A stretch of DNA of 64,000 nucleotides from positions 524,501 to 588,500 of the forward strand of contig NZ_CP101462.1 in NCBI RefSeq assembly GCF_024362205.1. Direction: 5' to 3'. Made by a program: the position numbers and the translations under genes. Source of the stretch: Exiguobacterium aurantiacum (GTDB taxonomy: Bacteria; Bacillota; Bacilli; Exiguobacteriales; Exiguobacteriaceae). A model generated the notes under the pieces. That model did no database searches and had not been told where the DNA came from. It saw only the letters and a program-made list of their open reading frames with translations. This document shows positions 1-64,000 of this stretch, piece after piece (positions within the stretch are counted from its first letter, which is position 1; the number at the start of each line of letters is the position of its first letter).

Positions 1-1
1 A

Positions 2-469
2 GGTGGTCTGCTTGTCCTCCTAGCCTTGGTTGAATTAGCAACGGACCGGTCTGACCCACCGAACCCTCCGATTGAACACACGTTTGAGGAACCGATTGCG
101 TTTCCGTTTGAGATTACGCAACGCTACAGTGAGATTGATATCGAAAAGCCGCACCATATGCATCAATTCGTGTTTAACTATGTGAACGAGGAGACGGCAC
201 AAGAGTTGCGCTACATTGTCCATAAAGTCGTCGATGAGCCTGAAGACATGGAGGACATCTCGTCATATGGAGACCAATACATACTTGCGGACGGGACCTC
301 TGCTTTCTACGATGAGACGGAATCGACGTCCCAAGGGTTATGGTGGATCAACAAAGACGGCTTCACCGCCCGCATCATCTACTACATCGATGGCAACTCC
401 GTCGAACTTGACGACGAGACCCGCTTACCGGTCCAGCAACTGATCAATTTAGCCAATCAAACATTATGA
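2..469 (+). CDS. Secreted or membrane-anchored hypothetical protein, 5' end outside window
   Basis: The open frame runs from the first bases of the window without a stop, so the start lies upstream. The first visible residues form a short hydrophobic stretch (GGLLVLLALVELA), which looks like the end of a signal peptide or a membrane anchor. A hydrophilic domain of about 140 residues follows, rich in acidic and aromatic residues, with the stretch GLWWINKDGF near its end. That stretch faintly recalls DUF4367-like domains of extracytoplasmic or anti-sigma proteins, but I do not recognise the family. A TTG at 26 could be read as a start, but the hydrophobic residues encoded before it argue against this. 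The gene ends at a strong terminator just before the iron operon, so it belongs to a separate upstream unit. Confidence 0.6.
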   Translation, partial: GGLLVLLALVELATDRSDPPNPPIEHTFEEPIAFPFEITQRYSEIDIEKPHHMHQFVFNYVNEETAQELRYIVHKVVDEPEDMEDISSYGDQYILADGTSAFYDETESTSQGLWWINKDGFTARIIYYIDGNSVELDDETRLPVQQLINLANQTL

Positions 470-473
470 CGTC

Positions 474-520
474 AGCCCGCTTTTCTCATTCGGTGAGAAA
501 TGCGGGCTGTTTCTATTTTT
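474..520 (+). terminator. Rho-independent terminator after the first gene
   Basis: The arms AGCCCGC..TTTCTCA and TGAGAAA..GCGGGCT form a long hairpin with a small loop, followed by a T-rich run. It separates the first gene from the iron-regulated operon. Confidence 0.8.
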
Positions 521-543
521 CCTTAAATATCTTGAAGTTCAGA

Positions 544-573
544 TTGACAGCACGCCCGGATTCGTCCTATACT
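544..573 (+). promoter_or_regulatory. SigA-type promoter of the siderophore uptake operon
   Basis: TTGACA at 544-549 and TATACT at 568-573 are separated by 18 bp. The predicted transcription start lies inside the Fur box that follows, the usual arrangement for iron repression. Confidence 0.75.
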
Positions 574-579
574 CATAAA

Positions 580-594
580 TGATAATGATTATCA
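580..594 (+). promoter_or_regulatory. Fur box (7-1-7 inverted repeat)
   Basis: TGATAATGATTATCA is a perfect 7-1-7 inverted repeat identical to the Bacillus Fur consensus core. It overlaps the expected transcription start, so iron-loaded Fur should block transcription of the uptake operon downstream. Confidence 0.9.
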
Positions 595-640
595 ATGTCG
601 GCGTTAGAACGTTGTCATACAGAAAAAAGGGGATTAGGAC

Positions 641-1675
641 ATGAACTACAAGAAAATGCTACATATGTTCATCATCATGTCTGCTTTCGTGCTCGTGCTC
701 GCAGGATGCGGCTCGAACAACGAAGATGCAGCCACGACAGATGAGTCTGCCGAAACGGCAGAAGGCTATCCGATCACAATCAAACACGCCTTAGGCGAGA
801 CGGTCATCGACAAGAAGCCAGAACGCGTCGCAACGGTCGGTTGGTCGAACCAAGACGTCGCACTCGCGCTCGACGTCGTACCAGTCGGATTCTCGGCTGC
901 GAACTACGGCGTCCAAGACGGCAGCGGCATGTTGCCATGGACAGCTGACAAGTTGAAAGACCTCGGTGAAGAAAACCCGAACATCTATCAAGACACGGAC
1001 GGCCTCGACTTCGAAGCGATCGCCGATTCACAGCCTGACGTCATTCTCGCCGCCTACTCAGGCATCACGCAAGAAGACTACGATACGTTGACAGAGATCG
1101 CACCGGTCGTCGCATACCAAGAGACGCCTTGGGTGTCATCATGGCAGGACACGGTCCTTTATGACTCGATGGCCATGGGCATGGAAGCAGAAGGAAAACA
1201 GTTGATCGAAGATACAGAGAAGCTCATCGCCGACAAGGCTGCTGAAGTACCAGAGATTGAAGGCAAGAAAGCGGCGTTCATCGCCCTCAGCCCTGACGAT
1301 CTTTCGAAGTTCTACATCTACACGACAGGTGACCCACGCGGTGCCTTCATCGAAGAGCTTGGCATGGAGTACCCTGAGAACATCACAAGCCAAATCAAAG
1401 ATGAGAACAGCTTCTACCTCGAGCTCAGCTCAGAGAACGCTGACATCTTGAACGACGTCGACATCTTCGTCGCCTACGGGAACGAAGAGACGTTGAAAGC
1501 ACTTCAAGCTGACCCGCTCTACAGCAAAGTGCCGGCCATCGAACGCGGTTCGGTCGTCATGATCGAAGATAACACGCCGCTCGCGGCTGCTGGGACACCA
1601 TCACCACTCTCGATCGAATACACGATTGACGACTACGTGAAACTCGTGTCAGAAGCACTCGCGAAAGTCGAGTAA
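641..1675 (+). CDS. Iron-siderophore ABC transporter substrate-binding lipoprotein
   Basis: This 344-residue protein begins with a lipoprotein signal peptide and a lipobox (LAGC, Cys23). A low-complexity acidic linker and a periplasmic-binding-protein fold of the FecB/FepB class follow, starting around ITIKHALGETVI. It should capture a ferric siderophore outside the cell and deliver it to the two permeases encoded immediately downstream (4-nt gap). The start at 641 has an AAAAAGGGG-type ribosome site. The Fur box upstream shows iron control. In Bacillus the closest arrangement I know is YfiY-YfiZ-YfhA (schizokinen uptake), but the actual ligand cannot be read from sequence. The family call is solid; the ligand is unknown. 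Confidence 0.9.
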   Translation: MNYKKMLHMFIIMSAFVLVLAGCGSNNEDAATTDESAETAEGYPITIKHALGETVIDKKPERVATVGWSNQDVALALDVVPVGFSAANYGVQDGSGMLPWTADKLKDLGEENPNIYQDTDGLDFEAIADSQPDVILAAYSGITQEDYDTLTEIAPVVAYQETPWVSSWQDTVLYDSMAMGMEAEGKQLIEDTEKLIADKAAEVPEIEGKKAAFIALSPDDLSKFYIYTTGDPRGAFIEELGMEYPENITSQIKDENSFYLELSSENADILNDVDIFVAYGNEETLKALQADPLYSKVPAIERGSVVMIEDNTPLAAAGTPSPLSIEYTIDDYVKLVSEALAKVE

Positions 1676-1679
1676 TCAA

Positions 1680-2699
1680 ATGAATATGCCGAAGAAGTTA
1701 CACACGCCGAAACGGTTCGGGCTCCTCCTCGTAGGGTCGCTCGTCCTGCTCGTCGTCTGTATGCTCGCTTCGCTTGCTTTCGGCTCACGGACAGTCGGAT
1801 GGGATGAACTGCTTGACGGTTTATTCCGTCCGGCTGTTCAGTCGTATGAAGCGGATATCGTCCGACAGCGGGTCGTTCGGACGGTGTTCAGCTTCATGTG
1901 CGGGGCCGCGCTCGGTGTCTCGGGTGCATTGATGCAGTCGGTGACACGTAACCCGATCGCCGACCCGAGCATTCTCGGGGTCAATACGGGGGCGGCGCTG
2001 TTCGTCGTCGTCGGGATCGCTTTCTTCAACATCTCGACCGCGAGCGACTACATCTGGTTCGCGCTCGTCGGGGCGCTCCTCACGGCGGCGTTCGTGTTTG
2101 GCATCGGCTCGCTCGGGCGGGGCGGTTCGACACCGCTCAAGCTCGTCTTGGCCGGTGCGGCGACGAGTGCGGCCTTGTCGTCACTCGTCATGGCCATCAT
2201 GATCCCGCGCTCGAACGTCATGGACCAATTCCGGTTCTGGCAAGTCGGCAGTGTCGGGGCTGGGACGATGGACTCGATTATGACGTTCCTGCCGTTCTTT
2301 ATCGGCGGTATCATTATCGCTATCTTGTCGGCACCGTCCTTGAACATCTTGGCGCTCGGGGAAGAGCTCGCCACAGGGCTCGGTGTCCGCATCGGCACGT
2401 TGAAACTGATCGCTTCGTTCGCAGGCGTCATTTTGTGCGGGGCGGCGACGGCACTGGCCGGGCCGATCGGCTTTATCGGTCTACTCGCGCCGCACCTCGT
2501 CCGCTTGGTCATCGGGGCGGATGAACGCTATATCATCCCGATGTCGGCACTGACGGGCGCGATTTTATTGACGTTCGCCGACGTGACAGGCCGTCTGCTC
2601 GGCAGTCCCGGTGAACTTGAAGTCGGGATTGTCACGGCGTTCGTCGGGGCACCGATTTTGATCGCCTTGACGATGAAAGTGAAGGTGCGTGGCGTATGA
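1680..2699 (+). CDS. FecCD-family iron-siderophore permease, first subunit
   Basis: A 339-residue, very hydrophobic protein of the FecCD/BtuC type, with about nine to ten membrane segments. Family stretches are visible: GALMQSVTRNPIADPSILGV near residue 85 and GFIGLLAPHLVR near residue 265, the latter being the cytoplasmic loop that contacts the ATPase. It follows the binding lipoprotein after 4 nt and overlaps the next permease, so the three are co-transcribed under Fur control. It likely forms a heterodimer with the next gene product. The operon contains no ATPase gene. Confidence 0.9.
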   Translation: MNMPKKLHTPKRFGLLLVGSLVLLVVCMLASLAFGSRTVGWDELLDGLFRPAVQSYEADIVRQRVVRTVFSFMCGAALGVSGALMQSVTRNPIADPSILGVNTGAALFVVVGIAFFNISTASDYIWFALVGALLTAAFVFGIGSLGRGGSTPLKLVLAGAATSAALSSLVMAIMIPRSNVMDQFRFWQVGSVGAGTMDSIMTFLPFFIGGIIIAILSAPSLNILALGEELATGLGVRIGTLKLIASFAGVILCGAATALAGPIGFIGLLAPHLVRLVIGADERYIIPMSALTGAILLTFADVTGRLLGSPGELEVGIVTAFVGAPILIALTMKVKVRGV

Positions 2700-3724
2700 A
2701 CCAATCGATTCAACCAATCATTCAAAACAGTCGTAAGCGTCGGCAACGGACCGTCGTTGTGACGCTCGTCTTGTTCGCGCTCGCGCTCGTTTTGAGCGCG
2801 ACGATGCTCATGCTCGGCAATACGATCTATCCGGTCGCGGACGTCATTCGTGTCTTGTTCGGGGAACAAGTACCGGGTGCCTCGTTCGCCGTCGGCACGA
2901 TTCGTCTGCCGCGCATGCTCGCCGGTGTCTTCGCCGGACTCGCGTTCGGGATCGCCGGGACGGTGTTCCAGACGATGCTCCGCAACCCGCTCGCCAACCC
3001 GAACGTCATCGGCATCACGACCGGATCGAGTGCGGCGGCCGTGTTCGGCATCGTCGTCTTGCAGGCGAGCGATACGTTCGTCTCCGTCATCTCGGTCATC
3101 GGAGGACTGTTGACCGTCCTCGCCATCTACTTCTTGTCGAAAGGCGCCGCTTTCTCGATCGGCCGGCTCGTCCTGGTCGGGATCGGGATTCAAGCGATGC
3201 TGACGGCAGTCATCAACTATCTGTTGCTCATCAGTCGCCAAAACGATGTCGGCACGGCGATGCGCTGGTTGAGCGGCAGCTTGAACGGGGTGAAGATGGA
3301 GACGCTCCCGCCGCTCATGATCGCGGTCGCGCTCTGCCTCCCGGTCATCCTCCGGCTCAGCCGACAGCTACAGATTTTAGAGCTCGGGGAGATGACGGCG
3401 ACGTCGCTCGGCGTCAAGACGAACCAGACGCGCGTGCTCTTGATCGTCGCCTCCGTGCTCATGCTAGCGCTCGCGACGGCGACGACCGGACCGATCGCGT
3501 TCGTCGCATTCCTGGCGGGACCGATTGCGAAGCGGCTCGTCGGGGACGGTCGCTCGACGATCATTCCGGCGGCACTCGTCGGTGTCATCTTGGTGCTCGC
3601 GGCCGATCTCATCGGTCAGTTCGCCTTCACGGCCCGCTATCCGGTCGGTGTCATCACCGGCATGGTCGGGGCGCCGTATTTGATTTACCTCCTCATCCGG
3701 ATGAACCGGAGAGGGGAGCTATAA
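2696..3724 (+). CDS. FecCD-family iron-siderophore permease, second subunit
   Basis: The start codon overlaps the stop of the preceding permease (ATGA), which points to translational coupling. The 342-residue product has the same FecCD fold, with QTMLRNPLANPNVIGI near residue 100 and GPIAFVAFLAGPIAKRL near residue 265. Together with the upstream permease it should form the membrane channel for the ferric siderophore. The operon ends here at a strong terminator, so an ATPase must come from elsewhere in the genome. In Bacillus several such systems share the ATPase YusV, and the same may hold here (inference). Confidence 0.9.
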   Translation: MNQSIQPIIQNSRKRRQRTVVVTLVLFALALVLSATMLMLGNTIYPVADVIRVLFGEQVPGASFAVGTIRLPRMLAGVFAGLAFGIAGTVFQTMLRNPLANPNVIGITTGSSAAAVFGIVVLQASDTFVSVISVIGGLLTVLAIYFLSKGAAFSIGRLVLVGIGIQAMLTAVINYLLLISRQNDVGTAMRWLSGSLNGVKMETLPPLMIAVALCLPVILRLSRQLQILELGEMTATSLGVKTNQTRVLLIVASVLMLALATATTGPIAFVAFLAGPIAKRLVGDGRSTIIPAALVGVILVLAADLIGQFAFTARYPVGVITGMVGAPYLIYLLIRMNRRGEL

Positions 3725-3728
3725 CGAG

Positions 3729-3768
3729 AAATGAGCCACATCCCCGTAGGATGTGGCTCATTTTTTTT
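3729..3768. terminator. Bidirectional terminator between convergent genes
   Basis: AATGAGCCACATCC pairs perfectly with GGATGTGGCTCATT around a 5-nt loop. A T8 run follows on the plus strand and A residues precede it, so it can serve both the iron operon and the convergent SDR gene. Confidence 0.85.
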
Positions 3769-3770
3769 GA

Positions 3771-4520
3771 TTAGTAGGCGGTCCAACCGCCGTCGATGGC
3801 GACGACTTGACCGTTTATGAAACTCGATTCGTCCGAGCCGAGGAAGAGGGCGAGTTGAGCGATCTCTTCTGGTTGTCCGATGCGTGGGTTGATGGCCATC
3901 CCGAGTTGCTGGCGACCGAACCCGGCCTGGCTCATGTTCGTCATCGTCGAGCCGATGTTCGTCGCGACCGCGCCCGGTGCAATCCCGTTACAACGGATGT
4001 TTTGGTCGGCATACATGAACGCCGTGTTCTTTGTCAATCCGACGACGGCGTGTTTCGACGCCGTATAGGCCGCGCCGGCCCGAGCGCCGTACAAACCGCC
4101 GGCCGAGATGTTGTTGACGATGACGCCGTGACCTTGCTTCGTGAACAAGTCGACGGCGATCCGCATCAATTTCATGACCGACACCGTGTTGACGGCAAAG
4201 ATTTTCTCCCAGCGCTCGTTCGAGATCTCACCGACCGGCTCCATCCCGTCCATGATACCGGCGTTGTTGACGAGGATGTCGACTTGACCGAACGTCTTCA
4301 CCGTCTCGTCGAACAACTGCTGCAACGCCTCTTCAGACGTCACGTCCGTCTGGATGGCGAACGCCTCGTCCGAGATGCTTTCGACGACGGCCTGGGCCCC
4401 GTCAAGATTCATGTCTGAGACGACGACTTTCGCCCCTTCTTTCGCGTAAAGCTCCGCGATCGCTTTTCCCATTCCTGATGCTGCACCTGTGACAATCGCT
4501 ACTTTCCCCGATAACCGCAT
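3771..4520 (-). CDS. Short-chain dehydrogenase/reductase (classical SDR)
   Basis: This 249-residue protein has the full classical SDR set: the nucleotide-binding motif TGAASGMG at residues 11-18, NNAG near residue 85, a catalytic Ser in the ISAGG stretch, YTASK as the YxxxK pair near residue 152, and a C-terminal GQVVAIDGG. It should be an NAD(P)H-dependent oxidoreductase. The sequence resembles FabG/glucose-dehydrogenase-type enzymes, but the substrate cannot be inferred. The start is preceded by AAAGGAGGAG. Its promoter carries a long palindrome and it is transcribed away from a TetR-family regulator, which probably represses it. Confidence 0.88.
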   Translation of the reverse strand: MRLSGKVAIVTGAASGMGKAIAELYAKEGAKVVVSDMNLDGAQAVVESISDEAFAIQTDVTSEEALQQLFDETVKTFGQVDILVNNAGIMDGMEPVGEISNERWEKIFAVNTVSVMKLMRIAVDLFTKQGHGVIVNNISAGGLYGARAGAAYTASKHAVVGLTKNTAFMYADQNIRCNGIAPGAVATNIGSTMTNMSQAGFGRQQLGMAINPRIGQPEEIAQLALFLGSDESSFINGQVVAIDGGWTAY

Positions 4521-4535
4521 GACTGTCTCCTCCTT

Positions 4536-4557
4536 TTATTGAACATATGTTCAATAA
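4536..4557. promoter_or_regulatory. 22-bp perfect palindrome, probable TetR-type operator
   Basis: TTATTGAACAT and its exact reverse complement abut with no spacer. The palindrome lies between the -10 element of the SDR gene (minus strand) and its ribosome site, where a bound TetR-family dimer would block transcription. The likely ligand protein is the divergent regulator at 4661. Confidence 0.75.
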
Positions 4558-4559
4558 CT

Positions 4560-4589
4560 ATTATAATGAATTTTAGAAATCGCTTACAA
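4560..4589 (-). promoter_or_regulatory. Promoter of the SDR gene
   Basis: Read on the minus strand, TTGTAA (4589-4584) and TATAAT (4565-4560) are 18 bp apart. The start site would fall within the palindrome at 4536-4557. Confidence 0.6.
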
Positions 4590-4605
4590 TAATCAAAAAA
4601 TAAGG

Positions 4606-4645
4606 AACTGTTGAGTAATCAACACTTTAGGCCATAACTGTTGAG
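4606..4645 (+). repeat. Direct repeat and small inverted repeat before the TetR-family gene
   Basis: AACTGTTGAG occurs at 4606-4615 and again at 4636-4645. The first copy is part of an inverted repeat TGTTGA-N4-TCAACA (4609-4624). The half-site resembles TGTTCA in the neighbouring palindrome, so this may be a weaker autoregulatory site. Confidence 0.4.
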
Positions 4646-4660
4646 AGGAATGTGCGAATC

Positions 4661-5230
4661 ATGAAGCCGGATTTGCGTGTTATCAAAACAAAAAGAGCGC
4701 TTCATGAAGCGCTCGTCGAATTATTGAAGAATAGTTCGCTCGAACAAGTGACGATTTCGGAACTTTGTCGTGTGGCAAATGTCAATCGGGGCACGTTTTA
4801 TTTGCACTATGCCCGGGTCGAGGACGTGTTCGAGGAGTATTTCCAAGAAATCACGGCCGACCTCGCCAAGTCATACGATGAGCCGTATCGTCATGTGAAG
4901 TTCCTCAATCCACGCGACCTCGAACCGTCGACGATTCGCATCTTTCACCACGTCCAGACGTACGTCGACTTCTATCGAATCGTCTTTTCGAAAAACGTGC
5001 CGCTCGCGTACTATTACATGTTGTTCGATGAGGTGAGGAAGTTGCTCCTCCGTGATACGGCGGCACACAAGCAAGATGAGATTGACCATGAATTGTTCTG
5101 TTCATATCAAGCGAACGCCATCGTCGGGATGATCATCCATTGGGCCGAACACGACTTCGCGGCCACCCCTGACGAGATGAACGAGCAGTTGGCGAACATA
5201 TTGCGCCTCGATTCCGGCCGCCGTGTTTAG
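4661..5230 (+). CDS. TetR/AcrR-family transcriptional regulator
   Basis: The 189-residue product has an N-terminal helix-turn-helix of the TetR type (EQVTISELCRVANVNRGTFYLHY, about residues 27-49) and a helical C-terminal half of the kind found in the DhaS/TetR_C group, where a ligand would bind. I chose the ATG at 4661 over the GTG at 4652 because GAGAGGA lies only 2 nt from the GTG but 11 nt from the ATG. It is divergent from the SDR gene, and the palindromes in the shared gap suggest that it represses that gene and perhaps itself. It overlaps the convergent LysR gene by 4 bp. Confidence 0.85.
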   Translation: MKPDLRVIKTKRALHEALVELLKNSSLEQVTISELCRVANVNRGTFYLHYARVEDVFEEYFQEITADLAKSYDEPYRHVKFLNPRDLEPSTIRIFHHVQTYVDFYRIVFSKNVPLAYYYMLFDEVRKLLLRDTAAHKQDEIDHELFCSYQANAIVGMIIHWAEHDFAATPDEMNEQLANILRLDSGRRV

Positions 5231-6105
5231 GTGGCCGTTTCCCGTTCATCGAACAGCTCTAAAAATGTCGAGGCGACGTTCGACAGACGGCTCCCGTTCT
5301 TCCAAATCAAATGGACGGAAGACGTGAGCGGGGGATGGAGCGGGACGAACACCAACTCGGTCCCGTACGTGTTGATGATTCCGTCGAGGCAGAGCGCGTG
5401 ACCGATGCCTTCCCGGACGAGGAGCGAGGCGTTATAGAGCAGGTTATATGTCGCGACGACGTCGGCTTCACTCAAATCGACGCCGAGTCGGGCCGACAAA
5501 TGCCGGTCGACGAGCGATTGCTCGGACAAGATGAGCGGCAAGTCGAGAAGATCCTCGGTCTCGATGGCAAGCTTTTGTCCGACCGGGCTGTCACGGCGCG
5601 TCAATATGCCCCAACGGTCGACGTGAGGGAGCTCGCGCGAGGCGTACGCCGCCAGATTGACCGGTTCGATGACGACCCCGAAGTCGAGGATGCCCCGGTC
5701 CAACTTGTCGATGACGTCGTCCCCGTTGCCGCTATACAGGCGTAACTTGACGTCTGGATGACGCTGTTTCATCTGTCGGAACGTTTTGACGACCGAGGTG
5801 AGCGTCTCCGTCTCACCGCCACCGATATACAGTTCTCCGCTGACGGGTGTCGCCGTATTTAAGTTGGCCGAGATCTTATCGGCCAGACGGACCATCTCTT
5901 TGGCGTGTTCGGCCAAATAGTAGCCCCGTTCGGTCAGCGTGACCCCGCCTTGGCTCCGCTCGAACAACGGTCCGCCGAGGCTGTCCTCGAGCTGGTGGAT
6001 TTGCCGGGACAAGGCCGGTTGCGACAGCCGTAAATGTTCGGCCGCGCGGGTGATATTCTTCTCGCTCGCGACGGCGAGGAAGTAGCGTAGTTGTTGAAGC
6101 TCCAT
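5227..6105 (-). CDS. LysR-family transcriptional regulator
   Basis: The 292-residue protein starts with a typical LysR winged helix (MELQQLRYFLAVASEKNITR.. then LSQPALSRQI, residues 1-45) and continues into a LysR substrate-binding domain with an SGELYIGGGE-type first strand. An upstream in-frame start at 6144 exists, but GGAGGG lies just before the ATG at 6105, and family members begin at this methionine. It is transcribed away from the SDR/acetyltransferase/lipoprotein operon and probably controls it. The inducer is unknown. Confidence 0.88.
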   Translation of the reverse strand: MELQQLRYFLAVASEKNITRAAEHLRLSQPALSRQIHQLEDSLGGPLFERSQGGVTLTERGYYLAEHAKEMVRLADKISANLNTATPVSGELYIGGGETETLTSVVKTFRQMKQRHPDVKLRLYSGNGDDVIDKLDRGILDFGVVIEPVNLAAYASRELPHVDRWGILTRRDSPVGQKLAIETEDLLDLPLILSEQSLVDRHLSARLGVDLSEADVVATYNLLYNASLLVREGIGHALCLDGIINTYGTELVFVPLHPPLTSSVHLIWKNGSRLSNVASTFLELFDERETAT

Positions 6106-6154
6106 GTCATCCCTCCATGCGTTTTCGTTATGGTTCTTAATCAAATAGTAGCAT

Positions 6155-6183
6155 TAGACATGACGCTTGTCCGTTCCTATACT
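6155..6183 (+). promoter_or_regulatory. Promoter of the SDR-acetyltransferase-lipoprotein operon
   Basis: TAGACA (6155-6160) and TATACT (6178-6183) are 17 bp apart, upstream of AAGGAGGAATGGACTATG. The adjacent TTCTTAATCAAATAG-type AT-rich stretch may hold the LysR site, but I cannot delimit it. Confidence 0.5.
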
Positions 6184-6209
6184 GGAGTCAATCGAAGGAG
6201 GAATGGACT

Positions 6210-6941
6210 ATGACCATCAATAAAGTTGTCATCATCATGGGGGCGTCGAGCGGGATCGGCGAAGCGACGGCCCATCTATTGGCCGAGCGGGGTGCGAAAC
6301 TCGTGCTCGCCGCCCGTCGTCTCGAGCGATTGGAAGCCATCCAAGCGAAGCATCCCGAGGCCGACATCGTCATCCAGCAAGCCGATGTCACGGACTACGC
6401 AGCTGTCGAGGCGGTCGTGAAGATGACGATCGACACGTTCGGGAAAATCGATGTCTTGTTCAACAACGCCGGGATCATGCCGACCGCGCCGCTCGTTGAC
6501 GGGCGCCGTGACGAATGGCAGGCCATGCTCGACGTGAACGTGACCGGGGTGTTGAACGGGATCGCCGCCGCGCTCCCGATCATGGAACGGCAACAGTCGG
6601 GTCATATCATCGCGACCGATTCGGTGGCCGGGCACGTCGTCTATCCGGAGTCGGCCGTCTATTGCGGAACGAAGTTCGCGGTCCGGGCCATCATGGAAGG
6701 CTTGCGCCAAGAACAGCGTGAGAACAACGTCAAATTGACAATCATCTCGCCGGGAGCCGTCCAGACCGAGCTGTACAACACGATCAGCGACAAACAAGCC
6801 GCCCAGGCGCTCCATGAGGCGCAAACCGAGTGGGGATTGACGAGCGAGGACGTGGCCGAAGCGGTCGTCTATGCCATCGACACACCGGACCGGGTCTCTG
6901 TCAGCAACCTCATCATCCGCCCGACGAAACAACAGGTGTGA
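6210..6941 (+). CDS. Short-chain dehydrogenase/reductase (classical SDR)
   Basis: This 243-residue protein has GASSGIG at residues 11-17, NNAG near residue 87, a catalytic Ser in ATDSVAGH, and YCGTK as the YxxxK pair near residue 151. It belongs to the same broad class as YdfG-type NADP-dependent dehydrogenases. It is the first gene of an operon with an O-acetyltransferase and a cyclophilin-like lipoprotein, opposite a LysR regulator. Such LysR/SDR pairs often respond to reactive aldehydes or ketones, but the substrate here is unknown. A strong AAGGAGGA ribosome site precedes the ATG. Confidence 0.88.
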
Positions 6942-6943
6942 CG

Positions 6944-7501
6944 ATGAGTAGCGGATTGAGAGAACGCGTGTCCGGCCGATATATCGCTGCGGGCGAAGCC
7001 GTCTTTGAAGAGATTCATCACATTCAACGAGCCATCGAACCGACGCTCATGCGCTTGAATTATCAGTATTTGCCGAAAGACGAGTTCCGGCAGACGCTCT
7101 CGGAGCTGCTCGGCTGTGAGGTCGCTGAGTCGGTCACGGTGCTGCCACCGTTCTATACCGATTTCGGGAAACACATCACGCTCGGGACGGACATCTTCAT
7201 CAACCGTGGCGTCATGTTCACCGATCTCGGGGGCATCGACATCGAAGACCACGTCTTGATCGGTCCGTTCGCGAAGTTGTTGACGGTCAACCATCCGACC
7301 AATCCGACCGAACGGCGCGGCTTGATCACGAAGCCGATTCGTGTGAAACGGAGCGCCTGGATTGGGGCCGGGGCGACGATTTTGCCGGGTGTCACCATCG
7401 GCGAGAACGCCATCGTCGCGGCCAACGCGACGGTGACGAAAGACGTCCCGGACAATGTGACGGTCGCTGGGACACCGGCCCGTGTCGTGCAGCCGTCATG
7501 A
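6944..7501 (+). CDS. Sugar O-acetyltransferase (maltose/galactoside type, left-handed beta-helix)
   Basis: The 185-residue product belongs to the LacA/Maa/NodL group of hexapeptide-repeat acetyltransferases. An N-terminal maltose-acetyltransferase-like helical segment is followed by hexapeptide repeats such as [16 protein letters not shown] and [19 protein letters not shown]. The catalytic His is expected in [10 protein letters not shown]. It should transfer acetyl from acetyl-CoA to a sugar hydroxyl. It starts 2 nt after the SDR stop and overlaps the following lipoprotein gene by 4 nt, so the three are translated together. A longer frame extends upstream to 6830, but only as an overlap with the SDR gene. 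Confidence 0.85.
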
Positions 7502-7929
7502 ACGCCATCCGACTCGGATTGGTCGCATCCATGTTGTTTCTCGCTGGGTGTGGGGACGACGCGGTGAGGGAGCCGGAGAATCAGGAAGGAGTGACATCAC
7601 AAGTGGAAACGATACCCGTTTCAGTACGTTTCGAGGACAACCCGACAGCCGAAGCGCTCCAAGATCGACTGCCACTCACGCTGTCGATGCAGGACTTGCA
7701 TCAGAACGAGAAGTACTTCTATTTCGATGAACCGTTTCCGACGAACCCGGAACGTGTCGGTTCGATTCGGGCCGGGGATGTCATGCTGTATGGGGATGAC
7801 TGTCTCGTTTTGTTCTATGAAGATGTCGAGACGAGTTATGCGTATACGCGCATTGGTCGGGTCGAGAACTTCACCACGCTTGCACCGCTGCTCGGGAGCG
7901 GGACAGTCGAGCTGACGTTTCAAAACTGA
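7498..7929 (+). CDS. Cyclophilin-like-fold lipoprotein
   Basis: The ATG overlaps the acetyltransferase stop. The 143-residue protein has a lipoprotein signal peptide with LAGC (Cys18). After an acidic linker comes a domain of about 110 residues ([20 protein letters not shown], then [30 protein letters not shown]) that matches the cyclophilin-like fold family seen beside oxidoreductase genes in many bacteria. Those family members are not proven peptidyl-prolyl isomerases. A surface-anchored version encoded in an SDR/acetyltransferase operon is unexpected, because its partners are cytoplasmic enzymes. Function unknown. Confidence 0.7.
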
Positions 7930-7959
7930 TCAAACAGTGTGACCGCTTTCAAAATTTTA

Positions 7960-7989
7960 TTGACTTCTCTGTCATTTGAGGTGTATGCT
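7960..7989 (+). promoter_or_regulatory. Promoter of cdd
   Basis: TTGACT (7960-7965) and TATGCT (7984-7989) are 18 bp apart, leaving a leader of about 65 nt before the cdd start. Confidence 0.55.
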
Positions 7990-8062
7990 AAAAATCCTGC
8001 CCAAAAAAGAGAGGCCGGGAACTGGCATCAGTTCATTTCGAGTCAGAGAGGACAATGATCCC

Positions 8063-8461
8063 ATGAACCAACAACAACTAGTCGAGCGCGCCCGCCAAGT
8101 GAAAGAGAACGCCTACTCGCCGTATTCAAACTTCCGCGTCGGAGCAGCGCTTCTCATGAAGGACGGAACGGTCATCGACGGCGTCAACGTCGAGAACGTC
8201 TCGTTCGGTGCGACGAACTGTGCCGAGCGTACGGCCATCTTCACAGCGGTCGCGCAAGGTTATAAAAAAGGTGACTTCGAAGCCGTCGCGGTGTCAGGGG
8301 ACACGGTCGACTTCTTGCCGCCGTGCAGCATCTGCCGCCAAGTGCTCGTCGAGTTCGGCGACCCAGACTTCAAAGTGTTGCTCACGAACGGCAACGCCGA
8401 CGTGAAAGAAGTGACGCTGGAAGAGCTCGTCCCGCTCGCGTTCACAGAACTCGAGATGTGA
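8063..8461 (+). CDS. cdd: Cytidine deaminase
   Basis: This 132-residue enzyme matches the tetrameric cytidine deaminase of Bacilli in length and motifs. The zinc site is CAE at residues 53-55 (Cys53 ligand, Glu55 proton shuttle) plus PCSIC with Cys88 and Cys91. It hydrolyses cytidine and deoxycytidine to uridine and deoxyuridine for pyrimidine salvage in the cytoplasm. The ATG at 8063 follows AGAGAGGA. An in-frame codon far upstream at 7976 would give an unusual extension and is rejected. The gene is monocistronic with its own promoter and terminator. In Bacillus cdd lies with era and dgk, so its position here is different. Confidence 0.93.
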   Translation: MNQQQLVERARQVKENAYSPYSNFRVGAALLMKDGTVIDGVNVENVSFGATNCAERTAIFTAVAQGYKKGDFEAVAVSGDTVDFLPPCSICRQVLVEFGDPDFKVLLTNGNADVKEVTLEELVPLAFTELEM

Positions 8462-8463
8462 TA

Positions 8464-8496
8464 CAAAATGCTGAGCCCGCGGGCTCAGCATTTTTG
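8464..8496. terminator. Terminator after cdd, usable in both directions
   Basis: ATGCTGAGCCCG and CGGGCTCAGCAT form a near-perfect palindromic stem with flanking A and T runs. It serves cdd and the convergent deacetylase gene. Confidence 0.85.
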
Positions 8497-8497
8497 T

Positions 8498-9226
8498 TTA
8501 CCGATGTGGTTTCCATTTATTGAAGAAGTTGTGCGGATTTTTAAGGCCATGCAACGTTCCGAACTCGTAGCCACGTTTTTTCGCTTTCGCGTTGCGGATG
8601 ATATAGTCGAGCGCGGTCGGGGTGATGGAATGATCGTGGGTCAGGATGATCGAGGCAATTCTTGCTTTATAGTTCGCATCGAGCCGAGCAAACACTTGGT
8701 TTTGGACGCGGCGGTTGTCCGTCTTATACCGGTAGTCGAGACTGTCGATATTCCAGTCCCACATTTGAAAGCCCGCTTTCGTCATCGCGCGCCGATGCGC
8801 CAGCGTCATGTACGGGTCGCTGCCGTATGGAGTGCGGACGATGTTTGATTTGACACCCGTCACTTTGAAGACGAGCTTTTGGACGTCCTGCATCTCGCGC
8901 ACGGCCGTCGTCGGTGTCCGGTAAAATTTGTGCCGGTCGTGCGTCATCCCGTGAAGCGCGATGAGATGACCTTCTGCGACGATTCGTCTGAGCATTTTCT
9001 CGTTGCCTTTGATGTTGTTGCCGAGAATAAAAAACGTGGCTTTGACCTTATGTTTCTTCAACACATCGAGCAAAGCGCCGGTTTGACGGTGCGGACCGTC
9101 GTCGAACGTCAAATAGATGAGGCTGCGGTCGTTGTACGCTTTCGGTGTCGCCGCTTCTGTGTGCGACAGGGGACTGATCAACAGAATCGCCAACACGAAC
9201 AAAATCAAACGTTTTCTCATCATCAT
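8498..9226 (-). CDS. Secreted polysaccharide deacetylase (NodB domain), paralogue A
   Basis: This 242-residue protein has an N-terminal signal peptide (residues 1-26, ending near HTEAA). The NodB/CE4 domain shows all motifs: TFDDGP (40-45), HGMTH (metal-binding HxxxH), RTPYG, WDWNIDSLDY and ILTHDHS. It should remove N-acetyl groups from a cell-wall or capsular polysaccharide outside the membrane. Three methionine codons are consecutive at the start; AAGGAAGG sits 5 to 11 nt upstream of them, so 9226, 9223 or 9220 are all possible. A closely similar paralogue lies 0.7 kb away in the same orientation, with a small membrane protein gene between them. Confidence 0.85.
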   Translation of the reverse strand: MMMRKRLILFVLAILLISPLSHTEAATPKAYNDRSLIYLTFDDGPHRQTGALLDVLKKHKVKATFFILGNNIKGNEKMLRRIVAEGHLIALHGMTHDRHKFYRTPTTAVREMQDVQKLVFKVTGVKSNIVRTPYGSDPYMTLAHRRAMTKAGFQMWDWNIDSLDYRYKTDNRRVQNQVFARLDANYKARIASIILTHDHSITPTALDYIIRNAKAKKRGYEFGTLHGLKNPHNFFNKWKPHR

Positions 9227-9548
9227 ACACACCTTCCTGATGTAAACCAGTGGTGTTAGACGGTGCCGGCATGATTGACGTTAGTCTTTACCCGATTCAA
9301 GTTCACGACACTACACATGTGGACGACAAATACTCGATGTTTCCCGAGACGTTGAGGTATATCAGGAGACGATCCCAATCGAGATGAATAACGTGTAGAT
9401 CGTTAGCTTTTTAGTCATGGTAGCGCTTTTTAAAATAGGAGTATCTCAAACTAGATCCGCCGCACAAATGAAATACCTGAATAAAAGGATATTAATGACA
9501 AAAGACGAATAAATAATACCATCAAATCAACCAAAACAAAGGAGCGTA
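9227..9548. other. 322-bp intergenic region
   Basis: It holds the upstream region of the deacetylase gene (minus strand) and that of the small membrane protein gene (plus strand, AAAGGAGCG ribosome site at about 9538). I see no further gene, repeat or clear regulatory motif. Confidence 0.5.
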
Positions 9549-9830
9549 ATGTACTTGAATCTAAAATATAGTAAGTACTCTCTCTTATTAAGTGTGATTG
9601 GGATTTTTATAGCCTATATGATTTTCCCACCATTTAATATCACATTCGGAAAGTGGTCGATGATTGCTATTCCAATTGGTTTTATTATTTATTTGATTGG
9701 TATCGTCTATGGGATTACTGCTTTTCGTCTGAAAGAAAAAGGGTTTATGAAATATGTTTCCTTACTCTCTCTTCCTTTAGGCGTGCTATATATCGTCTTC
9801 ATGTTTTACTTGTTCGGAGGAGAAATTTAA
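9549..9830 (+). CDS. Small membrane protein of unknown function
   Basis: The 93-residue product consists largely of three hydrophobic segments (about residues 9-28, 37-60 and 68-90) joined by short charged loops. It begins after AAAGGAGCG with normal spacing. It sits between two paralogous deacetylase genes but on the opposite strand, so co-transcription is excluded. The DNA is more AT-rich than its neighbours, which suggests a later insertion between the duplicated genes. I do not recognise a family. Confidence 0.6.
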   Translation: MYLNLKYSKYSLLLSVIGIFIAYMIFPPFNITFGKWSMIAIPIGFIIYLIGIVYGITAFRLKEKGFMKYVSLLSLPLGVLYIVFMFYLFGGEI

Positions 9831-9912
9831 TTGAATGGACTCATTTCATTTCTGGTGTAGTTCCCTTTAACCATTGGAATGAAGCTTCGGTCGTTATGTC
9901 TAGTAATTGAGT

Positions 9913-9947
9913 AATGCCCCGCATCCATCGATGCGGGGCATTTTTCA
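9913..9947. terminator. Bidirectional terminator
   Basis: AATGCCCCGCATC and GATGCGGGGCATT pair perfectly around a 4-nt loop and are followed by TTT. It lies between the small membrane protein gene and the convergent second deacetylase gene. Confidence 0.85.
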
Positions 9948-10661
9948 TTCATTCGGTTCCCACGGATTGAAAAAGTTGTACGCGGGATGCACGCCTTCTA
10001 ACGTCTGGAACTCATAGTCGCGTTCTTTCGCATAGCGGATAATCGTATCGAGCGCCTTCGGGGTCATCGAGTGATCGTGTGCCAAAATGATGGAGGCGAT
10101 ATTCAGCTCGTAATTCGCCTCGAGCCGATTGAACACACGCTGCTCGATCGGAGCGTTGTCTTTCTTATAGATATGGTCGAGACTACCGACGTTCCAGTCC
10201 CAAATCTCAAAACCGGCCTCGTCCATCGCTTGCCAGTGCGCAGGTGTCATGCCTGCGTCACTACCGTAAATCGTGCGGGCCATATTCGTATGGATGCCTG
10301 TCACTTCAAAAATGAGGCGTTGTACGTCCTTCATTTGACGCACGGCCGTCATCGGCGACGCATAAAACTCCTCGCGCACGTGTGTCATCCCATGCAGGGC
10401 GATGAGATGGCCATCGGCGACGATGCGTCGGATGAGGTGCTCATTCCCCTCGATATTCTTCCCGAGGATGAAGAATGTCGCTTTCACCCGATGCTTCTTC
10501 AAGACGTCAAGCAACGCTCCCGTCTTCCGGTTCGGCCCGTCATCGAGCGTCAAATAGATGAGACTGCGGTCGTTATAAGCTTTCGGTTTCGGGATCGCCG
10601 CCTGAGTCAGGGAGCTGATTAACAAAAAGATGGACATGAGTAAAATGACGCGTTTCTTCAT
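9945..10661 (-). CDS. Secreted polysaccharide deacetylase-like protein, paralogue B with altered motifs
   Basis: The 238-residue protein has a signal peptide (residues 1-22) and a NodB-type domain clearly related to the gene at 8498. Motif 1 reads TLDDGP (38-43) instead of TFDDGP, and the metal-binding HGMTH is kept. Motif 3 reads RTIYG where paralogue A has RTPYG. The WDWN motif is followed by VGSLDH, so an Asp present in paralogue A is now Gly. The final ILAHDHS is retained. The metal site therefore looks intact while the substrate groove differs. The ATG at 10661 follows GAGGGAG; a longer reading from 10727 would place extra residues before an evident signal peptide. Activity is uncertain. 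Confidence 0.8.
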   Translation of the reverse strand: MKKRVILLMSIFLLISSLTQAAIPKPKAYNDRSLIYLTLDDGPNRKTGALLDVLKKHRVKATFFILGKNIEGNEHLIRRIVADGHLIALHGMTHVREEFYASPMTAVRQMKDVQRLIFEVTGIHTNMARTIYGSDAGMTPAHWQAMDEAGFEIWDWNVGSLDHIYKKDNAPIEQRVFNRLEANYELNIASIILAHDHSMTPKALDTIIRYAKERDYEFQTLEGVHPAYNFFNPWEPNE

Positions 10662-10749
10662 TCTCAAAAAACTCCCTCGAGGCAAAAAGTGGGTGACATG
10701 GCATCGGTATGAAGCATAGAATACCACAAAAAGGATTCAAAAATGAAGC

Positions 10750-10782
10750 TAAAAATGCCCCTGACGTGGAAGGTCAGGGGCG
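10750..10782 (-). terminator. Terminator of the MBL-fold hydrolase gene
   Basis: On the minus strand, GCCCCTGAC pairs with GTCAGGGGC around a 7-nt loop and is followed by ATTTTTA. Confidence 0.8.
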
Positions 10783-10790
10783 TCGTTTCG

Positions 10791-11549
10791 TTAGCGTGAA
10801 ATCGTCTCGCCATCTTCTGGAACGATGAGTTGATCGGCGAAGCTGTGTGAGGCCGCATAGGCACGTAAGTCAGGACGCGACAGGTTCCAATGATTGACCG
10901 CTTCCATATGGACCGCGATAATCGTCGCGGCTGGAGCCGTCTCATGCACAAGGCGGACGTCCTCTTCGTTCATGACGAGCGAGCCACCTTCGACGAATTG
11001 GTTGTCCCCGGCGTTGACGACGATGACTGCTGGTTGATGCGCTTGAATCGTCTTGGCGACTTCGTCATACCAGACCGTGTCCCCAGCGACATAGAGCGTC
11101 TGTTCCGAAGGATGGGTGAAGACGACACCGCACACGAGACCGGCCATTTCTAAAATCGGACCGCGTCCGTGCTCACCTGCTGTCTTCGTGAGGCTGATTC
11201 CTTCGAATGCTGTCGTGTCGCTCAACACGGTCACGTTCGTGAAGCCGTCGCCTTCGATGACAGTCAAATCGTCCTCGTTTTGAACGAACAGCGGGATCGC
11301 TTTCGGCAGAACTTGTTTGGCGACCTCGTCGTAGTGGTCGAGATGCAGGTGGGTCAAGATGACGGCGTCGATGCCTGTCAAAATGTCGTCAATCGCGATT
11401 GGCAGGTCGGCCAATGGATTAGCGTCTTGCCGTGCCGAGTTCGGGAACGGGGGATAGGCGCCTTTCTCCCCGAGGAACGGGTCGATGAGGAACGTCTTTC
11501 CGGCGTATTCAACGCGGAGTGTGGCATTACGGATCAGTTGTACGTGCAT
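10791..11549 (-). CDS. Metallo-beta-lactamase-fold hydrolase (UlaG/YtkL-like)
   Basis: The 252-residue protein carries the MBL metal motif THLHLDHYD (around residue 80) and further His/Asp residues in GEHGRGP, AGDTVWYD and AVHMEAVNHW, as in the UlaG/RomA-like branch of metal-dependent hydrolases. It is expected to be a cytoplasmic hydrolase of phosphodiester or lactone substrates; the substrate is unknown. The ATG at 11549 follows AAAAGGAGAG; a longer frame from 11594 is rejected. It is divergent from an Lrp/AsnC-family regulator, which may control it. Confidence 0.82.
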   Translation of the reverse strand: MHVQLIRNATLRVEYAGKTFLIDPFLGEKGAYPPFPNSARQDANPLADLPIAIDDILTGIDAVILTHLHLDHYDEVAKQVLPKAIPLFVQNEDDLTVIEGDGFTNVTVLSDTTAFEGISLTKTAGEHGRGPILEMAGLVCGVVFTHPSEQTLYVAGDTVWYDEVAKTIQAHQPAVIVVNAGDNQFVEGGSLVMNEEDVRLVHETAPAATIIAVHMEAVNHWNLSRPDLRAYAASHSFADQLIVPEDGETISR

Positions 11550-11667
11550 AGAAAAATCTCTCCTTTTAGCTATAATGTATGTACAGTCTAACAAGCAGCC
11601 GTCTTTTCATACATAACACGAATCAAGTGTTTGGACGGATTGGCTTGAATCGTGAAAGGAGTCACCT

Positions 11668-12075
11668 ATGCTCGATCCAACAGATCGCCTCATCATCGAG
11701 GCGTTACAGGCGAACAGCCGGATAACGATGAAAGAACTCGGGGCACACGTGCACTTGACCGGGCAGGCGACGGCGACGCGCGTCAAGAAGCTCGAAGACC
11801 TCGGCATCATCGAAGGATATACGATTCGCGTGAACGAGGACAAGCTCGGGTTACCGGTCCACGCGATGATCACCATCTTTACGTCGAGCACATTCCACGA
11901 CCCGTATCTCATGTTCCTCGAGGAACACCGGCCGTACGTCCGCAATAACTACAAGGTGAGCGGGGACGGCTGTTACGTCTTGGAGTGCCGATTCCCGTCG
12001 AACCAAGAGCTGAACGCCTTTTTGGACGGGCTCAGCAAGTACGTCAATTATAAGTTGTCGATTGTCATTAACTGA
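11668..12075 (+). CDS. Lrp/AsnC-family transcriptional regulator
   Basis: This 135-residue protein opens with the Lrp helix-turn-helix (LDPTDRLIIEALQANSRITM then TATRVKKLEDLGIIEGYT, residues 2-50). A RAM/AsnC effector domain follows, with the VSGDGCYVLEC strand. It probably binds an amino acid or related small molecule as an octamer-type regulator. It is divergent from the MBL hydrolase gene, which is the most likely target besides itself. A GAAAGGAGT ribosome site precedes the ATG. Confidence 0.87.
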   Translation: MLDPTDRLIIEALQANSRITMKELGAHVHLTGQATATRVKKLEDLGIIEGYTIRVNEDKLGLPVHAMITIFTSSTFHDPYLMFLEEHRPYVRNNYKVSGDGCYVLECRFPSNQELNAFLDGLSKYVNYKLSIVIN

Positions 12076-12077
12076 CG

Positions 12078-12115
12078 AAGGACCTGTGAATCGCTTGATT
12101 CACAGGTCCTTTTTC
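12078..12115. terminator. Bidirectional terminator
   Basis: AAGGACCTGTGAATC and GATTCACAGGTCCTT pair perfectly around GCTT. T runs follow on the plus strand, and on the minus strand it ends the convergent GntR gene. Confidence 0.88.
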
Positions 12116-12833
12116 AATGTCTTCGTCCGGCGCGGATGATGAAGCGATATTCTTCACTCTTGAAATACGTTTCTGTGAACTCAAACCGACTGCCATCCAT
12201 AAGAAACGAATAGAGTTCGACTTTGAGTACGGGCGTTCGTTCACTCACTCCGAGCATCTCGGCAATCTCTTTTGTCGGGAGCACCGGGATGAACTCTTGG
12301 ACGCTGTCCGCAATCTTGAACTGTTTGACGTCTTCGATATAGGCGTACTTCGATTGCGACATCACTTCGTACGTCAAGTCGGGGAACAGCTTTAGCGGCA
12401 AGTATGTGTCCTCGACGATGAGCGGTTCGCCGTCTGCGAATCGTTGGCGCCTCACGTAGAAGACGAGCTCGCCATCTTCGAGTTCGAGTGCCTCTCGCAC
12501 TTTCTCACTCGGTGGCTGCAACGTGAAGGTGAGCACTTTGTTCGTCACTTCTTTCCCTTCTCGTTTCATGTCTTCGGTGAAGCTTTTTAATTCGTACATG
12601 TTGTGTTCAATCTTTTCGGACTGGACGTATGTGCCGCTGCCCTGTCGTTTCCATAAGAGACCTTCCTCTTGGAGCAATTTGACCGCCTGGCGGACAGTCA
12701 CTCGACTGACGCTGAACTCTTCGACGAGTTGAGCCTCGGTCGGGATCGCCTCACCGGGCGCCCACGTGCCGGATTCGATAAACATGCGCATTTTGTGGGC
12801 GACTTGTTGGTAGAGCGGTGATTTTGCTTTCAT
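12114..12833 (-). CDS. GntR-family (HutC/TreR subfamily) regulator of the maltose PTS operon
   Basis: This 239-residue regulator has an N-terminal winged helix (SPLYQQVAHKMR.. to GSGTYVQSEK, residues 5-72) with VTVRQAVKLLQEEGLL as recognition region. A UTRA ligand-binding domain follows from about residue 95. It is divergent from the 6-phospho-alpha-glucosidase and PTS transporter genes and is therefore their likely repressor, perhaps relieved by a phosphosugar. In Bacillus subtilis the equivalent malARP (glv) operon uses an RpiR-family activator, so the regulator class here is different (established for B. subtilis; the comparison is mine). Confidence 0.87.
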   Translation of the reverse strand: MKAKSPLYQQVAHKMRMFIESGTWAPGEAIPTEAQLVEEFSVSRVTVRQAVKLLQEEGLLWKRQGSGTYVQSEKIEHNMYELKSFTEDMKREGKEVTNKVLTFTLQPPSEKVREALELEDGELVFYVRRQRFADGEPLIVEDTYLPLKLFPDLTYEVMSQSKYAYIEDVKQFKIADSVQEFIPVLPTKEIAEMLGVSERTPVLKVELYSFLMDGSRFEFTETYFKSEEYRFIIRAGRRH

Positions 12834-12862
12834 GACTGACCCTCCGATTTCGACCTGAATTC

Positions 12863-12875
12863 ATACTTCTAGTAT
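12863..12875. promoter_or_regulatory. Candidate operator for the GntR-family regulator
   Basis: ATACT-TCT-AGTAT is a small inverted repeat about 30 bp upstream of the GntR start, continuing into ATACACAAAG. It is placed where autoregulation would be expected. The assignment is by position only. Confidence 0.35.
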
Positions 12876-12882
12876 ACACAAA

Positions 12883-12896
12883 GTAAAACGTTTTCA
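12883..12896. promoter_or_regulatory. Probable cre site (CcpA)
   Basis: GTAAAACGTTTTCA matches the catabolite-responsive consensus TGWAANCGNTNWCA except for its first two bases. It sits just upstream of the -35 region of the maltose operon, consistent with glucose repression. Confidence 0.6.
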
Positions 12897-12905
12897 AAAA
12901 TATTG

Positions 12906-12962
12906 TTGACGTTTAAAATAATATGTATTAAATTTGTATTGTAATCAATTAGATATGTATTA
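12906..12962 (+). promoter_or_regulatory. Promoter region of the maltose operon with a direct repeat
   Basis: TTGACG (12906-12911) is a -35 candidate, with TTAAAT at 12928-12933 as a weak -10 (16-bp gap). ATATGTATTA occurs at 12921-12930 and again at 12953-12962. The repeat brackets the likely start site and may be bound by the GntR protein. Confidence 0.45.
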
Positions 12963-12979
12963 GAAAGGGGAACGCACAC

Positions 12980-14329
12980 ATGAAACAAGGACAACGCCTT
13001 GTCGTCGTCGGTGGCGGCAGCACGTACACAATCGGTATGATTATGAGCTTGATCGAAGAGAAGGCTCACTTCCCACTACGTTCAATCACGTTTTACGATA
13101 CGGATGGTGAGCGCCAGGAGCGTGTCGCCAAAGCGACTGAAATCATCTTGCGTGAGCATTACCCAGAGCTCGAGCTGTTCGAGTATACGACGGACAAAGA
13201 ATACGCCTTCCGCGACAAAGATTTCTTCTTCGTCCAAATCCGGACGGGCGGCCTGGAAATGCGCGAGAAAGATGAACAGATTCCGCTCCGTCACGGCGTG
13301 GTTGGACAAGAGACGTGTGGACCGGGCGGGATGTCGTACGGGATGCGGTCGATTGGGGACATGATTGATCTCGTCGCAGACATCCGCCAAGGCTCACCGG
13401 ACGGTTGGATCTTAAATTATACGAACCCGGCCGCAATCGTCGCAGAGGCGTTGAAGCGTGCCTATCCGAATGACAAAAAGATTTTGAATATCTGTGATAT
13501 GCCGGCCGCAATCATGGTGAGCTACGCGAAAATTCTCGGCAAAGAGATTTGGGATCTCGTGCCGGAATACTTCGGCCTCAACCACTTCGGTTGGTTCACA
13601 GGCATCTATGACAAAGAAGGCAACGAATTGACGGAAGACATCAAGCGCGCCATCTTAGAGGACGGGTTCATCCCAGAAGATTCAGAGATCGCAAACGACC
13701 CATCTTGGATCAAGACGTTCAAGCAAGTCGAGAAGATGCTCACCGATTTCCCGGAATATTTGCCGAACACGTATCTTCAGTATTATTTGTACCCGTCCGA
13801 CATGGCGGAGAAGGAAGACGTGGAGAACACGCGGGCCCGTCAAGTCATCAACGGCCGCCAACAACGTGTCTTCTTGATGTGCGATCAAATCATCGCTGAC
13901 GACTCACTTGAGAACGTGCATCTTGAAGTCGACATCCACGGTTGCTACATGATTCGCGTCGCAGCGTCACTCGCCTACAACAATGGCGATATCTTCATCG
14001 TCATGGTGAAAAACGACGGCATCATCGCTAACTTGCCGGATGATGCGATGGTCGAAGTGCCGGCGATGCTCACGAACCGTGGACCGAAGCCGTTCGCTGT
14101 CGGACACATTCCTCGCTTCTATAAAGGGATGATCGAAGGACAGCTCGCCTACGAACAGCTCGTCGTCGACGCCTATTTCGAGAATAGCTATGAAAAGGCA
14201 CTCCAGGCACTCACGCTCAACCGGACCGTCGTCGATGCGCCGGTCGCCCGTCAAATCCTTGACGATTTGATTAACGAGAACGAGAACTATTGGCCGGCCC
14301 TCAAACAACGGGAGACGGTCGCACGCTAA
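12980..14329 (+). CDS. malA: 6-phospho-alpha-glucosidase (GH4, maltose-6'-phosphate hydrolase)
   Basis: The 449-residue protein matches Bacillus GlvA/MalA almost end to end. The NAD-binding loop is GGGST at residues 11-15. The diagnostic ICDMP of GH4 alpha-glucosidases places metal ligand Cys172 and catalytic Asp173; the second metal ligand His202 lies in GLNHFGW, and Tyr265 lies in NTYLQYY. The enzyme uses NAD and Mn2+ to cleave maltose-6'-phosphate to glucose and glucose-6-phosphate by an oxidation-elimination route. It is followed by the matching PTS transporter and preceded by a cre site. AAAGGGG supports the ATG at 12980. Confidence 0.93.
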   Translation: MKQGQRLVVVGGGSTYTIGMIMSLIEEKAHFPLRSITFYDTDGERQERVAKATEIILREHYPELELFEYTTDKEYAFRDKDFFFVQIRTGGLEMREKDEQIPLRHGVVGQETCGPGGMSYGMRSIGDMIDLVADIRQGSPDGWILNYTNPAAIVAEALKRAYPNDKKILNICDMPAAIMVSYAKILGKEIWDLVPEYFGLNHFGWFTGIYDKEGNELTEDIKRAILEDGFIPEDSEIANDPSWIKTFKQVEKMLTDFPEYLPNTYLQYYLYPSDMAEKEDVENTRARQVINGRQQRVFLMCDQIIADDSLENVHLEVDIHGCYMIRVAASLAYNNGDIFIVMVKNDGIIANLPDDAMVEVPAMLTNRGPKPFAVGHIPRFYKGMIEGQLAYEQLVVDAYFENSYEKALQALTLNRTVVDAPVARQILDDLINENENYWPALKQRETVAR

Positions 14330-14334
14330 AGACG

Positions 14335-14353
14335 AAGGGGATTCATTCCCCTT
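14335..14353 (+). terminator. Weak hairpin between malA and the PTS gene
   Basis: AAGGGGA pairs with TCCCCTT around a 5-nt loop, followed only by an imperfect T run (TGTTCGTTTTG). It may stabilise the upstream mRNA or partly terminate, reducing transporter expression relative to malA. Confidence 0.45.
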
Positions 14354-14400
14354 TGTTCGTTTTGTGAATTGATAACGCTTACACAAGAGGAGTGAATCAA

Positions 14401-15954
14401 ATGAGTCAATGGTTCGGGGTATTTCAAAAGTTCGGGAAGGCGCTCATGGTGCCAGTCGCGCTCTTGCCGGCGGCCGGTATTTTACTTGGTCTCGGCGCGG
14501 CGCTAACAGGTCCGCTTGCAGAAAGTTGGAAGTTTTTGCAGAACGGGACGGTCGAAGCGATTAGTGCCGGGATGCTTCAAATCGGGCTGAGTATCTTCGC
14601 CAACTTGCCAATCATCTTTGCGATTGGCGTCGCGGTTGGTCTTTCCGGCGGGTCGGGAATTGCGGCACTTGCCGCACTCGTCGGCTACGTCATCATGAAC
14701 ACGACGATCTCGATTGCCCTTGGGATCACACTGGAAATGGCGGCGGAGAGCGGGGAGTACGGCATGTTGCTCGGTATCCCGTCACTTGAGACGGGTGTGC
14801 TTGGCGGGATTGCGGTCGGCTTGCTTGCGGTCTGGGTGTATAAGAAATTCCATACGTTCAACCCGCCAGAGATGCTCGGCTTTTTCGCCGGAGATCGTTC
14901 GGTCGGTATCGTCATGGTATTCTTTTCCATCTTGCTCGGTTTCTTTATGATGCTCATTTGGCCGCCGATTCAGACCGGCCTCACGGCGATGGCGAACGTC
15001 ATCGCGAGTGATGCGACGAATCCGGCTTACGTCGGGTTATACGGAATGCTCGAACGCTTATTGATTCCGACCGGATTACATCACATCTGGTACGCACCGT
15101 TCTTATGGACGTCACTTGGCGGCACGGCGACGGTTGGCGGTTCGATTGTGAGCGGGGACCAATATATTTTCCTCGCCCAAATCGCAGAAGGTGTCGACGT
15201 GACGGCCGGACGCTTTATGGCCGGCAAGTTCCCAATCGTCATGTTCGGTCTTCTTGGAGCGGCGTTCGCCATGTACCGTCAGGCCGATCCGGACAAGCGT
15301 CCCGTCGTGCGTGGTCTCTTGCTCGCAGCGGCAGGGACGGCGTTCTTGACCGGGATCACCGAACCGATCGAGTTCACGTTCTTATTCATTGCACCACTCC
15401 TTTACGTCGTGCACAGTGTGTTGACAGGGGTGTCGTTTGCGCTCATGTACGCTCTTGACGCCCACATCGGCTGGGCCGGTGGCTCGGGATTGATTGACTA
15501 TGTCTTGGTGAATGTGTTGCCAGGGACGCCGCGCTGGTGGATGAACCTCGTCGTTGGGGCCGGATTCTTCTTCGTCTATTACGGCATCTTCACGTTCGCG
15601 ATTAAAAAGTGGAACTTGGCGACGCCAGGTCGAGGGGGGCAAGAGACGAAACTGTTTACCCGCAAAGACTACAATGAAAAGAAATCAGAAAAGACATCAA
15701 TCCAAACGACGGCACTTGCCATTCAAGAGGCGCTCGGTGGCCGTGACAATATCATCGACATCGATGCCTGTTTCACACGTCTCCGTGTTGAATTGAAAGA
15801 CGTGTCACAAATCGATGAGGACGAGTTGAAGGCACTTGGGGCAGCCGGCGTCGTGAAAGTGAAAAACAACATTCAGGCCATCTTTGGGGGACGCTCGGAT
15901 TTGTACAAGAATGAGTTGCTCAAACTGCATAAAGAGATGGACCAAGCGAATTGA
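14401..15954 (+). CDS. malP: PTS alpha-glucoside (maltose) transporter EIICB
   Basis: This 517-residue protein has an EIIC membrane domain (about ten hydrophobic segments, residues 15-410, with the GITEPIEFTF motif near residue 325) and a C-terminal EIIB domain with the phosphorylated Cys in DACFTRLRV near residue 460. It imports and phosphorylates maltose or a related alpha-glucoside; the EIIA function must come from another protein. I chose the ATG at 14401 over the GTG at 14392 because AGAGGAG overlaps the GTG and is properly spaced from the ATG. It is co-oriented with malA and belongs to the same catabolite-controlled unit. Confidence 0.9.
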   Translation: MSQWFGVFQKFGKALMVPVALLPAAGILLGLGAALTGPLAESWKFLQNGTVEAISAGMLQIGLSIFANLPIIFAIGVAVGLSGGSGIAALAALVGYVIMNTTISIALGITLEMAAESGEYGMLLGIPSLETGVLGGIAVGLLAVWVYKKFHTFNPPEMLGFFAGDRSVGIVMVFFSILLGFFMMLIWPPIQTGLTAMANVIASDATNPAYVGLYGMLERLLIPTGLHHIWYAPFLWTSLGGTATVGGSIVSGDQYIFLAQIAEGVDVTAGRFMAGKFPIVMFGLLGAAFAMYRQADPDKRPVVRGLLLAAAGTAFLTGITEPIEFTFLFIAPLLYVVHSVLTGVSFALMYALDAHIGWAGGSGLIDYVLVNVLPGTPRWWMNLVVGAGFFFVYYGIFTFAIKKWNLATPGRGGQETKLFTRKDYNEKKSEKTSIQTTALAIQEALGGRDNIIDIDACFTRLRVELKDVSQIDEDELKALGAAGVVKVKNNIQAIFGGRSDLYKNELLKLHKEMDQAN

Positions 15955-15956
15955 AA

Positions 15957-15990
15957 AAAGAGCTCAACCGATTTACGGTTGGGCTCTTTG
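15957..15990. terminator. Terminator after the PTS gene
   Basis: AAAGAGCTCAACCG pairs with CGGTTGGGCTCTTT around ATTTA, with one wobble position. It separates the maltose operon from convergent genes. Confidence 0.82.
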
Positions 15991-16005
15991 TCCGAGATGA
16001 GAAGG

Positions 16006-16275
16006 TTAGTTCATAACCGACGAGGCACGATAAAATTGAGAGCCTTTGATAAGTGTCGATGTGACGAGACCGATGGCGAGCGGCAATGTGATGACACCGA
16101 TGCCTTGCTCGGTGACGATCATGTTGCCTTCCTCATAATAGCCTTTCAAGTAGAACAGCCCAGAACCAATCGTCTCGTTCAACTCGAGTGTCGAGACGTT
16201 GAGGTACACCATGAGGGCGAATAGCGAGATGACACTGATTGAGATGAATAATTTTGAAAACGATAGCTTGATCAT
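16006..16275 (-). CDS. Small membrane protein next to the surface repeat protein
   Basis: The 89-residue product has two hydrophobic segments (about residues 7-27 and 58-77) separated by a short hydrophilic loop with NETIGSGLFYLKGYYEEGN. The ATG at 16275 follows AAAAAGGAG with a 7-nt gap; a longer frame starting at 16314 would overlap the upstream gene. It lies just downstream of the giant surface protein gene and is probably in the same transcription unit. If so, the IS insertion may reduce its expression. No family recognised. Confidence 0.6.
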   Translation of the reverse strand: MIKLSFSKLFISISVISLFALMVYLNVSTLELNETIGSGLFYLKGYYEEGNMIVTEQGIGVITLPLAIGLVTSTLIKGSQFYRASSVMN

Positions 16276-16310
16276 GCGAACACTCCTTTTTAATTTCATT
16301 TCTATTGAAA

Positions 16311-19300
16311 TCACTTCACTTTAATTGTTTTACTCATCGACTGATAACCTGATTTTTGCAAGACGACTTTGACTGTGGTGCCTGTCTTTTGTTTCGGGAT
16401 CGTTAATCGGTATTGTCCTTTACTATTGACGGTTGCCTTTTTACTGATTGCCTTACTGCCTACATAAGCCTGGACAGTCGCAGTTTTATCAGCTGTTCCT
16501 GACATGTATGTGTGAGAGCGGGTCACAGGGTTCACTGTCAATTTTGAAAAGACATTCAACACGGTCGTTGTTTTTGCGCTAGTGACATAACCTGATTTGG
16601 TTTGTTTCACTGTGATTTTCGTACCTGCTTTTTGAAGGGGAACTCGAATTTGATACGTTCCTTTCGAGCTAACTTTTACAGAAGTACCAATTTTTCGACT
16701 TCCGACATAGGCTGTCATCACCGATCCTGATGTTCCTTTACCCGTCAATGTTGTCATTTTTCGTGTCACTGAATTGACTGTGTGGCCTGTGAAATTGAAA
16801 AGTACTTTAGTCTTTTTCTCACTCGAAGCATAGCCCGAATGCTCCAATTTAACGGTAATGTATGTCCCACCTTTTTGTTTCGGAATAGTGAGTTTGAACG
16901 TTCCAGAAGAACCAATCTTCACTTTCGAACTGATTGCTCGATCATTAGCATACGCCTGAGCATATGAACCAACCAACCCTTTACCTGAGATATAGGTGTC
17001 TGCTGAGTCTATGGCACCCAAAGACCAAGTCGGGAATAGGTTGAGTGTGAGGACGTTTGTGGTCTCTGATTGATAACCTAATCGATGTCCGTGTAAAGTG
17101 ACTACCGTTCCAGCGACCTGTCTCGGAACTTGGATTGAAAAAGTCCCATCATTTGAAGCAACGCTGGTGCCGATTATTTTTCCGGCCACCGTCGCCTCAA
17201 TTCTAGTTCCAGCTGTCATTTTGCCTTTGATGAAGCTGTGGGTAGGTAAGAATGGCTCTGTTATGAATTTAGCGAGCTTGCCGAGTACATTCTCCTCTGG
17301 AAATTCGTAAATCTGATCACCGACAGCGACTGTCCACTTTATTTTAGTGTGTGGCACACCGGTAGGAACAGCGATTTTAAAATTGCCATCATAGGACGTT
17401 GTAGCTGAATAGTCGCTACCATTAATACGTGCTATTACAACGGCATGTCGCATCGTTTGACCACGGAGGACTGTGCTTCCGGCAATGACGGGTTCTGTTG
17501 CTAATTTCCGAGGTACTTGAATCTGAGTCTCGATCTTACTGTCATCTCGTAACATCATGGACAAAAATTCTTGATTAAAATCGTAGTCTTTTGCTGGGAT
17601 GACAAAATTTCCTTTAGCATCGGCTTTGTATAATTTATCGCCATTTGGGGTTGAGATATAAACGTTAGTACCAGGTTCCACTATTCCGGTGTAATCCGCT
17701 TGAGCCGTACGAGGGATGGCGAGCGACAATAGCTTTGGAGGAGTTGCATCTTTTACAACTACCTCATGGGAATAAGAAATACCTAAAGCGGTTCTAATGA
17801 CAAATGTCCATACATCACCTGCTTTAAGTGAAGTTGGCAACGTGTGACTTACTTTTCCTTCGTAATTGGCTTCGGTCGTAAATTGTTTTTGTCCTTTGTA
17901 CCATGCCTCTACTTTAGACATGCTTCCAATATTGAGTTCCAAGTGAGTTGTCTGGTCTGTCCAAGAGATGTTCATTGGATTCGCAGGCATATCGGGAGAA
18001 TAAAATTGTTTCGTCAGATCATAAAAAATTTGACCATTTTTCGATTTAATGATGAGACGAACAGAATGATTTTTTGGCAATGACGTAGGGAAGTACAATA
18101 CTGTATTTGTATCGCCTTTTGTTTGTTCTTCTGTCATAGGAAATGCGTTTTGGTTTTCATCAATGAGAATCCATTGGTAATATATTTCTTCATATTTCCC
18201 AGGATAATAGACAAACGAGACTCGCTTGCGATCAGGGGAAATTGACTGTCTAACTTTACTTGATCCTACTTGCGTCGTAACTTTATCGAGGTTGCCTTTA
18301 ATAAAAGCGGTAAGTTGATCACCGGCTTCTAAATTCGGAATTCTGATATGAGACGTTTCAGTCCATTCAGTATTACGGTGTTCATAGATCTTTCCTTTGT
18401 GTTCGACAACAATTGTATCGCCAATTCTTCCGTTTGAGATTAAAACGTAAGGTGCTCCTTCGGTAACGTTACCAATAGATAAGCTGTTCTCGGCTTTTGG
18501 AATATTAAGCACGATTGGTTTGGATATATGGCCTTTAGAATCTGTTAACACTAATTCAACTTTGTTAATTTCGTTTGGGTGATTCAGCATGTGGAAGATA
18601 TGTTCCGTTGAATCAGTGTGTGCTTCTTCAGTTTGAATTACTTTTCCAAGAGCGTCATAAGTTTTCAGTTGAATGGAAACGTCTTTTTCATTAAAGGTTA
18701 AAAAGAGTGTGTCTGTCATATAGTCATGTGAGCGGACAGAGGGTGCTGTCACGTCTTCGAATAACAAAGGTGTCGTATAAGTTTGAGTTTTTTTCTCATT
18801 CATTGTAATGAGTTGATTCGGCAATTCATTTGATGAGTTGAGCGGGAGTTCAAACTTACCTGTAGCATCACTCAATGCGCTTGTGCTGGATACATCGGTT
18901 GTCACAAGCGTATAAGGTGATGTCGTACCTGTGATTTTTGTATCGGCATCGGTAAGGCGGTTAATTATTACATTTCGGCCTGTAATTGTATCTTCTACAA
19001 AGGTTGATGTGACTACTTCATCAGAGATGGTCACTTTAAATGTATCTTCATTATTAATTTTTATATCGGTGAAAGAGAATTGATAAACTTGATCTGATAT
19101 TTTCTCATTCTTTGGAGCATAAGATTGGAAAGTACCGTTTGATTTTTCAATTACTAACTTTGCAAAAGGTTTTGTGGTTTTGAAGTGCTTCAATAATACT
19201 TTCAACTCGTTATTTTTTATAACATAAGTGGGTTTTTCTAATTTTCGAGTATCGGTAATCATTACATCTACAGCATTCGAATATGACATTGCTTCTGAAT

Positions 19301-20030
19301 ATACTTTGAAATAATCACCATATTGTGCTTTAGGGATTCGAATTTTAAAATCACCATTTTCATCAGCTCGTTGCACAAGGTTTAGCGAATGGCTAGAGTT
19401 AATTCTGATGACGTCGTACGGAGTTGATTTTCCTCTAATGTATTCATCATATAAAGATGTAGGTGAAAGTTGTAGAGAACTTCTTTCAACATCAACTAGA
19501 ATAGTTGATGGCTCTCCTTTAGGCGGAGTGACCGTGATTTCAATAGCTTTCGTTTCTGCTTCCAAATGGTATGAACATCTCAAAATACCGTCGTTAAGAA
19601 TAGGACAAGAACCAAAGCGACCGCTAGGTTTAGATATATAAGTTACTTTATTATTTGGTGGCACCCAACCATTGATGGAGCTGTCACCAACTTTAAAAGG
19701 AGAAACATAAGTATTAGGAACTCCTTCGGTATTCCGCGGCGATAAAAAGGATCTTTGCTCATGGTTTGGAAAATAATATGACTGAAAAGTAAAAGTATAC
19801 GTGCCAGATATTACATTGAATCCATCGAGCATTCGATTTTCTCCTACATCGAGATAAAAGAAACCGTTCTCGTCAGCTTCCGTAGTGATAAAAGGTTCTT
19901 GATGATTGACATCATAAAGCCCGATTGTAATACCGGGGAGTGTGTAACCTTTGAAGATATGCGAATCTACAAGTGTTTCATCCAATTGAAATTTAAACGA
20001 GGCAGGGTTGGTTAAGTCGAATGTCACGGT
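16311..20030 (-). pseudogene. Giant secreted repeat protein, 3' fragment (about 1238 residues), cut off by IS insertion
   Basis: This frame codes for the C-terminal 1238 residues of a secreted multi-domain protein whose first 178 residues are at 22398-22931. It contains many beta-rich domains, each with a carboxypeptidase-regulatory or Ig-like rhythm (DENGDFKIRIPKAQYGDYF, DATGKFELPLN, DAKGNFVIPAKDYD). At the C-terminus there are four clearly related repeats of about 80 residues ending in phrases like YRLTIPKQKTGTTVKVVLQK. No LPXTG motif is present. As it stands the frame extends into the IS (to 20138) and could only be translated from a start inside the element, without a signal peptide. There are no stops or frameshifts, so the disruption looks recent. 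Such proteins are usually involved in adhesion or wall binding. Confidence 0.8.
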
Positions 20031-20080
20031 TGTGTATTTTGCAATACAAATGTGCACAATAATGCAACGAAAAGTACAGA
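20031..20080. repeat. IS21 terminal repeat region, istB-proximal end
   Basis: This end starts TGTGTATTTTGCAATA and includes ATGCAACGAAAAGTACA. It is an imperfect inverted copy of the other end of the element, with a 2-nt length difference. Confidence 0.7.
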
Positions 20081-20097
20081 ACTTTGCCAGCTGGGTT

Positions 20098-20814
20098 TTA
20101 GTGTTTCGACAACGCATGCGTGACACGATAACTGTCACCTGTGAAATTTAATATGTGAGCGTGATGGATGACGCGATCGACGAGTGCCGCCGTTAGGCGC
20201 GCGTCGCCAAAGATGCGATTCCACTGGCTGAACTCAAGGTTGGACGTGATGATCAAGCTCTTTCGCTCATACCAGTCAGTGATGAGATGGAACAGGAGTT
20301 CCGCAGATTCTTTTGTGAGAGGGATGTATCCCATCTCGTCCAAAATGATCAGGTCTGCCGATTCGAGACGTGAATGGAAGCTGCTCAGCTTCCCATCCCT
20401 CCAGGCCTTGTTAAGTTGCTCTACGAGCTCGGAGACCCGGAAGAACCTCACCTCATAACCTTTGTGACAAGCTTCTCTCCCGAGTCCGATGGCCAAATGG
20501 GTCTTTCCCGTCCCCGGGGACCCTGTCAGAACGACGTTCTGTGAATGCTCGACGAAATTCAATGAGGTCAGTTCGTCCTTATCCAAATGCTTCGGGAAAT
20601 AGATGTGATTGCCCCAGTGATAATCGTCGAGTGACTTGTTGTTGATGAATTTAGCCTTTTTGATTAACCGTTGCGCTTTCGCTTCCTCGCGGAGGCGCAT
20701 TTCCATCGAGAAAAGCTCCGTGAGAAACTTTTCAGGGGATTCCGTTGGAATCGATTCATAGATTTCAGCGACATAGGCAAGGCGGAGCGATTTGCACATT
20801 TCTTTTAGGCTCAT
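20098..20814 (-). CDS. istB: IS21-family ATP-binding helper of transposition, IstB
   Basis: The 238-residue AAA+ ATPase has a Walker A motif GSPGTGKT (near residue 102), Walker B LIILDEMG (near 165), and sensor residues in IITSNLEFSQW. IstB loads the IstA transposase onto target DNA. The start at 20814 is read from an ATGA overlap with the istA stop, typical of translational coupling in this family; a longer reading from 20835 would overlap istA further. It is full length compared with usual IstB proteins (about 240-260 residues). Confidence 0.92.
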   Translation of the reverse strand: MSLKEMCKSLRLAYVAEIYESIPTESPEKFLTELFSMEMRLREEAKAQRLIKKAKFINNKSLDDYHWGNHIYFPKHLDKDELTSLNFVEHSQNVVLTGSPGTGKTHLAIGLGREACHKGYEVRFFRVSELVEQLNKAWRDGKLSSFHSRLESADLIILDEMGYIPLTKESAELLFHLITDWYERKSLIITSNLEFSQWNRIFGDARLTAALVDRVIHHAHILNFTGDSYRVTHALSKH

Positions 20815-22238
20815 ACTGCACCACCTTCTCCCCAAGGCCGATTCAGGCTATCGTACTTGCTCCAATCCACATCATAAGGATGGTCCTCAACCACGGCTGG
20901 ATCGTCGTCCTCGCTCAGTAGCTCGTATAGGCGTTCATTGATCTCGAGGATTGGATAGAGTGCGAGCTTGGCTCGGATCCAGGCCAGTCTTTCCTGCCGA
21001 ACGAGTAAGTTGGGTACGCCCAGGTATTCTTTGATTCTACCCGGCAGATATTCGGAATAACGGGAGTGCCCGAAGCTTCTCGGCTTCTTGTGCCAAGTGC
21101 TGATGATGTTTTCCCATGGGAGCGCACGCTTTGTCATCATGTAGGGACGTTTTTCTTCGTAAAGGATTTCTCCGTGAAGTGAGAGAATCTTCATCGAATC
21201 CCACCTTAAGATGGCGCGTACTTGCCCATGACGAGCCCCTGAAGGGATCAAGACTTTCGTCTTATCGATCGTTATTTCGCCGTACTTGTTCACCTTGAAC
21301 AGTTCTTCCTTGAAGACGGGGAAGTCTTCTTGAGGTAATCGCAATAGATGTCTCTGCTCTTTTTCGAACAGCTCACGGATCAGCACATGCTTTTCGTAAT
21401 GGACTCGCTCCATGTCGTCCCGTAGGGAAACTGCGAGCTGTCGGTTCATCGAATCGTAATCATGCATGACAGGGGCCGGGACAAGAAAGTTGTATCGAAC
21501 GTATCCGACCTTGTTCTCGACACTTCCTTTCTCGTTCCCGCTGTAAGGATTACAGCTTTGGACTTGGAATCCATAATGAGCCATGAACTGCATGAAAGCA
21601 TCGGTATAGATCGCCTCTTCCCTCGTCGTTCGCGGTTGGATGACTGCCGCGGGGAGATTATCAATTCGGAGTTGTTGCGGCACACCGCCGATTTCTTCAA
21701 AAAGCATTTTGAGTCCCGTCAGGAAGCACTCTTGGTTTTCTGCGGGGAGGGCGACGGCTGCCGTACGGTTGCTGAAGGGCAGACTCATGACGAGGCACTT
21801 CATATCGACCGCATGACTATCTTTGACGACTTCCATCGTCCCGAAATCCACCTGCGCCTCACCCGGAGGGTGCTGCAGTCGTTCATGCCTTGTGTCGTTT
21901 TCCTCTTCGCTTGTCATATGCCAGTTCTTGATGAAATTGCACACCGTTCGATAAGAGCCCTCGAATCCGTTCGCCACCAGCGTTTCATAAATCTTTTTAT
22001 TCGTTCGTCTCAACTTTTTCTGAAGCATCTGATCCTCTGTCAACCAATCTTCGACCATCTCGCCCCATTTCGTTCCGTACATCATGCCCCTCTTGGGGCG
22101 AATGGTTTCGCTTGGCAATTGAGCTGAATCCGCGTATTTTTTTACCGTCCTCCAATTGAGGTCTAGATTTTTAGCGATTCGATTGATTGAATGTGATTTG
22201 TGGTTTCTAAGAAATTTGATACAATTGATATCGGACAT
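20811..22238 (-). CDS. istA: IS21-family transposase, IstA
   Basis: This 475-residue DDE transposase has an N-terminal helix-turn-helix (HSINRIAKNLDLNWRTVKKY) and a catalytic core with Asp in AQVDFG, Asp in LRIDNL and Glu in GSVENKVGY. The C-terminal domain is usual for IstA and the length is normal. The ATG at 22238 follows GGAAGG by 10 nt; two further in-frame ATGs at 22247 and 22256 are too close to the ribosome sites. It works with IstB from the same transcript. Confidence 0.9.
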   Translation of the reverse strand: MSDINCIKFLRNHKSHSINRIAKNLDLNWRTVKKYADSAQLPSETIRPKRGMMYGTKWGEMVEDWLTEDQMLQKKLRRTNKKIYETLVANGFEGSYRTVCNFIKNWHMTSEEENDTRHERLQHPPGEAQVDFGTMEVVKDSHAVDMKCLVMSLPFSNRTAAVALPAENQECFLTGLKMLFEEIGGVPQQLRIDNLPAAVIQPRTTREEAIYTDAFMQFMAHYGFQVQSCNPYSGNEKGSVENKVGYVRYNFLVPAPVMHDYDSMNRQLAVSLRDDMERVHYEKHVLIRELFEKEQRHLLRLPQEDFPVFKEELFKVNKYGEITIDKTKVLIPSGARHGQVRAILRWDSMKILSLHGEILYEEKRPYMMTKRALPWENIISTWHKKPRSFGHSRYSEYLPGRIKEYLGVPNLLVRQERLAWIRAKLALYPILEINERLYELLSEDDDPAVVEDHPYDVDWSKYDSLNRPWGEGGAV

Positions 22239-22330
22239 TGCTAGCATTCCTTCCATCTCCTAACGTTCTTGTTTCGCAACTTAAACGTTAGGGTGAGATT
22301 ATGGTTGCTGGCAAGTCCTTTTTCTTTTCT

Positions 22331-22387
22331 AAAATAGGAGTGCAGAGTTGTGTACGTTTCCGTTGCACACTTCTGCACTCCTATTTT
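22331..22387. repeat. 16-bp perfect inverted repeat inside the istA-proximal end of the IS
   Basis: AAAATAGGAGTGCAGA (22331-22346) and its exact reverse complement (22372-22387) are separated by 25 bp. The outer arm lies within the IS terminal repeat. The opposite end of the element does not show this hairpin, so it may be a transposase-binding or expression-control feature of the istA side. Confidence 0.65.
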
Positions 22388-22397
22388 GCACTACACA

Positions 22398-22931
22398 GGT
22401 TGAAGAAAAGGTATCCTCCTGTGAACTGAATGCTTTTACGACAGGGTTATCTAAATTGGACATAGATATCTTTAAAGTTTCATAGCCACTTAATACTTCA
22501 TCACCAATTTTTACGTGAATGTTGGCGCGAAAGGCATAAAAAACAGCTTCGTTATTTGAGTTTATCCCTAAGAACGAAGGTTCAGAAATACTACCTTTGA
22601 GAATGGGCGTGAAAAATCGATTATGACTGATTGATCCGGAAGCATGTACTTCATATAAATGAAATCCGCCTCTAGGACCGTTAGGAAAAAGGATCTCTAC
22701 ATTTCCCGTCGAATCAGTACGATATTCATCATATACCTCGTTGGCATATACGCCATAAAGAGTATCCGCTTTTCCGCTTACTTTCACTTTTGTGGAGTCA
22801 GGGGAGAACGGTTCGACGGTAAGGGGATGTTCCTCAGCATAAGTAGCCAGTGGAATCCCGATTTGGGTTAAAAAAAGAGTAAAAACAAGCAGAAGAGTTA
22901 GTAAGGTGGAATATGGTAACTTTAGTTTCAT
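22398..22931 (-). pseudogene. Giant secreted repeat protein, 5' fragment (178 residues) before IS insertion
   Basis: This piece has an AAAGGAAA ribosome site, a signal peptide (residues 1-32, MKLKLPYSTLLTLLLVFTLF.. ending near ATYAEE), and one beta-rich domain with the YRTDSTGNVEILFPNG phrase that also occurs, in variant form, in the 3' fragment. The reading frame continues 69 nt into the IS and stops at 22329, giving a 200-residue truncated secreted protein. With one target copy, codon 178 (ACC) joins GTG ACA TTC at 20027, giving an uninterrupted protein of about 1416 residues. The truncated product would lack nearly all domains. Confidence 0.85.
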
Positions 22932-23113
22932 TTATAGATTTCCTTTCTGGAAATGGAATGAAATACTATTAATTATCATTATATGAATCTCGTCACAAAA
23001 CAATTCTTTTTTTAGAAAAGGGTATATGATTTATAAATATTTTAGAGCAGCTAGAATGTATCCGAGATTATAATCAGTACAGAGAAGAGAAATCTCGAAA
23101 GGGAGTGGCTGTA

Positions 23114-23344
23114 ATGACAATCTTTACTTATCAAGAAGCACGAAAAAACTTGAAGCAAGTCTTGAATCAAGTGCACGAAAATAGTGAATCGATTACTGTC
23201 TTCCGAAAGAATGGTCGCAATGCCGTCATCCTGTCTGAGCAAGAATACAATCAACTGATGGAGACGATGTATGTGCTGCAGAGCCCTAAAAATGCTGAGC
23301 GGCTCTTTGACTCAGTTCGTCAGCTTCAACAAAAATCGACCTAA
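23114..23344 (+). CDS. Phd/YefM-family antitoxin, no partner toxin
   Basis: The 76-residue product has the typical N-terminal Phd/YefM DNA-binding part (IFTYQEARKNLKQVLNQVHE then ITVFRKNGRNAVILSEQEYN) and the C-terminal segment MYVLQSPKNAERLF, which in YefM covers the YoeB toxin. The ATG at 23114 follows AAAGGGAG by 8 nt; the GTG at 23105 overlaps the ribosome site. A terminator begins at the stop codon and the next gene is convergent, so no toxin gene is present here. It may act as a free antitoxin, autoregulate, or be the survivor of a lost toxin-antitoxin pair. Confidence 0.85.
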   Translation: MTIFTYQEARKNLKQVLNQVHENSESITVFRKNGRNAVILSEQEYNQLMETMYVLQSPKNAERLFDSVRQLQQKST

Positions 23345-23386
23345 AATGGACTCACACCTATTCCGGTATGAGTCCATTTTTTATTC
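23343..23386. terminator. Bidirectional terminator
   Basis: AAAATGGACTCA and TGAGTCCATTTT pair perfectly around a 14-nt loop, with T6 following. It overlaps the end of the antitoxin gene and of the convergent WYL regulator gene. Confidence 0.8.
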
Positions 23387-24271
23387 ATACATATTCCATA
23401 ACCGCTCCGCCTGCTCTCGCATCATCTCCCGCAGTTCAATCGGTTCCACGACCTCGACTTCCGCTCCAGCCGCGAGCAATTGCCGCGATAAGAACGGGAG
23501 CTCGGCTTCCGGCACGTCCCACTCATTTTTTTCAGCGATATAGGGTAATACGTCTTCAAGCAGACGGCGGCCAAGCGGGGTAATATTCAGCCGGACAGTC
23601 ACGCCGCTTCGTTCGTCACTCACCTCGAGAAGCGTCGCCAGATCGTCCGCTTCGAACGTGTCATCGAGAAGACGCAGCGCTTCAATCCGGTCAATCCGAT
23701 ATTGGCGCAGGCCGTACTCCGAGCGGCCATACACGTACCATTTCGAATCGAGGAGCGCCATCCCGACCGGTGCGACGGTGAACGTGCGTGATCCTTTCGT
23801 CGTCATGTACGTCACCTCAATGTTTCGCCGTTGCTCGACCGCTTGAAACACGTCTTTCGTGAACGGTGCCGATGGGACGGTCTTGTTCCCGAGCCAGAGG
23901 ATGTTCTTTTCGAGCCGAGCGATTTTCGTCTCGAGGTCATGTGGCAATTCGTTGACATACCAGTCCGACAGCGTGTCCCGCATATCCCCGAACGGCACGT
24001 CCGGAATCTGTTCCATCCATTTGAGAGTGAGGTAGAGCGCGACCGCTTCCTGTTCCCGGAGTTGGAGCGGCGGGAGCAATCGGTTCGGCAACATCTCATA
24101 GCCACCGCCTGTGCCGGGTACGCTCCAAATCGGATAGCCGAGTTCTTCGAGCGTCAGCATATCGCGCTGAATCGTCCGGACCGAGGCACCTGTCTCAGCG
24201 GATAGTTCGTCCGCTGTGAACCGGTGCCCGCGATTCAACAATCGAATCAACTGTAAATGTCGTTTTTTCAT
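23381..24271 (-). CDS. WYL-domain transcriptional regulator (YafY/DeoR type)
   Basis: This 296-residue protein has an N-terminal HTH_11 winged helix (RHLQLIRLLNRGHRFTADEL, then SVRTIQRDMLTLEELGYPIW) and a WYL domain with SKWYVYGRSEYGLRQYRIDR around residue 180, where Trp-Tyr-Val replaces the eponymous Trp-Tyr-Leu. A WCX-like C-terminus follows. WYL proteins sense nucleic acid or small-molecule ligands. It is divergent from a RibD-like reductase gene with little space between (24271 to 24347), so it probably regulates that gene. Two further in-frame starts (24280, 24289) are possible because the ribosome site is poor. Confidence 0.82.
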   Translation of the reverse strand: MKKRHLQLIRLLNRGHRFTADELSAETGASVRTIQRDMLTLEELGYPIWSVPGTGGGYEMLPNRLLPPLQLREQEAVALYLTLKWMEQIPDVPFGDMRDTLSDWYVNELPHDLETKIARLEKNILWLGNKTVPSAPFTKDVFQAVEQRRNIEVTYMTTKGSRTFTVAPVGMALLDSKWYVYGRSEYGLRQYRIDRIEALRLLDDTFEADDLATLLEVSDERSGVTVRLNITPLGRRLLEDVLPYIAEKNEWDVPEAELPFLSRQLLAAGAEVEVVEPIELREMMREQAERLWNMYE

Positions 24272-24346
24272 CTTATTCATTCCCGTCAAGTTTTGTCGTG
24301 TTTATCGGTTAAGCTGAATGTATCACGAATCAAGGAGGAATTCGTC

Positions 24347-24865
24347 ATGGCAAACGTCGTCTTATATATCGCGACAAGTTTGGATGGAAAGATTGCCCGC
24401 ACGAACGACCAGCTCGACTGGTTGTTCGCGGTCGAGGGGGAAGGGGACAACGGCTACGCTGACTTCTTTAAGACGGTCGGCGCCGTCATCATGGGACGGA
24501 AGACGTACGAGGAGGTGCTCGTGCTGGAGCCGGACGGTTACCCGTATGACAAGATTCCGAACTACATTTTGACACGCAGTCCGGACCGAGAAGCCGAGCA
24601 CGTCACGTTCACCGATGAGCCGATTGAACAGCTCATCGAACGGTTGAAGCAAGACGTCGACGGAGACATTTGGCTTGTCGGGGGAGGCGAGGTCATCAAG
24701 GAAGCGATGGCGCACGACTTGATCGACAGCTATGAGATTGCCATCGCCCCGGTCGTATTAGGAGAGGGGATTCCACTCTTCCCGGAAGGCACGAAAGAGA
24801 CGAAGTTGAGACTGACGAGTCAACGTTCGTCCGGCCAGTTCGTCATGGTGACTTATCAAAAATAG
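24347..24865 (+). CDS. Dihydrofolate reductase family protein (RibD C-terminal-like reductase)
   Basis: The 172-residue product is a stand-alone RibD C-terminal/DHFR-fold reductase like Bacillus YyaP and YwjB: VLYIATSLDGKIAR at the start, VIMGRKTYEEV near residue 47, and WLVGGGEVIKEAM near residue 110. These motifs form the NADPH site. The physiological substrate of these small proteins is unknown, and they are not true DHFRs. AAGGAGG precedes the ATG at 24347. It is divergent from the WYL regulator and ends at a strong terminator. Confidence 0.85.
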   Translation: MANVVLYIATSLDGKIARTNDQLDWLFAVEGEGDNGYADFFKTVGAVIMGRKTYEEVLVLEPDGYPYDKIPNYILTRSPDREAEHVTFTDEPIEQLIERLKQDVDGDIWLVGGGEVIKEAMAHDLIDSYEIAIAPVVLGEGIPLFPEGTKETKLRLTSQRSSGQFVMVTYQK

Positions 24866-24881
24866 ATAGATTGAATAAATT

Positions 24882-24924
24882 AAAAAAGCGTTCGGGAAAA
24901 TTAATTTTTCCCGAACGCTTTTTT
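24882..24924. terminator. Strong bidirectional terminator
   Basis: AAAAAAGCGTTCGGGAAAA pairs with its complement (24905-24924) around TTAA. The A and T tracts on both sides make it work for the convergent genes on either side. Confidence 0.9.
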
Positions 24925-24932
24925 AAGGATAT

Positions 24933-25727
24933 TTAGTTAATGATTTCTACTTCATCTAACGTCCACGGCATTATTGCGCCTTCTTTACCATATAGTATTC
25001 CTCTAACTGTAATAGTGTCATCTAAATTTATATTAATTAACTTCTCTCGTTCACTTTTTTTCACTGAAGCTAATACATCACTTACAAATGTAGTATCTTC
25101 CATTATTAATTGGATATTTTTATCAGACACCTCAACAACTGATCCAGTCCATTGTACATATTTCCCTTTAACGTCTTTCCAAAATGCATCTCTTTGAATA
25201 TCCGTCATGTTGTCGTATGGATCATCAAACGCATAATAATTTGTACTTATTGGTTCTTTAGCCTTTGCCTCAGCTTTAGCCTTTGCCTCAGCTTTAGCCT
25301 TTGCCTCAGCTTTAGCCTTTGCCTCAGCTTTAGCCTTTGCCTCAGCTTTAGCCTTTGCCTCAGCTTTAGCCTTTGCCTCAGCTTTAGCCTTTGCCTCAGC
25401 TTCAGCTTTCGCCTCAGCTTCAGCTTTCGCCTCAGCTTCAGCCTTTGCCTCAGCTTCAGCCTTTGCTTCAGCTTCTGCGTCTTCATTGTTTGTCTCTTTT
25501 TCTTCTGACTTGGCTTCTTTAACTTCACTCGCATCTACTTCTGAAGAGCTGACTTTCTTCTCTTCTTCAGTATCAACAAATGCCCCAGATACCATGAAGA
25601 GAACAAAGCAACCGACAGATATACTAAATTTCCTCATAGAAGTACCATCTTGTTTGAACAGTGAAATGATCCAAGCAACCGCAAAACCAAGACAAAACAG
25701 GGCAGAAAAAACAAAAATAAAATCCAT
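24933..25727 (-). CDS. Membrane protein with Lys-Ala-Glu repeat linker and OB-like C-terminal domain
   Basis: The 264-residue protein starts with two hydrophobic segments (about residues 1-25 and 34-52). An acidic stretch and a low-complexity linker of about 78 residues follow, made of AEAEAK (5 copies) and then AKAEAK hexapeptides, which should be a long rigid helix. The C-terminal 90 residues (FWKDVKGKYVQWTGSVVEVS.. TITVRGILYGK) look like an OB-fold of the tRNA_anti-like type found in extracytoplasmic proteins. This reads as a membrane anchor, a spacer crossing part of the wall, and a binding head. The repeat is reflected in an 18-bp DNA tandem array, so the linker length can change by slippage. 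Function unknown. Confidence 0.75.
   Translation of the reverse strand: MDFIFVFSALFCLGFAVAWIISLFKQDGTSMRKFSISVGCFVLFMVSGAFVDTEEEKKVSSSEVDASEVKEAKSEEKETNNEDAEAEAKAEAEAKAEAEAKAEAEAKAEAEAKAKAEAKAKAEAKAKAEAKAKAEAKAKAEAKAKAEAKAKAEAKAKEPISTNYYAFDDPYDNMTDIQRDAFWKDVKGKYVQWTGSVVEVSDKNIQLIMEDTTFVSDVLASVKKSEREKLININLDDTITVRGILYGKEGAIMPWTLDEVEIIN
25261..25476. repeat. 18-bp tandem repeat array within a coding region
   Basis: Seven exact copies of GCCTTTGCCTCAGCTTTA start at 25261, 25279, 25297, 25315, 25333, 25351 and 25369. Five degenerate copies follow, starting at 25387, 25405, 25423, 25441 and 25459. The unit is 18 bp, so copy-number change keeps the reading frame and alters the linker by six residues per unit. 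The exact copies at one end suggest recent expansion there. Confidence 0.95.
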
Positions 25728-25833
25728 GTTGTTATTCCTCTCGAAATTATAATAGAACTACAATCATTAATATACATGACACCACCATAAAGAAAATTAA
25801 AAATTACAAAAATAAGGTAATGAATTCCAAAAT

Positions 25834-25863
25834 AAATCCGAGTCCATTATTGGGACTCGGATT
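25834..25863 (-). terminator. Terminator of the gluconate operon
   Basis: AAATCCGAGTCC pairs with GGACTCGGATTT around a short loop. On the minus strand it is followed by ATTTATTTT after the gntK stop. Confidence 0.75.
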
Positions 25864-25866
25864 TTC

Positions 25867-27372
25867 TCATACATGCTTCCGCTGGAACGCTGCAATCGCT
25901 TCATACTCTTCTGCGAGATGACGGGAGAGTCGAATATAGATTGGCAGCAACTCCCGGTAAATCGCTGTCGCTTCCGCGTCGGGCGCATGTTCATGCGTCA
26001 CTTGCGGCACGGCCGTGAAGTCATCGATGTCGCCGAACGCGTACTCGCCGAGCATGACGGCCCCGAGACACGAGCTCTCATGGCTCTCCGGCACGACAAC
26101 CGGCGTATCGAAAATGTCGGCCATCATCTGGCGCCACAAACTCGACTGGGCGAAGCCACCCGTCGCATGGATCCGGTTAGGTGCGCCCGTCAACTCGTCG
26201 AGCGCCAGCATGACCGTATACAAGTTGAAGATGACACCTTCAAGCACCGAGCGGATGAAGTGCTCGCGCTTATGGTGGATACTCAAGCCGAAGAACGAAC
26301 CGCGTGCGTTCGAGTCCCAGAGGGGGGCCCGTTCACCCATCAAGTACGGGTGGAACAACAAGCCGTCCGAGCCCGGTTTGACCGTCTCGGCGATGCGCGT
26401 CAACACGTCATAGGCATCCATACCGAGCCGTTTCGCCGTCTCGACTTCGCTCGCCGCGAACTCGTCGCGGAGCCAGCGCAGGATGATGCCGCCGTTATTG
26501 ACCGGCCCACCGATGACCCAATGCTTGTCGGTCAAGGCGTAACAGAAGATGCGTCCTTTCGGGTCCTCGACCGGTTGCCGGACGACCGTGCGGATGGCAC
26601 CGCTCGTCCCGATTGTGACGGCGACGACGCCTTGTTCGAACGCCCCGACCCCGAGGTTCGACAACACCCCGTCACTCGCCCCGATGACGAGTGGGAAGTC
26701 CCAGCCGAGCGTCTCAACAACATCCGATTTAAGCGTTAAAATCTCGGTCGTCGGCACGAGCTCGGACAGTTGCTCCGATGTGACCCCGGCGACGGCGAGC
26801 GCTTCAACGTCCCAGTCACAGTTCTTCAAATTGAACAGCCCTGTCGCCGAGGCGATTGAATGGTCGATGACGAAGCGACCGGTCAGGCGGTAGAAGACGT
26901 ACTCTTTGATCGAAACGAATTTCACGGCTCGAGCGAACACGTCCGGATGCTCGGCTTTCAGCCAACGCAGCTTCGACAACGGCGCCATCGGATGGACCGG
27001 GGTGCCGGTGCGCATATGGAGCGCGCTCGCATCGAACTCGCGTTTTATCTCTTGCGTATACGGGTTGGCCCGGCTGTCGGCCCACGTGATGCTGTGGGTG
27101 AGCGGGCGGCCTGACGCGTCGAGGGCGATCAGGCTGTGCATCGCCGAACTGAATGCGGCGAAGCGGACCGGACCGTCGGCTTTGGCGCGGACGGCGGAAA
27201 TCGCCTCGAGCACGGCCCCGTAGATGACGACCGGGTCTTGCTCGGCCGTCTCCGTGTCCGGGGTGAGGAGCGGGTACAGCACGTTATATACCGCGAGTTG
27301 TTGCTGGTTATGGAACAGGACGGCTTTCGTGCTCGTCGTCCCGATATCGACGCCAATCGTGTACACACACAT
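25867..27372 (-). CDS. gntK: Gluconokinase (FGGY family)
   Basis: This 501-residue kinase has the FGGY phosphate-binding motif GVDIGTTSTKAVLF at the N-terminus, SITWADSRA near residue 95, GASDGVLSNLGVGA with the catalytic Asp near 240, and TIGTSGAIR. It matches Bacillus GntK in length and order. It phosphorylates gluconate to 6-phosphogluconate, the substrate of the gnd product encoded upstream in the same direction. It follows gntP closely. The start could be ATG 27372 or GTG 27366; AGGAAG sits 2 and 8 nt upstream respectively. Confidence 0.92.
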   Translation of the reverse strand: MCVYTIGVDIGTTSTKAVLFHNQQQLAVYNVLYPLLTPDTETAEQDPVVIYGAVLEAISAVRAKADGPVRFAAFSSAMHSLIALDASGRPLTHSITWADSRANPYTQEIKREFDASALHMRTGTPVHPMAPLSKLRWLKAEHPDVFARAVKFVSIKEYVFYRLTGRFVIDHSIASATGLFNLKNCDWDVEALAVAGVTSEQLSELVPTTEILTLKSDVVETLGWDFPLVIGASDGVLSNLGVGAFEQGVVAVTIGTSGAIRTVVRQPVEDPKGRIFCYALTDKHWVIGGPVNNGGIILRWLRDEFAASEVETAKRLGMDAYDVLTRIAETVKPGSDGLLFHPYLMGERAPLWDSNARGSFFGLSIHHKREHFIRSVLEGVIFNLYTVMLALDELTGAPNRIHATGGFAQSSLWRQMMADIFDTPVVVPESHESSCLGAVMLGEYAFGDIDDFTAVPQVTHEHAPDAEATAIYRELLPIYIRLSRHLAEEYEAIAAFQRKHV

Positions 27373-27383
27373 CACTTCCTAAC

Positions 27384-28727
27384 TTAAATAATGAACAAAC
27401 TGATCAAGAAGACGACCGCGAAGCCGGTCAATCCGATAATCGTTTCCATCATGGTCCACGACTTGAGCGTGTCTTTCACATCCAAACCGAAGTAGCGGTT
27501 GACGAGCCAGAAGCCTGAGTCGTTGACGTGAGACAAGACGGTCGCACCAGAGGCGATCGCGATGACGATGAGGCCGAGCGCGGCACCGGTGATATCCTGG
27601 ATTTCGAGAAGCGGCGTGATGAGTCCTGCCGCCGTGACCATCGAAACGGTCGCCGAACCTTGGGCGACACGGACGACGGTCGCAATCAAGAAGGCGAGCA
27701 CGATTGCCGGAAGCGGTGACCCGGCCATCATTTCCCCGAGCACGTCACCGACACCTGAGTCGATCAACACTTGTTTGAACACGCCACCGGCACCGGTGAC
27801 GAGAATGATGATCCCGGCCGGTTCGAGCGCTTTCGTCGCGATCTCTTGGACTTCGTCACGTGTGTAGCCGCGGCGTGTGCCGAGGAAGATAAACGTGAGC
27901 AGCGTCGCGAGCGTCAAGGCGACGAACGGATGACCCATGAACGTCAAGAACGTGCGGATGCTGTTGCCTTCTTCTAATAAGACGGCAGACAACGTGTTGG
28001 CGAGAATCAAGACGAGCGGAATCGAGATGAGCGAGACGATCATCTTAAAGCTCGGCAGTTCTTTCGACGTGTCAATCTCTTCGAACTCCATATAGTCCGG
28101 GATATTGACGTGAATCTTGTTCGCGATATACTTCCCAAAAATCGGTCCGGCTAAAATTGCAGCCGGAATACCAGCGATGACCCCAAACAAGATGACCCAG
28201 CCGAGCTCGGCGCCGATCAAGTTGGCGACGGCGATCGGACCTGGTGTCGGCGGGATGAAGCTGTGCGTGACGGCGAGACCCGCAAGCAGCGGAATCCCGT
28301 AGTAGAGGAGCGAACGGCCCGTCTTTTTGGCGAGACCGTAGACGATCGGGACGAGAATGATAAAACCGACGTCGAAGAAGACCGGCACGGCGACGATGAA
28401 GCCGGTGATGGCGAGCGCCCATTGCGCCTTGTCCTCACCGAACTTACTGACGAGCGTCTGGGCGAGGCGTTCCGCGCCACCCGATACTTCTAACATCTTC
28501 CCGAACATGGCGCCGAGACCGACGACGACGGCGACGAAGCCGAGCGTGCCGCCCATCCCGTTCTGGATCGAGGCGATGACGTCCCCGAGCGGCATGCCGG
28601 CCGCAATCCCGACGAGCAGACTGACGAGGAGAAGTGAGACGAAGGCGTGCAGCTTCGTCCGCATGACTAAGAATAAGAGCAAGAAAATCCCTGCGACTGC
28701 GATTAAAATGAGTGTCGAACCCGACAT
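27384..28727 (-). CDS. gntP: Gluconate:H+ symporter, GntP family
   Basis: The 447-residue protein has about twelve to fourteen hydrophobic segments and the GntP signature region (FFDVGFIILVPIVYGLAKK near residue 120; HSFIPPTPGPIAVANLIGA near 155). It imports gluconate with protons. A perfect cre consensus lies 25 bp upstream, so glucose should repress it. The order gnd, gntP, gntK and a divergent RpiR-type regulator forms a complete gluconate uptake and catabolism module. Confidence 0.92.
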   Translation of the reverse strand: MSGSTLILIAVAGIFLLLFLVMRTKLHAFVSLLLVSLLVGIAAGMPLGDVIASIQNGMGGTLGFVAVVVGLGAMFGKMLEVSGGAERLAQTLVSKFGEDKAQWALAITGFIVAVPVFFDVGFIILVPIVYGLAKKTGRSLLYYGIPLLAGLAVTHSFIPPTPGPIAVANLIGAELGWVILFGVIAGIPAAILAGPIFGKYIANKIHVNIPDYMEFEEIDTSKELPSFKMIVSLISIPLVLILANTLSAVLLEEGNSIRTFLTFMGHPFVALTLATLLTFIFLGTRRGYTRDEVQEIATKALEPAGIIILVTGAGGVFKQVLIDSGVGDVLGEMMAGSPLPAIVLAFLIATVVRVAQGSATVSMVTAAGLITPLLEIQDITGAALGLIVIAIASGATVLSHVNDSGFWLVNRYFGLDVKDTLKSWTMMETIIGLTGFAVVFLISLFII

Positions 28728-28751
28728 ATGTATTTCCCCCTTTACCTTATG

Positions 28752-28765
28752 TGTAACCGTTTACA
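28752..28765. promoter_or_regulatory. cre site (CcpA), perfect consensus match
   Basis: TGTAACCGTTTACA fits TGWAANCGNTNWCA at every position and is nearly palindromic. It lies between gnd and gntP, just upstream of the gntP ribosome site, so it may act as a roadblock or mark a second promoter. Confidence 0.85.
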
Positions 28766-28809
28766 AATATTGCCAAAGGAAAAAGCCACCCCTGACCTTT
28801 TCCTTGCCT

Positions 28810-29694
28810 TTATTTCTTGACGACCGCGTGGCCCCCGAACTCGTTACGGAGCGCTGCGACGACTTTCCCGGAGAACGTGTCGTCCTCGAGCGAGCGATAG
28901 CGCATCATGAGCGACATGGCGATGACCGGTGCCGCCGCCTGCAACTCGAGCGCCGTCTCGACCGTCCATTTTCCTTCCCCTGAGGAATGCATGACGCCGC
29001 GGATGTCGTCAAGCTTCGCGTCTTTCGAGAACGCGTTCTCCGTCAACTCCATGAGCCATGAACGGACGACCGATCCGTGGTTCCAGACGCGGGCGACTTG
29101 TTCATAGTCGTAATCGAACGGGCTCTTCTCCAAGATGTCGAACCCTTCGGCGATCGCCTGCATCATGCCGTACTCGATGCCGTTGTGGATCATCTTCAAG
29201 AAGTGGCCGCTGCCGGCCGGTCCTGTGTACAAGTAGCCGTTCTCGACCGAGAGGTCTTTGAAGATCGGCTCGATCGTCGGCCAGGCGGCGGCGTCACCGC
29301 CGACCATCGTACAGGCGCCGTTGCGTGCACCTTCCGTGCCGCCGCTCGTCCCGCAGTCGAAGAAGGCGATACCTTTTTCGCTGAACTGTTCGGCGCGTGC
29401 GACCGACAGCTTGTAGTTCGAGTTCCCACCATCGATGACGATGTCACCCGGCTCGAGTTTCTCGAGCAGTTCCGCGAGTACGGCCTCGGTGATGTCACCG
29501 GCCGGCACCATCGCCCAGACGACGCGCGGTGTCTCAAGTTTGGCAATGACGCCCTCGAGCGTCGGCACGATCTCAAACTTCGACGTCGCCTCGACGTTCC
29601 CGGCGTCTGTCCCGACGACGTTGTGACCATGGTCGCTCAAGTTGAGCGCCAAGTTGTATCCCATCTTGCCTAATCCAATCAAACCGATTTGCAT
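28810..29694 (-). CDS. gnd: 6-phosphogluconate dehydrogenase, decarboxylating, short form (gluconate operon copy)
   Basis: This 294-residue protein has the NAD(P)-binding GLIGLGKMGYNLALNL start, VIDGGNSNYK near residue 88, the substrate motif FFDCGTSGGTEGARNG near 112, and HFLKMIHNGIEYGMM near 163. The short form (about 300 residues, like GntZ/YqeC) differs from the 470-residue long form. It oxidises 6-phosphogluconate to ribulose-5-phosphate and CO2. It leads the gluconate operon opposite an RpiR-type regulator. A second, very similar copy lies at 45402. Confidence 0.92.
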   Translation of the reverse strand: MQIGLIGLGKMGYNLALNLSDHGHNVVGTDAGNVEATSKFEIVPTLEGVIAKLETPRVVWAMVPAGDITEAVLAELLEKLEPGDIVIDGGNSNYKLSVARAEQFSEKGIAFFDCGTSGGTEGARNGACTMVGGDAAAWPTIEPIFKDLSVENGYLYTGPAGSGHFLKMIHNGIEYGMMQAIAEGFDILEKSPFDYDYEQVARVWNHGSVVRSWLMELTENAFSKDAKLDDIRGVMHSSGEGKWTVETALELQAAAPVIAMSLMMRYRSLEDDTFSGKVVAALRNEFGGHAVVKK

Positions 29695-29706
29695 ATCGTC
29701 ACCTCT

Positions 29707-29758
29707 AAATCGAATTTTTTTTCATCTCCCCACTATAATATCAAATTAAATTCGATTT
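29707..29758. promoter_or_regulatory. Pair of inverted 11-bp sites, probable RpiR-type operators
   Basis: AAATCGAATTT (29707-29717) and its exact reverse complement AAATTCGATTT (29748-29758) flank the AT-rich promoter between gnd and the RpiR gene. The TATTAT/TATAGT -10 region of gnd on the minus strand (about 29732-29740) lies between them. The spacing would suit looping or two dimers. Confidence 0.6.
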
Positions 29759-29820
29759 TCAATAGAGATTGCGGAATTTTTTTCGAAAAGGTATCGTTAA
29801 AAGAAAAAAGGGTGAGACAC

Positions 29821-30675
29821 ATGGAATCGAAATCGATGAACGGCCTGGCCCGCATCCGTGGCGCTTATACGACACTGAGCAAGAAAGAGCAACGCATCGC
29901 TGACTATATCTTGAAACAGCCCGAACGCATCATTCACCATACGATCAACCAAGTCGCCGACGATTTAGACGTCGCCGAGTCGACCGTGTTCCGCTTCTGC
30001 CAGCGCGTCGGGTTCAAAGGCTATCAGGCGCTGAAGATCGCGCTCGCCACCGACGTCGTCGCACCGCTCCAAGACATCCATGAGGACATCTCGAACGACG
30101 ACACGCCGTTTGAGATCGCCGAGAAGATCTTCACGTCGAACGTGAAGACGCTCGAGGCGACACGGCAGATTTTGGACACGGCCTCGCTCGATAAGGCCGT
30201 CGCGCTGTTGTTGTCGGCCCGTCGCATCGAGTTCTTCGGGAGCGGGGGATCGGCCGTCATCGCGCTCGACGCCTACCACAAGTTCGTCCGGAGCGGTCTG
30301 TTCGTCACGGCGAACCTCGAGTCGCACATGCAACTCATGTCGGCGTCACAACTGACGAATGATGATGTCGCCGTGCTCATCTCGCACTCGGGCGCCTCGA
30401 AAGACACGCTCGACGTGGCGAAAGTGTTAAGCGAGCGCGGCGTACCGACGATCGCCATCACCAACTATGCGAAGTCACCGCTGTCGAAGCTGTGTGACGT
30501 CGCCCTCTATACCGTGTCGCAAGAGACGGAGTTCCGCTCCGAGGCGCTCGCCTCGCGGATCGCCGAGCTCAGTCTGATCGACGCTCTGTTCACCGTCGTC
30601 ATGATGCGGCGCGGGGAAGAGGGACGAGAATCGCTCCAGAAGATGCGAGAAGCGATTTCTCTAAGAAGAATTTGA
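29821..30675 (+). CDS. MurR/RpiR-family regulator of the gluconate operon
   Basis: The 284-residue protein has an N-terminal HTH_6 (LSKKEQRIADYILKQPERII, then VAESTVFRFCQRVGFKGYQALK) and a C-terminal SIS phosphosugar-binding domain with FFGSGGSAV near residue 140 and ISHSGASKDTLDVAK near 185. RpiR proteins with this design respond to phosphosugars, here most plausibly 6-phosphogluconate. It is divergent from gnd and probably binds the inverted sites in the shared gap. An upstream extension to 29689 is rejected because GGGTGAG precedes the ATG at 29821. Confidence 0.88.
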   Translation: MESKSMNGLARIRGAYTTLSKKEQRIADYILKQPERIIHHTINQVADDLDVAESTVFRFCQRVGFKGYQALKIALATDVVAPLQDIHEDISNDDTPFEIAEKIFTSNVKTLEATRQILDTASLDKAVALLLSARRIEFFGSGGSAVIALDAYHKFVRSGLFVTANLESHMQLMSASQLTNDDVAVLISHSGASKDTLDVAKVLSERGVPTIAITNYAKSPLSKLCDVALYTVSQETEFRSEALASRIAELSLIDALFTVVMMRRGEEGRESLQKMREAISLRRI

Positions 30676-30695
30676 TAACAAATAGGGGTATTCAA

Positions 30696-31169
30696 ATGGA
30701 AAATAGTATTATTTTAACTATAATTGAAAACCCGATTTGGGATGGAGAACTAAAACGTATTCTAGAATCACACCCAGGAGCTTTAGAAATCCCGGGCCCA
30801 CATGATAAAGATATCTCACTAGAAATGCCCGATGTATTTTGGTACGAGGCCAATGAAGTGTCAAGAGCTAATGACATTGTTGGAATCGGGCGCATTCAGA
30901 AAGGGGATGATAACGAATATGAAATTTCTATAGCTCTAGTTGCATCTAAAATCGGTAGTGGACATGGAAGAAAAGTATTAACTTTATTAGAAAAGAAGGC
31001 GAAGGATAAAGGCGCAAAATCTGTTATTGTTGCTATAAAGCCAAGTAATCCAAATGCTGAGAAAGTAGTGAAGTGGTTTGAAGACAGAGGATATAACATC
31101 GACGTTATTAACTGGGAAGAGGTATTAAAATCTAAACGTAGGGATATCCAATTGAGTAAATATATTTAA
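30696..31169 (+). CDS. GNAT-family N-acetyltransferase
   Basis: The 157-residue product has a GNAT core: DNEYEISIALVASKIGSGHGRKVLTLLEKKA contains the acetyl-CoA loop (motif A, IGSGHGRK), followed by VIVAIKPSNPNAEKVVKWFEDRGY, the usual motif B helix. The substrate is unknown. The gene is markedly more AT-rich and uses more AAA/ATA codons than the G+C-rich neighbours, which suggests separate acquisition. A GGGG-type ribosome site lies 8 nt before the ATG. It follows the RpiR gene by 20 nt and may be read from its transcript. Confidence 0.75.
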   Translation: MENSIILTIIENPIWDGELKRILESHPGALEIPGPHDKDISLEMPDVFWYEANEVSRANDIVGIGRIQKGDDNEYEISIALVASKIGSGHGRKVLTLLEKKAKDKGAKSVIVAIKPSNPNAEKVVKWFEDRGYNIDVINWEEVLKSKRRDIQLSKYI

Positions 31170-31184
31170 GCACTTTACTCATAA

Positions 31185-31220
31185 AAAGAAGGCTGACCCA
31201 TTCTCGGGCCAGCCTTCTTT
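31185..31220. terminator. Bidirectional terminator
   Basis: AAAGAAGGCTG and CAGCCTTCTTT, extended by CCC/GGG, form a hairpin between the GNAT gene and the convergent manganese catalase gene. T residues follow. Confidence 0.8.
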
Positions 31221-32101
31221 CATTTCCGTTTAATTTGATCTGCGACTTTCTTGACGACTTTCTCGACACCACCCGCCGGGGCATCTAAGTCGTGATGGAG
31301 CGTCTTGTCCGGGATGTCCATGACCGGCTTCTGGCCTTGCGGGGCCGGGTCGCTCAAGTAGACGAAGTCGCCGGCACCATCCGGCGCGCTGCCGGTCGCC
31401 CATTTGCCTTGGCTCGACTCGTTGCCTTCCGACAAGTCCCAGAACTCGAGGCCGTGTTTCTCGGCTTCTTTCTCGTCCTTCGCCGGGAAGCTCGCCGGTA
31501 CGATGACGCCGTTCTTCTCTTCGAGCTCATCGATGGCCGCCATCCATTGGTATTGGTGGTAGCGGTCACGGGCAAGCATCTTGCGGAACACTTTCCGGAC
31601 GCCTTCGTCTTTCGTCATATGATAGAGACGTGCTACTTGGAGACGGCCTTGTGTCTCGGCGTGTAAGTTCGAGCGCATGTCGGCGAGCAAGTTCCCGCTC
31701 GCGACGATATACGACCCGTTCCACGGCACCCCGTTCGAGTTCGTCGGCAGTCCGCCGAGCCCGCTGACGATCAAGTGTTGCGGGTTCATCCCGCCGAGGA
31801 TGGCCGCCGTCGCCGGGTCTTTCGCCGCCTCGGCCTGGTCGTCCGGTGACGCCCCGTCGAGCAGTTGCGAGATGAGGGCGCACAACATCTCGACGTGCCC
31901 GATCTCCTCGGTCCCGATGTCCATGAGCATGTCCTTATACTTTTCTTCCCCGCGGCAGTTGAAGCCTTGGAATAAGTATTGCATCATGACGGTCATTTCC
32001 CCGAATTGACCGCCGAGCACCTCTTGGATTTGACGGGCGAGCTGTGGGTCGGGCCGATCGACGTTCACTTCGAACTGCAATTCCTTCTGATGACGAAACA
32101 T
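31220..32101 (-). CDS. Manganese catalase (KatN/CotJC family)
   Basis: The 293-residue protein carries the dimanganese ligands expected from family structures: Glu35 (GEMTVMMQYLFQG), Glu66 and His69 (GTEEIGHVEML), Glu149 (LHAETQG) and His182 (ARDRYHQYQ). It decomposes hydrogen peroxide in the cytoplasm. AAAGGAGGAG precedes the ATG at 32101; a longer reading from 32311 would run through the divergent promoter. A GTTTGA-N14-GGAACT element upstream resembles a SigB promoter. It is divergent from a DUF6075-like gene and opens a run of stress-type genes. Confidence 0.92.
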   Translation of the reverse strand: MFRHQKELQFEVNVDRPDPQLARQIQEVLGGQFGEMTVMMQYLFQGFNCRGEEKYKDMLMDIGTEEIGHVEMLCALISQLLDGASPDDQAEAAKDPATAAILGGMNPQHLIVSGLGGLPTNSNGVPWNGSYIVASGNLLADMRSNLHAETQGRLQVARLYHMTKDEGVRKVFRKMLARDRYHQYQWMAAIDELEEKNGVIVPASFPAKDEKEAEKHGLEFWDLSEGNESSQGKWATGSAPDGAGDFVYLSDPAPQGQKPVMDIPDKTLHHDLDAPAGGVEKVVKKVADQIKRK

Positions 32102-32149
32102 GGAACTCCTCCTTTTTTTGAACAACTGGTGAATGTACGACAAAGGTAT

Positions 32150-32175
32150 AGTTCCACTATCAATAGTTATCAAAC
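32150..32175 (-). promoter_or_regulatory. SigB-like promoter of the manganese catalase gene
   Basis: On the minus strand GTTTGA (32175-32170) is followed after 14 bp by GGAACT (32155-32150). The -35 part fits the SigB pattern well, the -10 part only partly. An overlapping SigA reading is possible. Confidence 0.4.
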
Positions 32176-32191
32176 CTGTTTTTTTGAAAAA

Positions 32192-32216
32192 GATTTCCAA
32201 ATACAGGTAGGGGTAT
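32192..32216 (+). promoter_or_regulatory. SigB-like promoter of the 32304 gene
   Basis: GATTTC (32192-32197), 13 bp, then GGGTAT (32211-32216), immediately repeated as GGGTAT at 32217-32222. The -10 element fits the SigB consensus fully, and the leader would be about 80 nt. Confidence 0.5.
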
Positions 32217-32303
32217 GGGTATCGACTGAGGATTACAATTCGCCAAAGTGTGGAATTAATATACACAGATTGATTTTCGTCCATACAGAGAGGAAAGACG
32301 GCT

Positions 32304-32699
32304 ATGAACAACCTTGAATTCTTGACGACCGAACACTACGATGTGTTCAAACAGTTGGCCCAGCGCCTCCATAATCCCGGCGACGTCAAGAAAGAGTATT
32401 TCTCCGCCCTTTATGTGATCGCCGGGAATGAGCGGGTGCGGAATCTATTGTTGCCGTATATGGACCTCGAGCAAGGCAAGATCAGTACGGCGACCATCAT
32501 CGACGACAACACGTTCGAGAAACAGGATATCATCCTCGTCAAACTCGTCATCCACCTCTACAATAATAAGGAATGGGTGCTCCCGACCGAATTGATCACG
32601 TTACCGGAGCCGGACTACCAGCTTGCCATGCAGGCCATCACGCTCTGTCGTGACCAACAGTTCGACGAAGTGGTCATCCCGAACGACCAAGAGACCTGA
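32304..32699 (+). CDS. DUF6075-like small protein
   Basis: The 131-residue product reads as a compact alpha/beta protein with EHYDVFKQLAQRL, FSALYVIAGNERVRNLL and VKLVIHLYNNKEW, phrases I associate with the DUF6075 family of Bacilli, which has no known function. No signal peptide or membrane segment. AGAGGAAAG precedes the ATG. It is divergent from manganese catalase and has its own terminator, so it is a single-gene unit inside the stress island. Confidence 0.65.
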   Translation: MNNLEFLTTEHYDVFKQLAQRLHNPGDVKKEYFSALYVIAGNERVRNLLLPYMDLEQGKISTATIIDDNTFEKQDIILVKLVIHLYNNKEWVLPTELITLPEPDYQLAMQAITLCRDQQFDEVVIPNDQET

Positions 32700-32718
32700 G
32701 CCAGGTCTCTTTTTTTTG
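32690..32718 (+). terminator. Terminator after the DUF6075-like gene
   Basis: AGAGACCTG pairs with CAGGTCTCT around a 3-nt loop, followed by T8. It overlaps the stop codon. Confidence 0.85.
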
Positions 32719-32743
32719 TTTCTCGTTCTCGAATGAAGGGTAA
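32718..32743 (+). promoter_or_regulatory. SigB-type promoter of the Rieske oxidoreductase gene
   Basis: GTTTCT (32718-32723), 14 bp, GGGTAA (32738-32743) fits the Bacillus SigB pattern GTTTNN-N12-15-GGGWAW completely. It begins right at the end of the preceding terminator. Confidence 0.7.
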
Positions 32744-32792
32744 TTCACCCATGCATTCGAAACCGTTGAATTTTCTCGGAGGAGGGACACGT

Positions 32793-34313
32793 ATGTTACA
32801 AGATTTTCCGAAATCGTATTGGCGTGACGTCGAAGTAAAGACGTTGAAACCGCTCAACGAAGACGTCAAAACAGAGGTTGTCGTGGTCGGGGCCGGCATC
32901 GTCGGTGTACTCGCCGCACTGCAGTTGGTCGAACAAGGCAAGCAGGTCGTCTTGGTCGAAGCGGCCCGTTTCGCGACAGGAACGACCGGTTACACGACGG
33001 CCAAAGTCTCGGCCCAGCACGGCGTCGTCTACACCGAACTCGTCAAATCGCTCGGTGAAGACAAGGCGCGACTATATTACGAGGCGAACATGGAGGCGCT
33101 CCGTTTCCTCGAGGAACAAGTCGACACGTTGGAGATCGACTGTGACCTCGAACGTCAGCACGCCTACATGTATTCACTCTCGTCCTCAGGTTCGGCGAAA
33201 CTGCTCGAGAAAGAAGAAGAGGCGTACCAAAAGCTCGGGATTGACGGCGGTGACGCCACGGACGAAGTGAACGGTCTGTTGCCGTACGAGGTCAAGAAGG
33301 CGACCGTCATGCGTGATCAGCTCCAGTTTCATCCGGTCAAATACTTACAAGGGCTGATGGACCGATTCCTCGAGCTCGGCGGGACGCTCTATGAGATGAC
33401 CCGGGTGACCGGCATCGAATATGGGACGCCGCACCGGCTCGACACGATCACCGGCCACACGATCGAGGCGCGCGACGTCGTCGTCGCGACCCATTTCCCG
33501 TTCAACGACTTCAAGGGCCTCTATTTCGCGAAGATGGAAGTCGAGCGCTCGTACGTCGTCTCGGCCGAGGTCGACACGTTCCCGGAAGGCATGTTCATCA
33601 GCGTCGACAAGCCGAGCCGTTCGCTCCGGCACGTCAAACTCGACAACGGCAAGAAGATGGCCATGTTCGGGGGCGAGAACCATTTGGCGGGCCATAAGGA
33701 AGAGACGCAAGTCTGCTACGAGAAGCTTGGCGAGTTCGGGACGCGGCATTTCGGGGCCGAGACGTTCACCCACCATTGGTCGGCCCAAGACTTGATCACG
33801 CTCGACAAAGTACCGTACATCGGCCGGATGACGAACGACACGCCTCACGTCTTCGTCGCGACCGGCTTCTCGAAATGGGGGATGAGCCAAGGCATCGTCG
33901 CGGCCCGTCTCATCGCCGACTTGATCTTGAACCGACCGAACCGCTACGAGGACCTGTATGACCCGACGCGGTCGAAATGGAAATTTGCCGACGCGGCCCG
34001 GTTCATCAAGACGAATGCCGACGTGGCCAAAGAGCTCGTCAAAGGCAAACTGAAGCCGACGGACAAACAAGTGGACGAGCTCGGGCTCGATGAAGGCGCC
34101 ATCGTCAAACATAACGGTGAACATGTCGCCGCCTACCGCGATCCCGACGGCCACGTCTCGATGGTCGGGTCGGCCTGTACGCATATGGGCTGTACCGTCA
34201 ACTGGAACCAGGCCGAGCGGTCGTGGGACTGTCCATGCCACGGCTCGCGCTTCAAACCGAACGGAGAAGTCATCGAAGGGCCGGCCGTGAAATCACTTCC
34301 GCCCAAATCATGA
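32793..34313 (+). CDS. FAD-dependent oxidoreductase with C-terminal Rieske [2Fe-2S] domain (YhfW-like)
   Basis: The 506-residue protein has an N-terminal DAO/FAD-binding fold (EVVVVGAGIVGVLAALQLVE, about residue 30) and a C-terminal Rieske domain whose cluster ligands are Cys462, His464 (CTHMGC) and Cys480, His483 (CPCHGS). This layout equals Bacillus YhfW. It probably couples oxidation of an amine or hydroxy compound to an electron acceptor; the substrate is not known. GGAGGAGGG precedes the ATG at 32793; the longer frame from 32733 would start inside the SigB-type promoter leader. Confidence 0.88.
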   Translation: MLQDFPKSYWRDVEVKTLKPLNEDVKTEVVVVGAGIVGVLAALQLVEQGKQVVLVEAARFATGTTGYTTAKVSAQHGVVYTELVKSLGEDKARLYYEANMEALRFLEEQVDTLEIDCDLERQHAYMYSLSSSGSAKLLEKEEEAYQKLGIDGGDATDEVNGLLPYEVKKATVMRDQLQFHPVKYLQGLMDRFLELGGTLYEMTRVTGIEYGTPHRLDTITGHTIEARDVVVATHFPFNDFKGLYFAKMEVERSYVVSAEVDTFPEGMFISVDKPSRSLRHVKLDNGKKMAMFGGENHLAGHKEETQVCYEKLGEFGTRHFGAETFTHHWSAQDLITLDKVPYIGRMTNDTPHVFVATGFSKWGMSQGIVAARLIADLILNRPNRYEDLYDPTRSKWKFADAARFIKTNADVAKELVKGKLKPTDKQVDELGLDEGAIVKHNGEHVAAYRDPDGHVSMVGSACTHMGCTVNWNQAERSWDCPCHGSRFKPNGEVIEGPAVKSLPPKS

Positions 34314-34457
34314 CATCAGATTGTAAATGTTTCTAGAAAATCATGCTTTTAAGTCAAGAGCGAAGCCGACTCGACGTTTGGCGTTGGAGCGCCCCTTTTT
34401 TGATACTGATGGTTCGACTCTCATTATGTTCCTCCGATAACAATCGGGAAACTTTTC

Positions 34458-34483
34458 GTTTGAACGGGAGTAGGAACGGAAAC
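34458..34483 (+). promoter_or_regulatory. Possible SigB-like promoter of the YndM-like operon
   Basis: GTTTGA (34458-34463), 14 bp, then GGAAAC (34478-34483). The -35 matches; the -10 matches in four of six positions. The spacing equals that of the neighbouring SigB-like promoters. Confidence 0.35.
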
Positions 34484-34529
34484 GAAGGTCATGTATGAAC
34501 GCCATCACAAGGGAAAGGGGGAAACGTCG

Positions 34530-34916
34530 ATGCAAGTGAATCATGGAAAGGCACTCAGTCTAAAACTAGGGGCGTTGCTCGTCGTCTTCATCGCGATTTT
34601 GACGCTCGGGTTTGATGTCCCATGGTACCACGCCGCCTGGATCTCGATTGCGGTCGGACTGATCGCCTATGGGGTGGGCGACATGTTCGTCTTACGCAAG
34701 TTCGGCAATCTGATCGCGACAGCGGCCGATTTCGGCCTCGTCTTCTTCTTGACGTGGTTCTTCCTGTGGATCTTGGACTTCGATATCGGGACCGAGACGA
34801 GCTTTGTGTTGCTCGCGCTGTACACGGCCCTGGCGACCGCGGTCGTCGAGTTCTTGTTCCACGGTTGGCTGCTCAAACATAAACGAGAAGAGGCGCACAT
34901 TCATTCGACACGATAA
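34530..34916 (+). CDS. YndM-family (DUF2512) membrane protein
   Basis: The 128-residue protein has four hydrophobic segments (about residues 10-28, 35-53, 62-85 and 90-115) and ends in a charged, His-containing tail. The pattern ALSLKLGALLVVFIAILTL, WISIAVGLIAYGVGD and FVLRKFGNLIATAAD fits DUF2512/YndM. Function unknown. A GGGGGA ribosome site precedes the ATG at 34530. Two short coat-protein-like genes follow within 20 nt each, so the three form an operon. Confidence 0.8.
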   Translation: MQVNHGKALSLKLGALLVVFIAILTLGFDVPWYHAAWISIAVGLIAYGVGDMFVLRKFGNLIATAADFGLVFFLTWFFLWILDFDIGTETSFVLLALYTALATAVVEFLFHGWLLKHKREEAHIHSTR

Positions 34917-34933
34917 AAAAGGAGGAAGCGAAC

Positions 34934-35134
34934 ATGGCTAAAAACAAACTCGCCATTCATGAAGTGTTAGAGATTCACGAGATGCTGACGCTGAAACAAG
35001 CGGGGCTCGTCAAAGGGTATGTGAGCGAACCGCTCATCAAGGACGAGAAGCTACAGAAGATCGCCCGCAAACATTTGAAGAACACCGAGCAAGCGATCAG
35101 TGAACTGAAACAACTGTTGCCGAACAAGGCATAA
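34934..35134 (+). CDS. CotF/YraG-like small helical protein
   Basis: The 66-residue, all-helical protein (LAIHEVLEIHEMLTLKQAGL.. KIARKHLKNTEQAISELKQL) resembles Bacillus YraG and the first half of the CotF coat domain. AAAAAGGAGGA precedes the ATG. In Bacillus related genes form part of the spore coat. In an organism that may not sporulate the protein must have another role, perhaps a ferritin-like or stress-storage helical bundle (inference). Confidence 0.7.
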   Translation: MAKNKLAIHEVLEIHEMLTLKQAGLVKGYVSEPLIKDEKLQKIARKHLKNTEQAISELKQLLPNKA

Positions 35135-35147
35135 GGAGGAGACACGT

Positions 35148-35444
35148 ATGGGAATCCAAGAGAACTTGAAACGAGCCAGTAAACAACGCGACGAGTTGAT
35201 CGCGACCGATTTGCTCGTCACGGCGAAGTCGGCCGTCCGCGCCTATGCGGTGGCAGTGACCGAGACGGCGTCGCCCGAGGTCCGGAAAGTGCTCATCAAG
35301 CAATTGAACCAAGCGATCGAGGATCACGCCGAAATCGCCGACTATATGATTAAGAACGACATGTACATGGCGTACGATATCGAGAAGCAGTTGAAGCACG
35401 ACAAAGAGAAAGTCGACAAAGCGAACGAACTGATCAAGAAGTAA
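35148..35444 (+). CDS. Coat F domain protein (CotF-like)
   Basis: The 98-residue helical protein shows the Coat_F pattern: DELIATDLLVTAKSAVRAYA, a central helix with ETASPEVRKVLIKQLNQAIEDHAEIADYM, and a tail ending in KVDKANELIKK. The ATG follows AAGGAGGAG, 13 nt after the preceding stop. Coat_F proteins look like ferritin-type four-helix halves. The gene pair with manganese catalase nearby repeats an association also known from spore-coat operons, but here the promoters look stress-type. Confidence 0.75.
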   Translation: MGIQENLKRASKQRDELIATDLLVTAKSAVRAYAVAVTETASPEVRKVLIKQLNQAIEDHAEIADYMIKNDMYMAYDIEKQLKHDKEKVDKANELIKK

Positions 35445-35447
35445 GAG

Positions 35448-35469
35448 CCGACGGAAACGTCGGTTTTTT
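35448..35469 (+). terminator. Terminator after the CotF-like gene
   Basis: CCGACG pairs with CGTCGG around GAAA, followed by T7. A stable tetraloop hairpin. Confidence 0.88.
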
Positions 35470-35471
35470 TC

Positions 35472-35497
35472 GTTTTGGGATGTCTTGGCCGTGGTAT
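35472..35497 (+). promoter_or_regulatory. SigB-like promoter of the YerD-like gene
   Basis: GTTTTG (35472-35477), 14 bp, TGGTAT (35492-35497). The -10 differs from GGGTAT in one position. It starts directly behind the terminator. Confidence 0.55.
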
Positions 35498-35531
35498 CGG
35501 ATAAGGACTATACGTGAGGGAGGAACCACTC

Positions 35532-37124
35532 ATGTCCGTGAATACGACGATGCTCGCCATCGTGCTCGTCCTGATGGTATCGACGATTGCTGCCCCGTTC
35601 TTGTTCATCTTGTACCTCTGGCGGAAGGACCGCCATCAGCGCGAGCACTCCGTCCTCCGTAACTTTCCGATTCTCGGCAAGGTGCGCTACATCTTGGAGA
35701 AGGTCGGGCCCGAGATGCGTCAATATTTGTTCTTGAACGACAACGAGTCAAAACCGTTCTCGCGGAACGACTATGAGGCGGCCGTTATTTCCGGGAAATA
35801 TAAGTCACGCATCATCGGATTCGGCTCGGAGCGGGACTTCGAAGGGGGCGGCTTTTATCTCCAGAACGTGCTCTATCCGACGAACCGGGACGAGCTCCGC
35901 ATCGACAACCGGGACATTGTGTCGACGCGACTGTACCAAGTCGAGGAGGACAACCTGTTCACACGGAAAGAGCGGATCATCGAACGCGACGTCGGTCCGT
36001 ATTTGTTGACGGAAGAGGACAGCATCGTCATCGGGAGACAGACGTGCCGGGAGCCGTTCCGTGTCCGCGGTCTCGTCGGACAGTCGGCGATGAGTTTCGG
36101 TTCGCTCGGAGAGAACGCCATCACGGCGCTGTCGATCGGGCTTGGTCGCGCGAAGGGGACGTGGATGAACACCGGTGAAGGCGGCCTGTCGGACCATCAC
36201 TTGAAGGGCGGTGTCGACCTCATCTGTCAAGTCGGACCGGCGCTGTTCGGCGTCCGGACCGAGGACGGGGCATTCTCCGAAGCAGCGTTTAAAGCGAAGA
36301 GCGACATCCCCCAAGTGCGGGCGTTCGAGTTAAAGCTCGCCCAAGGCGCGAAGACGAGGGGCGGCCATATCGACGGCGCGAAAGTGACCGAAGAGATCGC
36401 CCGCATCCGGAACGTCAAAGTCGGCGTGACGATCGACAGCCCGAACCGCTTCTCCGAGTTCAAGACGGACCGGGAACTGCTCGACATCATTGAGCGGCTG
36501 CGCGATATCGGTGGCAAGCCCGTCGGTATCAAACTTGTCGTCGGCCGGCTCTCAGACGTCGAGGCGCTCGTTTTGGAGATGGCGTCATCAGGGAAACATC
36601 CTGACTTCATCACGGTCGACGGCGGGGAAGGCGGGACCGGGGCGACGTATCAAGAGCTCGCCGATACGGTCGGATTGCCGTTGAAGGCCGCGCTCCCGTA
36701 CGTGCATCGCTTGCTTCTCGAACACGGACTCCGTGACCGCATCACTTTGTTCGCTTCCGGTAAGCTCGTCACGGCAGACAAGATCGCCGTCGCGCTCGCG
36801 CTCGGTGCCGACTGCGTCAACATCGCCCGCGGTCTCATGTTCAACGTCGGTTGCATCCAGGCGCAAGTGTGCCACACGAACCGATGTCCGGTCGGTGTCG
36901 CGACGACCGACCCGAAACTGCAGCACGCCCTCGTCGTCGATGAGAAGAGTTTCCGCGTGACGAACTATATCATCTCGCTCCGGGAAGGGCTCTACAACAT
37001 GACGGCCGCGGCCGGTCTCGACACGCCGACGAAACTATCGCTCGAACATGTCGCCTATAAGTACCCGGACGGCCGAGTGAAGCGGGGCGAGGAGCTGTTC
37101 GACGGACAAGCGAAAGACGGGTGA
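35532..37124 (+). CDS. FMN-binding glutamate synthase-like protein (YerD-like)
   Basis: This 530-residue protein has an N-terminal membrane segment (residues 3-27) and a glutamate-synthase central/FMN barrel domain: GLVGQSAMSFGSLGENAI, NTGEGGLSDHH, DGGEGGTGATYQELADT, and the cluster region CIQAQVCHTNRCPVGVATTDP with three cysteines. It lacks the amidotransferase domain of true GltB. The layout equals Bacillus YerD, whose role is unresolved. GGGAGGA supports the ATG at 35532. A SigB-like promoter and a terminator at the stop codon make it a single unit at the end of the stress island. Confidence 0.87.
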   Translation: MSVNTTMLAIVLVLMVSTIAAPFLFILYLWRKDRHQREHSVLRNFPILGKVRYILEKVGPEMRQYLFLNDNESKPFSRNDYEAAVISGKYKSRIIGFGSERDFEGGGFYLQNVLYPTNRDELRIDNRDIVSTRLYQVEEDNLFTRKERIIERDVGPYLLTEEDSIVIGRQTCREPFRVRGLVGQSAMSFGSLGENAITALSIGLGRAKGTWMNTGEGGLSDHHLKGGVDLICQVGPALFGVRTEDGAFSEAAFKAKSDIPQVRAFELKLAQGAKTRGGHIDGAKVTEEIARIRNVKVGVTIDSPNRFSEFKTDRELLDIIERLRDIGGKPVGIKLVVGRLSDVEALVLEMASSGKHPDFITVDGGEGGTGATYQELADTVGLPLKAALPYVHRLLLEHGLRDRITLFASGKLVTADKIAVALALGADCVNIARGLMFNVGCIQAQVCHTNRCPVGVATTDPKLQHALVVDEKSFRVTNYIISLREGLYNMTAAAGLDTPTKLSLEHVAYKYPDGRVKRGEELFDGQAKDG

Positions 37125-37143
37125 CTGCGGTCATCCGTTTTTT
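37117..37143 (+). terminator. Terminator overlapping the YerD-like stop codon
   Basis: ACGGGTGAC pairs with GTCATCCGT (one wobble) around TGCG, followed by T6. Confidence 0.78.
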
Positions 37144-37549
37144 GTGCGAACGATAAAGAAGATATCGAATCGATCCTCGTCCCAATTAGCTTCAACAGCA
37201 AATATATTTGATTACTATGGCGGATGTACTTAATAGAATTTGATTTCCATGCTGTCGAAAAAATGATGAACAGAAAACTTTATGAATTGTATGATGATGG
37301 AAAGAGAAATTTTTGGAAAAAGAATCATATTTAAATGAAGATACTACTTGTTAAGTTTCTTATTGGCTACTTGAAAAATAATTCCGAAGATAAGTGGAGT
37401 ATAAAAAAACATTGACATGGTACTAAATCTAAAATAAAGTTAAATTATAGTTTAGGTACTATAATCAAAAAAATAGAACTAATTAACATCTACAATGTTT
37501 TATCATCTTCAATTTAGATGAAATTGTTCGTTTAGAAAGAGAGGACGAC
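37144..37549. other. About 400-bp AT-rich gap with possible gene remnant and promoter
   Basis: At 37225-37266 a short frame reads MYLIEFDFHAVEK and stops. At 37263-37334 an overlapping frame continues MMNRKLYELYDDGKRNFWKK. The two together look like the C-terminus of a lost gene with a one-base frameshift, but the pieces are short. The end of the gap holds TTGACA (37412-37417), 17 bp, TAAAGT (37435-37440) and a TATAAT at 37460-37465, likely promoters for the unknown operon that follows. The drop in G+C begins here. Confidence 0.4.
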
Positions 37550-38098
37550 ATGAAAAAAGTGATTAAAGGCGCTGTCTACAATACAATGACGGCCAAAAAA
37601 ATATGTGAGCAACGTGCGACCGAAGCTTCTCATGAAAAAGGTGCTTATTTAAATCAATTGAAGCAACTCTATAAAACGAAAAGTGGAAAATACTTTTTCT
37701 ACATCGAGAACGAGTTTTCCACATATATAGATGTGAGTAATGATGATTTAAATCCGAAATATGAACTCCAAGACGTCATGGAACAAAAAATCATCCCGAT
37801 TTCATATGAGGCGGCCATTCGATTCGCCAGTGAAGTCATAGTATCCGATCCAAATGAGAAAGAGACAATCGGAACATTCTTTCCAAGGCTTATCGATGAT
37901 TCGAATGAGGGAGATAAAAAAATACAAAAGAAAATATATCTCTCGGAAAAAGCGAGCTGGTATTTAGAGATGATGCTGTTAGAGAGCGAAGAAACAAACA
38001 GCAGCTTTATTGAAAATTTAATTTCTGAGCAGTACCGAAAACTATATAAGCAAGGAATCATTCAAAACGATCCTTATGATGAAATGAACGAAAACTGA
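37550..38098 (+). CDS. Unknown protein with possible C-terminal ribbon-helix-helix-like segment
   Basis: The 182-residue product has no signal peptide or membrane segment. Its N-terminal half (AVYNTMTAKKICEQRATEAS.. YKTKSGKYFFYIENEF) reads like small helper proteins of mobile or plasmid DNA. Its C-terminal part (KKIYLSEKASWYLEMMLLESEETNSSFIENLI) has the strand-helix-helix rhythm of ribbon-helix-helix proteins, so DNA binding is possible. AGAGAGGA precedes the ATG. It opens a three-gene set of lower G+C than its surroundings. I recognise no family. Confidence 0.5.
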   Translation: MKKVIKGAVYNTMTAKKICEQRATEASHEKGAYLNQLKQLYKTKSGKYFFYIENEFSTYIDVSNDDLNPKYELQDVMEQKIIPISYEAAIRFASEVIVSDPNEKETIGTFFPRLIDDSNEGDKKIQKKIYLSEKASWYLEMMLLESEETNSSFIENLISEQYRKLYKQGIIQNDPYDEMNEN

Positions 38099-38122
38099 AC
38101 TTATGAGAGAAGGAGCCATAAC

Positions 38123-39244
38123 ATGAATACGACAGTAAAACGTTTTATGTTGGACTATTTGACTGACCAGCGATTTGAGATGATTGTGAACGAACTGCTG
38201 AAAGAACAGGCCCGTTATTACAACGTCAGCGACGAACTACATTCAATGGTAGATGAATTCATATCCGAACTTCCGTTGCACTATCCAGAACCAAATACGT
38301 TTGAGATTATCGAAGAAATCAAAAAAGTCTCGACGACGTTCGTTTCATACTATCGAGATGAATTTGAATCGGAGATTTTAGGCGGTCTATGGGATTTGAG
38401 TCAGTTCTCCATGTCATGGATGCCATCTGAACAAACGGAAGTGAAACAGCCATGGGTTATTCGGACAACATCTGCTCCGCCGCCGGTAATGGATATTGAG
38501 AACGAGCCGCCGCTTGAAGATGACACGTTGGATTGGTTAGCTAGTTCGTCAGGAAGTGAAAATGTTCATGCGACCGTCAAAGAAAAGGATGAAGAATATT
38601 CGACGATTCAATATATCGAGTGTGCCCTCATTCCGAAAGGATACATCGGATACGATGATCGTTTAGCCGAACTAGATGAACAGAATTACAAAGAAATCAT
38701 TAACCAGTTCAAACCCCAACTGGCTCTGGCATTGGTCAACTTCGTATACGAGGTAATCCATTATTCCAACCCAAATCCGTTAGCATCAGTTTTTGGAGAG
38801 CTGACTAATGATACATCTTACGTCAAAATCACTGAAGACTCAGATTGCGACCATGGCTACGGTATGCAAATTTATCTGGAGGACAGGTCGATGTACGCTT
38901 CGAAAAGCGTAAAAGAACATTATGAAGAACGAACTAAAGATTGGATGGAATCAGACCCCTGGTATAGAAAAGGGAACGACGTACCGGAGTTTCCGGTGAC
39001 GACTCCTGAGTATATTCGTTACGTTGAGATGATTGAAGATTTGGATGGCACGCCACAATATCTTTTCGCGCCTTTCACGTTTTATCTGAATGAAGAGATT
39101 ACAGTTCCGAGCAATGAGTCACAAGTGATTGACGATTTACTGTTTCAGTTCATCCATGTGCTGACGTTCCAAGGATTCACTAAAGAAGAGCAGGTTGACA
39201 TGATTCGCTACGCGAACGAGTACTACGAACAGGTGATGAGTTGA
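38123..39244 (+). CDS. Unknown 373-residue acidic protein
   Basis: The protein is soluble, acidic and lacks obvious motifs. It has a helical N-terminus (FMLDYLTDQRFEMIVNELLKEQ), a Pro/Glu-rich middle around residues 110-150 (SAPPPVMDIENEPPLEDD), and a longer globular part with DSDCDHGYGMQIYLEDRS and WMESDPWYRKGNDVPEFP. AGAAGGAG lies 8 nt upstream of the ATG, and only 24 nt separate it from the previous gene, so the two are co-transcribed. No known family, toxin or nuclease motif could be seen. Confidence 0.6.
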   Translation: MNTTVKRFMLDYLTDQRFEMIVNELLKEQARYYNVSDELHSMVDEFISELPLHYPEPNTFEIIEEIKKVSTTFVSYYRDEFESEILGGLWDLSQFSMSWMPSEQTEVKQPWVIRTTSAPPPVMDIENEPPLEDDTLDWLASSSGSENVHATVKEKDEEYSTIQYIECALIPKGYIGYDDRLAELDEQNYKEIINQFKPQLALALVNFVYEVIHYSNPNPLASVFGELTNDTSYVKITEDSDCDHGYGMQIYLEDRSMYASKSVKEHYEERTKDWMESDPWYRKGNDVPEFPVTTPEYIRYVEMIEDLDGTPQYLFAPFTFYLNEEITVPSNESQVIDDLLFQFIHVLTFQGFTKEEQVDMIRYANEYYEQVMS

Positions 39245-39287
39245 ATGTTGACCGTTTCATTTTATTGAGGGTAAAAAGGAGAAAAGG

Positions 39288-40235
39288 ATGAAGAAAATGA
39301 CTGTGAACCGAACAACATTGAAGTTTTTGCTATCGATGATGATGTTAGCTCTTTTACTAGGGGCTTGCGGAAAGTCTAACGAAGACAAAATTATTGGAAG
39401 TTGGAGTGCTGTTGTAGGTGATCGAACGGTGTCCTACATCGAGATCAATGAAACGCGTTATACCATTCGATCGAAAAATAGTGATCCAACGACAATCGAA
39501 TATATATTAACCGAAACGCAGGACGGAAATATCATCATGGAAGGAGTCAATCCAGAAAATAATAATTCGACTGAATTTTTATTTGAAGGGTATTTTGAAG
39601 ATAATGACACGATTGTCTTTATAGGTGATGAAGAAGAGAACAGGAAATTAATCAGAATCGATAGTATCACCGAACAAATGGCGGTTGATCGAAAAAAAGA
39701 CGAAGCACAACAAAAGAAAGATCAAGCGGCAGAACAAAAGCGGGTAGAGGCGGAACGTGAGCAAGCCTTAAAGGACGAAGAAGAGAGAATTCATGAAGAA
39801 AATGAAGCGGCCGTCGCTCGAGAAGAAGAGGAACGTCGACAACAAGAACAAGACGAGGCGAAAGCGAAAGAGGCGAGTTCACAGCAAAACAATGGCGATG
39901 GTAGCATCTATTTACAAAGAGCTGATCGGTTAGAAGCAGATATTATAGTTGAAGCGAAAAAAGTAGCTCAGCACGATATGCCCCCAGGTTTTTACGGCCA
40001 ATACTATACGGACTGGGACAATTTGTTGAATGAAGTGTGGGGAGTTCTTGGAGATACGTTAACAAAAGCCGAATTTGAAGCGTTGAAACAAAATCAAAAA
40101 GAATGGATTCAACAGAAAGAACAACATTTTGCAGATATTCCAACTGAACCAGCTTCTGAACGAGCGAGAGGGATGGACTATCTCACGTTTGAGACGAAAG
40201 ATCGCACGTATTATTTGATTAATGAGTACTTATGA
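39288..40235 (+). CDS. Lipoprotein with coiled-coil linker and LprI-like C-terminal domain
   Basis: The 315-residue protein has a lipoprotein signal with LGAC (Cys27), a beta-rich domain of about 100 residues (IIGSWSAVVGDRTVSYIEIN, as in lipocalin-like DUF domains), and a highly charged coiled coil (residues about 130-200, Glu/Lys/Gln-rich). The C-terminal domain of about 90 residues (DWDNLLNEVWGVLGDTLTKAEFEALKQNQKEWIQQKEQHF) matches the DUF1311/LprI fold known from lysozyme-inhibitor lipoproteins. It may protect the wall or bind a wall enzyme. It follows the unknown gene at 38123 by 43 nt and may share its transcript. Confidence 0.72.
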   Translation: MKKMTVNRTTLKFLLSMMMLALLLGACGKSNEDKIIGSWSAVVGDRTVSYIEINETRYTIRSKNSDPTTIEYILTETQDGNIIMEGVNPENNNSTEFLFEGYFEDNDTIVFIGDEEENRKLIRIDSITEQMAVDRKKDEAQQKKDQAAEQKRVEAEREQALKDEEERIHEENEAAVAREEEERRQQEQDEAKAKEASSQQNNGDGSIYLQRADRLEADIIVEAKKVAQHDMPPGFYGQYYTDWDNLLNEVWGVLGDTLTKAEFEALKQNQKEWIQQKEQHFADIPTEPASERARGMDYLTFETKDRTYYLINEYL

Positions 40236-40270
40236 AATGACTAAAAATCGTATAAACGAGGAGACAATAT

Positions 40271-40483
40271 AAAAAAATCTTATTTGAACAGAGAGAACTG
40301 CTAATTTTTACTACGTTAATCCTCACATTTGTCTTCAGTAAAGTTGCAGACATGATTTAAATGCTGTCATTGTATCTTGACCGAACTATAACGCCGATCC
40401 ATTTTATGTTGAGAATTATTCGTTGGGACTATTTGGTATTATATTTATTGTTCCCGCTGTGCTATGAAGTTACTGGTTTATAA
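40271..40483 (+). pseudogene. Decayed small membrane protein gene
   Basis: Behind a good ribosome site (ACGAGGAGACA) the frame reads KKILFEQRELLIFTTLILTF.. but has no start codon (ATA stands at the expected place). It hits TAA at 40358 and continues directly in the same frame as MLSLYLDRTITPIHFML.. to TAA at 40481. Read through, it is a protein of about 70 residues with two hydrophobic segments. Loss of the start and an internal stop suggest decay. The remnant is too short for a family call. Confidence 0.45.
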
Positions 40484-40573
40484 TGAGACTCCCATAACTT
40501 GAACAAGTATTTTACTATTCACCCTCAGCACAAAAAATCGGGGTGTCAAAAAACTGAACAATTTTTAGATTTG

Positions 40574-40971
40574 ATGGATAGATGCATTCGGGGGATTCCG
40601 ATTGTATCGAGGGTCACCGCTAAGGTAACTGCTAAATTAGTTAAGGTTATTTAGTTTATCCTCAAGTGGACGGGATATCTCTTTGGACTTTTGGCTGTAT
40701 TTGTTGTCTCGATGATGGGGGGAGAGGCTCATCTACTCGTTCCGGTAGAAGTTTTAATCCTGGTCCACCAAAGTTTAAAAGCGAACAACAGAAAAAGAAT
40801 GCGCAAGGGGAAGCAGAAAAATTGCCAAAAGAGGCGGATTTCGAATTGAAACACGCCGCTGATCAAGCCCGAAATAATACAAATACGCATCATTTTGATG
40901 AGCGTTTGAATCGGGCCGCTTATAAGCAATGTGAGGCAGATGAGGCCGCAGAAAGAGCAAGGAACTTGTAA
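40574..40971 (+). pseudogene. Decayed membrane protein gene with stop codon and G-tract frameshift
   Basis: From ATG 40574 the frame reads MDRCIRGIPIVSRVTAKVTA.. to a TAG at 40652. It continues in the same frame as ILKWTGYLFGLLAVFVVSMM, a membrane segment, and then reaches a G6 tract at 40717-40722. Adding one G there would connect it to the frame FNPGPPKFKSEQQKKNAQGE.. which ends at 40971 with a charged helical tail. So an in-frame stop plus a one-base deletion separate three parts of what looks like one gene. The 101-codon frame beginning with GTG at 40666 is therefore not a real gene: it has no ribosome site and its first 20 codons overlap the membrane segment. Confidence 0.5.
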
Positions 40972-41024
40972 AAAAAATCGCCTAATCAGTTGAGGGCAAA
41001 CAGTTGCATCACTCATAAAATCCC

Positions 41025-41060
41025 AAACACCATCAACCACTCATCTGGTTGATGGTGTTT
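41025..41060. terminator. 14-bp inverted repeat, probable terminator
   Basis: AAACACCATCAACC pairs perfectly with GGTTGATGGTGTTT around 8 nt. The following T run is short. It marks the border between the decayed region and the G+C-richer reductase gene. Confidence 0.6.
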
Positions 41061-41121
41061 GTCTTGGTTGAAATCGGGATGGACCGGGAACACCTAACTG
41101 TCTATATTAAGGAGGGATTCG

Positions 41122-41736
41122 ATGAAAGCCTTATTCTTGAACTGTTCGTTGAAGGGCGGGGATACGACCTCGCACACGGAAGGATTGATGAAGGATATCA
41201 TCCCGCACTTCGACAAGCTCGGAGTCGACTCGGAGATCGTCCGTGTCGTCGACTACAACGTCGCGTTCGGGGTGACCGAGGATGAAGGGGACGGTGATGC
41301 GTGGCCACAGATCTTCGAGAAAGTGAAGGCCGCCGACATCCTCATCATCGGGACGCCGCTTTGGCTCGGCGAGAAGAGCAGCGTCGCCACGCAAGTCATC
41401 GAGCGGCTGTACGGGGGCAGCGCCTTGACGAACGATAAAGGTCAGGCCATCTACTACAACAAGGTCGGCGGTGTCGTCGTGACGGGAAATGAGGACGGGG
41501 CGAAGCACGCCTGTGCGTCAATCTTGTATGGTCTGTCGCATATCGGTTTCACCGTCCCGCCGAACGTCGATGCGTATTGGGTCGGCGAGGCCGGACCGGG
41601 TGACTCGTATCTCGATGCTGGGCGCGACAACGCCTTCACGAAAAAGAACGGCCGCGTCATGGCGTATAACTTATACCATTTCGCGAACATGTTGAAGCAG
41701 ACCCCAATCCCGGCGGAAGGCAACGTGATGGAGTGA
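41122..41736 (+). CDS. Flavodoxin-fold NAD(P)H-dependent FMN reductase-like protein
   Basis: The 204-residue protein has a flavodoxin-like fold. The phosphate loop is LNCSLKGGDTTSHTEGL (residues 6-22), followed by ADILIIGTPLWLGEKSSV (about 70-87), which positions the isoalloxazine, and GGVVVTGNEDGAKH (about 115-128). It belongs with NADPH-dependent FMN reductases of the NAD(P)H oxidoreductase type; the electron acceptor is unknown. AAGGAGGGA precedes the ATG. It stands alone between terminators. Confidence 0.82.
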   Translation: MKALFLNCSLKGGDTTSHTEGLMKDIIPHFDKLGVDSEIVRVVDYNVAFGVTEDEGDGDAWPQIFEKVKAADILIIGTPLWLGEKSSVATQVIERLYGGSALTNDKGQAIYYNKVGGVVVTGNEDGAKHACASILYGLSHIGFTVPPNVDAYWVGEAGPGDSYLDAGRDNAFTKKNGRVMAYNLYHFANMLKQTPIPAEGNVME

Positions 41737-41787
41737 GGTAACCTATCATTTCATTACTAAACTTCGACAAAGCGAATCATTGATTGG

Positions 41788-41815
41788 AAAAGTATGCGAC
41801 GCGCATACTTTTTTA
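41788..41815 (+). terminator. Terminator after the FMN reductase-like gene
   Basis: AAAAGTATGCG pairs with CGCATACTTTT around a 3-nt loop and is followed by further T residues. The remaining gap to 42024 is AT-rich and shows no other feature I can support. Confidence 0.78.
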
Positions 41816-42024
41816 ATTTGTACAAAGTAAATAGAGGGACCTGATTTTTCGAAAGATTTACCTCGATTCAAAATATAATACTTTCTCTGATAAAAATAAC
41901 GCCCTCATCTTGTGCAATATTGAAAATCTTACTGACTAGATGCTTAAAAGTAAGATAATTGAACGATTGGGATTATTTATACTAAGTGAAGAATGTATTA
42001 TACGTAGAATGGAGCGTTAAATTA

Positions 42025-44379
42025 ATGAACATGAAATTAATTCGCTTATTGTTGCTCACGGTTATTTTTTTGGTGGGAAATTCTTTTATTGGTGAGCCTG
42101 TCAAAGGAGCGACTAGTGATAAGGTGGCTCTCGTATCAATGAAAGCATTGGGTCAAACATATTCATCCAGTCATGTTAATACTGACATGACCCTCGTGTT
42201 ACAAAAGCCATCCTCACTTCGAATTCAAGAAGTAAAGGTGGATTTACAGAGTGTGCAGTCCCCGAAAAATGTGGAGACAATCACTACGTATGTTTATACG
42301 AATGAACCTGAATTCACGGTTAACTTGGAGAGTTGGAATTTTCAGATTGAAGGAGAGTGGGTTTTAAGCCGTTTGAGTGTAAGAGATCAAACCGGCGTCG
42401 ATCATGAGCTTGAATTAACACACATCCCTGACAAAAAAGTGTTCACACTCGCTTTTCCAAAACCAAAATTAACAAAAGTGGACGGAATCTCAAAAACGTT
42501 GGACGTCACTCAGTTGAACAGAGTGAAATCTTTCTTCATGACCATTGACTTGGACGGATTGAAGGTGCCGACGGATCCGATGAGCCTTATTTTGGAGAAC
42601 AAACAAGCCAAAGAAGAGTTCTATCTGACGCCTGTCTATCATGCGGAGAAAAAACAGTTTGAAGTGGATTTGAGTGACCAAGATTTAAACGAATGGAATG
42701 CAATCGGGACGTGGAGTCTAAAAAGAGTCTCGTTCTATGATGACGAGACGAATCATCGCTATGAGGTTCAACTACCCGTCAACTTGAAACCTGTGTTTCA
42801 AGTCACTCCAGATACCACGTTGCCTGTCTTTAAGAGTGTGAAGATGGTACATTCCAAGACAAAAGACTCGCAATTGGTCGTTCAAGCAGACGACAACAGC
42901 GGCTTTTTCAAGGTGAAAGCAACATTCAAACACTTGCCGAGCGGGATTACAAAAACGCTGGAGCCTTGGGAAGGACGTTCGAAAGTAGCAAAGGTGGATT
43001 TGAATCGTCGAGACTTCGGGATGGCTGGTAAATGGGAATTGATTGGTCTTGATGTCATCGATATGTATGACAATGTGCTTACAGTGAAATCGATTCCGAA
43101 AGGGTTGGCGATGGCGTTTGAAGAGTACGACGTCGACTCCAGGAATTGGGTCGTGACGAGCGGGACGGTCAACTTGACGAAACTGTTTGAAGAAAACCGG
43201 TATATCGAACGGATCATCGTGCTTGAAGGAGCCACATTGATTGTGAATGCAGACGTAACCTTACCGATTCATGCCTATGGGACGGTCATCGTGGAGAAAG
43301 GGAAGCGCGTAAAAGAGACGGTATATGCCAAACAATTCAAATCAGGAACCGGTAAACTAGCCGGCACGGTGTATTTAAAAGGGAACAATACGATTAAAAA
43401 GCGTGTCGTGACAAAAACACCATATAACCTGGGGCTTGTCGAACTGAGTAAAGGGATTTCATTAAATGAGGACAAGAAGACGTTCAATCTAAAAGGATTA
43501 GCCTTACCGGGCACTAAAGCAATCAAGATTGATGGTAAGACCGTCGCAGTTCAGAAAAATGGAACGTTTGCGATGAAGGGACTAATCGCCAAAGGGAGAG
43601 TTGTCACCATTGAAGTGACTGATCGCTATGGAAAGAAGCATATATCGAAACATAAAGTATATGATTATAAGCAGGCGACAGCGAAGTTTGATTTAAAACC
43701 CGGAATCTATAAAAAAGGGACCGTCTTGAAAGTCACCGCGACAAAGGATGCGGAAATCATTTATAACGGATTCAAGCCAGGCGATATGTATGCGTACGTC
43801 GGAGGCTTCTACCAGGGTGGGATTCCGCTTCTTACGTCTTTGATGTACGAAATACAATTGTTTGACCCGGTTCTTGGTGGTGTCCAAGGACCAAAAGGTG
43901 AATTTGCCGTTCTTGATGTGAAGCCGGTCTCGAATCTAGATCGCGCCATCACTGGAGTGACGAAACCTAAAACAGTCATCACCGTCCGGGTAAACGGTAA
44001 AACGTATACCGCCACTGCGGATTCGAAAGGAAAGTTCGCGGTCAATGTTTCCCTAAAGCAGGCGAAAACTTACACCATTCAAGCTGTAAATGGCAAATTG
44101 AAGAGCCCTCTTTATACGACGGCCATCGTCGATAAAATTGCTCCGGCAAAAGCGACAGTGAACGCCGTCACAGCCAAGTCTGGCGTTGTTCAAGGGAAAG
44201 CGGAACCGAAAGCGACGGTCGTTGTCACCTATGGCAAAAAAACGATGCAAACGAAGGTGACGGACAAAGGGACTTATAAGCTCATCTTTAAAGGCTTGAA
44301 AAAGGGAACAACTCTATCCGTTCGGGTAAAGGATGCGGCGGGTAACCTGTCACCGTCTGTGAAACAGTTGATTAAATAA
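42025..44379 (+). CDS. Large secreted protein with Ig-like repeats (wall or adhesion type)
   Basis: The 784-residue protein has a signal peptide (residues 1-29, ending near PVKGA). Several beta-rich domains follow: two early ones of about 100 residues that share TWSLKRVSFYDDETNHRYEV-like phrases, then at the C-terminus Ig-like units with the FNLKGLALPGTKAIKIDGKT, GVTKPKTVITVRVNGKTYTA and GKAEPKATVVVTYGKKTMQ patterns of bacterial Ig domains. No LPXTG. The style (a secreted multi-domain protein ending in repeats without sorting signal) is close to the giant protein at 16-23 kb. ATGGAGCG lies 12 nt before the ATG at 42025. The next gene follows after 13 nt and codes for an SH3 protein, so the two are an operon. 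Confidence 0.75.
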   Translation: MNMKLIRLLLLTVIFLVGNSFIGEPVKGATSDKVALVSMKALGQTYSSSHVNTDMTLVLQKPSSLRIQEVKVDLQSVQSPKNVETITTYVYTNEPEFTVNLESWNFQIEGEWVLSRLSVRDQTGVDHELELTHIPDKKVFTLAFPKPKLTKVDGISKTLDVTQLNRVKSFFMTIDLDGLKVPTDPMSLILENKQAKEEFYLTPVYHAEKKQFEVDLSDQDLNEWNAIGTWSLKRVSFYDDETNHRYEVQLPVNLKPVFQVTPDTTLPVFKSVKMVHSKTKDSQLVVQADDNSGFFKVKATFKHLPSGITKTLEPWEGRSKVAKVDLNRRDFGMAGKWELIGLDVIDMYDNVLTVKSIPKGLAMAFEEYDVDSRNWVVTSGTVNLTKLFEENRYIERIIVLEGATLIVNADVTLPIHAYGTVIVEKGKRVKETVYAKQFKSGTGKLAGTVYLKGNNTIKKRVVTKTPYNLGLVELSKGISLNEDKKTFNLKGLALPGTKAIKIDGKTVAVQKNGTFAMKGLIAKGRVVTIEVTDRYGKKHISKHKVYDYKQATAKFDLKPGIYKKGTVLKVTATKDAEIIYNGFKPGDMYAYVGGFYQGGIPLLTSLMYEIQLFDPVLGGVQGPKGEFAVLDVKPVSNLDRAITGVTKPKTVITVRVNGKTYTATADSKGKFAVNVSLKQAKTYTIQAVNGKLKSPLYTTAIVDKIAPAKATVNAVTAKSGVVQGKAEPKATVVVTYGKKTMQTKVTDKGTYKLIFKGLKKGTTLSVRVKDAAGNLSPSVKQLIK

Positions 44380-44392
44380 GGAGGATAGACAA

Positions 44393-45370
44393 GTGAATAA
44401 AATCATGACTTATGTCATTGCATTGATGATCGTGCTCGCCACATTAACCCCGATTACTTCGACCGTGGAAGCTGCAACGACGACGTTAACGTCCTATCAA
44501 ACGAAGACTGCCGTGTATTTACGGTCGACCGCCTCCTATAAAGGGAAGCAACTCATTCTCATACCCAAGCAAAAGGGGGTCACGTATGTCGCCAAGAAAG
44601 GAAGTTGGGTACAGGTCCGTTATGCAAATCGGACGGGCTATGTGAACGAGCAGTCGCTCACGCGTAAAGTTCAAAAAGGTGTGGCATTGAAGCCAACTCC
44701 TTATGTGACTCAACGCCAAGTCATTGTTTATTCGCGGGTCGACGCACATAAAAAACAAGTCTTCACGTTGAAGAAAGGGACGACCGTCACCGTGAATGAA
44801 CAGTTGGCAGGTTACTACAAAATTCGCTACGGCAACAAAACCGGATGGGTCGCTTTAAAAGACATGAAGAAATCAACGATGGCAGCACCAAAACCCATCA
44901 AGAAAACACCGTTTTTACCGAAACAACAATCAATAGCTTATTTAAAGAACTATAAGAGCAATACCGAGAATCGTTTCTTGTTCACAATCAAATCTGAACA
45001 TGGGCACCAGTTTGTAAACTCGCATCTATTTCAAACGACTGTTCCTATGGATGAATACTTATTTGTCATCGGGGGATATGACAAATCGAAATTGAGTTCG
45101 CTCATGTTTGTGCGTTCACGCTATGATAAATATCCTACCGGACAAGCCGCGGGGGACGAAGCGGTGCATGCTGGATTGGCAGGTTTCTTCGGTGAAGGGA
45201 CGAAAGAGACAGAAGCGTTGCGAAAACTGTACGCCCAGCACAAGAACTTCACAAAGAATGAAGTTATTCCGATTACAATCGGGGGTCAGAAAGGAATCTT
45301 GTTGTTATGGGAGAAGCGAATCGAGTTTATCTTTGACTACGATGGGGACTTGCCAATCATCCGAATCTAA
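44393..45370 (+). CDS. Secreted SH3-domain protein
   Basis: The 325-residue protein starts with GTG behind AAGGAGGA and has a signal peptide (residues 1-27, cleavage after VEA). Two bacterial SH3 domains follow: about residues 30-90 (TAVYLRSTASYKGKQLILIP, WVQVRYANRTGYVN) and 105-160 (VIVYSRVDAHKKQVFTLKKG, YKIRYGNKTGWV). A C-terminal domain of about 150 residues is not recognised. SH3 domains of this type bind peptidoglycan cross-bridges, so the protein is probably wall-associated and may tether the large Ig-like protein encoded just upstream. Confidence 0.78.
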   Translation: MNKIMTYVIALMIVLATLTPITSTVEAATTTLTSYQTKTAVYLRSTASYKGKQLILIPKQKGVTYVAKKGSWVQVRYANRTGYVNEQSLTRKVQKGVALKPTPYVTQRQVIVYSRVDAHKKQVFTLKKGTTVTVNEQLAGYYKIRYGNKTGWVALKDMKKSTMAAPKPIKKTPFLPKQQSIAYLKNYKSNTENRFLFTIKSEHGHQFVNSHLFQTTVPMDEYLFVIGGYDKSKLSSLMFVRSRYDKYPTGQAAGDEAVHAGLAGFFGEGTKETEALRKLYAQHKNFTKNEVIPITIGGQKGILLLWEKRIEFIFDYDGDLPIIRI

Positions 45371-45400
45371 AAGAGGGGGACGCGATGCGTCTCCCTCTTT
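45369..45400. terminator. Bidirectional terminator
   Basis: AAAGAGGGGGACGC pairs with GCGTCTCCCTCTTT (wobbles) around GAT. It lies between convergent genes. Confidence 0.8.
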
Positions 45401-45401
45401 C

Positions 45402-46283
45402 TCATTTCTTCTCCACCGCATGGCCGCCGAACTCGTTCCGCAGGGCGGCGACAACTTTTCCGGAGAACGTGTCCTCTTCGAGCGAACGTTGCCGCATCAT
45501 GAGCGACATGGCGATGACGGGTGCCGGCACGCCGTACTCGAGCGCCGTCTCGACCGTCCATTTGCCTTCGCCCGAGGCATGCATAATCCCTTTAATATCA
45601 TCGAGCTTTGCATCCTTATGGAACGCGCTCTCGGTTAGCTCCATCAGCCACGAGCGGACGACCGAGCCGTGGTTCCAGACGCGGGCGACTTGCTCGTGGT
45701 CGTACTCGAACGGACTCTTCTCGAGAATCTCGAACCCTTCGGCGATCGCCTGCATCATGCCGTATTCGATGCCGTTATGAATCATCTTCAAGAAGTGGCC
45801 ACTGCCACTCGGCCCGGCATACAAATAGCCGTTGTCCGTCGACACGTCGCGGAACAACTCCTCGATTTTACCGAACGCCTCCAAATCCCCGCCGATCATC
45901 GTACAGGCGCCATGCCGCGCCCCTTCCATACCGCCACTCGTCCCGACATCAAAGAAGTAGATGAGCTTGTCTTTGAAGTGCTCGGCCCGCCGCATCGATT
46001 CTTTATAGTTCGAGTTGCCGCCGTCGATGACGATATCCCCTGGTGACAACAATGCGTGCAAGTCGTTCAGGACGTGCTCGGTCACTTCGCCCGCCGGCAC
46101 CATCACCCAGATGACGCGTGGTGCCTTCAGCCCCTCGACGACTTCTTCAAGCGACTGTTTCGTCTCGAACTGGCTCGTCGACACGTTGCCCGGGTCGTAG
46201 CCGAGCACATGGTGCCCACCGTCCGTCAAATTGAGCGCCAAGTTCAACCCCATCTTCCCAAGTCCGATCATCCCTAATTCCAT
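45402..46283 (-). CDS. 6-phosphogluconate dehydrogenase, decarboxylating, short form (second copy)
   Basis: The 293-residue protein parallels the gluconate-operon copy at 28810 through its whole length: GMIGLGKMGLNLALNLTDGG, VIDGGNSNYKESMRRAEHF, FFDVGTSGGMEGARHG, SGHFLKMIHNGIEYGMMQAI. The motifs for NAD(P) and 6-phosphogluconate are intact, so both copies should be active. This one has its own GGGGTGA ribosome site and no gluconate genes nearby, so it may be the housekeeping pentose-phosphate enzyme, or have a different cofactor preference, while the other is inducible (inference). Confidence 0.9.
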   Translation of the reverse strand: MELGMIGLGKMGLNLALNLTDGGHHVLGYDPGNVSTSQFETKQSLEEVVEGLKAPRVIWVMVPAGEVTEHVLNDLHALLSPGDIVIDGGNSNYKESMRRAEHFKDKLIYFFDVGTSGGMEGARHGACTMIGGDLEAFGKIEELFRDVSTDNGYLYAGPSGSGHFLKMIHNGIEYGMMQAIAEGFEILEKSPFEYDHEQVARVWNHGSVVRSWLMELTESAFHKDAKLDDIKGIMHASGEGKWTVETALEYGVPAPVIAMSLMMRQRSLEEDTFSGKVVAALRNEFGGHAVEKK

Positions 46284-46343
46284 ATCGCTTCACCCCGTTC
46301 GTTGATTTGGTTTCCTATAAGGGTTACCCGAAATAGACGGACT

Positions 46344-46556
46344 TCAAAAGAAGGATGGGACGTCGTCAATCCGGTAAGCGAGAATCGTGTTCGGGTTAAG
46401 AATGTGAGCATCGCCTATTTGCAGGCTTTCTCCATTTTTACTCGCCTCAAGTAGCATCCGTTCAAAGTTGGATGTCACAGCCTCGCTAGTGTCACCTCGT
46501 AGTTCGAAAGAAATCAATTGATGATTTGGTAAATAGCAAGTGATGGTAAAGCTCAT
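46344..46556 (-). CDS. Small hypothetical protein (70 residues)
   Basis: A short soluble protein, SFTITCYLPNHQLISFELRG followed by SNFERMLLEASKNGESLQIG and a hydrophobic end. AAGGAGCG lies before the ATG at 46556; a reading from 46574 adds six residues without a ribosome site. It is divergent from the LytR-CpsA-Psr gene. Family not recognised. Confidence 0.55.
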   Translation of the reverse strand: MSFTITCYLPNHQLISFELRGDTSEAVTSNFERMLLEASKNGESLQIGDAHILNPNTILAYRIDDVPSFF

Positions 46557-46727
46557 CAAAATTCGCTCCTTCACGTTGATATAAGGTTTAATATGGATAG
46601 ATCTTTATAAATTATACACTCCATTAAAAACAGAATCCTAAAAATGAATAAAATGACTAATCTATAAGAAAGCGCTCCAAATACTGACCGATACATTAAA
46701 AAATGTAAATCGCTTGACAGATTTACG

Positions 46728-46736
46728 TGGTAAAAT
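46728..46736 (+). promoter_or_regulatory. Extended -10 promoter of the first LytR-CpsA-Psr gene
   Basis: TGGTAAAAT fits TGnTATAAT with two mismatches. A TTGACA at 46714-46719 lies only 11 bp upstream, too close for a normal -35. Confidence 0.45.
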
Positions 46737-46779
46737 ACAAGTTATGACATAGAATAAATTGCGAAAGGTGTTAAACCAT

Positions 46780-47730
46780 ATGGAATCAGAAAAGAGACGC
46801 GTCAAGAAAAGTCGTCGTAAGAAATCACGCGCGAAAAAAATCGCATTCATCGTAGCGGGAGTGCTAGGGATGATGTTGCTCCTCGGGGGCGGGTTAGTGG
46901 CGTATCTTTACAATCAGGTGGACTCGACGGTCAATCGGATCAATGAGTCGTCGGGCTTGAGCAAGGAACGGATGAACCAAAAAACGATTGCAGAGAAAAA
47001 ACCAATCTCGGTCCTTCTTCTCGGTGTCGACCGACGTGCCGACGAGCAGGGACGAAGCGACTCAATCATCGTCATGACCCTCAATCCGAACAAAGATCAG
47101 AGTGCCATGCTCAGCATTCCACGTGATACGAAGACGGAAATCGTCGGCAAAGGGGTGGCCGATAAAATCAACCACGCTTATGCATTCGGTGGGGCAGAGA
47201 TGGCGCTTGATACGGTCGAGAACTTCCTTGGAATCCCAATTGACTATGTAGCCGAAGTGGATATGAAAGGTTTCCAAGATGCGGTCGATTTATTCGGCGG
47301 TGTGGAAGTGACGAACGACCTTGCCTTCGAATCAGGCGGATACACATTCAATCCAGGCGTACAAACATTGAACGGAGCGGAAGCGTTAGCGTTCACACGG
47401 ATGCGCTACGATGACCCACGTGGCGACTTCGGTCGTCAAGAGCGTCAACGAGCTGTCATCACGGCAATCGTAAATGAAGGGGTCAATGACTTCTCACTGT
47501 CGAAGTTCACGAATATGCTCGACGTCCTTGGAAACAATGCCAAGACGAACATCACGTTCAAAGAGTTGCGCACCTTGTCGACCGAATACACAGCGGCGTT
47601 TAAAAATCAAGATGTGTTAAGATTGGAAGGACAAGGCGGTAAAGAAGGGGACGGGATTTATTACTGGCGCCCGTCGAGCACGTCTTTGGGCGAGGTCCGA
47701 TCTTACTTGGCTGAATTGATGGAACAGTAA
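46780..47730 (+). CDS. LytR-CpsA-Psr (LCP) family protein, first copy
   Basis: The 316-residue protein has a basic N-terminus (KRRVKKSRRKKSRAKK), one membrane segment (about residues 24-46), and an extracellular LCP domain: ISVLLLGVDRRADEQGRSDS near residue 75, MLSIPRDTKTEI near 110, NHAYAFGGAEMAL, and RMRYDDPRGDFGRQERQR near 215, which hold the conserved Arg/Asp residues for the polyprenyl-phosphate ligand. LCP proteins attach wall teichoic acid or capsule to peptidoglycan. The ATG at 46780 follows GCGAAAGGTG. A paralogue lies at 48751 with a YihY-type gene between them. Confidence 0.9.
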   Translation: MESEKRRVKKSRRKKSRAKKIAFIVAGVLGMMLLLGGGLVAYLYNQVDSTVNRINESSGLSKERMNQKTIAEKKPISVLLLGVDRRADEQGRSDSIIVMTLNPNKDQSAMLSIPRDTKTEIVGKGVADKINHAYAFGGAEMALDTVENFLGIPIDYVAEVDMKGFQDAVDLFGGVEVTNDLAFESGGYTFNPGVQTLNGAEALAFTRMRYDDPRGDFGRQERQRAVITAIVNEGVNDFSLSKFTNMLDVLGNNAKTNITFKELRTLSTEYTAAFKNQDVLRLEGQGGKEGDGIYYWRPSSTSLGEVRSYLAELMEQ

Positions 47731-47735
47731 TGTAT

Positions 47736-47768
47736 TGCCTCATCCAAATCGGATGGGGCATTTTATTT
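47736..47768 (+). terminator. Terminator after the first LCP gene
   Basis: TGCCTCATCC pairs with GGATGGGGCA (one wobble) around AAATC, followed by TTTTATTT. Confidence 0.8.
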
Positions 47769-47800
47769 GTGTCATAATAAAAAGAAAAGGGGTGACCCGA

Positions 47801-48646
47801 GTGCTCGATCGCCTGTTCCGCCTCGTCATCGACGTCCGCCATCGGTTCAAGGACCACCATATCAACGACTATAGCGCGACGCTCGCCTTCTTTTGGTTTC
47901 TCGCTATCTTCCCAACGTTCGTCCTTTTGTTCGCCGTCATGGCGTGGCTCGGCATCGATGACGCCTTGTTGATCGAACAGATTGAGATTCTCATCCCAGG
48001 TTCGAGCGTGCGCGACATGCTGTCGATCGTCTATGACGTCAGCGGCAACATCAACGCCGGCCTCGTCTCGATCGGGGCCATCATCGCCGTCTGGTCGGCA
48101 TCGAACGGGACGGCCCGTCTCGTCAAGTTGACCGTGTTCGCTTACGGGGAGACGGAAGCCCGAAGCTACGTCGTCCGTCGGTTCATCGGTTTGCTCACGC
48201 TCATCGCCTTCAGCATCGGTGCCGTCATCTTGATCGTGTTCCATATTTTCGGCCGTGAGTTCGTCGAGCTCATGTATACGTGGTTCCCTCGGCTTGAGGA
48301 CTTCGATCGATTGGCGACGCTCACCCGCTATACGGTGTCGACCGTCATTCTCATCTTCGCGTTCTCGATGTTCTATAAGATTGCCCCGCAACAACACGTT
48401 AAATTCACGGAGACGCTCCCTGGTGCCGTCTTTGCCGTCATCTCCTGGCAGATGTTGTCGACAGGCTATAGCGTCTATGTCGACCAGTTCTCGATGTTCG
48501 GCGATACGTACGGGACGATCGGTATCGTCATCCTACTGCAAATCTGGCTCTACTTGACGGCGGCGACGATGCTGCTCGGGGCCGAGATCAATGCGGCCTG
48601 GCCGGACCATATGAGGCGTACCCGTTACAAGACGCATTTTCCATGA
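47801..48646 (+). CDS. YihY/BrkB-family inner membrane protein
   Basis: The 281-residue protein has about six hydrophobic segments and the typical YihY phrases YSATLAFFWFLAIFPTFVLL near residue 25 and TETLPGAVFAVISWQMLSTG near 210. It was once thought to be RNase BN and is now regarded as an integral membrane protein of uncertain, perhaps transport, function. The start is GTG 47801, 8 nt behind AAAAGGGG; a further GTG at 47792 is possible. The gene lies between two LCP genes. Confidence 0.85.
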   Translation: MLDRLFRLVIDVRHRFKDHHINDYSATLAFFWFLAIFPTFVLLFAVMAWLGIDDALLIEQIEILIPGSSVRDMLSIVYDVSGNINAGLVSIGAIIAVWSASNGTARLVKLTVFAYGETEARSYVVRRFIGLLTLIAFSIGAVILIVFHIFGREFVELMYTWFPRLEDFDRLATLTRYTVSTVILIFAFSMFYKIAPQQHVKFTETLPGAVFAVISWQMLSTGYSVYVDQFSMFGDTYGTIGIVILLQIWLYLTAATMLLGAEINAAWPDHMRRTRYKTHFP

Positions 48647-48682
48647 AAATCGAAAAGATATGGGTAGCATTTTTTGACAACA

Positions 48683-48691
48683 TGCTATAAT
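48683..48691 (+). promoter_or_regulatory. Extended -10 promoter of the second LCP gene
   Basis: TGCTATAAT is a perfect extended -10 (TGnTATAAT). A TTGACA at 48674-48679 lies only 6 bp upstream and cannot act as -35 for it. Confidence 0.7.
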
Positions 48692-48750
48692 ACAACACGT
48701 GAAGCGGGAAAAACATCCATATCTATAGATTTTTGAAAGCAGGTGCACGC

Positions 48751-49674
48751 ATGGCGAGACATAAGAAGAAATCACACTGGAAAAAGGTGTTGGCGATCAC
48801 GCTCGGCGTCATGGCAATTTTCCTTGTCGCCGGCGGTCTGTTCGTCTGGTCGATGTACCGGGACGTCAACGAGACGGTGACGAAAGTGAACGACAACTTG
48901 GAAATCAGTCAAGAACGGAAACAAGTCGAGACGATCGAACAGAAAGAATCGGTGTCGGTATTACTGCTCGGGATTGACCGCCGCGACGGCGAACAGGGAC
49001 GGAGTGACTCGATCATCGTCATGACGCTCAACCCGACGACGGACGAAGGCGCGATGCTCAGCATCCCGCGCGATACGAAGACGGAAATCATCGGAAAAGG
49101 CATGAATGATAAAATCAACCATGCCTACGCCTTCGGTGGGGCCGAGATGGCGATGAACACGGTCGAAGGGTTACTCGATATCCCGATCGATTACGTCGTC
49201 GAGGCGGACATGGAGGCGTTCACTGAGGTCGTCGATGCGCTCGGTGGCATCACGGTGACGAACAACTTCGCGTTCTCGTCGGACGGCTACTCGTATCCGG
49301 TCGGCCAAGTCGATTTGAACGGCGCTTCGGCATTGTCATACGCCCGCATGCGCTATGACGATCCGAACGGTGACTTCGGTCGCCAAGAACGACAGCGAGC
49401 CGTCGTCGCGGCCATCGTCGAGAAGGGGCGTTCCGATTTCTCGGTCGACAAAGTGACGAAGTTGCTCGACGTCGCCGGCAACCGCGCCAAGACGAACATC
49501 GAATTCAACGAGCTCGTGACGTTGTCGACGGACTATATGAAGGCGTTCCGCAACGCCAGCACACTCCGCATCGAAGGAGCGGGCGGTTTGGAGTCAAACG
49601 GTATCTATTACTGGCATCCGAATGAAGCCTCGCTCGCTGACGTCCAAGCCGAACTGCAGCGCTTGATGAACTAA
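48751..49674 (+). CDS. LytR-CpsA-Psr (LCP) family protein, second copy
   Basis: The 307-residue protein repeats the plan of the first copy: basic start (MARHKKKSHWKKV), one membrane segment (about residues 13-33), and the LCP domain with VSVLLLGIDRRDGEQGRSDS, MLSIPRDTKTEIIGKGMNDK, NHAYAFGGAEMAM and RMRYDDPNGDFGRQERQR. The close similarity over the entire domain points to a duplication. Two or more LCP proteins with overlapping ligase roles are usual in Bacilli. A CAGGTG ribosome site precedes the ATG at 48751. Confidence 0.9.
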   Translation: MARHKKKSHWKKVLAITLGVMAIFLVAGGLFVWSMYRDVNETVTKVNDNLEISQERKQVETIEQKESVSVLLLGIDRRDGEQGRSDSIIVMTLNPTTDEGAMLSIPRDTKTEIIGKGMNDKINHAYAFGGAEMAMNTVEGLLDIPIDYVVEADMEAFTEVVDALGGITVTNNFAFSSDGYSYPVGQVDLNGASALSYARMRYDDPNGDFGRQERQRAVVAAIVEKGRSDFSVDKVTKLLDVAGNRAKTNIEFNELVTLSTDYMKAFRNASTLRIEGAGGLESNGIYYWHPNEASLADVQAELQRLMN

Positions 49675-49703
49675 GTCATTCCTTATGGGATGGCTTTTTT
49701 TGC
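49675..49703 (+). terminator. Terminator after the second LCP gene
   Basis: AGTCATTCC pairs with GGGATGGCT (two wobbles) around TTAT, followed by T6. Confidence 0.72.
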
Positions 49704-49757
49704 GTTTGAAAATCGTTTATCGGTGGGAGTGATAAAGAGACACTGAGGAGGGATCAT

Positions 49758-50954
49758 ATGCTTTGGGAAACTGTTGAACCGATCATCAATCAATTAGAGG
49801 ACGACCATACATCGAATGACTGGCAAGAACTGTTCACGAAGTGGGACGGACATCATTGGCATGACGGGGATGGTGTGAGTGAGAAGACGAGTGTGCTCAT
49901 GATTGACGCCAACGCCGTCACGACGGACGGGAGCCCGGACTTGGATGCGCTCCATGACTTGTTGAAGGAACACGTCCAGGCGTCGATCAGCGATTTGTAC
50001 CTCGTCTCGCTGTTCCCGTACCCGGCCAAGCTGACCGATACGGCCATCAATCCGCGTATCCGGTTATATGAGGACCTCGGACGCTTCAAGCATGAGTTCG
50101 AGCTCATGTATGACACCGAACCCGACGTCTATAACGAGTTACAGTTCAATCTGCTCGAGGAGACGGATGCCTTCATCGAGCGGCTCGCTCAAGGTGCGAC
50201 GAAGCTGCGCGTCCACGTCCAGTCGTTCCGGGGCATGCCGGAAGAAAGTATCCAGCGCGTCATTTCGCTCTGGCATACGGTGCTCCATCACTACAAGCCA
50301 CACGGGCAATTGATTCTCGCCTATGAAGGGGACGTCCAGGAACTTGGCTCGTACGTCAGCGTCGCCGACGCCATCTGTCACTTCGACCTTGCGTCGCACA
50401 CGATGCTCGCCTTCGCTCAAGGGGACGCCAAAAAGCTGTCCGACTGGGCGAACCGGATCGAGGCGCCAGGAGCAGGAAAGACGTACTTCAACTTCTTATC
50501 GATTCACGAGCGCGACCCGTTCGAGAAAAATTTGATCGAGCCGAGCGTCGACATTATCCTCGCAGCGCACAGCATCCTATTCTCGCTCCAAGGGATTCCG
50601 AGCGTGGATTACCGGACACTGCTCGGTGTCGAGACACCGGTCGACCACGACGCGCTCATCCAAGAGCTGAAGACGGACCCGTATCGCCTGCAAGTGTTCT
50701 CTGGTATCATCAGCCAGCTGAACGTCAAGCGGACACATCCGGCGTTCTCACCGTACGCCGAACAACGGATCGACGCGTCCGACAAACGCGTCTTCACGGT
50801 CGAACGAAAGGGTGAAGGGGAGACGCTCATGCTGTATACGAACGTCAGCAATGAACCAGTTACCCTGAAAGTGAGCGGGACGAATCTGTTCACAGGTGAG
50901 CCGGTCGAGACGATTGAACTCCAAGCGTACGGCTACGTTTGGGTGAAGCAATGA
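49758..50954 (+). CDS. GH13 (sucrose-phosphorylase-like) protein lacking recognisable catalytic residues
   Basis: The 398-residue protein is related to the GH13_18 group (sucrose and glucosylglycerate phosphorylases), which is normally about 500 residues or longer. Recognisable parts are LHDLLKEHVQASISDLYLVS followed by LFPYPAK and FELMYD, AICHFDLASHTMLAFAQGDA followed by TYFNFLSIHERDPF, ILFSLQGIPSVDYRTLLG, and a C-terminal beta domain ending in GYVWVKQ. The segment that should carry the nucleophile (IRLDAIAY-like) reads LRVHVQSF, and the acid/base region is changed to LILAYEGDVQE. The FDLMFDAVINHIS-type stretch is cut short. It therefore looks like a binding pseudoenzyme rather than a hydrolase. 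GAGGAGGGA precedes the ATG. It may sense or bind a glucan or glucoside. Confidence 0.65.
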   Translation: MLWETVEPIINQLEDDHTSNDWQELFTKWDGHHWHDGDGVSEKTSVLMIDANAVTTDGSPDLDALHDLLKEHVQASISDLYLVSLFPYPAKLTDTAINPRIRLYEDLGRFKHEFELMYDTEPDVYNELQFNLLEETDAFIERLAQGATKLRVHVQSFRGMPEESIQRVISLWHTVLHHYKPHGQLILAYEGDVQELGSYVSVADAICHFDLASHTMLAFAQGDAKKLSDWANRIEAPGAGKTYFNFLSIHERDPFEKNLIEPSVDIILAAHSILFSLQGIPSVDYRTLLGVETPVDHDALIQELKTDPYRLQVFSGIISQLNVKRTHPAFSPYAEQRIDASDKRVFTVERKGEGETLMLYTNVSNEPVTLKVSGTNLFTGEPVETIELQAYGYVWVKQ

Positions 50955-50992
50955 AAAAGCGAGTCTCCATCCTAGATGGGGACTCGCTTTTT
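50954..50992. terminator. Bidirectional terminator
   Basis: AAAAAGCGAGTC and GACTCGCTTTTT, extended by CCATC/GATGG, form a hairpin between the GH13-like gene and the convergent galE. Confidence 0.87.
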
Positions 50993-50993
50993 A

Positions 50994-52013
50994 TTATCGG
51001 TAACCGTTTGGGTTGTTCGCTTGCCAATTCCAGGCGTCGCGGCACATGGCACGGACGTCGTGTTTGGCTTCCCAGCCGAGCATCTGTTGCGACTTCGAAG
51101 GGTCGGCGAAGCAGATCCCAATGTCGCCCGGGCGACGTGGCGTCACTTGGTACGGGACATCTTTGCCACTCTCAGCCTCGAACGCATGAACGAGGTCGAG
51201 GACACTATAACCCGTCCCGGTTCCTAAGTTAAACGCTTCGGCTCCAGTGTTTGCCATGACGTAATCGAGCGCCTTCAAGTGACCATCGGACAAGTCGACG
51301 ACGTGGATGTAGTCGCGGACACCGGTGCCGTCGGGCGTGTCGTAGTCGTCACCGAACACGCTCAATTCGTTTAAGCGGCCGACGGCGACTTGTGTAATGT
51401 ACGGCATCAGGTTGTTCGGGATATCGAACGGGTCTTCGCCGATTCGGCCAGACTCATGCGCACCGATTGGGTTGAAATAGCGTAGTAGGGCGATACTCCA
51501 TGATGGATCAGCAACCGATACATCACGCAGTATGTCTTCAATCATTAATTTCGTCCGACCATACGGGTTCGTCGCGCTGAGCGGGAACGACTCGTCGATT
51601 GGCGTCGTTTCCGGCAAGCCATAGACGGTCGCCGATGAGCTGAAGACGATTCGTTTCACGCCGTGATCGGTCATAGCATGAAGCAATACGGTCGTGCCGA
51701 CAACGTTGTTCTCATAATAACGGAGTGGCTCGGATACAGACTCGCCGACAGCTTTCAATCCCGCGAAATGGATGACGGCATCGATTGAATGTCCGGTAAA
51801 GATGTCGTCGAGTAACGTTCGATCTAAAATATCACCTTCATAAAAAGTGACCGGTCGGTTTGCCAGTGCCTCGACGCGGCGAAGCGCCTCAAGATTACTG
51901 TTGGATAAATTATCAATCACGACGACATCGTGACCTGCCTCGAGCAATTGAAGGGTGGTATGGGTGCCGATATAACCGGCTCCACCAGTTACTAAGAGCG
52001 TATAATTTTCCAC
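50994..52013 (-). CDS. galE: UDP-glucose 4-epimerase
   Basis: The 339-residue protein has the extended-SDR signature: TGGAGYIGTHT at about residues 8-18, SSSATVYG with the catalytic Ser near 123, and YGRTK as the YxxxK pair near 147. HFAGLKAVGES and RYFNPIGAHESG are typical of GalE. It interconverts UDP-glucose and UDP-galactose and supplies UDP-galactose for exopolysaccharide. I chose GTG 52013 because GAGGAGGT sits 9 nt upstream; the TTG at 52022 directly touches the ribosome site. It lies before the polysaccharide locus, on the other strand. Confidence 0.93.
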   Translation of the reverse strand: MENYTLLVTGGAGYIGTHTTLQLLEAGHDVVVIDNLSNSNLEALRRVEALANRPVTFYEGDILDRTLLDDIFTGHSIDAVIHFAGLKAVGESVSEPLRYYENNVVGTTVLLHAMTDHGVKRIVFSSSATVYGLPETTPIDESFPLSATNPYGRTKLMIEDILRDVSVADPSWSIALLRYFNPIGAHESGRIGEDPFDIPNNLMPYITQVAVGRLNELSVFGDDYDTPDGTGVRDYIHVVDLSDGHLKALDYVMANTGAEAFNLGTGTGYSVLDLVHAFEAESGKDVPYQVTPRRPGDIGICFADPSKSQQMLGWEAKHDVRAMCRDAWNWQANNPNGYR

Positions 52014-52053
52014 GATCGTCAAACCTCCTCATTTCAGAAACAGGAGCGACTTA

Positions 52054-53223
52054 TTATTGGACAGTTGTCAATCGAATTCGATTCTGGCCCGTAGCACCGA
52101 CAAACAAACGGAGCGAATAGCTCGGACTTTCATAAACGAGTGCATCGTCCGTTTCAATTTGTGAGGTCCCGAGGTTTGTGAACGTCTCGCGTGATACGTC
52201 TGTGTTCGTCCAATCGATGGCGACAATTGTCTCTTGTTGGACGATGAAAAAGCCGTTTGGATAGAACAGATATTCATTTAAAACGTCCCCGTCCGTACTC
52301 ATCGGTTCGCCAAACGTGTCGAGTAACTCTTGTTTCGGCATCCCGAAATAAGAGGTTGGACTATTTGGCAGCCATTCGTTGTTTACGTTTACGTCGATCC
52401 AATCGATGAGCTGTGCGTCTGTCAACACAGGTGCAGGCCATTCGGTCGTCGTTTGGTTTAATGGGGCCCATGCCGTCGTATTACCCAATTTCACTTCGGC
52501 ATATGCATCGTCCTCTGACACGACTTCGTAGCGATCACCGATATCACCGATATAAGCGACTTCGGTTCCGTCAATATCCGTCAAAAGATTGACATTTTTT
52601 TCAGCCAACCATAGTTGACGACTCGGTGTTTCTTCGATGACTGGTTCGTCCTCTGCAACAGGGGTAGGTGTCACTTCTTTGATGTTGACTGGTTCTTCTT
52701 CCGCCACGAAAAACGATGTTGCGTAAGGATATCCGATATAGGCGCCACCTGCTAGCAGGAGGACGAGTAGAGCGGCGACAAGTGTTTTTATGCCGCGTCG
52801 CTTTGATCGGGCCGGTTGAATATCCGCCGGATAATAATGAGCACGCTCCGCCCGAGATGGAACTGGTTTTTCTGGGATATATCTGGGCTTGGTCGTCTCT
52901 TTCGGCACCTTGACCGGTTCCGGAGCGATCACCGGTTCTTCACTTTGAACGTCTTCTTGTTTATGAAGACAATTCTCCAAAAGACCTATGTAATATGCGA
53001 GGAACCCTTCGTCTTTCTCTTCGCCTCGTAACCAAGCCTCAAAGTCCTCCGCCGTTTTGGTGGATAGGGCGTTTGATGTAAGCGCCTCGTTCGTGAGTTC
53101 GATATAAGAGGTGGCTAACGTTTTGCCTTCCCCTAAACTCGTTTTAATTTTCTGGTGTAACTCGAATCGTTTCGTCCTATCGATTGTCAAATGCAGATGA
53201 AGCAATCGTTCGCTATGATGCAC
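52054..53223 (-). CDS. Single-pass membrane protein with cytoplasmic domain and extracytoplasmic SH3-like domain
   Basis: The 389-residue protein starts with GTG 53223 behind AAGGGGGAGA. Its N-terminal part (residues 1-80, HHSERLLHLHLTIDRTKRFE.. AWLRGEEKDEGFLAYYIGLL) is cytoplasmic and helical. A Pro/Glu-rich linker and a basic stretch (RSKRRG) lead to one membrane segment (about residues 147-166). Outside, an SH3-like domain (about 215-265, KNVNLLTDIDGTEVAYIGDI.. AYAEVKLGNTTAWAPL) and a C-terminal domain of 110 residues follow. It is divergent from the polysaccharide operon and may report wall or capsule status to the cytoplasm (inference). No family name recognised. Confidence 0.65.
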   Translation of the reverse strand: MHHSERLLHLHLTIDRTKRFELHQKIKTSLGEGKTLATSYIELTNEALTSNALSTKTAEDFEAWLRGEEKDEGFLAYYIGLLENCLHKQEDVQSEEPVIAPEPVKVPKETTKPRYIPEKPVPSRAERAHYYPADIQPARSKRRGIKTLVAALLVLLLAGGAYIGYPYATSFFVAEEEPVNIKEVTPTPVAEDEPVIEETPSRQLWLAEKNVNLLTDIDGTEVAYIGDIGDRYEVVSEDDAYAEVKLGNTTAWAPLNQTTTEWPAPVLTDAQLIDWIDVNVNNEWLPNSPTSYFGMPKQELLDTFGEPMSTDGDVLNEYLFYPNGFFIVQQETIVAIDWTNTDVSRETFTNLGTSQIETDDALVYESPSYSLRLFVGATGQNRIRLTTVQ

Positions 53224-53325
53224 GGGTTCTCCCCCTTTTGTTAAGTTCTTCCTAATGAATTTTAGCAGATTCTCCATCCAAAAAAACCAAAATTTTAAAA
53301 ATGAGTCATCATCTCTAAAAAAATT

Positions 53326-53334
53326 TGCTATAAT
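53326..53334 (+). promoter_or_regulatory. Extended -10 promoter of the polysaccharide operon
   Basis: TGCTATAAT is a perfect TGnTATAAT element, about 80 bp before the first gene of the operon. No -35 consensus is evident. Confidence 0.65.
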
Positions 53335-53413
53335 ACTGTTTGTTGTCAGTAACTAATATTAACTGCGGTATTTTTCCAAGGAAATAACCGACAAAGGAGC
53401 ATAAGAACGCATT

Positions 53414-54145
53414 ATGAAAGAAGAAACGATTTCGATTGGAGAATTGATCTCCATTCTCAAGCGCAATAAAGGTACCATTATCAGTCTCACCGTCATCGCC
53501 GCCCTTATCTCATTTCTAGTGAGTTCATTTATTATTCAACCGACATACGAAGCGTCGACCCAAGTATTGGTTGCGCCGAAGGAAACGCAAAATAATATGA
53601 TCGACAGCAGTCAAGTCCAGTCGTCAGTCGCGCTCGTCAACACATACCGGGTCATCATTCAAAGCCCGACGATTTTAGAACAGGTTCAAGATAACGTAAC
53701 CGGGTCTCCAGAAAACATTAGTAATTTGATTACGGTCAACAGTGAACAAAACTCACAAGTCATCAACATTAAAGTGCAACATACAAACCCTGTGCTCGCC
53801 ACAGATATCGCGAATGAAATCAGTACAGTCTTCTCGACAGAAGTAAGTGAACTCATGAGCGGGGTAGATAACGTAAAAGTATTATCAGCTGCCTCAGTTC
53901 CTGCGAATCCTGTGAAACCGAATATCTTGCTCAATACGGCAATTGCCACAGTTTTAGGAGCAATGATTGGGATTGCCATCGCATTCTTGAAAGTCGTGCT
54001 CGATCGTCGCATTAAAACCGAACAAGATGTCGAGACGGTTCTTGAATTGCCTGTCCTCGGTTCGATTCCGGTCATCGATCGGAATGAAATGCGAGCTGCC
54101 CGTAAAAATGGTGTAGAGATGAAAGGTGAACGTGCCCATGTTTAA
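53414..54145 (+). CDS. epsA: Wzz/CapA-type chain-length regulator and kinase activator (EpsA/YveK-like)
   Basis: The 243-residue protein has two membrane segments (about residues 21-41 and 171-192) around an extracytoplasmic loop, as in polysaccharide co-polymerases. The C-terminal cytoplasmic tail with DRRIKTEQDVETVLELPVLGSIP is the usual contact region for the partner tyrosine kinase encoded immediately after. It controls polymer length and kinase activity. An AAAGGAG-containing leader and a suitable ATG are visible. It overlaps the kinase gene by 8 nt. Confidence 0.87.
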   Translation: MKEETISIGELISILKRNKGTIISLTVIAALISFLVSSFIIQPTYEASTQVLVAPKETQNNMIDSSQVQSSVALVNTYRVIIQSPTILEQVQDNVTGSPENISNLITVNSEQNSQVINIKVQHTNPVLATDIANEISTVFSTEVSELMSGVDNVKVLSAASVPANPVKPNILLNTAIATVLGAMIGIAIAFLKVVLDRRIKTEQDVETVLELPVLGSIPVIDRNEMRAARKNGVEMKGERAHV

Positions 54146-54854
54146 GTTTGGAAAACGAAAAAATGTCAACACACAATATGATAAGACGGGACGTGATTTG
54201 ATCACGATCCATAAACCGAAATCACCGATTTCAGAGCAATATCGTACGATTCGGACGAACTTGGAATTCACGGCTGTCGATGACGAACTGCGTACGATTG
54301 TCGTGACATCTTCGACGTCTGGTGAAGGCAAGTCGACGACAGCCTCGAACCTGGCTGTTGTTTATGCACAGCAAGGGAAACGCGTCTTATTGATGGACTG
54401 CGATATGCGCCGTCCGACCGTTCACTTTACGTTCCGTCTGCCGAACGGCATCGGCGTATCGAGCGTCTTGGCGAAAAAGACGACACTCGAAAAGACGGTA
54501 CACGAGACGAAAGTCGAAGGACTTCACTTGTTGTCGGCCGGTCCGATTCCGCCGAACCCGTCAGAACTACTATCTTCAAAAATGATGACTCGCTTGATCG
54601 AGGAAGCGAAAGAAAAGTATGATGTCATTATTTTGGACGCACCACCGATGATGCAAGTTGCGGACACACGGATCTTGGCACGCGATGCAGACGGTGTCGT
54701 GCTCGTCGTCGGCTGTGACAAGTCAGACCGTAATATGGTATTGAAAGCGAAAGAGCAACTTGTTATGGCGGATGCCCATATTTTAGGTGTTGTTTTGAAC
54801 CGACGTGAGCCACAAGGTACGGATGACCAGTATTATTACTACGCGTATGAATAA
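54138..54854 (+). CDS. epsB: Capsular tyrosine-protein kinase (CpsD/EpsB/YwqD-like)
   Basis: This 238-residue BY-kinase has Walker A (TSSTSGEGKSTTASNLA, about residue 55-71), Walker A' (VLLMDCDMRRPT) and Walker B (VIILDAPPMMQ), plus the YRTIRTNLEFT oligomerisation helix near the N-terminus. It ends in a Tyr cluster (QYYYYAYE), the autophosphorylation site. It works with the preceding co-polymerase and is dephosphorylated by the phosphatase encoded next. The ATG at 54138 follows GAAAGGTG; a GTG at 54126 is too close to the ribosome site. Confidence 0.92.
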   Translation: MFKFGKRKNVNTQYDKTGRDLITIHKPKSPISEQYRTIRTNLEFTAVDDELRTIVVTSSTSGEGKSTTASNLAVVYAQQGKRVLLMDCDMRRPTVHFTFRLPNGIGVSSVLAKKTTLEKTVHETKVEGLHLLSAGPIPPNPSELLSSKMMTRLIEEAKEKYDVIILDAPPMMQVADTRILARDADGVVLVVGCDKSDRNMVLKAKEQLVMADAHILGVVLNRREPQGTDDQYYYYAYE

Positions 54855-54865
54855 GGAGCAGTCTC

Positions 54866-55630
54866 ATGATTGATATTCATTGTCATATATTACCTGCTGT
54901 CGATGACGGAGCTCAAAATGTGGATGTTGCGATTTCGATGGCAAAACGAGCGGTAGAAGAGGGCGTGACGGATTTGATTGTCACGCCTCACGCGTTTCAT
55001 CCACAGTTCGACACGAAAGAATTGGATGTTCGGCATGCGGTCGAGCAACTGCAACGAATTTTAACGCTAGAAGGTATTCCTCTCAAACTCCATCCGGGAC
55101 AAGAAATTCGGATCTTTGGAGGTTTGTTGGACGCACTGAACGACGGTACTGCCTTGACGTTGGCGGATTCCCGTTATGTTCTCGTTGAGTTTCCGAGCGA
55201 CAGTGTCCCGGGTTACGCAGAGCAATTGTTCTTTAACATGCAAGCAGAAGGTTTTGTGCCGATCATCGCACATCCGGAAAGAAACAAGGAGTTTGCGACG
55301 AATCCGAAACGTTTAGTCGATTTTGTATCGTCTGGAGCGTTATCTCAGGTAACGACAGGTAGTTTGGTGGGGAAATTTGGGAAGACTGTACAGGAATTAT
55401 CACTACTGTTTCTACGTAATGGCTTAAGCCAATTAGTCGCGTCAGATGCGCATAGTGTCGGTGGACGTACATTTTACTGGGAAGATTCACAAGTTTCGCT
55501 TGAAAAACTAGATGACCCGATATTGGTCGACAACATTCTTCAAAATGGCCAATCCGTTTTGAACGACACTTTTGTCTATGTGGATCCGCCGATCATGCCC
55601 ACTAAATCATGGCGTGGAAAGTGGAAATAA
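54866..55630 (+). CDS. PHP-type tyrosine-protein phosphatase (CpsB/YwqE-like)
   Basis: The 254-residue protein has PHP-domain metal motifs: MIDIHCHILPAVDDGAQ at the N-terminus, TPHAFHPQFDT near residue 45, PGQEIRIFGG near 73, IIAHPERNKEF near 132 and LVASDAHSVGG near 192. It removes phosphate from the kinase tail, closing the phosphorylation cycle that controls polymerisation. It lies 11 nt behind the kinase gene. With the two previous genes it forms the complete regulatory trio; the following genes are considerably more AT-rich. Confidence 0.92.
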   Translation: MIDIHCHILPAVDDGAQNVDVAISMAKRAVEEGVTDLIVTPHAFHPQFDTKELDVRHAVEQLQRILTLEGIPLKLHPGQEIRIFGGLLDALNDGTALTLADSRYVLVEFPSDSVPGYAEQLFFNMQAEGFVPIIAHPERNKEFATNPKRLVDFVSSGALSQVTTGSLVGKFGKTVQELSLLFLRNGLSQLVASDAHSVGGRTFYWEDSQVSLEKLDDPILVDNILQNGQSVLNDTFVYVDPPIMPTKSWRGKWK

Positions 55631-55747
55631 CGTTTTAGAAAACATATTATTCGCGAAATGTCGACACATGTCGAACGAATTAGGTTTATTTTCCTATTAA
55701 GTAGGTTTTTGAACCAGGACAAAAATGGTACTCTTAACTTATAAATT

Positions 55748-55778
55748 CAAAAAAGGGTGTATAATGCATCCTTTTTTG
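55748..55778 (+). terminator. 9-bp inverted repeat with T6, enclosing a TATAAT
   Basis: CAAAAAAGG (55748-55756) and CCTTTTTTG (55770-55778) are exact complements with a 13-nt loop. The loop contains TATAAT (55760-55765). It could terminate transcription after the regulatory trio and at the same time hold the -10 element of a galU promoter. The AT-only stem makes termination weak. Confidence 0.4.
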
Positions 55779-55826
55779 ATTGGAATTATTTTTTAATTAA
55801 TCTCATATAAAGAGGTGGCGATTAAC

Positions 55827-56738
55827 GTGGGTACTAATTTGAATATAAAAAAAGTAAAAAAAGCTGTTATTCCAGCTGCAGGTTTAGGTACACGTTTTTT
55901 ACCGGCAACAAAAGCAATGCCAAAAGAAATGTTACCAATTGTAGATAAGCCAACCATTCAATACATTATTGAAGAGGCCGTTGAATCTGGAATTGAAGAC
56001 ATTTTGATTGTCACTGGTAAAGGCAAACGTGCGATTGAAGATCACTTTGACTCAGTTCCTGAGCTCGAACAAATGTTAATTGAAAAAGGGAAATCTGAAT
56101 TTTTAAAGTTGGTTGAAGAAACTACCAACATTAATATCCACTTTATTCGCCAGTCAAAGCCTATGGGACTTGGCCACGCGGTTTTACAGGCAAAAGCGTT
56201 TGTGGGAAATGAACCGTTTATTGTTATGCTTGGAGACGACATTGTTCAGGCAGAAATCCCTTGTACAAAACAATTGATTGAACAGTACGAAAAAACTGAG
56301 AGTTCGATTATCGGTGTTCAACCAGTTTCGCGTGACGTAACTCACAGGTATGGAATTGTGGATCCACAGGCTTCACTTGAAGGCGGTTTACATAAAGTTG
56401 AATCTTTTGTTGAAAAGCCGGCACCGGGTACAGAACCATCGAATTTAGCCATTTTAGGCAGATATTTGTTCACTCCTCAAATATTTAACTTCTTAGAAAC
56501 ACAAGTTCCAGGAGCGGGTGGCGAAATTCAGTTGACAGATGCAATAACGCGATTGAATAAAGTAGAGCGTGTATATGCTTACGAATTTAATGGCAAACGC
56601 TATGATGTTGGCGAAAAATTAGGATTTATTCAAACAACTCTTGAATTTGCATTGAAGAGAGACGATCTCCGAGAAAATGTATTAAAAATGATGACCGAGT
56701 TGATGGAAGAACATTCTTCTTTGAATCCAGTGAAATAA
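55827..56738 (+). CDS. galU: UTP-glucose-1-phosphate uridylyltransferase
   Basis: The 303-residue protein has the nucleotidyltransferase start [21 protein letters not shown] (about residues 14-34), [24 protein letters not shown] near residue 135, and [14 protein letters not shown] near 200. It makes UDP-glucose, the donor for polysaccharide synthesis and the substrate of GalE. The start is GTG 55827, 8 nt behind AAAGAGGTGG; the GTG at 55815 lies inside that site. From here on the sequence is distinctly AT-rich. Confidence 0.93.
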
Positions 56739-56749
56739 GGAGGAAACAG

Positions 56750-58633
56750 ATGTCTATTCCTGAGTTAAGTCGTAAATCATTTCGAACAAGCTTCCTAGTG
56801 GTTATTGATATTATTGCTATTTTATCATCAATGTTCGTCACATATTTCTTTTTATACCCACTTGAATTTATTGGAAATGTGGATCGTAATCATTTTATAG
56901 AGTCTGCTTTACTATATAGCGCATTATTTATCGTTATGTCTGGTATTAGTCGACTTTATCGAGTAGCATGGCGCTTTGCGAGTATGTCAGAAGCCATTCG
57001 CCTTGCAGTGACTTTGATAATGAGCACATTAACTTTGTATGTACTTCAATTTGCTGTTTACGGAGAAGCGATGGAAAGAATGTTATTCCTTAGTTTTTGC
57101 TTATCTCTCTTACTATTAGGGGGAATTCGTTTAGGGTCACGAATATACGTAACGTGGAAACAGGATCGGCGTTTAGTTTTAGGTGGCAGAAAAATGAAAA
57201 TTCGCAAATCTGAAAAGCGGACGTTAATCGTCGGTGCCGGTCAAGCTGGTCGTATGCTAGTCCGTCAAATCAATCAATCTGATAATCATCGCATGAATCC
57301 AGTTGGGTTTATTGACGACAACAGTCACCTTCAAAACCTTATTGTCAACGGTGTGAGAGTATTAGGGACGCTCGGAGAATTAGAAAGTGTCGTTGAGAAT
57401 CACGGGATTGATAAAATCGTATTTGCTATTCCATCTATGAACTATCAAGACCGACTTGCAGTTATTAAACGGGCAAAAGCACTCTGTACAAACGTTCATA
57501 CATTACCAATGATTGAGGAAGTAGCAGCCGGAAAAGTAGCTGTTAACCAAATGCGTCAAGTATCCATTGATGATTTGCTAGGGCGTGAACCTGTTGAACT
57601 TGATATTTCAGGAATTCAATCAGAGGTGGAAGGCAGAACGGTACTCGTTACTGGTGCTGGAGGATCAATTGGTTCAGAGATTTGTCGACAAATTTTGAAA
57701 TTTAGCCCTGGGCGTCTTCTACTGTTAGGTCACGGGGAGAATAGTATTTATTTGATTGAACGTGAACTCCGTGAACTCAATTTAGACGTCGACTTGATTC
57801 CGGTTATTGCCGATGTGCAAGATGTTGAGCGTTTACGGGAAGTGTTTATGAAGTATTCACCGCATCTAGTCTTCCATGCAGCGGCACATAAACATGTTCC
57901 TTTAATGGAAGCAAATCCACATGAAGCAGTGAAAAATAATATTTACGGCACGAGAAATGTTGCTGAGATGGCAAATGAGTTCGGTGTTGATCGATTTGTC
58001 ATGATTTCAACCGATAAAGCTGTTAATCCGACGAACGTCATGGGATCAACAAAACGTGTTGCTGAAATGGTTGTTCAAAATTTGGCAAAACGAAGTCAAA
58101 CAAAGTATGCAATAGTTCGTTTTGGAAATGTATTGGGAAGTCGTGGTTCTGTAATCCCGTTATTTAAAACTCAAATTGAGAAGGGCGGGCCGGTTACAGT
58201 AACACATCCGGATATGACGCGTTACTTTATGACTATCCCTGAGGCGAGTCGTCTGGTCATTCAAGCCGGGACTCTTGCGGACGGTGGAGAAGTTTTTGTT
58301 CTTGATATGGGTGAGCCTGTGAAAATTGTGGATCTAGCTAGAAATATGATTAAACTGAGTGGTTTTACAGAAGAACAAATCTCAATTGAGTTTAGCGGGA
58401 TTCGTCCTGGAGAGAAAATGTTCGAAGAACTGTTGAAAGAAGGAGAAGTCCATCCCGAGGCAGTTTATCCGAAAATCTTTACAGGAATCGTCACAGAGGA
58501 AGCAGATTTAGAAGGGAAACTTACACGAATGAATGAGTTAAAGACGAGTGAAGCGCTCGGTCTATATCTAATCAATTGGGCAAATGATTGTCTCGATTCG
58601 GTTAAGCACAATCAAATAAAAGAAACAGTCTAA
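56750..58633 (+). CDS. Membrane-bound UDP-sugar 4,6-dehydratase (CapD/PglF/EpsC type)
   Basis: This 627-residue protein has four N-terminal membrane segments (residues about 12-135), a CoA-binding/Rossmann domain with TLIVGAGQAGRML near residue 165, and a large C-terminal SDR domain with VLVTGAGGSIGSE near 300 and MISTDKAVNPTNVMGSTKR near 420. In the latter the usual YxxxK is replaced by MxxxK, as in this family. It converts UDP-GlcNAc or a similar sugar to a 4-keto-6-deoxy form for capsule or glycan synthesis. GGAGGA precedes the ATG, 11 nt behind galU. Confidence 0.9.
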   Translation: MSIPELSRKSFRTSFLVVIDIIAILSSMFVTYFFLYPLEFIGNVDRNHFIESALLYSALFIVMSGISRLYRVAWRFASMSEAIRLAVTLIMSTLTLYVLQFAVYGEAMERMLFLSFCLSLLLLGGIRLGSRIYVTWKQDRRLVLGGRKMKIRKSEKRTLIVGAGQAGRMLVRQINQSDNHRMNPVGFIDDNSHLQNLIVNGVRVLGTLGELESVVENHGIDKIVFAIPSMNYQDRLAVIKRAKALCTNVHTLPMIEEVAAGKVAVNQMRQVSIDDLLGREPVELDISGIQSEVEGRTVLVTGAGGSIGSEICRQILKFSPGRLLLLGHGENSIYLIERELRELNLDVDLIPVIADVQDVERLREVFMKYSPHLVFHAAAHKHVPLMEANPHEAVKNNIYGTRNVAEMANEFGVDRFVMISTDKAVNPTNVMGSTKRVAEMVVQNLAKRSQTKYAIVRFGNVLGSRGSVIPLFKTQIEKGGPVTVTHPDMTRYFMTIPEASRLVIQAGTLADGGEVFVLDMGEPVKIVDLARNMIKLSGFTEEQISIEFSGIRPGEKMFEELLKEGEVHPEAVYPKIFTGIVTEEADLEGKLTRMNELKTSEALGLYLINWANDCLDSVKHNQIKETV

Positions 58634-58647
58634 CTAATGGAGTGTGA

Positions 58648-59310
58648 ATGATGAAGTATATTGAACAGAAGCGAAAAATTGATTTGATGTTGTCGTTGAT
58701 TGGACTGGTTGTACTTGCTCCTTTATTTATTGGAATTATGATCGCAATTAAACTTGAGTCGAAAGGTCCAGTCTTTTTCAAACAAAAACGAGTCGGTCTT
58801 CATCGGTCACACTTTAATATTTTGAAGTTTAGAACAATGCGAATAGATGCCCCAAAAGACACGCCAACACATCTATTAGGCGATCCTGAACAGTACATCA
58901 CAAAAGTCGGTAAATTCCTTCGTAAAACAAGTTTAGATGAATTACCGCAAATCATTAATATCCTAACAGGAGAGATGTCTGTAATTGGTCCCCGGCCAGC
59001 ATTGTGGAATCAATATGATTTGATTGAAGAAAGAGAAAAATACGGAGCTAATGATATTCTTCCAGGACTCACAGGATGGGCTCAAATTAATGGAAGAGAT
59101 GAATTACCAATCGAAATTAAAGCAAAACTTGATGGTGATTATATAAGTAACATTGGTTTTACGATGGATGTTAAGTGTTTCATAGGGACAATTATAAGCG
59201 TTATAAAACGTGAAGGGGTTATTGAAGGCGGGACTGGAGGAATTGAAACAACAAAAATAACGACATCGGCTGATTCTTTACAAGCAGAAGAAGCAAAAAT
59301 AGTGCAATAG
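58648..59310 (+). CDS. Initiating sugar-phosphate transferase (WcaJ/EpsL-type)
   Basis: The 220-residue protein has one N-terminal hydrophobic segment (about residues 13-35) and the bacterial sugar transferase domain: GPVFFKQKRVGLH, FNILKFRTMR, KTSLDELPQIINILTGEMS, VIGPRPALWNQY and LPGLTGWAQINGRD. It loads the first sugar phosphate onto undecaprenyl phosphate, and it is likely to use the product of the neighbouring dehydratase. Two consecutive ATGs (58648, 58651) behind TGGAGTG both fit. Confidence 0.92.
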   Translation: MMKYIEQKRKIDLMLSLIGLVVLAPLFIGIMIAIKLESKGPVFFKQKRVGLHRSHFNILKFRTMRIDAPKDTPTHLLGDPEQYITKVGKFLRKTSLDELPQIINILTGEMSVIGPRPALWNQYDLIEEREKYGANDILPGLTGWAQINGRDELPIEIKAKLDGDYISNIGFTMDVKCFIGTIISVIKREGVIEGGTGGIETTKITTSADSLQAEEAKIVQ

Positions 59311-59431
59311 TAATATATAACTGATTTAAAAAACTCAATTACTATATATAATATTTTTGAAAAAAGAGAATATTCCAACACTTTTTGTATTTGAAAATGA
59401 AAAAATGGCTAAATTATTACAGAAGGGAAAA

Positions 59432-60208
59432 ATGACGGTGTACTATTCGGGAAAGAATAATTTAGTATCTATTATAATGCCTACGTATAATTGTGCTAAT
59501 TATATATTGGATACCATCCTCTCTGTACAAGCACAGAGCTATAAAGATTGGGAATTAATTATTATTGATGATTGTTCTACAGATAAAACTGAAGAGATAA
59601 TCAAAAATGTAATCAGAAAAGAATCGAGAATTAAATACTTCAAACTATTAAGCAATTCAGGAGCTGCTGTTGCTAGAAACGAAGGTGTAAAAAAAGCAAC
59701 AGGAGAATACATTGCCTTTATAGATAGCGATGATTTGTGGCACGAGAATAAGTTAAGTGTCCAAGTAAATTTCATGAAACAAAACGAATCTGTATTTTCT
59801 TGTACGTCATATAATAAAATTGGAGAAAACGGATCGGACTTAGGGAAAACTGTTGTTCCCAAAAAAGTTTATTATAGATGGGACCTCTTAAAGAATTGTC
59901 CAGGGAATTCAACTGTCATTTATAACGCAAGCAAGTTAGGGAAACATTTTATTGAACCAATAAAAAAAAGAAACGATTATCTAATGTGGTTAAAAGTTAT
60001 TCGTAAGGCAGAAAAATTGGATGGAATCCAAGAAGTTTTAGGAAGTCATCGGCTTAGAGATGACTCTTTATCTAGCAGTAAAATGTCTTTGATTAGATTC
60101 CATTGGGATATTTATCGGAAAATCGAGCATTTATCTTTATATAAATCTTGTTATTTAATGATTTATTGGATGACAAAAGGTATTTCACAAAAGTTGAATA
60201 AATTCTAA
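59432..60208 (+). CDS. Glycosyltransferase family 2 protein
   Basis: The 258-residue GT-A enzyme has VSIIMPTYNCANYILDTILS, LIIIDDCSTDKT and YIAFIDSDDLW, which give the nucleotide-binding and DxD-type residues. It adds a sugar to the lipid-linked repeat unit. The frame is open back to a TTG at 59357, but no ribosome site exists there. AGAAGGGA lies just before ATG 59432 (short gap) and 10 nt before GTG 59438, so either of these is more likely. The donor and acceptor are unknown. Confidence 0.85.
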   Translation: MTVYYSGKNNLVSIIMPTYNCANYILDTILSVQAQSYKDWELIIIDDCSTDKTEEIIKNVIRKESRIKYFKLLSNSGAAVARNEGVKKATGEYIAFIDSDDLWHENKLSVQVNFMKQNESVFSCTSYNKIGENGSDLGKTVVPKKVYYRWDLLKNCPGNSTVIYNASKLGKHFIEPIKKRNDYLMWLKVIRKAEKLDGIQEVLGSHRLRDDSLSSSKMSLIRFHWDIYRKIEHLSLYKSCYLMIYWMTKGISQKLNKF

Positions 60209-60311
60209 TTTCAATTATCCTAGTATTTTTAAATGTTTAAGGATGACATTAGTGTTTTGTTAAGAAATAAAGTAATTTTGATTTATAAAAAAGAAAGTAG
60301 GAATAAATTTC

Positions 60312-61259
60312 ATGAATGTACCTAAAAAAATAAAAAATTTAATAAAAAAAAATGATGAAATCGCATATCGATTAAAGGCATTTACTATTGCCTTTGCAAT
60401 GATTAAAACAAAAATTGTGTCAGATGAGAATGAAATTAAATCTCAATATAAGAGAAAACTAGGAAGGGATTTGGATTTAAATAATCCAAATCTTTATAAC
60501 GAGAAAATTCAATGGTTGAAACTTAATTTTCGCGATGAACTTTTAAATGTATGTGTGGACAAGCATGAAGTTAGAAACTATGTAAAAACAAAACTTCCGA
60601 ATGCTGATCAGATTTTGATTCCTCAACTCGGTATTTACAATGATGTCAATGAAATTGACTTTAGCCAATTACCAAAACAATTTATATTAAAATTGACTAA
60701 TGGCTCGAGTTTTAATTATATCTGCTTTGATAAGAAGAAGAGAGGGGAAATAAAAAAAATCAAAAATCGGTTTAAACTTTGGTCTAAATTAAATTATTAC
60801 GCTATAGGAAGAGAATGGGCTTATAGAGATGTAAAAAATAGAATTGTCTGTGAAGAATTGATTTTAAGCGCTCAAGGGAACCCGCCGGAAGACTATCGCT
60901 TTTTTTGTTTCGGAGGAAAAGTGAAAATCATTACTGTAGACCTAGAGTCTGTTGTAGACGGGGTGAAGACGTCTGATTACCATCGCAAAATATATGACAC
61001 TGACTGGAATGCGATCGAGGCTACTATAGAATATCCCGACAAGCCAGAATTATTTATTGAGAAGCCTAAGTTATTAACCGAAATGATTGAAGTGGCAGAA
61101 CGTTTGGCTGAGGACTTCCCTGCCGTTCGAGTTGATTTTTATTCTTTCGAAGATAAATTTTACTTTGGAGAACTTACGTTTTATCATGCGTCGGGTTATC
61201 AAAAAATTTCGCCCCTTGATTTTGAAGAAAAAATGGGTGAATGGTTACAGTTATCTTAA
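60312..61259 (+). CDS. TupA-like ATP-grasp protein
   Basis: This 315-residue protein shows the TupA-like ATP-grasp pattern: LYNEKIQWLKLNFRDELLNV, VDKHEVRNYVKTKL, FILKLTNGSSFNYICFDKKK near residue 125, EDYRFFCFGGKVKIITVD near 200 and AVRVDFYSFEDKFYFGELTF near 280. Proteins of this group occur in capsule and teichuronopeptide loci and are thought to attach amino acids or similar groups to glycans. It has a long, very AT-rich 5' gap (60209-60311). The modification made here is not known. Confidence 0.85.
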   Translation: MNVPKKIKNLIKKNDEIAYRLKAFTIAFAMIKTKIVSDENEIKSQYKRKLGRDLDLNNPNLYNEKIQWLKLNFRDELLNVCVDKHEVRNYVKTKLPNADQILIPQLGIYNDVNEIDFSQLPKQFILKLTNGSSFNYICFDKKKRGEIKKIKNRFKLWSKLNYYAIGREWAYRDVKNRIVCEELILSAQGNPPEDYRFFCFGGKVKIITVDLESVVDGVKTSDYHRKIYDTDWNAIEATIEYPDKPELFIEKPKLLTEMIEVAERLAEDFPAVRVDFYSFEDKFYFGELTFYHASGYQKISPLDFEEKMGEWLQLS

Positions 61260-61387
61260 TCTTTATGTGCATACGCATAAATCACCTATAATTTTGGTGT
61301 TTTCAAAACATATATTACTTGAGAAAGCTCTGTAAAAAATGTTTTGCAATTTAAGTTGGTACAATTAGGTTTTTAGAGGAGGATATT

Positions 61388-62176
61388 GTGAAAGTACAGG
61401 TTTTGTTATCTACAATGGAAAAAGAAGATTTAGATTTTTTTCATGAGTTCAATTTAGAGACTGATGCTGTAATTGTTAATCAATCTCATTTTACAGGATA
61501 TGAGCAAAAGATTGTGGAAGACTCGTGTATAGAAATGTATTCTTACGTGGAAAAAGGGGTTGGTCGAAGCAGAAACAGTGCTTTGCTTCGCTCTAATGCA
61601 GACATTTGTTTAATGGCTGATGATGATATGCGGTATGTAAGTGGTTATAAACAAATAATTTTAAAGGCTTTCGAAAATAATCCTAATGCAGATGTTATTT
61701 TATTTAACGTGGCAGTAGAAGATCGATTTGGAAACGTTAAATTGCCAATAAAAAGTAATGGGCGAGTTCATTTTTATAACTCTTTGAGATACGGAACTGT
61801 TAATATCGCATTCAAGAGAGATAAAATCGTTCAAAAGCAAATTTTCTTTTCATTGCTTTTCGGTGGTGGAGCAAAATATGGAAGTGGAGAAGATACATTA
61901 TTTTTAACGGAGTGTTTAAAAAAAGGGATTAAAATTTATGCGCATTCGGAGATTATTGCAGATATTAAGTATCGGCATTCATCTTGGTTTGAAGGATATA
62001 CAGAGAAGTATTTTGTGGATAAAGGAGCACTTTTTGCTGCTATTTCTCCTAAAATGTCATATTTAATAGCTGCACAATTTCTTTTTCGAAAAAAAAGTAT
62101 CGTAGAAAACTTAGGAAGGAAAAAAGTATGGGGGTTGTTATGTCAGGGAATTAAAGAATTTTCGAAAGGTAACTAA
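61388..62176 (+). CDS. Glycosyltransferase, GT-A type
   Basis: The 262-residue protein starts with GTG behind AGGAGGATATT. The stretch VGRSRNSALLRSNADICLMA followed by DDDM provides the donor-binding and DxD-type motif, and GSGEDTLFLTECLKKG near residue 168 provides the usual acidic catalytic region (ED). KYRHSSWFEGYTEKYFVDKG near the end is shared by capsule glycosyltransferases of this group. It lacks membrane segments except perhaps a hydrophobic patch near residue 225. Sugar specificity unknown. Confidence 0.78.
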   Translation: MKVQVLLSTMEKEDLDFFHEFNLETDAVIVNQSHFTGYEQKIVEDSCIEMYSYVEKGVGRSRNSALLRSNADICLMADDDMRYVSGYKQIILKAFENNPNADVILFNVAVEDRFGNVKLPIKSNGRVHFYNSLRYGTVNIAFKRDKIVQKQIFFSLLFGGGAKYGSGEDTLFLTECLKKGIKIYAHSEIIADIKYRHSSWFEGYTEKYFVDKGALFAAISPKMSYLIAAQFLFRKKSIVENLGRKKVWGLLCQGIKEFSKGN

Positions 62177-62201
62177 GAATAATTTTATAGAGGTCATAAT
62201 T

Positions 62202-63386
62202 ATGAATAATAGTAATTTTAATACATGGATAATTATTACGTTTATTTATGCGTCATCTATATCAGTACTTTTTTTTCAAATTTCAAGCCCGTTTTTGATT
62301 AAAAGTATAATTGTTGTGACGCTTTTGATATTAACTGTAATATTAAATACAAAAAAATTGAATAAATATTTCTTAGGATATCTTATTAGCTTAATAATCA
62401 TTATCGGAGTTAATACTTTATTTGTTGAAAACCCTATGTATGTACTTGGTGACGGAATAAATCTATTACTTTATAGTGCTATTCCATTTTACATTTTTAG
62501 TACTCAATCTATTCGAATTGAAGAATTATTGAGAAAGTGGCATGGAGTAGCAGTAGTATTTACATTGTTAATGCCTATTTATTATATTCTTAGGATGAAC
62601 TATGTAATCACTTACTATGAAATTGGTTTGTTAGCGTACTACAATATTCTAGCCATTTTTATATATAATAAATTCAATAAATCGTTTTTAAACTTATTTA
62701 TGGGTGCAATTAATTTAATCATATTAGGAATATTGGGTTCCCGAATGGTGTTCATCGCATCAATTCTGTCCATTTTTGTTATTTTTTTAGTGTTTTCTTC
62801 TAAGAGGAAATTATCTTATTATATTAAAATTTTCTCAGTTGCATTTGCTTCATTATTAGTTTTCACAAATTTATTAAGTCTTCTTACTGCTTTAAATGTT
62901 TCACTTACGAATCGTGGAATAAATTCTCGAAACTTATCTTTGTTTATACAACAGCTTCAAGGTACCGCTACGAATGATAGTATTTTGAGTGGAAGACAAG
63001 AGATTTATCCCGTGGTTATCGAATATATTAAAGAAAATGGTTTTTTTCCATCAGGTTTCGGAGTTGCGAGAACTTTAACCCAAGGTAAATATTACCATTC
63101 ACATAATTTCTTGACAGAAATGATTCTTATTTTTGGATTAATTGGTTTAGTACTTGTGGGTGCCTTAATTTTTTTCCAAATATATAAAAATAAAAATAGA
63201 TTAAAAGTATTATCAAAGAGTACAGAATTGAAAGTTGCATTAGTACTACTGTCATCGTTTTTATTCCGATCTATTACAGGGACTCATTTTGTTACCGACG
63301 TAATATTTTTAATTTCTATTGCAATATTACTAAACCTTTTTGCTATAAACGAAACTTATAATAAAACGATTAAAGGGGTTATTTAA
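62202..63386 (+). CDS. Wzy-type polysaccharide polymerase
   Basis: This 394-residue protein has about eleven hydrophobic segments over nearly its whole length and one larger extracytoplasmic loop (about residues 240-300) with SILSGRQEIYPVVIEYIKEN and FPSGFGVARTLTQGKYYHSH followed by NF. That loop pattern is typical of O-antigen ligase/polymerase (Wzy) proteins. It would join repeat units outside the membrane. The sequence is very AT-rich, as usual for polymerase genes, which are the most variable part of such loci. Confidence 0.82.
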   Translation: MNNSNFNTWIIITFIYASSISVLFFQISSPFLIKSIIVVTLLILTVILNTKKLNKYFLGYLISLIIIIGVNTLFVENPMYVLGDGINLLLYSAIPFYIFSTQSIRIEELLRKWHGVAVVFTLLMPIYYILRMNYVITYYEIGLLAYYNILAIFIYNKFNKSFLNLFMGAINLIILGILGSRMVFIASILSIFVIFLVFSSKRKLSYYIKIFSVAFASLLVFTNLLSLLTALNVSLTNRGINSRNLSLFIQQLQGTATNDSILSGRQEIYPVVIEYIKENGFFPSGFGVARTLTQGKYYHSHNFLTEMILIFGLIGLVLVGALIFFQIYKNKNRLKVLSKSTELKVALVLLSSFLFRSITGTHFVTDVIFLISIAILLNLFAINETYNKTIKGVI

Positions 63387-63387
63387 T

Positions 63388-64000
63388 ATGAAAGTAACTT
63401 TCATAAGTTTTATGGGAAGTAAAAATTTAGGGGATTTATTAATTGTAAACCAATTGGAGAAAGAATTATTAGGTGGTTGTAGTATAGAAAGATATGATTT
63501 TAATTTACGTAAATATGTTAGTGAGGATAATCAATCACAGTTAAAATATCCTTATATTGAGAATGAAAAAAAAAGAAAATTGAAACAATTTTATAATGAT
63601 AATTTAAGAAAAAAAACTTTTCTAGATTTACTTCATACCTTAAGAGTTAAAAAGCAAATTGATTTTAATGTAAGTAATTCAAATTTTGAGTTAGATATTC
63701 AGAAAAGTGATTTTATATTAGTGGGTGGGGGAAATGCAATTTTCGATTTGACTCCACATTCAGATTCGGGCTACAAATTCAAAAAAATAATTGACATAGC
63801 CAAAAAGTATGACAAAAAAGTTTTTGTGACTTCTATTGGAATTGGACCGTTTCAAAATGAGAAGCAAGTTCAAAAAACGAGAGAAATTTTGTCTCAAGCC
63901 TATAAGGTTACTCTTCGAGATGAAAAATCTTATCGATACATCAAGGATATTTCTAATAAGCCCGTATTATCGATTGATCCTGTTTTTTTAATGGAAGAAA
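63388..64000 (+). CDS. Polysaccharide pyruvyl transferase family protein, 3' end outside window
   Basis: Starting at ATG 63388, 9 nt behind AAAGGGG and directly after the polymerase stop, the frame stays open for 204 codons to the window end. The start MKVTFISFMGSKNLGDLLIV, the stretch DFILVGGGNAIFDL near residue 115, TSIGIGPFQNEKQV near 152 and VTLRDEKSYRYIKDI near 175 fit the pyruvyl transferase (CsaB/EpsO/WcaK) family. It would add pyruvate ketals to a sugar in the repeat unit, giving the polymer a negative charge. Full length is normally 300-400 residues, so about half is visible. Confidence 0.82.
   Translation, partial: MKVTFISFMGSKNLGDLLIVNQLEKELLGGCSIERYDFNLRKYVSEDNQSQLKYPYIENEKKRKLKQFYNDNLRKKTFLDLLHTLRVKKQIDFNVSNSNFELDIQKSDFILVGGGNAIFDLTPHSDSGYKFKKIIDIAKKYDKKVFVTSIGIGPFQNEKQVQKTREILSQAYKVTLRDEKSYRYIKDISNKPVLSIDPVFLMEE

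Follow-up and report, generated by a model that had tools for sequence, protein, structure and literature searches.

Genes and features of the locus

The locus lies in a window of 64,000 nucleotides from Exiguobacterium aurantiacum, the whole stretch of DNA that was analysed. It comprises five predicted units: a manganese catalase gene, a DUF6075-like gene, a gene for a YhfW-like Rieske oxidoreductase, a yndM-p66-cotF-like operon and a yerD-like gene (Table 1). The protein families named for these units in the preliminary description were recovered, except that the DUF6075 assignment is a match below the family threshold. The DUF6075-like protein has a helical model (pLDDT 79), and a fold search of the PDB returned no match with E <= 0.001. 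The small protein p66 has no Pfam match.

The genus comparison covered 19 Exiguobacterium genomes. The DUF6075-like gene is a core gene of the genus (19/19), and none of 19 sister-genus genomes contained a match at E <= 1e-6. The yerD gene is present in 12 of the 19 Exiguobacterium genomes (split in two in G014 and G017), the YndM-like gene in eight (in two pieces in G004) and the Mn catalase gene in six.

Table 1. Features of the locus, with positions in the window
Feature	Position	Strand	Match or motif
Manganese catalase gene	31220..32101	-	PF05067, 335.7 bits; NF052557, 404.3 bits (cut-off 350)
Predicted SigB-type promoter of Mn catalase	32151..32176	-	GGTTTG-N14-TGGAAC
GGGGTATGGGTAT element	32192..32222	+	GATTTC-N13-GGGTAT, named in the preliminary description
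Predicted SigB-type promoter of DUF6075-like gene	32232..32256	+	(GG)ATTA-N15-TGGAAT
DUF6075-like small protein	32304..32699	+	PF19552, 19.5 bits (under cut-off 23.8)
Terminator-like hairpin, T-run enters Rieske -35	32689..32711	+	consensus scan
Predicted SigB-type promoter of Rieske gene	32717..32743	+	TGTTTC-N15-GGGTAA
YhfW-like FAD oxidoreductase, C-terminal Rieske domain	32793..34313	+	PF01266, 148 bits; PF00355, 43.8 bits
Predicted SigB-type promoter of yndM operon	34457..34482	+	CGTTTG-N14-CGGAAA
YndM-like DUF2512 protein	34530..34916	+	PF10710, 84.4 bits
66-residue helical-hairpin protein (p66)	34934..35134	+	two-helix model, pLDDT 81
CotF-family protein	35148..35444	+	PF07875 Coat_F, 77 bits
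Terminator-like hairpin, T-run enters yerD -35	35443..35468	+	consensus scan
Predicted SigB-type promoter of yerD-like gene	35471..35497	+	CGTTTT-N15-TGGTAT
YerD-like glutamate-synthase-domain protein	35532..37124	+	PF01645, 344.8 bits

Conservation of the predicted promoter elements

The preliminary description placed five promoter-like strings before these units, and all five are present: GTTTCT-N14-GGGTAA at 32718, GTTTTG-N14-TGGTAT at 35472 and GATTTC-N13-GGGTAT at 32192, together with the weaker GTTTGA-N14-GGAACT (minus strand, 32175-32150) and GTTTGA-N14-GGAAAC (34458). Its argument that a repeated spacing of 14 bp is unlikely by chance did not hold within a single genome. The window contains two exact GTTT-N14-17-GGGWAW sites versus 2.3 expected from shuffles, and 170 GTTT-N16-GGGWAW sites with up to two mismatches versus 190 expected. 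Window-wide motif counting was dropped as evidence, since the observed counts are close to the shuffle expectation. Nor is the spacing uniform: the distance from GTTT to NGGWA is 15 bases for rsbV, yndM and DUF6075, 15-16 for the catalase and 16 for the Rieske and yerD genes. Genome-wide, the pattern is in modest excess (79 sites versus 55 for the reversed pattern; 41 versus 34 when the spacing is too long), and for 30 of the 79 sites a locus was retrieved, 13 of which show, no more than 220 bases behind the site, a start codon accompanied by a ribosome-binding-like site. The significance of the elements comes from conservation in the genus, not from single-genome counts; the patterns for the conservation counts were defined after the alignments had been viewed.

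The upstream regions were also scored with a matrix built from two rsbV sites and eight Bacillus subtilis promoters that SigB transcribes in vitro, with no island sequences. All eight are entered as transcribed in Table 1 of PMC7824861, whose 'verified' column is blank for hpf. In a 200 kb genome sample (both strands), the Rieske site alone among the five named sites stands out, with two equal or better sites. In the best register, the numbers are 92 for yerD, 108 for the 32192 element and 266 each for yndM and the catalase; in the register of the preliminary description, yndM and the catalase have 1298 and 1152. When 34 window genes were ranked, the island units occupied ranks 1 (Rieske, z 6.6), 2 (yndM, z 4.8), 3 (DUF6075, z 4.3) and 8 (Mn catalase, z 2.0, equalled by 1 of 60 permuted matrices), giving p = 2.6e-4 in a rank test. 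The gene list had a minimum length of 70 residues, which excluded p66, and three of 37 genes, yerD among them, were left out for too few orthologous upstream regions. Good ranks also occur outside the island, as for the gene at 41122 (0 of 60 permuted matrices as good).

Alignments within the genus define the elements more closely. GTTT-N16-GGGTA precedes the Rieske gene in 8/8 orthologues, and GTTT-N15-NGGAA precedes yndM in 8/8 orthologues, with a spacer that has no invariant column. Before the DUF6075-like gene, RTTA-N15-TGGAA is found in 19/19 genomes, with G as the first base in 13 and A in 6; the source genome is among the six, and its GGATTA is a further step from GTTT. The preliminary description had this gene driven by the 32192 element. 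Several orthologous loci do keep ATACARG..GGGGTAY there, but their upstream half reads GATT, AATT or GATC and no steady GTTT partner for the GGGGTAT half was found across these loci; the element conserved in all 19 genomes, at 32232-32256, is instead the predicted promoter. The Rieske boxes fit fully, those of yndM, the catalase and yerD are off at one or two -10 positions, and those of DUF6075 are off in both boxes. The deviating boxes partly match verified SigB promoters: TGGAA as -10 and GGTTA as -35 are both found among yjlB and nhaX (PMC7824861, Table 1).

The elements of the catalase, Rieske and yerD genes survive rearrangement. GTTT-N15/16-TGGAAC precedes the Mn catalase gene in 6/6 orthologues, including G012, in which this gene adjoins the Rieske gene and both elements are still present. 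GTTT-N16-TGGTAT precedes yerD in G000, G005, G014 and, at a different locus, G006, and yerD has its own element in 4/4 genomes in which it is not directly behind the DUF6075-like gene (13 rows from 11 genomes, G014 and G017 twice each, with G009 left out). G011 retains a relic of the yerD element and has no yerD match. A narrower SigB set of only the Rieske, yndM and DUF6075 units, in which SigA or some different factor would recognise the elements of the catalase and yerD and their likeness would be partly coincidence, is unlikely. Such a division would be consistent with the lower rank of the catalase, the departure of its -10, TGGAAC, from GGGWAW, and a SigA-like TTGATA-N17-TATACC that overlaps its promoter stretch (seen by eye and absent from the consensus-scan list of the window). 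The yerD element, moreover, is based on four genomes and stands outside the matrix ranking. However, the catalase GTTT and TGGAAC keep a near-constant distance in 6/6 orthologues while the spacer has mostly changed, in rearranged G012 too, and the SigA-like TATACC is retained in just two of the six rows, the others having TATAAC, TATTAT, TACTTA and CAAGTT.

The proximity of terminators offers a different explanation, in which the matches are chance or by-products: T-runs of terminators would supply the GTTT, and ribosome-binding sites the G-rich -10. This is extremely unlikely, even though single-genome counts equal chance and T-runs abut the -35 boxes of the Rieske and yerD genes (the consensus scan of the window found 11 terminators versus 8.1 in shuffles). 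In G006, the yerD GTTT directly adjoins a hairpin of 12 base pairs, but this hairpin has no T-run and was not scored as a terminator. The Rieske element of G012 is retained although no plus-strand terminator was found upstream of it, and the catalase, DUF6075, yndM and rsbV elements have no such T-run in the window or L006 list. The -10 boxes also lie 32-62 bases upstream of the start codon, and the boxes are invariant around changing spacers.

At the Rieske and yerD genes, conservation continues past the -10, and there is further conserved sequence around 32201-32216, suggesting that other regulators may act too. Candidate blocks are the GGGGTAT at 32210 and, surrounding the Rieske -10, an inverted repeat GAATG...CATTC. 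It is nevertheless very unlikely that the link between the units is a DNA-binding regulator acting through such blocks instead of a sigma factor. The extra blocks are unlike between units; what is common to all is the two-box layout, which matches the rsbV promoter.

SigB as the candidate reader

The source genome encodes a SigB that scores above the curated cut-off of TIGR02941 (414.6 bits versus 315), and a match with 98-100% identity is present in 19/19 Exiguobacterium genomes. The rsbV promoter is GTTT-N15-GGGAA in 21/21 copies from these genomes, the 21 rsbV/sigB copies including three sigB copies of G004, an assembly with 8% contamination. A search of the source genome with the SigB model found no second SigB/F/G-type sigma factor; the model also matched four other proteins, namely RpoD, SigH, a FliA/WhiG-type factor and, on the second contig, an RpoD-like protein. 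Exiguobacterium is a genus without spores. A table in PMC3533761 records sigE, sigF, sigG and sigK as missing from Exiguobacterium sibiricum and strain At1b, and rsbW is reported as raised under salt in E. profundum PHM11 (PMC5890156).

Joint SigB-type control, as proposed in the preliminary description, draws support from conservation in the genus, the single SigB/F/G-type factor found and the B. subtilis precedent for ydbD and yerD. It is likely that the five units are read by SigB polymerase, each from its own promoter, and are raised together by stress signals. Since the promoter of each unit is kept in related species, even after gene moves, the genes are very probably co-induced under stress. 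The comparison supports the island as a predicted accessory cluster of the general-stress regulon. RNA polymerase carrying SigB would transcribe each unit from a GTTT (RTTA at DUF6075)-15-16-NGGWA promoter, and signals that free SigB from the anti-sigma factor RsbW would raise all five units together. We infer that SigB reads the elements, that stress induces the genes and that the products would protect the stressed or resting cell. Mn catalase would remove peroxide, and the DUF2512 and CotF-like proteins may have envelope or other protective roles. The DUF6075-like, DUF2512, CotF-like and YhfW-like proteins would thereby gain a general-stress regulatory context. Exiguobacterium has been studied for its tolerance of cold, salt and desiccation (PMC2615787, PMC5890156, PMC8706201).

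Relation to the SigB and SigF regulons

The Rieske gene permits a comparison of promoters among relatives. The eight island copies form one clade (100/100) in a tree that left out L206-L209, L211, L213, L176-L180 and L185-L188 and contained two archaeal rows (L204 and L205). All eight copies have SigB-type elements and none has a SigF-type element. Outside Exiguobacterium, 18 yhfW-type genes were compared (17 from Bacillales and 1 from Carnobacteriaceae), and 9 of them carry GYATR-N14-16-GGNNA, a pattern that reflects the SigF promoter consensus. This count used 22 of 38 fetched loci plus the genus rows, with shuffles of two-base blocks as a weak control. It left out L204-L206, L208, L209, L211 and L213, which are from outside Bacillales, unplaced or fragmentary, as well as L176-L180 and L185-L188, which are apparent duplicates of genus loci already included. 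The Rieske paralogue of Exiguobacterium has a SigB-type element in 0/14 cases and a SigF-like element in 6/14, those six all being close relatives. Before the closest Rieske gene of the sister genus, GGGTAA is kept in 4/4 loci with GTTT 12 bases upstream, too short a distance for a SigB promoter, and the SigB-type pattern is found in 0/4 loci (the Rieske unit alone was compared). Regulon membership does not require promoter conservation beyond the genus. In 33 loci around Rieske relatives (L181-L213, including the sister genus and four genus paralogues, some with short flanks), no island neighbours were found at E <= 1e-3.

The gene yhfW is described as under SigF control in B. subtilis, and relatives of CotF are proteins of the spore; SigB may therefore have taken over spore-type genes in this genus without spores. 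A tentative reading is that genes of the spore programme (YhfW, CotF-type, perhaps YndM) were retained without SigF, SigG or spores through a swap of a GTATA-type for a GTTT-type -35. Together with Mn catalase and YerD, a remnant of spore protection might then form a stress module of vegetative cells, run by the paralogous SigB. The island would then be a case of a non-sporulating lineage reusing spore-type genes, mainly by a -35 change between paralogous sigma factors.

The island proteins, assigned by the analysis to protein families alone, are presumably orthologues of YdbD, YhfW, YndM and YerD. Like the SigB regulon of B. subtilis, the Exiguobacterium system has the same two boxes at similar distances and an rsbV-rsbW-sigB operon with a SigB-type promoter. 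Both ydbD and yerD are in the B. subtilis SigB gene list (PMC7824861), and YerD is also given as a SigB gene in PMC7522486. In Exiguobacterium, however, the presumed counterparts of these genes are neighbours of YhfW-, YndM- and CotF-type genes, whereas yhfW and yndM do not appear in the text of PMC7824861. The same protein families recur in the SigF forespore regulon (yhfW) and among the CotF-family spore proteins of spore-forming Bacillales, from which the eight island copies of the yhfW-type gene differ in having SigB-type in place of SigF-type elements.

Promoter-like strings of the island and their chance level

The island encodes, by protein-family profiles, a manganese catalase, a DUF6075-like protein (a sub-threshold match), an FAD oxidoreductase with a Rieske domain (YhfW-like), three proteins in a row (a DUF2512 protein, yndM; one of 66 residues; one of the Coat_F family), and a yerD-like glutamate-synthase-domain protein. 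The preliminary description had named five promoter-like strings before these units, and a direct check of the sequence located all of them at the positions given. It had also taken the repeated spacing as evidence of joint SigB control. That argument fails on its own, since counts in the window are at or under expectation (exact GTTT-N14-17-GGGWAW, 2 sites vs 2.3 expected; GTTT-N16-GGGWAW with up to two mismatches, 170 vs 190) and most of the sites have commonplace scores. The scoring matrix contains no island sequence; its training set was two rsbV sites plus eight promoters of B. subtilis that SigB transcribes in vitro, as given in a passage of PMC7824861 (Table 1). At the Rieske site the score is 16.0, a value that just 2 sites attain in 200 kb sampled from this genome; the rsbV site has 16.5. 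Scores for the yerD, DUF6075, yndM and catalase strings range from 8.2 to 10.0, and between 92 and 266 sites in the sample attain them.

Conservation and ranking of upstream regions

Each of the 19 Exiguobacterium genomes compared has a SigB match. Before rsbV an autoregulated SigB promoter is to be expected; the element there is GTTT-N15-GGGAA in all 21 copies, and it served as a genus standard independent of the island. The island elements are likewise conserved (see table), and between the boxes of the yndM element not one column is invariant. For DUF6075, the conserved element is not the previously assigned string at 32192 but lies at the tabulated site. A GGGGTAT block at 32210 is kept in several genomes, with a variable upstream half (GATT, AATT, GATC).

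Predicted elements and other features (window coordinates). Conservation patterns of the island elements were defined after the alignments had been inspected, so the counts are descriptive and constitute no test.
Feature	Position	Genomes with gene (of 19)	Pattern	Kept in
Catalase element	32151..32176 (-)	6	GTTT-N15/16-TGGAAC	6/6
DUF6075 element	32232..32256	19	RTTA-N15-TGGAA	19/19 (first base G in 13, A in 6)
Rieske element	32717..32743	8	GTTT-N16-GGGTA	8/8
yndM element	34457..34482	8	GTTT-N15-NGGAA	8/8
yerD element	35471..35497	12	GTTT-N16-TGGTAT	4
Block between divergent catalase and DUF6075 promoters	32201-32216		ATACARG..GGGGTAY	also G010, a genome without a catalase match
Imperfect inverted repeat around Rieske -10	32730-32759		CGAATG...GGGT...ACCC...CATTCG	partly conserved
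Terminator-like hairpin	32689-32722
Terminator-like hairpin	35443-35476
6-phosphogluconate-dehydrogenase-like gene	45402-46283 (-)		CTTTTG-N15-GGGTAA, 40 bases before start	conserved
FMN-reductase-like gene	41122-41736		GGTTGA-N14-GGGAAC, 30 bases before start	conserved

Aligned upstream regions were then scored with the SigB matrix, independently of island sequence; 34 of the 37 genes in the window qualified by having usable regions from three or more of six relatives. The Rieske gene (z 6.6), yndM (z 4.8) and DUF6075 (z 4.3) took ranks 1, 2 and 3, equalled by none of 60 permuted matrices, and the catalase gene took rank 8 (z 2.0; 1/60 as good). In a rank test, these four island genes differed from the other 30 by score (p = 2.6e-4) and by z (p = 1.5e-3). 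Conservation and ranking thus make SigB-type control of the island units quite probable; joint control is supported on these grounds, and not by the spacing or by the 32192 string.

High scorers outside the island were the genes at 27384 (1/60; the site is 5 bases from the start, within the ribosome-binding region), 49758 (2/60) and 45402 (1/60, z 3.1). The element of the 45402 gene may be a further SigB promoter. The FMN-reductase-like gene at 41122, likewise a high scorer outside the island, reached z 3.3 (0/60).

At both hairpins the T-run merges directly with the GTTT that forms the -35 box of the promoter downstream, making the junctions very compact. Behind the Rieske -10, TTCAaCCATGCA is partly conserved; together with the inverted repeat it could represent an operator or a start-region signal.

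Rearrangement and apparent loss of island genes

In G012 the catalase gene adjoins the Rieske gene and both elements are retained; the plus-strand terminator before the Rieske gene is absent. In eight of the 12 genomes with yerD, the gene follows the DUF6075 match at a distance of 57-66 bases, and its own element is absent from all seven such genomes extracted. The other four (G000, G005, G014 and G006) carry the element. In G006, yerD and its element are placed upstream of DUF6075, and a 12-pair hairpin abuts the GTTT, like the terminators in the window; this genome therefore does not free the -35 box from its hairpin context. The link between yerD and this promoter type is thus kept, by its own element or, presumably, by read-through from DUF6075. 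A relic of the element is retained in G011, which has no yerD match.

Seven other genomes of the genus have no yerD match at E <= 1e-60. The gene is in pieces in two species (loci L126/L129 in G014, L127/L128 in G017), and G018 (L071) has short, remnant-like matches to yerD and to catalase. Both genes look to have been lost repeatedly.

The probable sigma factor and the possible history of YhfW

A whole-genome search with the SigB model matched SigB, RpoD, a FliA/WhiG-type factor, SigH and an RpoD-like protein on the second contig. SigB is the likely reader of the island promoters because it alone passed the cut-offs of the SigB and SigB/F/G models, and sigE, sigF, sigG and sigK are listed as missing from two Exiguobacterium strains in a passage of PMC3533761. 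Passages elsewhere name sigB, rsbW and rsbV for one Exiguobacterium strain (PMC8706201) and report raised rsbW expression under salt (PMC5890156). Titles, abstract openings and passages of the papers found on Exiguobacterium SigB and general stress, manganese catalase and yhfW with SigB yielded nothing on the cluster and no SigB promoter set for the genus.

The SigF-like consensus used was GYATR-N14-16-GGNNA. Among 18 yhfW-type genes from outside the genus (17 Bacillales, one Carnobacteriaceae), nine have a SigF-like and three a SigB-like element (block-shuffle means 0.2 each, maximum 2); among the eight island copies the counts are zero and eight. In the tree, the copies from the island group as one clade (100/100) nested in an Exiguobacterium clade (98/97). 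Counts and tree would fit a change of sigma factor through change of the -35 box, followed here for YhfW alone. Against such a change, neither pattern fits any of four Rieske loci of the sister genus, and SigF-like elements (GTATG-N14-GGGGTA or similar) precede the genus paralogue in six of 14 genomes, close relatives, despite no SigF being found in the genome. This second YhfW-like gene (G000:C1:1466953-1468434, L087) occurs in 14 of the 19 genomes, including all 11 without the island. According to passages of the papers cited, B. subtilis yhfW is controlled by SigF (PMC7317962, PMC3416734, PMC3097244), YhfW is a reported spore coat protein (PMC7317962), and the cotF family comprises cotF, yhcQ, yraD, yraF and yusN (PMC3533761).
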